Source: Saccoglossus kowalevskii
Lineage: Eukaryota; Hemichordata; Enteropneusta; Harrimaniidae
Length of the DNA: 35,543 bases
Direction of reading: 5' to 3'
NCBI RefSeq assembly: GCF_000003605.2
Contig: NW_003156751.1
Coordinates: forward strand, 3,742-39,284
Position numbers and translations under genes: made by a program. Below, in pieces: positions 1-35,543 of this stretch. Under the pieces are notes generated by a model. It did not search any database. It worked only from the letters and a program-made list of their open reading frames with translations, and was not told where the DNA came from. How positions within the stretch are numbered: the first letter of the stretch is position 1; each line of letters opens with the position of its first letter.

Positions 1-3060
<3,060 letters not shown>

Positions 3061-3420
3061 TAGGTGATTTTCGAACAATTGCGAGATCTCGCGAGATGCA
3101 TGAAAGACGCGCGTCGAACGTCTGCTGCAAAAATCGAACTATTTGATTTTGAACTAGAATTTCTTTATTTCGCAGCTTACATTGACCGGCCGATCTTCGA
3201 CAGAGGAATATTGCTTCCGAACCCTCACTTAATCGAAATTGCCTATCATCAAATGTGGACAGCACATTATTAAGCATGGAAATGTCCCCGAAATACTTTC
3301 GCGTTTGTCGAATCCCACGCGATGTTTGACGCGACTACGACGCTATGACCTTTGTTTGTCCTGTTTTTACGTTCGATTTCACGCATAACGCGTGATTCTC
3401 GCAGTGAACGGAAAATGGTC
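3061..3420. promoter_or_regulatory. CpG-rich islet with a BANP/Kaiso-type palindrome, candidate promoter
   Basis: CpG dinucleotides are dense here (many CGCG and GCGC words) against a CpG-poor flank. The 12-bp perfect palindrome ATCTCGCGAGAT lies at 3086-3097. It contains TCTCGCGAGA, the motif bound by BANP at CpG-island promoters in vertebrates. Overlapping open frames on both strands (2969-3277 minus, 3064-3273 plus) may only reflect the GC-richer composition, although a transcribed first exon cannot be excluded. No gene start can be fixed from the sequence alone. Confidence 0.45.
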
Positions 3421-4461
3421 TATTTGTTTATGTAAAAAAATTAAGAGGGTGCCATATATTTCAGCCTACTAAAATGTAATGAAGATAACGAAGGTGTATA
3501 CAGTATTATGTTCTACAAATATGCTTATGCTTGTTATGATTATACTTATAATATTAAAATAGTAATATCGTATAAAACGTACATGCACCTTTCGTCTCGC
3601 TAACTCGTTCAAAGTCTGGTAGATGTAAATTGGTGTATAACTCGATGCATTCGTTCTAATGTGGGTTTGCCAGATATTACTTAATTGTTGGTAAGTTTGT
3701 ATAAAGGAGCAGCTATTGAGGCTAATTTAGGGTCAAATTTACAGAAGTAATCTGCATAGGAATACGTATGTGCATATAATCTGCATGTTTTCAACTACGA
3801 AAAATATCTCAAATACGAAGGTGTCAAAACAACCAAAATTCCCATTCCTGTGCTGATCGGCTCTGCTTGATTGCTACAATGGCTTATTGTATGGTATTTC
3901 TGGGTGCATTTTTCTAGGTTACAAGATGTTTTAAATGTAGCGGCAACAAAAAAAATTACGAAGATACGATCACATAACTCTTGATCTAATATCTTGATGT
4001 AAATATATAATTGGATTTAAAATTGTATTGATTGTGTTTACAATACTGTATCGCAAATCACCGAAGTATATATTCCTCCAAATGCTAGTCTTAGGTCTTC
4101 TACTATGTGTTACTTGAGGTACCCGGATCCAGCTTGATAACATGTGACGATAGAGTGTTTATAGTTTGTGTGCCACGTCTTTGGAATTACCTCCATTAAC
4201 CTAAATTTAAGTTTCAAGGTCGCACTAACAACTTTTTTGTTCATGAAGACATTTAATCTATGACTGTATGATCATATAAATAGTGTATTTTTTTTGTTCA
4301 TGGCTGAATATTTATTTTTTTGTTCATTTTGTATTGTAAAAAGCGCAATATAAATGAACAAATTATTTGTTATTGTTGGCGCCCTCGTGTAATTTACTCG
4401 ACTCTGATCGAAACAGTGGGTTAATATATGCTAACCCACACTTTGTATTGGTGTTTTTCAC
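3421..4461. other. Intergenic, no supported gene
   Basis: AT-rich sequence with no convincing open frame, RNA or repeat array. A CTCF-like GAGGGCGCC core (minus orientation) sits at about 4379-4388. Confidence 0.5.
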
Positions 4462-4570
4462 ACATAGTCAAATCAGTAAGGGAGAAATAGAAGGTCGTTT
4501 TGAAAAGAGTGAGCATGTGGCACTCGCCATATATCGTTTTGAGTCACAATAAAATGGTTTCCCATAAAAA
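4462..4570. repeat. Diverged direct repeat, copy 1
   Basis: This segment shares two blocks with 4712-4803. One block is around ACATAGT-AAATCAGTAAG at its start; the other is around CGTTTTGAGTCACAATAAA followed by GGTTTC near its end. The order and orientation are the same and the middle differs. It may be a fragment of an interspersed repeat family or a local duplication. Confidence 0.6.
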
Positions 4571-4711
4571 GAAATAACAACATACCTAAACGATATTTGT
4601 ATATACAGTCACATTAAATCGATTTTATAATTCCAAAAAAAAAATGATTGACAGACAATATAAACAATTTACATCACAATTATTCAAACAACAAAACAAG
4701 TTCATTACTTT

Positions 4712-4803
4712 ACATAGTAAAATCAGTAAGAGAAAAATACATGGATCTCTTGGTAACGTGATGTCCGACGTTTTGAGTCACAATAAATAGGTTTCTGTAA
4801 AAA
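4712..4803. repeat. Diverged direct repeat, copy 2
   Basis: This is the partner of the segment at 4462-4570: same orientation, about 250 bp further on, with a shorter middle. It ends just before a CpG-rich patch. No target-site duplication or terminal inverted repeat is evident at either copy. Confidence 0.6.
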
Positions 4804-4894
4804 TGCAACTGATGATATTTCCGTCTGTAAGAGTGATGTCACATTTAACTCCAAGTTCAATCATTATAACTGCCAAATATCTTTTGAATGTTAA

Positions 4895-5060
4895 AGTGGA
4901 GGGATCGTCACCTGCGCACGCGCGGGAATTGAGACCCAAGCGAAGATATCTACGCACGCCGAAAACGCAAATTCCCATGGGTAGACGCTAGTTTGTAAAC
5001 AATGACACACTATGGTCGTTTTCCGCATACGCAGATGATGACTTCCCCGCTCTAAGAAAA
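4895..5060. promoter_or_regulatory. Small CpG-rich patch with an NRF1-like core
   Basis: A local CpG cluster includes TGCGCACGCGCGGG at 4913-4926, close to the NRF1 half-site pattern (GCGCA..GCGC), and further CpGs to about 5050. The rest of the neighbourhood is AT-rich. It lies about 900 bp beyond the end of the minus-strand gene at 5946-6599, so it is not that gene's promoter. Function is unproven. Confidence 0.3.
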
Positions 5061-5945
5061 ACCCCTTGATTTAATAATTGGAACAAACATAAAGCGACAG
5101 AATGATGATCAATAAATAAAACTGTTGCCATGCCCATTTATTTTACAGTCGTATAGCACATTTTCAAACACATAAATAAATAATAGTGGCTAGGAATATA
5201 GACAGTTGAATTATAAAATATCTTGTTAAATAATACATCGCAAACCTTTCGAAAATAGCATTTGAATAAGATGACTGATTGGTAAACTACTAGAATGATT
5301 ATAACATTAAAAAATGAAGGAGAGGATGAAAAAAAGAAGGGCTGTATTTGAATTAATGATTCCTTGTTGATGTTTAATATCATTGATTGATTACATGTGG
5401 TGTTTGTATAAAAAGTTCATTATTTCATTACTTGACATAAATAGACAATCTGAGGTTTTGAGTTTTAAGAAAAGAGTAAACAAGTGAGAAATAACTGCCT
5501 TGCAGAAACTGTATAAACATTGATAAGTTAAACAATGGAATGCGGAAATTGTGAACAAATTGAAATATTAGTGTTTCAATATTAGTATGCAGATGATGAG
5601 TATATTGACAACACTGAAATATATGTAAATGCTTAATTAAAGTCTAATATTTAAAATATTTGATATAGAAAAACGTGACATATTGTTTCTGGACAGCGAC
5701 AAAGATGTTTAAATAACTAACTGGAATGCTGCTGTAAACTGTAAGACTACTTCTACCAATGTGTGATTTGGAATTAAGATATGCTATTTCACAATCGTGA
5801 ATTTGAAGTCATCAGCAAATCACCAATATCTACGCTTTTAAAAGTCATTAAAAATACAAGTTATTCAAGGTCGACTGTGTCTAAATATATGATGTTTGTA
5901 CAAGAAAAGAGTATAGCATATACACATTGTTATTCATTGCATCGA
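5061..5945. other. 3' flank of the 5946-6599 gene
   Basis: AT-rich sequence, probably including the 3' UTR of the minus-strand gene. The nearest canonical minus-strand AATAAA I find is at 5137-5142, about 800 bp past the stop codon, so either the 3' UTR is long or a variant signal is used. No other gene is supported. Confidence 0.4.
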
Positions 5946-6599
5946 TTATGTGTTTGTTTGTGTTTCCTCCACTGCTGTAATTTCAGCGTTAGTTACAATT
6001 CTCATTCTGTCTTTGATCCCATGATTTGACGACGCAGAGGGCGCTATAATGTATTGGTCTTGATGTGTAAAACTATTAGAATCACATTCCACTTCTGAAG
6101 TGCTATTTTTCTCATCATGTGTTTCGACTTCATTATTATATTCAACAGAAGTTTCTTTTGGAATTTTCATTTGGTAACATTGGTCGCCTAGAGTCTGACA
6201 ATTGTCATCTACTGGTGACATTTCGTTGCAAAGGTTTGTTGCATTCGTCTGTGGTAGCGGTATGCCAGGCTGGATCGATACTTCGTGTGAGTACGAGTCG
6301 ACATGGGCATGCGTTTCTTCGGCTCGATCAAGTTTAGGAGGAAATATCTTTTTACAGCAACTTAACAAACTACCAAATGTACATGAAATACATCCGAGTA
6401 TGACAAATAATGACCCGAAGCCAATTAGGAATGTGTTGCCGAGCGTGATACAGTAGCTGCCTCCGATAATGCAACACACACCAACAACAGTTAAAACACA
6501 TTTCCATCGGTGCTTCCTCACGCAGTCTCTCACTGATTCAGGGCATACTTGAGGCCCTGAATACGACTGAGCTCCATGGCGACCAACTGTAGAAATCAT
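5946..6599 (-). CDS. Two-TM hairpin protein with acidic Ser/Thr-rich tail, 217 aa
   Basis: Unrecognised single-exon gene. The start is the ATG at 6599 with A at -3 and an in-frame TAA three codons upstream, so the N-terminus is complete if the exon is unspliced. Residues 1-33 end in a basic cluster (RKHRWK). Two hydrophobic helices follow, about 34-54 and 57-80, separated by only a few residues, then Cys-Cys-Lys-Lys at 81-84, a plausible palmitoylation site next to the membrane. Residues 89-217 are hydrophilic, rich in Glu, Ser, Thr and Asn, with no second hydrophobic segment. Basic residues on both sides of the hairpin suggest both termini are cytosolic. Ten Cys lie within residues 19-82. 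A YNNE tetrapeptide in the tail fits a GRB2-type SH2 site (pY-x-N). Topology matches the gene at 33761-34299 and, loosely, barttin-like two-TM subunits, but I claim no homology. The coding assignment is strong; the function is unknown. Confidence 0.75.
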   Translation of the reverse strand: MISTVGRHGAQSYSGPQVCPESVRDCVRKHRWKCVLTVVGVCCIIGGSYCITLGNTFLIGFGSLFVILGCISCTFGSLLSCCKKIFPPKLDRAEETHAHVDSYSHEVSIQPGIPLPQTNATNLCNEMSPVDDNCQTLGDQCYQMKIPKETSVEYNNEVETHDEKNSTSEVECDSNSFTHQDQYIIAPSASSNHGIKDRMRIVTNAEITAVEETQTNT

Positions 6600-8960
6600 C
6601 TTTGTTTACGCATAGCGCATCGTAGCGGAACTAAACAATTACAACCAAATGCTCCATTGGACGGTGTAATGTTTAGAATAACAAATAAAACATGACATAA
6701 AAATGAAACAATTACAAACACACATTTCACGCTATTACGTCCATTTTATATGTGGGTAATTGTCGCTACTTTCAAAGAATGAACGCCGCTTCTAAAATAA
6801 GATATAACATAACACACGTGACCGGAAACTGAGTTATCGACCCTATAGCCTGGCAAATGAGAATGCGTTTTGTGATTCATATACAATAATCAATAGTATA
6901 TATATATTAATATACGACGATAATATATATTGACATATATGTACAATGATTTAAATTGAACACATCTTGTAAGGCCGGTGATAAAACGTCTTACTCGGTT
7001 GATATTTTACCGTACGAGTACTAGATATGATTCGTACCTAAAGGAAAAACCAATAAAGACATGTATTAGTTACCATGGAGATATAATTAATTTGTCGCCT
7101 TTTTGTGACGTCCGTAACTCCCTGTGGACTATTCTCCCGGTTTATTCGTTTCTTTCAGAGTTAACAACATCAATGTTATTTACATGTACGTTACGAGGGG
7201 ATATACCCCTTATGTAACATATAAGCAATATATGACGATGGTGACTTTACGATGTACCAATCTATATATCTATATTAAAGCTCTTCATTGCCAGTAAAGA
7301 TTTATACTTGGCCCATTGATAGTATAGTCTTAGATTACTTCCGTAAATAATAGAAAACCGTGTATTGCTTCCACATATAATATATTTATATTAGGTTTCA
7401 AATTGTCCAAGGAAAGGTCGATTTCAGCATACTTGATGGAGTGACTGTAAACGGATACCTCGGGTAGACGATAGCATTTGATTTGATTAAGTCAGCGAAG
7501 AAAAAAAATGAATGTTAATATATGCAAGACACATTAATGTTGTTGACACGGAAAGCGTTTAGGAATATTATCCTTTATGCAATTGTCATAATCACGTTCA
7601 AACCACAGATTCAATTAAACAATCTGAGATATGATTCGCACGATGTTCAAGTTGTATCAATAGATAACGTTCGTGATAATTTCACATCGCAAGATGGCTC
7701 ACTTCCATCTCAAGACGGGAAACAAGATATAAAGTAAACTGAAAATTTTTGGAGAAACGAAACATTTTACAAGAAATAATGTTTTTCGAATGTACCATTA
7801 ACATCCAACGTCTATATAGGTGATTCTGGAATGTCTTTGGAGGAAGTATTCAATTGAGATTGCCATTACAAATAGTATTACTATAATAGGATGAACAATA
7901 TGCAAGTTTTGGTAGGATAAAACAGTTGGGCAGAGGTTCCGTCTGAAAATAGTGTTCTTGAATATGACGAATCATTGCTATCGTTTGATGTGTTTATATA
8001 TGGGTCAATGCATTTCCAGCAAAGTACATACAACTTACCTCTCATCTATTCCAATAAGTTGTATGTTACTGTACATTTCATTTCAGAACAAACCAATAAA
8101 GTCGTATGCAATGAGCAAAATACTGTTCTATAACAAATCAAAATATTAAAATACACATTAGTTTTGATGATAATTTGACAATTCTGAAGCGAGTTTGGGG
8201 CTTGTTTTAGTTTCGATAAACACGATTTGTGTTGGTTTTCGGTATTCATTTTTGTAAATATTGGTTCACCAACATGTTTGGATCATAATAAATTGTGCCT
8301 TATATGTAAATCATATATGACGTCATCTCAAACTTATTTAGTATTATTTTATTAGATTCAGTATTACACTTTTGGTTCACCTGTTAAGCCAGATTTTGAT
8401 AAAAATAGATTTATATGTTGTGACAACAATTCTAAACAAACCATCACAAATACAGTTATACAGTCAAATGGAAATTGACAACATTGATGACCAGATCGTT
8501 AGCAACCAGATCAAAACATTATTGTCGTAATTGTCTTTTGCTCTACTGTCATCGAATATATGACACAGTGAATCTGAATTCATGTAGGAATATATACATA
8601 CTTGGATGTTTATAATGATATACTGGTTCATTTTAAAAACTATTTCAATATATATTTATAGTTTTTAGAAAGAATTATGCTTGCTTGTACAATTTATGTG
8701 GTTCTCAGCATGACCATTCAATCACAAGTGAATTTCAAAAATATGACGATTTAAATTTTCTTTTGCTATGTATTACATGCGTTATTCAAAAAATCTTCAC
8801 TTTGAAAAGAAGCAATTTACTTTTACACACATTCATAAACATTTTAATTTACTCCACGATATTTTTTATCGATTTTTCTTCGAAATCGTTAAAGTACATG
8901 TTTAATAGCGTGTACGTTTAAGTCATTCAGCTTTTATTATACTATATTCAATAACATTGA
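6600..8960. other. Intergenic, no supported gene
   Basis: The first 100-200 bases probably hold the promoter of the minus-strand gene ending at 6599. There is a CACGTG E-box at about 6816-6821 and AT-rich palindromic sequence at 6895-6950. A full palindromic CRE (TGACGTCA) is at 8318-8325. Short open frames (6978-7217, 7522-7737, 8685-8921, plus) have no recognisable domains or convincing splice sites. Confidence 0.5.
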
Positions 8961-8964
8961 TGTG

Positions 8965-9011
8965 AATAATAGCATGTCACGTATTTCTAAACAAAGTTTT
9001 ATTTGTATCAC
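8965..9011. repeat. Diverged direct repeat, copy 1
   Basis: The pattern is AATAATAGC..GT..CGTATTTC.AAACAAAG followed by an AT-rich stretch and GTATCAC. It reappears about 276 bp downstream at 9238-9284. It is short and diverged, and I cannot name a family. Confidence 0.4.
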
Positions 9012-9237
9012 AAATAAAAAAATATTTCCGACAAGTGAGAAACGTTAAACACCCCAAGTCTAAAAATAATCATCGTGTGTGAGGGGTAAATGTTGGTAAC
9101 ACATGGTATTTGTCAAAGTAAATTGCGTTGACAAAGATCACCATATATACAATACCCATTCATTTGTCCGTTCAAATTAATTGGTGACATATATTATTAA
9201 TTCATTATGATCTCAATGATACATTCACTGATCTGAC

Positions 9238-9284
9238 ACATTAATAGCGTGTGGCGTATTTCAAAACAAAGATGTTACATACTA
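9238..9284. repeat. Diverged direct repeat, copy 2
   Basis: This is the partner of 8965-9011 in the same orientation, with the core AATAGCGTGTGGCGTATTTC then AAACAAAG and GGATCAC. It could be a remnant of an interspersed element. Confidence 0.4.
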
Positions 9285-10735
9285 TTTGGATCACGATTGT
9301 TGTCGAATGTTAATGCCAATTCGTTCGTAGCATTTAAGTGTCGGGGTGTTTTCTCCAGTATAATCATTCATGCGACGCAGTGATCTACAATTCACTAGTT
9401 AAATAAGTAAATAAAATACTAACAATCAGTAACACAGAATTCTAGAACGATAAGCTCAAAATTAAAGTACGTATTAAAAGATTTAACCACTCAGTAATTA
9501 CGTTGGTACACGAGCCACCGACCACTTCGAGTTATTTTGAAAACAATAATTTGACAAAACAATCATTAGCTTTTTGAAATGGCAAAACCAAATAAGGAAA
9601 CACAGAGTACTACTTTAAATGACGTAATAATGCCTGTACTGGTGCCGTATAGAAGGAAATGTCCTCTGGAAAATTACAGATTTGATTTCACAATACTAAG
9701 ATTGTACGTGTCTGCGACAATAAACAAAACGTTGACTGAAATTCGTTAATGGAACACAGCATTATTTATGATGACATTACCAAACTCCTTATGGTATGTA
9801 CTGTTATGATGGTATCACTTATATCTGTATAATAAATTGTAGTTTTATTATGGTAAATGTGATTTCTATTGTAATATGCGCCTTTGACATTTCAACATAC
9901 TCTCTTTAATATGCATGGGACGTGAAATGCTACATGTTATCAATCTTTGTTAAAACAAGCCTTTGGGATAATAGTAAGGCAACTATCATTTACATCTAAT
10001 CTAACATTTAAAACATCTATCAAGCAATCACTCCCACACTTTTAGGATCGATCGTGAATGATATGACAACACAAACACCTAGTAGTATTAACACTGTGCA
10101 TATGTCTAGATTTATATCAGAATTGGCTAGTATAAATGTCTGTACAATGACCGAGAATCTAATGAAACTCACCAATTACAAAAATTTGGTCAATGTGAAA
10201 ACAAGTAGAGTAGTCGATTCTACTGAACTAACATGATATGAAGATAATGTTCTTCATAGTTGTCGTTATGTGTGTTACCTGCGTATATTGGGAATCGTTG
10301 GGGATTAGTTTGTCGACTCAAAGACGGCTTGCAAAAAACGAGGGCGTACCACCGCTCTACTCAAGTACACGTCCATCCTACGCATCTCTCCAATGAGCTG
10401 AAATAAATGAACACCATTCACATTTGACGGGTAGTAATTAGGACATGCTCAAACATGGTTTTGTATTGATGTGTCGCGTAGCATTGGCTTAATTGAGTGG
10501 TACGGTCAGCGGTATTGACGCTTTGGTAATTGTTCAAGGAAACGTTGACTTAACTAATAGGACGTTCAAATATGGGTAATCACTGCAATATATTATGTGG
10601 GAATCGGATGAAATCGTTATCAGAAAAATAAACAGGACAAGTGTGCATTTCCACGGTTACCATGAACACGTATACTATCCTTTACTGTAGTTTTCATACA
10701 TGTATGCTTTAAACTTACTTTCTCTCTATCTTTCA
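9285..10735. other. Intergenic, no supported gene
   Basis: AT-rich with scattered stops in all frames. The open frame at 10054-10236 (plus, 60 aa) has balanced composition but no recognisable motif and no clear splice sites, so I do not call it. No array or RNA gene is seen. Confidence 0.5.
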
Positions 10736-10759
10736 GCAGCTAATAAAGAATCGTGTATG

Positions 10760-10845
10760 GTACGATTGGCATCCATGTGCGCAGATGTACGATTGGCATC
10801 CATGTGCGCAGATGTACGATTGGCATCCATGTGCGCAGATGTACG
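10760..10845. repeat. 27-bp x3 perfect tandem repeat, frame-preserving
   Basis: Three identical copies of a 27-bp unit lie at 10760-10786, 10787-10813 and 10814-10840, plus the first five bases of a fourth. Because 27 is a multiple of three, a plus-strand frame stays open across it and encodes a nonapeptide (RLASMCADV) three times. Just upstream, a pyrimidine-rich run ending TTTCAG at about 10717-10736 looks like a 3' splice site, so this might be part of an exon. No partner exon was identified. Confidence 0.9.
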
Positions 10846-10912
10846 CTCCCCAGGCAGCTTAGAAGGTTGTTATTATTACCATGTGTTTTATTTTATTTTG
10901 TGTTTACTTTAA

Positions 10913-12140
10913 ATGTGTTTTGTTTTTTTAAATACACTCGCTTTAAATTGTGCTTTTTACTAAAGTATGCAGGACTCAATTGGAAATCATAAAACTCCTT
11001 TTTGTAAAAATATAGAATATGAATAAATAAATACCATTACCAAAGGTTGAGAAATATATGCTCATACAACAAAATCATTAGACTCGATTATTTCCAGCAG
11101 AAATGTCACTGTTGGGAGTGCGTAGGTATAAATCCTTGGTTGTAAAATAAAAATACCTTCCTGGAGATAACATCTCTCCATCCCAAAGGATTTGCTTTCT
11201 CTGAATAATGCCTGAGCCAATAATACTTACATGATCATTGCTATAGCAACGGATGCGCCATGGATGTCTTACATAGTTTTCATTTAAAATGCAGGGTCAA
11301 TTTGTCCAATCAATGTAATTTGCGCCTCGCAATGACATATGATACTTGTAGAGCGTGGTGCTTTCACTGATAATTAATAATTCAAATATCAGTTCATCGA
11401 TCTTAATATGATGTGGGTATCGTAATCAATAATACATTATTGCTTTACATTGTTTATGCAAAACAACCAGATGACTGAAAGGCTGTCGGAGAAAAAGTAT
11501 ACACATACGGAATAGTTTACCTAAATTTAAAACGCAAATATGATTTACGACATGCCATCATTATGAATGAGCACATAAGCTGATAGTAAAAAAACACGAA
11601 ATGTGCTAAGCATATAATACGCTTTGTATGGCTTAACTATGGCTAAACAATATGAGTTGAATCAAGTGTTTTAGCGTGTTAATACACCGAGGCGTCTCAA
11701 ATACATGTATATAGAAACTAACAGTGATCTGAACTCCACAGTAGAATTCTGAACAGCGTTTGAAACAAAGTTTGTAGTTGGAATCAAACCGGCATACCCT
11801 ATGTATTGCACCCTACAATGGAACTAGGATCAATCTAGATGAGTGACTCAAACAAATCGTGCATGTAGTAAAAATTGTGAAACACAGATATTCGATATAA
11901 TTTCGGTAAAATGCCATTGATAAGATGATTTCTGTCTGTTTTGGAGACTTAACATACCTCCACCTCGTCTTATTTAGTGTATTATGTGTATGCCAGTATC
12001 CAAGTTGACATATTATTGACTTATTATACGTCTAGCACGTCCACGCTACTACCAGAATCCGTATTTCCTGTGATCGGACAGAAATATGCATTGAACATAG
12101 TACAAAAAACGACTGACATTAGGTACTGATTCTCCAGTTA
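10913..12140. other. Intergenic, no supported gene
   Basis: AT-rich sequence without a convincing open frame, array or RNA gene on either strand. Confidence 0.5.
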
Positions 12141-12143
12141 AAG

Positions 12144-12246
12144 TAGAAATCAGACTGGGTCATGTGTTGAATAGTAGCCTATACTAGAAACCGGACTAAG
12201 CTTGGCGGTGATAGTAGTTTAAATTTATACTGGAAACCAGACTGGG
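12144..12246. repeat. Degenerate tandem repeat, about 41-46 bp period, roughly 2.5 copies
   Basis: The word TAGAAATCAGACTGGG or a close variant recurs at 12144, 12185 and 12231 in the same orientation, with partly similar spacer (ATAGTAG...TATACT). Copies have diverged by several substitutions and small indels. No open frame spans it. Confidence 0.5.
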
Positions 12247-13410
12247 TTAAATCAATTTGGGATTTGAATATTGTATTGTTTTGGGAAATACATAGTAATA
12301 TAGCTGTTTACAGTTACATTTTTTAATTTTGCCCAGTGTTTGGTGTAAAGTTGAAGCCTCAACATCAGTGCGGTGGTGGCTGAATAAACTAACCTTGGCT
12401 GGTGGTGATGCAGAAGGAAGTGCACACATTTGTTGGAAATGAAAAATATATTCAATGTAATGACATTGAAATGTAAAAATAAAAAAAAAATGTTGTGGAT
12501 TCTCATTATTTAAATACAAATAAAAATAAAAATATCAACATGGCAAAAATCATCAAATTATCGCGAGAAGTGTCACATTTTGCCAATTTGAGTTGCGAGT
12601 GAAAGTACTAATTCGGCAGTCAATCTAAAATTTTAGGATACTGCAAATCAAGTACGCAATAGTTGCATTCGAAATAAATAAATTGTTTATACCGAAGAAA
12701 TTTTAAAATTTGCAATTATACTATTAATTTTGTGTTGACAAGCATTGTGTCATTCGTACAATGACATTTTTTCTAAATATTTTCTGCTGGGCTTTTGCAT
12801 ATTTAGATCGCCGGAGCAATGGCGATCTAGATGGCCGCAACCTACAAACAAATATGAACAAAAACATATCAGATAAATAAACTATCCGTTGCAATAGTGA
12901 ATTATTATACGAAGCGGTAGCGGTAGCTCATGTCGTAATTCTCGAGTTCGACCTTAGCACAAACATATGCAAATTTACTACAGAACAGGCATTTCAAAGG
13001 CTATTAAAAAAAATTACCAGAGAGCATCTAGATTTGAACGGGATTTCTATGGACTACGGGTCAGATCCTTGCGGGCGTGGGCATTCGCGATTACAATACT
13101 TTAAAAAATAAATGAATAAAAAGATCATAAAATTATTGAATTGTTGCATTTGGTACTTAGGTCTATGGGAAATTGATAAAGAATTCTTTTTTAAGAATGC
13201 TGATATGAACAAGTGGTTTCCGTTTTTCAGTTTTGCCTGTTGTAACGACATTGGAAAGTGATGCACACGTCCAGCTGTACAATTAAAGCAAAAATGATAT
13301 GATATGTCAACACAAATCTGGTTTCAATCACCCTATTGTCATGTAATATATTCTTGCTAATATTGACAATACAGCGATAGGTGCAACTTTAAAATGGAGA
13401 CTTGTGGTTT
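12247..13410. other. Intergenic, no supported gene
   Basis: AT-rich. A weak tRNA-like B-box (GAGTTCGACC) near 12952 is preceded by a poor A-box-like word, but it lacks the stems of a tRNA. Open frames at 12247-12519 and 13054-13266 (minus) lack recognisable features. Confidence 0.45.
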
Positions 13411-13417
13411 AGGTTAC

Positions 13418-13462
13418 GTCCGCCAGTCCGTCCGTTCGTTCGTCTGTCTATATTTCCGTCTG
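13418..13462. repeat. Degenerate tetranucleotide repeat (TCCG/TTCG/TCTG)
   Basis: A run of related four-base words (GTCC, GTTC, GTCT) about 45 bp long, clearly of simple-sequence origin. It is CpG-rich in an AT-rich setting. Confidence 0.6.
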
Positions 13463-13465
13463 TTA

Positions 13466-16400
13466 GTTTACATCAGTAACTTATTTGGAAAGCCTACGTT
13501 ACCATGATTACAAGCCTAGTTACAATGTTATCTTCATTAACTGGAATGAAATATAGAAACAATAGCTCATCCTTAACCACGCAAAATGTAAAATATCATG
13601 ATTTTGAAATCATACATCTTGCATTAGTATTCATTCATTGTATTTTCTTGATATTCTTTTTAAAATTATGTAGTTTTGTATGTAGTTTTTTTCAACTCGT
13701 TAATAAATATATGATATTCAAGGGGATATACCATGTACAAATTTAATTAACTAAACTGATATCGCAATGATATTTATATTACTTTCAAAATGGTAATTAA
13801 TTCCTCACAATCTCATTCATCAGCCCATCAGATGTATAAATGAATACATTAGTTTATTTTATGACTACATTGAACGTTCAAACGACTCGTCTTAGGAGAA
13901 TTGAAACGTTACTAGTGCTTACGTTGAAATTAGATTTGGCGCTGGCGCTGAACCAAAGTATTATACCCTGGAGTTGCATTGTCTGTATCTTGTTTCGAAA
14001 TTCAACAAGTAAAACAAAAACACGGAATTCAAGAACAAATGGAAAATTGAGAGATAAAATTTGGTAGTTTGATATAATGGAGAACATTATGTTTCACTGC
14101 TGAGATTCTTTACCATAAAGTCTGTTAAAACGATGTTTCAAAATATGTAAATATGGTTATGTATAAAGAAATCGCAGAGTCGTGACGTAATAATTAGAAT
14201 CAGGTGATCGTTAAGATTTTTCTGTCGTTACCTTGCGAATAAAATATAGACACATATAGTAAATAGTTGGAATGGCCTCACTTCCATGTTTATTTTATTG
14301 TAAAACACGTGACATCATGTAGCCAGTACGAAATCGATTAGAGTACTAGATGTGTAATTGTTGGTGGTTAGGATGGGTGTTGATTCATCCATAATGACGC
14401 AATGTCGCCATTGAGAAAGCCGTACATCATAAATATACTCAAAGCTTGGCTTATGATATACAGTAATGCAAACGATCGCTGGGTATAAATGAGTACGTTG
14501 GACATAGTAAAAACAAACCCTTTAAGTCTGCATAACGATAATTGGTGTTTTTTCTACGGCAAATGAGCAAAATGTGTATCACAGAAAGGTCAAGTACACT
14601 TATAAAGTCAGGGCGTCGGGCAAAAACTATCAAGAGCGCGACTCCTCTAATGAAATCAGTCTATACCATTTTGTCAACATCTTACGCTATACTACTTGAT
14701 GATAACAACTGCTGACAGTCCAATATACAGCCATGTCTGCCAGAGATTTCCAGGTCTGTGACGTCAGCACAGTAAGATTAATCCGCCTCAGCTTGAGACA
14801 ATCAAAACCAGCTAGTATAATTACATTGGCGGGGTATTGTCAATTATAGCGATGTCAGCAACTATAAACGGAAACTGACAAGGTGAAATGCATCTGCAAA
14901 AGTCAAAGGTTGCGAGGACCTGACATAAACATTTACATGATTTATTTTATGTTAATATTGTACAAATATACCCACTTTAATGTATATTTCACAGGATTCC
15001 TCTGATTGATGTGTGATGTGATGTATTAGGTACGCTATTTGCATAGAATTCATATATGTTGTATAAATCTCCGCATCTTTATTTATGAGTGCATCATTGA
15101 CTCAATTAATTTGATTTTTCAATTAATCTTTATTAGTATGAATTAGAAAATAATTAAATAATGAGCGAAATAATATATATCAGAATTATATGTGTATTCA
15201 CTATTAAGACAGTATTTCAAATAAACTGCGGGACAGGGCATTAAAGACGTAACTATTTTAAAATAGTTAATAACATTGACAGGATGGTAGATATTTGACT
15301 GAAAGCAGAGGTACAAGTCACCTTGAAAAAACAATATAGACAGAAAGAAAATATCCGAGGCACTTAATTTTGTTAAGTGTACATAGTAGACTCCTGCCTC
15401 CTGCACCAGCTGTCTTGAAACTATTTCAGGACAAATAAATGTGATGTTCAAAAATGCTCATATTTGTAGTTAGGTTTAATAAATACAATACTGATAATAA
15501 AGAGCTAATAATAATCGTCGATTAAACAGAAATGGCCGTAGAAATCTCGTTGAAATCTCGCTAAGAACGAGGGATTTGTTTTTCCCCGTTAAGTAACCAT
15601 TGTATTTGGAACAGCGGAGATGGAAAACTATTTGAGAAGCAAAAACACAAGTATATTCATTAAAAATAATAACTGCATAATGATTGCCAGTTCAAAAGAA
15701 ACGATAGGTATATGAAGGTTATAATGATTTATTAGAAATTGGATTCATCGGAAACTTTTTACATGGCTCAGTTATACGGTTTATTATGAAGCCAATTGGC
15801 AAGAATGTTCTTTGTATAACCCAACATTAAAGGAACCGTATGCAATTTGAAAGCAAATTTAATTAGATCGATGAATGTCGCCCTTTCAATCAGTAAGCTA
15901 ATCATCATTGTTGTAACCATCACGTGTCATTGCAGAAGAAATTCTCGACAGAAATAACTTTCGATAACCTATAAGAACATGATGAGACATACTGATGGCG
16001 CCTTAACGTCCCTAATTAATCATGATTTTTATGTTGTTCTTGAATCCATTTGTAGGTGATTCGGTGACACGTTTTGAGATTAAATACAAAGATACATTGC
16101 GGTATATATTATGACTACTTTGTCTTCCACGTTCAGAATACCACACTGGTATTGACACGGCATTGGGGCTTGTCGTAGACGTTCAAATCGTTCATGATTA
16201 AAATATACATTTTGCAGGAAATTTTTATTATATTATTTATATAATAATATACAAATTAATGTATGACTATTTTTTTAATTAATTGATCTCTAAGTCTGCT
16301 CATCTTGGTAGTATCAAATTCAAAATTATTCCTGTTAATATACATATAATTCAATATACTTCAATAATTTCAAATTGACGTGGTTTTTGACGACATGATA

Positions 16401-18830
16401 ATAGTACTCCCATAATTCATTGCATTCCATCTGTATATGTGAGACTTTATTTTGCGAAAGACAGACTGAAAGGTTTGTCGCTTGTCATGAGATGTTCAAT
16501 AAAATGGTACAGAAGAGTTTTTGCCATTTTTTTTTCATTTTTTACAATATTTAGGGGAAAACTACTTAAAATAAACCTCGTAAGCGATACAATTTCCCCC
16601 ACATGAATCAGGATCAGATTCACAATGCGTGCAGACTTTCTGAGATTCATATAAATACATGTTTGGAATTCGATGCAAACAATATACACACTAAAATCAC
16701 TGCAATTTTGACTTCCCGTTTCACGCATGAGATGCGTAACGTATAGTGTTATTTTATTATTAATATGGGATAACTACGAATTTAATTCCATGCCTAGTTG
16801 TAAAAAATAATAAAAAAATAATGTTTGTTTACAGTTAGGTGCTTTACTACTGTAATCCATTGTGTTACTAAGTTACCAAGGCCATATAGAGGGACGCACC
16901 GTAAAAATAAATTGGTTCCGTATCTGTACATACGGCTGTGATAACTTTCATAAGACAACGGAACACAACACAATACGAGTCAACTCAACTCACTTCACCA
17001 CACCGCAACAGTACAAACCGAACACTTAGATTGTTTAGATTACTCATGTGATAAACGAAAGTGTTTGCAATCAGGAAAATGTAACTCAGTGGATTGAGTT
17101 TTGGCAATGTTATGTAAAACATATACATTGAACGTTAATGGCCACCATTACGATGTTCACGGCGTTATGTCTCTGTCTTGTCATTGTATAATTGCAATGT
17201 TCCAAAGAATGAATGATTAGAACCATCTAATCGAATAATCTTATTTTTGTTCTCATTATGGTGCATGTTCTTTCGATTTTAAGCCATTTTCCCGAGAAAA
17301 TAGAAGCAAATTACATCAGTCAATCTGTACAGTTTGATGCAAATGTAAGTTATTCCCTACCATGTACACACGCTCTAGCTAAATATTAATGTAAACCAGT
17401 GGAAAAATAATTAAATACAGAACCCCATGACTAATTCGGTTTAGTAATAAAAATCATGATTTAAAATTGCATTTCCACTGTACAACATATACAGAGCAAC
17501 CCCACTGATCATTTTGATCACAATGAGAAGTGATGAAATCAGTTGATATGGAAACACATATTTGAATATTTGACCTCTGAGGAAAGTTATTGACTCGTGG
17601 TTTATAATCACCGAATAAATACTTAACTTTCATTTCTGTAGCCACTCAAGGTCATGTGCATGTGTGCGTTTTGTCTGACTTTATTTTAAATTTGATTTAA
17701 GGATTATGTTTGATAATGTTTCTCGCGCACTTTACAAAACCCACAGCTCATATAATGCCTAGAGGGGTCTGTGAGAAGTTATACACAAAACAAAATGAAA
17801 CTTTAAGAATACGTAAAAATAAGTGAATACAAAAATGATGTTAGGGTTTCGTGTCAATATCAAACCGGCATTATAATAGAGCGTGTTCATGATGAATAAT
17901 ACATGCTTAAATAAAGCTACGGCGGTGATGTGTTTATGCACATTTATACGGCACGGTTGCTTCAGCCTACATCAATGTCACGAAAACTGATTACGGCAAT
18001 AGCCTACAGATAAAGACATGATTATCCGGGAATAAAGATGTGTATTTAGGAATTCAATCATGGTTAATGTAATATCGAGAAGAAACAGGTGTGTTCATTG
18101 AGACCAGCACTATATGTAAAAACAGAAATCCGCTTGTATTAGAGAACCGTGTATCTGCGAGGGCAAGTCATCCCAAACATATTAGACGTGTCTTGACAAT
18201 TTTGTAACAACTTTTGGTATTATATAAATTAAATTAGCTAAACGGAAATATAATGAAAGTAATATCGTATATAATAATTTGCTGCTATTTGTCCGATAGA
18301 TGGATTCAATGATAATAATAATAATCATACGCACTATAGGATTTGCCAAAACATTTTACCGTGCGGCAATTTTGAATGGCTGCATCAATATTTGTGTCAT
18401 TGCAGTTGTTCAAATGGTTGTTTTGAAGAAATCGATTTTTATTTTGCATCTTACCTTTTTAAAATGTCTTATCCAAATACTGCTCACATTTTTTTCTAAA
18501 GATGTCGTCTAAATAAAATGCTTTTACCACAGTAGACACGTGAAATTAATGAAGTTCAAGTCCAGGTGTATTAGTCTCAACGGAGCTGGCAACGATGATT
18601 AGTGACTCGCTTTCGCTGAGAAAAACTGCTTTCGATTTGTGAGGTACGCAGAATTAGAGATCTAATAAGAAGATAAACGTACCGTACTGTTACTGCCTTT
18701 TATATCTAATCAGTGATTCTTTTTAGACCGTAATCTCTGCAAATATCAACGAATCCCGAGACTGAAAGATTTATCATTAGAAGCCGATGAGGTCTGCTTG
18801 AAACCGTGTTCTGAAGCTGACAGTAATATT
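13466..18830. other. Long gene-free stretch
   Basis: More than 5 kb in which I can support no gene. Open frames (for example 13504-13746 plus, 15143-15451 minus, 16447-16728 minus) are AT-driven, rich in Ile, Phe, Lys and Asn, and lack domain motifs. Isolated sites: palindromic CRE TGACGTCA at 14759-14766, and CACGTG at about 14306, 15922 and 18539. There is no transposon-like inverted repeat or RNA gene that I can see. Confidence 0.5.
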
Positions 18831-18831
18831 G

Positions 18832-18843
18832 TGCGCATGCGCA
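18832..18843. promoter_or_regulatory. Perfect NRF1-type palindrome
   Basis: TGCGCATGCGCA is a full palindromic match to the NRF1 consensus. It stands alone in moderately AT-rich DNA about 70 bp before an ATTCT microsatellite. A weaker related site (TGCGCATGCG) lies at 22524-22533 and another (CGCATGCGC) at 25580-25588. Whether it marks a promoter is unknown, since no gene start is evident next to it. Confidence 0.5.
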
Positions 18844-18910
18844 TTGTGTCCACAGGTATAAGAAGTGAACCTTGGCCAGATTGTAGTTATGTGTCTTCAT
18901 GTGTTCTTCT

Positions 18911-18978
18911 ATTCTATTCTATTCTATTCTATTCTATTCTATTCTATTCTATTCTATTCTATTCTATTCTATTCTATT
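18911..18978. repeat. (ATTCT)n pentanucleotide microsatellite, 13 units
   Basis: Thirteen perfect ATTCT units plus a partial one, preceded by one imperfect unit. The same motif is the one expanded in human SCA10, where it forms an easily unwound DNA element. Here it is only a short simple repeat. Confidence 0.95.
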
Positions 18979-19645
18979 AAATTCTTACGGTTAGACTATA
19001 TCTCATAGTCAATATGTCTAATATTCTGAAATTGAATAATGCCAATTTGTCATCAATTATGACATCTCAGTACTATTTAAAAATCAGAAACTCGAGGAGA
19101 ATAATTCTCATATGATACACCTGTTTGCTCTATGGTGACTTATTTCACATTGGCAGCTCGTCTCTGCCATTTGCTCTGATTAAGGTTTAACCATCAATCA
19201 GAAATGAGCATTTAGACAATTTGATTGCAGTCATCAACTTTCCAATGAAGACGTAGGACAAAGTACTCAGCACCTAGTATATGCGTGGATCGTGTGTTCT
19301 GGGGTACACCGGGGGTTTAGTGTGCTACATACAGTGAGGCAACGGAGAGGGATTTCTGAACGATTGCTTACCGACTTCATGGGTGATACATATTCCGTAC
19401 AAGTAAATAAGTATAAGGTGTTAACGGTTCACTGGAAATTACTCACTCTATGCTCTGTAATTACTAGGTGTATTTTGTAGACCACACACCGGCAGAACTA
19501 TTCAACCCATGGCAATACCGTCTTTATATGAAGCATGATTCGCGCGATTCTTGTGTTCATGGGAGTCACAATCAGGCATGTAACAGATTATCACATACAC
19601 ACCATCAGCATGATTCACGTACGAGGCGTGCCTAGTAAACAGCTA
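18979..19645. other. Intergenic, no supported gene
   Basis: No supported coding region. The open frame at 19292-19480 (plus) has no recognisable motif. GATTC(A/G)CG words near 19535 and 19610 add local CpGs. Confidence 0.5.
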
Positions 19646-19668
19646 CTGCGCTCACGTGACTCGCGCAG
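19646..19668. promoter_or_regulatory. Inverted repeat CTGCGC..GCGCAG around an E-box
   Basis: Perfect 6-bp arms (19646-19651 and 19663-19668) flank an 11-bp centre that contains TCACGTGA. It is CpG-rich and adjacent to the ATGA microsatellite. It looks like a composite transcription-factor site, but no transcript is known. Confidence 0.35.
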
Positions 19669-19685
19669 AATATTGAATTTAACAT

Positions 19686-19728
19686 ATGAATGAATGAATG
19701 AATGAATGAATGAATGAATGAATGAATG
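19686..19728. repeat. (ATGA)n tetranucleotide microsatellite, about 11 units
   Basis: Uninterrupted ATGA/GAAT repeat of 43 bases. The open frame through it on the minus strand (His-Ser-Phe-Ile repeats) is a by-product of the repeat. Confidence 0.95.
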
Positions 19729-19916
19729 CAGTTTTAGTGATATTTCTCGTAACCGCTGTACAAAAGAGTGTGATTCACGTGGTGTTCCTCTCATTTTCAT
19801 CATTGTGGCCGTCATAATCATAGCAGTGTAAGCATAAATAATGCCACCTAAATGACAATATTTTCATTTCTTAACTGATGTAGGCAGAAACAAAATAATC
19901 GCTATATCTATGACAC

Positions 19917-19996
19917 CGGACGTACTGAGACTATCGAGAACACAGGAGGTACTGAGACTATCGAGAACACAGGAAGTACAGAGACTATCGAGAACA
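19917..19996. repeat. 27-bp x3 near-perfect tandem repeat, frame-preserving
   Basis: Three copies of a 27-bp unit start at about 19920, 19947 and 19974, with only a few substitutions. The plus frame translates to T-E-T-I-E-N-T repeats with two linking residues and stays open from about 19883 to the TAA at about 20101. A possible 3' splice site (TTAACTGATGTAG) precedes the open stretch. There is no in-frame ATG before the repeat. It could be an exon of an unidentified plus-strand gene or a simple minisatellite. Confidence 0.85.
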
Positions 19997-20104
19997 CACA
20001 CTACATGACTGTTTGGTGTTTTCCGTCGTATAACACGGTTCTTTCACAAACAAAGCAACACAATTTGAAATTTATTAAGGCCACGCTGAGCTATTTTCTG
20101 TAAT

Positions 20105-21446
20105 GTTGTTATAGACTATCAAAATTTAGCCCGGGGTAATGAATTAAATATAATTGTTGTGTTACTTGGCTCCAATTACTGGGTTACAATTGTATTAGTG
20201 TATGAATGGACCTTTTCATGATAGGAATCAGTGGTCGTTTGGGATATATATTGCCTTTATGTTCAATAATTTAAATTGATTTGTTTTCATTAGGTTGAAA
20301 TGTTTGGATAGATAATTCACGCTAAACAGTCGAGAGATCGAGGGATATCCAGATTGAGACGGAGGCGTTGGATCAAAGCAATATAACTCACGGGTTATTC
20401 TGTAACGCTGCAACAACACACAGCTGGCGATGGGTGCCGCAGACAGAATTACCTAAAATTCGCAGTATTACTTCCTTAGTTAACGGCCTATTTGTGGGTC
20501 TCAAGACATACGGGGCCAAGGGGGGTATTATATCCTCGACCCCCATTTAGCATCCGAGTTGCCATACATTTAACATTCAGTAAACCGAGGCTTTATCTTG
20601 ATGGGGCCCGTCCATCTCTTTACGTGTGTCACAATGTAATGTACATCATTTGATCTGTCAACGTACTGCACAGTACATCATTCTCGATCCATATTTCACG
20701 CATACACTTTAGTAATTCTCTACCTTATATATCCACATTGTTCTACACCATGGGCTTTTAGTCAAATATAGCTACATCCTCAGAAAATAGAGCTGTTATA
20801 AATAAGCATTCGCGGTTTTTATATATTATGTTTTTGTCTACCTGAGCTTGCCATATTTTGCCACATCCCGAAGACTAAGAGACATAATACTAATCGGTAA
20901 GCAGTGTAATCGCTCCGTGCAATAACAAAGATACCGAACGATGGAGTTATCGAAAAGCTTACGTTGCCATTGTTTCGACATGTGACATAGCTTAGCCATC
21001 ACATCGTGCTCCAGATAAATGTATATGGAACATGGCGCTAGGTAGTCGTAGTCTTTGTAATTGTGGTAATATCGTAAATGGATTTTGTGTTGTTATAGGC
21101 AACAACGATCGTAATCATAATTCATAATCCTACTTCGAAAAAATGGAAGCTAATGATGGAAAGAATTCACAGTTTATTACTCCCATCGTTAAACGCATTG
21201 TACTTCTCAACTGGTGCCTAAATCTATATTATGTGCCACAGTGACCACATTCAATATTTAAAAGTGTGTCACGGCAGTGTATGAAGATATAACACTTTTT
21301 ATTCCTGTCCATACATAATACGGTACAGGTGCCATTTGAATGTACTCAGATATTACAAACAATGAAACTGCTTCAATTGATTAAACATTGTTATAATATC
21401 AGCCAAGCTTGAAATGGAAACGTGTGTGCCACATTCATAGCTACTA
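20105..21446. other. Intergenic, no supported gene
   Basis: No supported coding region. The open frame at 20368-20550 (plus) is GC-richer than its surroundings but has no recognisable motif. No array or RNA gene is seen. Confidence 0.5.
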
Positions 21447-21448
21447 TT

Positions 21449-21705
21449 ATTAGATTATTACGAGGATACCTCAAAGTATGCAGCGGAGGTTGATGCGACG
21501 GTGTACTGTCTACGTTTTGGATTTCGGCATTCTCATGATGTATCATTGAGCGGGAAAGATGTATAATAATAAGGTTATTACGAGGATACCGTAAACTTGA
21601 AGTATGCACTCAGTCAGTCAGTACGCCGTCGCATCGACCTAGATACTTCCGCTGTGCTGTCTTCGTGCATACTTTACGGTATCCTCATATTATGCAACCT
21701 TCGGT
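21449..21705. repeat. Imperfect foldback (inverted repeat) with an internal direct repeat
   Basis: The left arm, about 21449-21515 (ATTACGAGGATACC..CAAAGTATGC..GCGGA..TGATGCGACGG.GTACTG), pairs with the right arm, about 21622-21705, read on the other strand. The right arm has roughly 20 extra bases. The word TTATTACGAGGATACC also recurs in direct orientation at about 21576. The total of about 260 bp and the central spacer are compatible with a decayed MITE or foldback element, but I see no clean target-site duplication. Confidence 0.6.
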
Positions 21706-22778
21706 CATGGAACCAGTATACTACGTTAGCATATAAATGTTTGTTAAGTTATGAATTGAAGCGTGAAGCTGTGAATTCTTGGATACATGATATACCATTA
21801 TTTTGATATTACTACTATTAATTTAATTTGTTGCGAGATTGGGCTTATACGTATGTAAGTAAATAGTGTGTCTTGTGAATATGGTGAAATAAACTTTGTT
21901 CTGTCTTTTCTTTTGTGAGTAAATATTCTGATATATCACGGAGAAGTTGAATCACTGTCACCTTGTGGTTTCATTCAAGTTGTGTATGCATAACTGATGA
22001 TAATTTATGTGTAGAACGTATAATGTAGGAAACACTTTTCACGGTGCCTGGGAGTATAAGCTCATATAATAATCAGTCCGTGGCACTTGTTAATTTCAAT
22101 CTTTTAATTATTATCAATGATTATGATTTATCATCCGTGCATATAGTGGTATTACGTGCTCACGTTTGACGTGAACCATAATCATGAATTGAATACATGT
22201 TAGTTTGTAATTTCAATATACCATTATTCAAATAATGGACTAGTAGCACACTTCCACTTTTAATCTATGTATTTAAATTAATAAATCATTTTAATATATA
22301 CAAACAAACGATTCATTCATTGACTGATCAATCAAATAATAATGCCATAGTAGTAATATATATATTATATATATTATTAATTTTTCAATGAACGATTCAT
22401 TCACTGTAGCATGGTTGGAATTTTAATAACAGAATTGTCGACAGTTTAAGGCATAACCGGAGAAATCTTTGTTATATTGCATATTTATTTCATTTATACT
22501 CTCTCTGTCACTTGTGTATATGCTGCGCATGCGTATATATAAAGTAGAATGTGAGTGTCTTTGTGGCATCAATGGATATACATGTACAGTTGTACATATG
22601 AAAACCTTGCGTTGTTTACAAATTAGAACGTATCAATGATTATAAAATCGATTGTAATGTGTGCGTGTATGTTACATCAACGCTTTATTTAATAATTTCT
22701 GATTAGTCGTCATCATCTTGGCTTCCAATATGGCATCGATTGACTGCCACTTATTTTGCCTTTATGCAATTTAAAAAG
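21706..22778. other. Intergenic, no supported gene
   Basis: AT-rich, with palindromic (TA)-rich sequence at about 22350-22381 flanked by two AACGATTCATTCA words (about 22307 and 22390). NRF1-like TGCGCATGCG at 22524-22533. No gene is supported. Confidence 0.5.

Positions 22779-22848
<70 letters not shown>
22779..22848. repeat. Compound (AT)n(TG)n microsatellite
   Basis: About 20 AT units (22779-22819) run directly into about 15 TG units (22819-22848). Such compound tracts are typical of animal genomes and prone to slippage. Confidence 0.97.
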
Positions 22849-22850
<2 letters not shown>

Positions 22851-23025
22851 ACTGGTCATTTTATTAATGAACAAATTTATATCGAAATTGCGTTTTATGA
22901 ATGCCAAAAATAAAATTATGATTAGTAATGAAAACACGAATATTTCAACACAATTTGACTTTGAATTGTTAAAACTCAAATAATCCTATATACGTTCTTC
23001 AGTTGCAATTTGTTAAAAAAAAGCC

Positions 23026-23093
23026 TATATAAACATTTCAATGGGATTAAATGTACATATATTATAATTGTTTTATATTAATGAACATAGTTT
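23026..23093. repeat. Gap-flanking duplicated sequence, left copy
   Basis: These 68 bases run exactly to the first N and match 23448-23513 with only a 2-base indel (GG). The left contig thus ends with the same sequence with which the right contig begins, which is typical of an unmerged contig overlap. Confidence 0.95.
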
Positions 23094-23447
23094 NNNNNNN
23101 NNNNNNNNNNNNNNNNNNNNNNNNNNNNNNNNNNNNNNNNNNNNNNNNNNNNNNNNNNNNNNNNNNNNNNNNNNNNNNNNNNNNNNNNNNNNNNNNNNNN
23201 NNNNNNNNNNNNNNNNNNNNNNNNNNNNNNNNNNNNNNNNNNNNNNNNNNNNNNNNNNNNNNNNNNNNNNNNNNNNNNNNNNNNNNNNNNNNNNNNNNNN
23301 NNNNNNNNNNNNNNNNNNNNNNNNNNNNNNNNNNNNNNNNNNNNNNNNNNNNNNNNNNNNNNNNNNNNNNNNNNNNNNNNNNNNNNNNNNNNNNNNNNNN
23401 NNNNNNNNNNNNNNNNNNNNNNNNNNNNNNNNNNNNNNNNNNNNNNN
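23094..23447. other. Assembly gap (354 N)
   Basis: A run of 354 Ns. All open frames crossing it are meaningless. The flanking duplication suggests the true gap size may be zero and the order is an overlap, although a real tandem duplication with missing sequence is possible. Confidence 0.99.
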
Positions 23448-23513
23448 TATATAAACATTTCAATGATTAAATGTACATATATTATAATTGTTTTATATTA
23501 ATGAACATAGTTT
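23448..23513. repeat. Gap-flanking duplicated sequence, right copy
   Basis: These 66 bases start exactly after the last N and repeat 23026-23093 apart from the absent GG after CAAT. See the left copy. Confidence 0.95.
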
Positions 23514-25110
23514 CCTATTACTGTATAACAATTCAAACAAGGGAAGTCACACGAAACTTACAAATGTATTGCTGATTTGGGAAGAAAGTTATTTATTAAT
23601 TTGGTATCCAAGTGACACATTCGATAGCTTGTGGATTAAAATCATGCTCTATTCTCGCAACATGTTTTTATCGAATAATGTGACGAACGTCGATGACATG
23701 TTGACCTCAATATAGTGGCGATTTATCGTGCTTCATCAGCATAAAAACCCATTATTTTGTGAGCTGTTTTTATTTAGTTAAAAATTAAGGCGTGTTTGCA
23801 CTGTTTGTGCCCGGGTATGGGACATCTATGTTTCACTGAAATTAATCCGTGATCTAATTTGCTGCGTACAAGATTCAAATTATTTCATATTTGTAATTAA
23901 CAATAATATCTGTACTTATTGTTTGATAATGAAGCACAATAATCAATAATGTGATGAAACAACGATATGTATACATACATTACTCATCTAAATATATGTT
24001 CCGTCACGCACGCATACGCACACGTCGAATACATTATTTACTCAGCGACTTGACGTATTTCAGCATATATGACATTTAGGTCACTTTTAATGTGAGTTCG
24101 CTGAATGAGCCTTTTTAATTGGTTGCACAAAATGCCATCACCTTCGATGTTCACAAATCGTCACGTAACAGCTGATATTAATCATGACCACCGTAACTGA
24201 CTGAAATAGCCGCACTGTGATATATTATAACGTCTACTGGTGCTACCGTGCTCATCATCAGTTTTGCTGTAGGTGACAATTTGAAGAGATGTGATATATG
24301 ACCACACTATAATAGTACAACCCTCCCACACACAACCCATTCGATGTCACATAAAATACATAATAAATTAATTCAATTTGAAAAGATCAGGTTTTGAATT
24401 TAAGTACGCACTAGGAGGTTATGGACGTAGATTACATAGTATAAATTAAAGTGCCGTTACCATTAACAAACGCCACCCCTTGGGAACGACATCGCAATGC
24501 ATGGTTTATCGTTGATATTATCTGATGTTGAACACGTACAGAACGACCATTGAGAGCGCCCTTTACTATAAAGCGCACAGTAACATGAGTAACGATTGGT
24601 TATGTATTTGTTAATTTAAATCAGGTCCACGTGATGCGCTCATGTTTTATGTGTTGTCATATGACCATAAAATGACAATGATTTAATTAATTTGTACCAT
24701 GACTATCATGGCATATAACCACACAAAACTAACCATTGGCCAATTCAAAACAGAGGCTACAATATACAACAAGAACTGCGTTAGAGTCGCATTCCGTAGG
24801 TTGTTTAATTTGTATATACACTGTAAGACGTAGAGGGCGACAACACTATTATCACAGCGTACGGGTCAATATAACCAGCATTCATTTTAATTAATTAACT
24901 TTGCAAAACGACATTAAAAAATGATTGATAGCTCTTAACAAACTAATAAACTCTCTGCATTGTAATTAGCTTCTGAATCAGTACATATTCGCCTACATTG
25001 GCTTTTTTCGACAACCCTTGTGGCTATATTGGTTGGTTCTTTCGTTTTCATTCGATTATATCATGGTAGCAGAGTCAGCTGGCGCATACGTGATAATAAA
25101 ATAAATACGA
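23514..25110. other. Intergenic, no supported gene
   Basis: AT-rich with no supported gene. CTCF-like cores are at 24555-24563 (minus) and 24832-24840 (plus), and a CACGTG at about 24629. Nothing resembling an RNA gene is seen. Confidence 0.5.
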
Positions 25111-25117
25111 TACTTAC

Positions 25118-25134
25118 TATATGGGGGCCGCCAT
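25118..25134 (-). CDS. Candidate first coding exon (MAAPI..) with YY1-type start
   Basis: On the minus strand the sequence TTCAAGATGGCGGCCCCC combines a YY1 consensus (AAGATGGCGGC) with an ATG in excellent Kozak context (A at -3, G at +4). After 17 coding bases comes GTAAGTATC, a near-consensus 5' splice site (25117 downward), leaving phase 2. YY1 sites overlapping the start codon are common in first exons of animal genes. No downstream exon with a matching acceptor was identified below 25100, so the gene, if real, remains unknown. It could also be a chance match. Confidence 0.25.
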
Positions 25135-26187
25135 CTTGAATGACGCCTAAAACAAAATAAGAGACAAGTTGTGAAACGCGTTTATCAGATTCCTACAAAT
25201 CAGGACAAAAATACCAATCTTTCGAAAAAATACGGTCCGTTGGGGGATATTCCAAACAAATATGAGAAAATTACATGAAACCATTTGAACATGTAAGATT
25301 AAAATCAGATCATATGAAAATGTTTGCTTACAAATCTTTTGTTTAATCCGTATGAAACGTGTGCAGTGCGTTTTGGTCATTCTGTGCACGTTTTGAACGT
25401 CTGTTATCAGTTAGCTCAAGAGGTAAATAAACAGAATAATAAACAATCAATGTCAATAGAATGGACAGTACTTGGATAAAGCATATACATGATACAACAG
25501 TCCTTCTAGAGGGACTGTGATGATGCCAACAGAATATATGCTACGTTGTTGTACTTAAAGGGCGGTGGTCGTCGCTCCACGCATGCGCGAGATATGGTTC
25601 TCATACTATGAACAAAGATTGCAACATTACCAAGTTTAATTTGATATTTTTTGGTGATTGGAAGGTATCGAAGTAGTCACTTGTGGTAATTAGTCTACGT
25701 CGTCGTTAAGTTGTAAGCAGAAATGTTCATATAATTTAGAAACAGATGCCATCGCCAGTGAAAGTTCCATATGCAAATCACTTTTACATCTCTTAGGTTA
25801 AGCATCCAGCCATAACTCGCCTCACATGTTGAAACTTATAATTTTCATTTTAATCATGTTTCGAGTTTTTTTAATATGCAATTGGTATGCTGGAGTCTTT
25901 TACAGGCATTCTGAGAATCATTCGGACTGTCAGTTAGTAAAAAGAAATCCTTGTTGTTTCTCTATAGTTTTGATCGTATTTTGTCCTAAAATCCTCCCAA
26001 TTTGTGAAAGTTAATAAAATTGGAATCATTGTGTGTGAGATGATTCACCGAAAATGTGACACGACCATGTACACACTCTTAAATGATTGGACTCCTAAAT
26101 TGTAACGAAATGTATGGTAATTAAAACAAAATTAGCATGTGACGATGGTAAAATAAATGCACCACAGCTGCTTCTACAAACACGTTG
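25135..26187. other. Intergenic, one unconvincing short ORF
   Basis: An NRF1-like CGCATGCGC is at 25580-25588. The plus-strand open frame 25826-26014 (62 aa) starts with a hydrophobic stretch like a signal peptide and contains several Cys, but it has a second hydrophobic part and no recognisable family. I regard it as possible but unproven. Confidence 0.35.
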
Positions 26188-26193
26188 TTTTAT
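26188..26193 (-). terminator. Candidate polyadenylation signal AATAAA
   Basis: TTTATT on the plus strand, i.e. AATAAA on the minus, lies about 350 bp past the stop codon of exon C (26541). It would give a normal-sized 3' UTR. Assigned by position only. Confidence 0.35.
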
Positions 26194-26540
26194 TCCCCGT
26201 CATATCGACTCAACTGAACATCACCTCAATCAGGTCTACTATACAATAGTTCTAAACAAGTACAGATTGTTCACTGGTAGAAGATATATAGTTATGAATT
26301 CTTGCTACCCCAACTTAAAAACAAACATAATATATTCGATATACTGAAACAAATCATAACACACTCGTGATGATGTATTTTTGCACGTATTTTGAAAGTT
26401 AAAAAGTTTAATAACATTATGGCATTTCCAAGAGCAAGTATAATGTCCAGAAATTCACTCCAAATAACTTATCCTTGTAAAACTATGAAAATGTGAGCGT
26501 ATACTTCGCGGGAAAAAACAAACCAACATTACTTGTTACG

Positions 26541-27207
26541 TCATACATAAATCACGTCGTCCTCCGAAGGAGGGAATATCACATTTGATGATATAGAGTG
26601 TCCACCTAGTGAGGTCATTGTCAAATAGTTTTCACGATTTTGTTCTTGTTCTGAGACTTGTTCGAATTCTCGTCTCTTCACCGTCAATCCGACAGACGGA
26701 CGTTTTAGACTCTCTTTGTGTTTTACAATCCTTTGTTTAAATATTTTCATTTCATTCGGTAGATTCGACCAGGTGTGGTCCTCCCCTAAAAGTATTTCGG
26801 TGGAAGATGAGACGTCATTGATATTCTCACTACTTTTAATTATTTCTTTATCGTGTGTTATTGTATTCGAATCGATACACTCGCCATTTCGATGGGAATT
26901 AGATGTATTCGATATGTCGTACCCGTCACAGTGGGTCAACTGTGAAAAATATTTCCTTTGTAATTTATCAGGCAAATCATGTTCCACAACAGATATTGTT
27001 CTGGGTATCGTATTCTCGTGTACAAAATGATGAGCAGTCATTTGAGAACTTCTGTCTCGGTGGACCCAGTGTTCTGTTTGTTTCACATCCAGCTTTTGAA
27101 ATTCGTCGAACATTTTACGGACGTTGTTGATTAAGATCCAATCAACCCCCGTATTCACAGTGCCATCAGGGGGCGATTTTGAGTCTGATCTTCGATGAAC
27201 ACATGAT
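26541..27207 (-). CDS. Exon C: terminal coding exon with W-x-x-I-N-N-V motif
   Basis: Unrecognised. A strong 3' splice site (branch-like TTAAC, T-run, TCCACCAG) ends at 27208. The exon begins with one base completing a codon (phase 2) and stays open for 222 codons to the TGA at 26541. The upstream part has no ATG before residue-level motif WILINNV, so an upstream exon is required. The motif's Trp lies 24 residues from the exon start, against 25 for the first motif of exon B at 32032-32338, and weaker copies (WVHRDRS, FVHENTI) follow. The rest is hydrophilic and acidic/basic mixed, with no TM helix. The tail has NYLTMTS, a YxxM motif of the PI3K-p85 SH2 type, and ends in VIYV, which fits a class II PDZ ligand. 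Read with the exon at 28404 it gives 227 aa; it could instead be an alternative last exon of the 34299 gene. Confidence 0.6.
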
Positions 27208-28403
27208 CTGGTGGATGAAAAAAATCGTTAATTGTTACAAAAGTTAGAAAATCTTCAAATGCTGATGGTGTATACTATAACATCTACATTGCTTCAAAAC
27301 TGATTCTAAAACTGACAACAATATACTACAAGAATCTCAAGTTACCTTTTAATTAGTGCAACATTGGCATGAAATATACATGACATTATGTGAAATACAT
27401 GACATCATTGGTACTTGATTGAGAAAACACTCGGGGCAAAATCTCAGTAAATAAACAACACAACAGAATGTATACATACATTTGAACCTTGCAATGATTT
27501 AACCTGAACTGAATAAAAATAAGTTTTGTTCTGCAATTCAAATATAATTCCTGTGTATGTATAATGAAAATTACGCAGACTCACGTTGAATTACCTTTTT
27601 TTTTAAATTAAGTCAGACACATGGGTACAAAGTAGCATATTCTGATAGACATTATACATATTATTGTTGAAAAGTCATAGGCTTTATCAATACATTTGAA
27701 ATAGGTGTAATAACTGCATCATCATTTCTAAGTTGGTTAATAACATGTCAAATAGACCACATGTAATCCAGGTTCGTACTATGTAAACAGCAATAGGCTT
27801 GCCAGAGAAGTCAATATTACACATGTGACCTCTGACACAGTAACACAGTATAGACTACATAAATGTTCTACGAAGTAATAAAACCGAAACTGGGTATGGA
27901 CATGTCTACGCATCCACAGCCAATGTGAAGACTGTCCCCGATTGGCTACCAAATTCAAACACCTAACAGTTACACCAATCAGAGAGCTTGTTTGTTGAAA
28001 GTTTTTTTTTGACGTATCAAATTCTGCATTGTATATATGCTTAGACTAAATTTTGTATCAACTTTTGTCATACACAATTTTTCAGGTACAGTAACATTTA
28101 CGGAATTAAAAGTTCTCTCCTCCCAATTGTAAGTTCAGAAAGAATTGACATGTGATAGAAAATTTGAACACGTACAATTGAAAAAAATAAATATACATTA
28201 TATTTACTTTTTAAAGTAACTGTTAAAATCATGTAAAATGTACCACGTATCGAATTTATTTAAGCCATAAATCCACTCAATACTATTCGTTCTGTAATTC
28301 AGTTGTCGACAACTAGTTTATTTATAGCTTGTTTTTCTTTTTACCAATGAGTCATTCACACACACACGCTGGCTATCTTATATATCACTGTGGTAAAGTT
28401 TAC
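27208..28403 (-). other. Intron between the 28404 exon and exon C (proposed)
   Basis: Bounded by GTAAAC at the donor side (28403 downward) and TCCACCAG at the acceptor side. AT-rich, with no open frame or repeat of note. An exon inside it cannot be excluded. Confidence 0.4.
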
Positions 28404-28543
28404 CTGCAGGCATTGCCCATCCTCTGCAAGCAGCGTAATCAACAGGTGATAAAACTAACAATTGGTGTTCAGTAGTAATGGAATTCAACAAAAGAACTGG
28501 ATGGCAAGCTTGCGTTTAAGAACTAGATAAGAACTTTTCCAGC
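28404..28543 (-). CDS. Candidate 5' exon with MGNAC start (coding 28404-28420)
   Basis: On the minus strand an acceptor-like TTTTTATTGCAG ends at 28544 and a good donor CAG/GTAAAC starts at 28403, delimiting 140 bases. All three frames are closed in the first part, so most would be 5' UTR. Near its end is AGGATGGGC (28420), a strong Kozak start (A at -3, G at +4), followed by 17 coding bases, leaving phase 2, exactly what exon C needs. The joined N-terminus reads MGNACRSC. Gly2 followed by Asn, Ala and Cys is typical of proteins that are N-myristoylated and then palmitoylated on nearby Cys, which would tether the product to the membrane as the TM hairpin does in its neighbours. The exon is short, so chance agreement is possible. 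Confidence 0.4.
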
Positions 28544-28990
28544 CTGCAATAAAAACAATATGCCATTTATTCTAAGTCTTAAAACACATGTAATACGATT
28601 TCACGAAACGTCCCAAGTACACACATCGTATAATTGAATGTTATTTTTAGTTTTTAATTCATAAAGTAATGTTATTTTGACCTAAATTCGGATATATTCA
28701 GAATCGGCGGCATCATCCTTGCCTAAATCATGTGCTTGCGTATGTTTACACCGCGGATGTCAAGTTAATATTAACGAAGTACACGTTGTTTGCACTGGTT
28801 CAGCAACACCGGACGCTCTACGGATAAACCTACCTTTTTGTCCAACTCTCAGCGGAAATAGACAATATTCTTTAAAATTATCGGCGACGGGTTACAGAAC
28901 TGAAATATAATGCGAAATTCAAATTCTTCGAGGAGGAAATGTAACAGATACAACACCATACGTCCCGTGACGAGAATGAACTAGTTTGCA

Positions 28991-29010
28991 TCACGTGACA
29001 CATGACGTCA
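28991..29010. promoter_or_regulatory. Adjacent E-box and CRE palindromes
   Basis: TCACGTGA (28991-28998) is followed after four bases by TGACGTCA (29003-29010). It lies about 450 bp upstream of the proposed minus-strand 5' exon and is a plausible promoter or enhancer element for it. Known binders of these motifs are bHLH-ZIP (USF/MITF/TFE) and CREB/ATF factors. Confidence 0.4.
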
Positions 29011-30744
29011 TGGTGGAATACGAGTAGATCAATAAAGAAGTGTTTACGAGTCATGCTTGTCATAGTTTTGTTGTCATGCACTCTGCGATGTCCTATGTCG
29101 CACCATCACTTTATTTGGGGTTAAAGACTTTGGATCTTTAATCGCATGATTTCTTAATTGCCATTTATATCTGTGTAAGGTATAACCTTTTGTTAGATCA
29201 TGTGATGAGATGGTATTGCACAACGCGACACGGTGACTGTTGGTGTGTCATCTTTGGAGATAAGGTCACACACCGGCGAGACTGAGACGACTCGATGATA
29301 GTTGTCAGGTAACCCGGTTTAACGAGATAATCAATGAATCACACACGGCCTATCGGATAGCAGTGATCGTGTTGGTGTGCAGAATAAACTGGAAATGACG
29401 TCATATTTTCCACACTGGTATACCAGCTCACCAGTTGTTTACAATGTTTCCCAGACCAAATAATGCAATATGAATTGTTTTATATAACAGGCAACAACTT
29501 AGATATTAGCCAACAAACAAACAATCAAAATTAAGAGAGTAATAAAAACAATTTTACTGTATAACGGAAACAGATGAATCCTGTTTAAATTTTAAAAACT
29601 AAAAATGTCAATAATATTATGTGTCGTTCCAAGAAAAATGAAAAAATAGTATGCAAGTGCAATGATTGTTGTATGCACATTAGAACGTTCTAGTGTTTTA
29701 TTAACCAAAAACTTAGTTGTGTGAAAAACATTTTAGTACACATATCATAATTAAATGCATTCGCCAACATATCAATATCAACACTATCAATACTATGTAT
29801 CCTTCCATATTGCATCGTTATAAATATGTAGCTCACTTTACTTGCAAATATAACCATTACATGTCGTATAATAATTAGAAAATGATAGTAAGTAACCATA
29901 GTTCTTTGTAATTATATAATATAATCAAATTATTAATATATCTATCAAACTGATTAATATAATCCAACTATTCAGTCAACGTACCATTTTCAATGATAGA
30001 TATGTTTTAATAGTAGTGAATAAAATAACGTTGTATTTGCTAAAATTAATTTTAAGATGTCATCTAGCACACCAGAGTTAACTGAAACTATTATGAAGGG
30101 TACTGCATGCGAGTGTGAGTAGATACGTTAACACACTAGTATATCTCACCGCACTAAGAAGTCTCGACCATTATGATCTAACTCGATATATGTATGTACA
30201 TTTTTCATTAGAGACAGCAAGTTGATATCATCTACGATTCTACCATCTTAATATAAAGTGTCATATAGTGTCATTTAATGGCGAGAAGGTATATAAGGAG
30301 TTATTATCGTCTTAGTTGAGGGCGCCACTCATATGCACAAATCTGGTCATTTCCTTTTTTTGTACAAGCATAACATTTACAAAGATTGAGAAATTGACAA
30401 CATTTAAGGGTCACCGTACATAAATTAGAAACAGATATGATGGAGAGGAGAAAGCATGTGCATCTATACTAGTATGTTGATACCATGTTGTAACTTTTAA
30501 AGTATGTCGTTCAATATTTCACAATTTTGGTCTTACTAAAATCGTAAATGTATATAGAAGCAAAGAACAAAGTATGATGCACACAATGGATCGAATGGCA
30601 AAGACGATGATGCATAATTTACCACTCTAAATCATGTGACATTGGCCAAGCTGGGTTCGAACCATTACTTTCGTATTGTTAGTCAGTATATGAAAGGGTA
30701 TCCTATGAGGTGCAAATGCAATGTTTGGATGAATACATTCGTCA

Positions 30745-30762
30745 TCACGTGATATGCACGTG
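30745..30762. promoter_or_regulatory. Tandem CACGTG E-boxes, 5-bp spacer
   Basis: Two perfect CACGTG hexamers (30746-30751, 30757-30762) are separated by five bases. Paired E-boxes with a short spacer are used by CLOCK/BMAL-type and MiT/TFE bHLH factors, usually with 6-7 bp. Function here is untested. Confidence 0.35.
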
Positions 30763-31820
30763 ACATTGTCGTGGTATAACTGAAGTCGTTAATCGCACCC
30801 ATTGGTCGTTCCCTTTCGATGCGATGAAACATCATTCGGCCGTAGGCCACGTTACAAGGCGCTTGCACCATGGCTACTTGTGTGATTAACTAAGTGATTA
30901 ATTCAGTTTACTAATATTAAAGTAATTAGTTATGAAATTATTTTAATACCAACGAATCAGATTGCATTACATGATTGTAAAATGTTGGATAAATCACACA
31001 GTCATATAATATACTACACATTTCCCCCTAAATTACATTATTTCAGATTGTAGGTGATTTATTTTTCATTAAATCGGTGAATTTAACGGTTCATGGCGAA
31101 TTACAACAATATCTTGACATGCGCAGTAGATGGCTTCTCAGATGTTGAAATTAAGATAAACAGTGCATGTCGTTTTTAATTCCTTGACAAATATAAAAAA
31201 TGTATTAAACCACCCTTCTCTCAAACATAATATCTTCATATCCTCTTATAACTCATAAATTATAACAATTATTATTTTCTAAGAGCAATGTAACTTCTCA
31301 GTATAATGATGAGATTCCGGGAATACATATATAAGCCATATAAAAGTTGAACATGTAAACATCATACAATTTAAATCAGTTGAAATATTAAAATATTCAT
31401 TCGTATAAAATATTCATAGATGTTATGGTCAAAAATTAATAGGTGTTTCTATGGTAACATTTGTTATCTAGTGCTTCACTAAAACAGAGCAAGGTCGACG
31501 GATAAAACGATTTTATAGCAATATATTTAGTATAATTACATCATTGTTACGTCAGAGCTATGCAAATATAAGGCACTCATGAATTAATCGTACAAACCAT
31601 TTAGTTTCCATATACATTTTAAGAAATAGCTTAGTGTAATTTTCAAATTCAATCTCATTTCGAAAACGGTGGTGAATCGCGTTCAAGGTGTTTGTTGTGT
31701 TTTGTTTTCCGGGTAGTATAAATAAGTCAATATCGGAACTAATGAACAATTGAAGTTGAAGCGGAAAGCAGCAATTACACCACTATGTATTGTAATATCA
31801 CGTTGCATTTCCCTTATTCT

Positions 31821-31826
31821 TTTAAT
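31821..31826 (-). terminator. Candidate polyadenylation signal ATTAAA
   Basis: TTTAAT on plus, i.e. ATTAAA on minus, sits about 206 bp past the stop codon of exon B. It is the commonest variant signal in animals. No canonical AATAAA is closer. Positional evidence only. Confidence 0.3.
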
Positions 31827-32031
31827 GAGTGTCAATTGTGAAAGCAAACGCGAACACGAAACAATCAACACCAGACCAACGTTATATATCGTCAAGCTTA
31901 CGTGCGGTCATGCGTAAAAAGTGTCGTTGTCGGTGGCAATGTTTCTAAGGCATACTGTCGACGCAAACACACAAGCTGGCAGTAAATATCAATAATAATA
32001 TAGATAGTCTCTCTTCAAACTCTAATCCACA

Positions 32032-32338
32032 TTATGCTATCGATTTCGATCTGCCCGGCTTCTCGTCGCGCTGTTCCCTGCCTTCCGCGACAACCGTTGC
32101 TGCTCTCTTGACCTCGGTATGCTTCTTGTAAGAAACATTGTTAATATGTGTCCATGTTCCCATGTTTTGTTTGGGCATATTGGCGACGTTGTTTTCGTAT
32201 ACCCAAGAAGCCCGTGGATTATATCCTCCTGTGTCTCTTAGTCGTTTCACGTTATCGATATGTGTCCACTGTTGGTTCTGCATTAAAACGTAGCCTGCAG
32301 CATTGAACTTGCGTCGACCGCTGCTCACAGGAACGTAC
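32032..32338 (-). CDS. Exon B: terminal exon with three W-x-x-[IE]-[DN]-N-V repeats
   Basis: Last coding exon of the two-TM gene starting at 34299. The acceptor TTTTGTTCTAG ends at 32339; the first base completes the Gly codon split by the intron, so exon A (phase 2) and exon B fit without frameshift. It supplies residues 180-281. Three heptads are visible: WTHIDNV (204-210), WVYENNV (225-231) and WTHINNV (242-248), spaced 21 and 17 residues, with basic and polar linkers. After them comes a charged tail rich in Lys, Arg and Glu ending KSIA. Exon C at 26541-27207 has a similar motif at the same offset, which points to an exon or gene duplication. I do not know the fold; a tandem short motif with invariant Trp and Asn-Val suggests a linear binding motif repeated for avidity. 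Confidence 0.72.
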
Positions 32339-33283
32339 CTAGAACAAAATATTGACAGTCAGAGAGAACATTTTCGAAAACGACATTATAATAATCTAAA
32401 AATATATTGCAAGATATATCTGATCTCAAAACAAAAACAATGCGATTTACAAATCTCGTTCATTCGTGTACACTGGTAGTTCGTGTGAGCGATATATAAT
32501 TGCGATAATAATATTGAAATATGATAACCATACGTCATGTTCTATTCACAAGGTTCGATGAAATGTTCACTGTAATTTTATATATTTTAAAAAAACGGTT
32601 AATATGTAAATTATAAATACTCACATGACCAGGTACGAAGGGGTTTGTCATTTGAAATTGGAACGGGGGAGGTATCACAAATATTGAAAATATACGAAAA
32701 AATAATAATCACGTTTTTTCTCATTCTATTACATTATGCCATTATCGTAATTATACCATTATCGTATGTTATATCTTCACGCATTGCGCTGTTCCCCGCA
32801 AATCATCCTGTCTCTCGTTTTGATTTGGGTATTCCCTACGCATACTACCGGGTAATAATGTGATTACACATCTGCTAAAGGTCAAATGTACACTGTCCTC
32901 AGTACGAGGCACGGCCTCACATCTCCTTTATACGTGTTAAACATTGAAAGAAATAACATACACGTTTTATAAATGTTTTATCTGAACAAAACTTGTTTAG
33001 GTATATCTGAGTAGATTTTCCAAATGCCTAGAATGAATTAAGCAATTTTCTTGAATTAATCAAGCAATGCAACGGTGACAGTTAAAGGTGAAGTTAAGCT
33101 TTCAGCACGTAAACACGGCCGATGAGTGTATTAAAAACCTTTTATCGCATCTTAATATTTGGATGGTGAGAGAGAGAGAGGTGAGAAACCACTTTATATC
33201 GTTTATACCGCGTGTTAATGATACCAGCACACTTTATGTTCGACATCCTGATAATAACAAACTTTATGAAAGCAAGTAAAAAG

Positions 33284-33389
33284 TAGTTCAGTGTAGTGTA
33301 GTGCAGTGCAGTGTAGTGTAGTGTAGTGTAGTATAGTGTAGTACAGTGCAGTACAGTGCAGTGTAGTGTAGTGTAGTGTAGTGTAGTGC
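33284..33389. repeat. (GTGTA/GTGCA)n pentanucleotide array, part 1
   Basis: About 21 units of GTGTA with occasional GTGCA, GTACA or GTATA variants. It encodes only low-complexity Thr-Leu-His-Tyr-type peptide on the minus strand. It is intronic to the exon A/B gene. Confidence 0.95.
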
Positions 33390-33417
33390 GGATCGGAGGG
33401 TACTCTGTTTTGTTGTC

Positions 33418-33480
33418 TACTGTAATGCAATATAGTGTAGTGCAGTACGTTGTAGTGTAGTGCATCACAGCGCAGCGCGG
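33418..33480. repeat. Pentanucleotide array, part 2 (degenerate)
   Basis: The same GTGTA/GTGCA family resumes after a 28-base unique interruption, more degenerate and ending in a CpG-rich CAGCGCAGCGCGG. It was probably once continuous with part 1. Confidence 0.8.
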
Positions 33481-33760
33481 CCCCGGAGTAGTTTGATCCA
33501 GTGCATAGTGTAGTAATTCGAATTCGTAGTTCGTCTTTTACCTGAGTTTTATTGTAATGGTTATAAATCATCCAAATATCATTCACAGTGAGAAATCGAT
33601 ATACAAATTATTCAGCGCACATATCATTGTAAATCTTATATAAGATTAGCGATGTGAAATGGGACAGGCACGAAGCTGTATAGTTTATCTAACGTAAATT
33701 CCAGTTCAACTAATGAAAAGTTGATCATAGTGACGAAGAAAGCGATATTCCATTACTCAC

Positions 33761-34299
33761 CCGACTTCCGAACCTTTGTAACCAGTGTTGTGTTTTACTT
33801 TGTTACATTCATTACTGAAAGATATTCCTGTTTTATCTTTCGGTGGCTCCACAACAGATTCATATTCGGGAATTGAATCGTAAACTTCGATGTAATTCAA
33901 TCCAGTCTCAGTTTCTGAAAATGTCACAGCCTCTGAGTCCCTATCACACACATCCTCTTTCAGCGGTGTCATGGCAACCCATGGATCACTACCTCTTCTA
34001 GGATGGATAGCATCGGCATCGATTTTTAACATCTTTATTTGCCTTTCTTGACTCTTTTGTCTCGTTACTCTCCTCAATTCGGTAACTGATTCTGCCCTTT
34101 CGAAAGAACGTTTCAAAACCCAAACAGAAAAAATAAAGCAAATCACTGAAGCACACCCAACGACGAAGAGGATATATCCGATACCTCTTACAATAGGATG
34201 TTTCCATGGTATCTCAAGAAATGCCATCCATATTCCAACTGGGAGTGTGCAGATTGCCACAGCTAACGTTATGATAACTATTATCACCTTGGAATCCAT
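33761..34299 (-). CDS. Exon A: first coding exon, two-TM hairpin protein (281 aa with exon B)
   Basis: Unrecognised gene. The start is the ATG at 34299 (G at -3, G at +4), the first ATG after an in-frame TGA seven codons upstream; a GTG three codons earlier is not used in eukaryotic nuclear genes. TM helix 1 is about residues 5-28, TM helix 2 about 39-62, joined by a ten-residue loop (EIPWKHPIVR). The basic KR at 63-64 suggests the long tail is cytosolic. The tail (63-281) has a basic, helix-forming part, then an acidic part with clustered tyrosine motifs YIEV, YDSI and YESV within 14 residues, resembling pY-x-x-hydrophobic SH2 ligands. The exon ends GTCGG/GTGAGT, a strong donor, phase 2, fitting exon B and also exon C. 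Topology matches the 5946-6599 gene. A signalling scaffold or channel-associated subunit is a guess. Confidence 0.78.
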
Positions 34300-34940
34300 A
34301 TCCGTCACTAATGCTATTCAAGACATTATACGAACTTTGCTGAAGATTGGAAACATAACAGCAAAGGAAAAACAATAATCTATGAACATAAACAAAATTT
34401 GTGATTATTCAAGAATACATTAAAAGAAAACCTGTTTGAACAAGTTATTCGGTGAGCACCAATAATACATTGCTACTCAATATTGACAGAGAGATTCATC
34501 CATGGAAGGTCGTCGTATAGTCGTGTCATTTGGGGTCACGTGATCTATGCTAGATTGCATTGAAGTAGTATACTATGTTGTATCAATCTACACCAAATTG
34601 ACATTCATTTTAAAACAAATTTACAACTCACCAAAATGAGGTTAATTATAGTGATATATTGTATAATTTGAAACCATTGGTATATAATTAAGTCTACATC
34701 ATTGACCGAACGCACACAATCAAAACAAACGTATGCTATTTTTGTATTAACCCTCACCTTGCCAACTCCATGTACTTTTACATTGACTTGACCAGATACG
34801 GGTTAACCAAACCGTCAGATAGTCGTGAAATGTGTAATAGGCATAAGCGGATAAATCTAAACTATTAAAACCTTACCTTTGTTGACTTGCATGTAAATAT
34901 CAGCCATGTGATAGGTAAGCCCGTTTGTTTGAGCGCATCT
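34300..34940 (-). promoter_or_regulatory. 5' region of the exon A gene, with possible 5' UTR intron
   Basis: Upstream of the ATG there is a good acceptor (TTTCCAATCTTCAG, ending about 34340) and, about 530 bp further, a strong donor AAAG/GTAAGG (34877/34876). An intron here would be in the 5' UTR: the short ATG-initiated frame of the upstream exon (MADIYMQVNK) meets a stop soon after joining. A TCACGTGA E-box lies near 34537. The transcription start is not visible. Confidence 0.3.
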
Positions 34941-35064
34941 GTTTACTATTAAGTCCAAAGTTCAGAATCAAGATGTATAAGTTAGACAGTTGTCACTGTA
35001 TTATATCGACACTTCAAACAAAGAATTTTAAATCGTATTGTGTGTTTAATTAGAACATGGCGGC

Positions 35065-35543
35065 GGAGTAAATTAGTTGAATCACTGTAACTACTTTTTG
35101 ACTACCATCGTTAGGATCAATGTGACTGTTTCATGATTGAATAATTACGGCTGACTGTGATCAATATTGGTGGGATCAATGTGAATGTTTATTCATTGAA
35201 ATATTATGGGTGACTAAATTAACATTGGCTGAATCGACGTAACTGCTTGTTGATTAAATCATTCTGTATAGGAGACTAAGATTAATATTGGTCAAATCAT
35301 TGTGACTGCTTGTCGACTGGATTATTATGGGCGACTGATATTAATATTGGCCAAATCAATGCGGCTGCTTGTTGATTGAATTATTATGGGCGACTGATAT
35401 TAATATTGGTCAAATCAATTTGGCTGCTTGTTGATTGAATTATTATGGGCAACTGATATTAATATTGGTCAAATCAATGTGACTGCTTGTCGATTGAATT
35501 ATTATGGGCGACTGATATTAATATTGGCCAAATTAATGTGACA
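35065..35543. repeat. 59-bp minisatellite, about 8 copies, running off the window end
   Basis: The unit contains CTGATATTAATATTGG followed by CAAATCAATG, then GACTGCTTGT, GATTGAATTATTATGGGC. The phase word TTAATATTGG recurs at 35282, 35341, 35400, 35459 and 35518, exactly 59 bp apart. Earlier copies (from about 35071) are more diverged, with 58- and 63-bp spacings. Sequence homogeneity increases toward the window end, so the array probably continues beyond it. The period is not a multiple of three, and no frame stays open. Confidence 0.93.

Follow-up and report, generated by a model that had tools for sequence, protein, structure and literature searches.

Candidate genes on the minus strand

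The stretch of DNA analysed here, a window of 35,543 nucleotides, carries three probable coding exons on its minus strand (A, B and C) and a candidate fourth exon, D, which together may make up two neighbouring genes, A-B and D-C (Table 1). By their gene structure both would be of the animal type.

Table 1. Coordinates of exons, candidate transcript features and other elements in the window
Feature	Position	Strand	Remarks
Exon A	33761..34299	-	ATG start at 34299; donor after 33761, phase 2
Exon B	32032..32338	-	terminal coding exon; three heptads WTHIDNV, WVYENNV, WTHINNV
Exon C	26541..27207	-	terminal coding exon; WILINNV as its one clear heptad, later copies weak; YLTM; C-terminal VIYV
Exon D (candidate)	28404..28543	-	5' UTR and start codon 28420 (MGNAC); phase-2 donor after 28404
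Candidate non-coding first exon of D-C, last base	28834	-	AAG/GTAGGT; donor rank 7 of 2117
Candidate poly(A) signal behind B	31821..31826	-	ATTAAA; pattern match only
Candidate poly(A) signal behind C	26189..26194	-	AATAAA; pattern match only
ORF T	5946-6605	-	single-exon-like; 217 residues from ATG 6599
Tandem repeat	35116-35542		about 7 copies of 59 bases, at the end of the window
Run of N	23094-23447		probably an assembly gap; limits inferred from self-comparison
Perfect TC repeat	1921-2116		196 bases
Perfect TTCTA repeat	18907-18978		72 bases

A preliminary description of this DNA had stated that exons B and C both begin in phase 2 and that exon A ends in that phase and could be joined to either of them, and both statements were borne out. 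Exon A is followed by a GT donor and leaves two bases over, and exons B and C are preceded by an AG at 32338 and 27207, where one base resumes phase 2 and the frame runs free of stops to its end. The predicted A-B protein has 281 residues and a joined A-C protein would have 401 (stop not counted).

The stop-to-stop lengths of A, B and C are 186, 108 and 228 codons, and at the stop frequency of the window about 0.04, 4.8 and 0.003 frames of such length are expected, so that the length of exon B alone is no evidence of coding. Codon usage, trained for each exon on the other three presumed exons among A, B, C and T (a small training set), favoured the proposed frame over the other five in all four cases. 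Random windows scored as high in 9 of 1946 cases for A, 24 of 1964 for B and 8 of 1936 for C; the score partly measures the absence of stops, and the random windows were not required to be stop-free. This result supports the coding status of exons A, B and C. ORF T also appears to be coding by the same measure (10 of 1936 random windows); it has two hydrophobic segments and a net acidic make-up.

For the splice sites, all 2117 GT and 1603 AG sites on the minus strand of the window were ranked with matrices that are approximations from general knowledge. The donor of exon A ranks second, the acceptor of exon C fourth and that of exon B 47th. A 5' UTR exon of gene A-B may lie further upstream; its end would be at 34877 or else at 34758 (the donors score 11.7 and 11.8) and its junction near 34339, where the acceptor ranks 71st. 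Upstream of exon C, the acceptor at 28543 is the best on the strand (an alternative at 28423 ranks 69th) and the phase-2 donor at 28404 ranks 28th, so that three of the four splice sites of the candidate gene D-C are among the top seven of their kind. The start codon at 28420 has an A at -3 and a G at +4 (context GAGGATGGG), with an in-frame stop upstream at 28441, and the predicted D-C protein, beginning MGNACRSC, has 227 residues and no TM segment. Rank alone proves no exon, since strong donors at 29432 and 30150 have no place in the model and the former outscores 28834. As for the poly(A) candidates, the stretch from 25.5 to 35.5 kb has 24 AATAAA or ATTAAA hexamers, and the stop codon of C is closer to an ATTAAA at 26412 than to the AATAAA at 26194.

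Elsewhere in the window, the run of N is flanked by a direct repeat of 97% identity, 68 bases long in front and 66 behind, which may be an artefact of gap placement. Rfam gave nothing in the window at its gathering thresholds.

A tryptophan heptad in the terminal exons

Both terminal exons contain the heptad W-x-x-I-[DN]-N-V. Its first Trp had been placed at residue 25 of exon B and residue 24 of exon C, which is correct when the split codon is counted; in full codons these are 24 and 23. A scan of all six frames of the window finds the strict pattern at three sites, two of them in B and the third in C; 60 first-order Markov simulations gave 0.017 sites on average. This average overstates the case because the pattern was written after these copies had been seen. 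A looser pattern that takes in WVYENNV of exon B finds four sites (simulated mean 0.23), and a still looser one finds six, four of them in B and C, against 3.4.

We then scored the 17,230 ten-residue windows of all 351 stop-free stretches of at least 40 residues with a matrix built from the three copies in B, which themselves come out on top by construction (40.7, 38.3 and 34.3). The best site outside B is DWILINNVRK in exon C, at 24.7, and the next, HWVHRDRSSQ, also in C, reaches 17.7. The preliminary description had seen further Trp- or Phe-anchored copies after the first heptad in both exons. This holds for B, where, with the first copy as the query, the score of the second-best site was reached by 2 of 5000 Trp-fixed shuffles. 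In C, by contrast, the weaker sites (HWVHRDR at 17.7, TWSNLPN and HFVHENT at 14.3 each) lie at or near the noise, other stop-free stretches scoring 17.0, 16.3, 16.0 and downward; the best scores in exon A and in T are 8.7 and 12.3.

Shuffling exon C with its Trp residues fixed reached the best score in 15, the second in 8 and the sum of the top four in none of 5000 trials, and full shuffling gave 11, 6 and none. Because no shuffle reached the top-four sum, some enrichment of heptad-like sites in C is possible. With the Trp column removed from the matrix, the best, second and third scores were reached 684, 65 and 15 times in 5000. Taken with the scan, these shuffles show that a single heptad of C is conspicuous, in part because of its Trp, and that the other copies there are weak. 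A literature search for the strings WTHIDNV, WTHINNV, WILINNV and MGNACRSC returned no match.

Similarity between the exons and to known families

The local alignment of the whole exons B and C scored 36, which is not significant since 259 of 2000 shuffles did as well, and an alignment of their first 39 residues anchored at the exon start was likewise not significant (807 of 5000). At the DNA level, a same-strand comparison of 32001-34940 with 26001-28900 gave no trace of a duplication: up to an E-value of 10 there were eight short matches, the best of 25 bases at 84% identity (E 0.025). A control in which the start of B was aligned with 7136 segments without stops from across the window was uninformative, the best eight matches all being B itself. 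The other exon pairs were matched by 1707 (A and C), 1411 (A and B) and 744 (B and T) of 2000 shuffles. We rejected a relationship between T (6599-5946) and exon A, since 489 of 2000 shuffles were equally good. For C and T the figure was 77 of 2000, one among six comparisons, and we claim no link from their short common stretch (ECIDSNTITH-DKEII and EC-DSNSFTHQDQYII).

None of six query proteins (A-B, D-C, T and three further ORFs) had a Pfam-A match above the curated cut-off, the best for A-B being DUF4224 (E 0.023, 15.1 bits against a cut-off of 22). NCBIfam, a library made for prokaryotes, gave none for A, B, C and T above its curated cut-offs; A had three sub-threshold matches, the best at E 0.29. 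In the PDB sequence search up to E 1, D-C had no match and A had one (E 0.82), and the nine found for B, antibody heavy chains with a best E of 0.022, were judged to be chance matches. Among viral contigs, pattern searches for relatives of B and C gave five and three matches, and those for A-B among genome contigs gave 15; tblastn confirmed none of them, which says little on an animal gene because these collections contain viral and prokaryotic DNA.

Predicted features of the two proteins

Exon A encodes two hydrophobic segments, with 19-residue windows above 1.6 on the Kyte-Doolittle scale (a cut-off taken from general knowledge) starting at residues 1-14 and 35-46, and thus has the architecture of a two-TM hairpin; exons B and C have no hydrophobic stretch above this value. 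A basic stretch follows the hydrophobic segments, and the positive-inside rule suggests that both ends of the hairpin are cytoplasmic. The tail of exon A contains YIEV, YDSI and YESV within 14 residues, and exon B contains YVPV and YVLM. The N-terminus of D-C carries Cys5 and Cys8, and MGNACRSC fails the N-myristoylation pattern PROSITE PS00008 (quoted from general knowledge) because GNACRS has an Arg at the fifth pattern position (residue 6); a lipid anchor of D-C is therefore a guess. A single-sequence structure model of B was poor, with a mean pLDDT of 42.1 and with 83 of 101 residues below 50 and none at or above 70, which is compatible with disorder or with the missing alignment.

Discussion

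Our analysis points to two adjacent, separately transcribed minus-strand genes, A-B and D-C, whose tail exons would be old duplicates and whose N-terminal anchors would differ, a reading to which we give half a chance of being right. It is favoured by what lies upstream of exon C: a candidate 5' UTR donor, the acceptor at 28543, the ATG at 28420 with a stop in frame before it, and, at 28404, a donor in phase 2. We take the tail exons to be probable old duplicates because in both W-x-x-I-[DN]-N-V comes soon after an intron, and the two introns agree in phase. The case for duplication consists of one clear motif, a similar distance to the intron and a common phase, and we put the common descent of the two tails at about even odds. 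The preliminary description had offered, as one of two readings, a tandem pair in which the second copy acquired a new 5' exon. The candidate exon sites before C fit this proposal; no DNA trace of a duplication and no significant similarity of the whole exons was found.

A competing explanation, which we think rather unlikely, is that A-B and D-C are unrelated lineage-specific neighbours and that C has its heptad by chance, the likeness having been noticed only afterwards. B and C show no significant similarity, whether the exons are compared in full or only their first 39 residues, the other copies in C are near noise, and an agreement in phase alone would arise by chance about one time in three. 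Against this, the heptad of C is well separated from all other sites outside B, and its distance from the intron is within one residue of that of the first copy in B. The argument from distance is weakened by the best local alignment, which sets the heptad of C against the second copy in B (WVYENNV) and not the first.

The other reading of the preliminary description, alternative last exons after A, would make the locus a single gene in which one hairpin receives two tails by joining A to B or to C, with D spurious or an alternative first exon. The phase of A allows both joins in open frame, its donor and the acceptor of C are among the four best of their kind on the strand, and the sites of D are not required. 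This reading does not explain the acceptor at 28543, the context of the ATG at 28420 and the stop in frame before it, or the donor at 28404, and we regard it as improbable; two genes fit better. A mixed form, in which D and A are both first exons, is also conceivable.

Under the two-gene reading, the simplest account seems to be an old duplication after which one copy gained a new first coding exon, which is a modest result. The most likely mechanism would be that the two proteins serve as cytoplasmic adaptors tethered to the membrane. In A-B, the N-terminal two-TM hairpin, ahead of the predicted cytoplasmic tail, would hold the protein at the membrane, while D-C might be held there by S-acylation of Cys5 and Cys8. 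The Trp heptads could then be short linear docking motifs for a partner common to both proteins, and the tyrosine motifs YIEV, YDSI and YESV of A and YLTM of C may provide extra docking or sorting signals. Y-x-x-hydrophobic patterns of this kind are frequent by chance.

Barttin and other small two-TM proteins have cytoplasmic tails, and exon A resembles barttin in that a long tail follows its predicted two-TM hairpin at the N-terminus. In contrast to barttin, A-B has no Pfam match above cut-off, and the barttin model itself gave no match to A-B up to E 1. LAT, PAG and FRS2 are transmembrane or lipid-anchored signalling adaptors, and the proteins described here would share with them a membrane anchor, predicted in our case, and a tail that has tyrosine motifs but lacks any recognised catalytic domain. 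They differ in that no sequence relation to these adaptors was found. As regards phosphotyrosine-dependent docking, only Y-x-x-hydrophobic patterns were seen. A further likeness is offered by the GTPase Rheb, for which one account describes a conserved protein whose membrane attachment varies by lineage or paralogue, including N-terminal lipidation and TM segments (PMC5869587), so that one kind of protein is kept at membranes by different means. Whereas Rheb is a conserved GTPase, A-B and D-C share a short motif only, and their anchoring is predicted.

The broadest interpretation, which we hold to be unlikely, is an undescribed animal gene family around the tandem Trp heptad. Here the first coding exon would have been exchanged at a phase-2 intron, so that between adjacent paralogues a short lipidated N-terminus replaced a two-TM hairpin while the docking tail was kept. 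If B and C are unrelated, the locus would hold two ordinary orphan genes. If the reading as two duplicated genes is true, it would provide a compact case of a change of membrane anchor at the level of single exons between neighbouring paralogues, as well as a defined short motif for binding tests.
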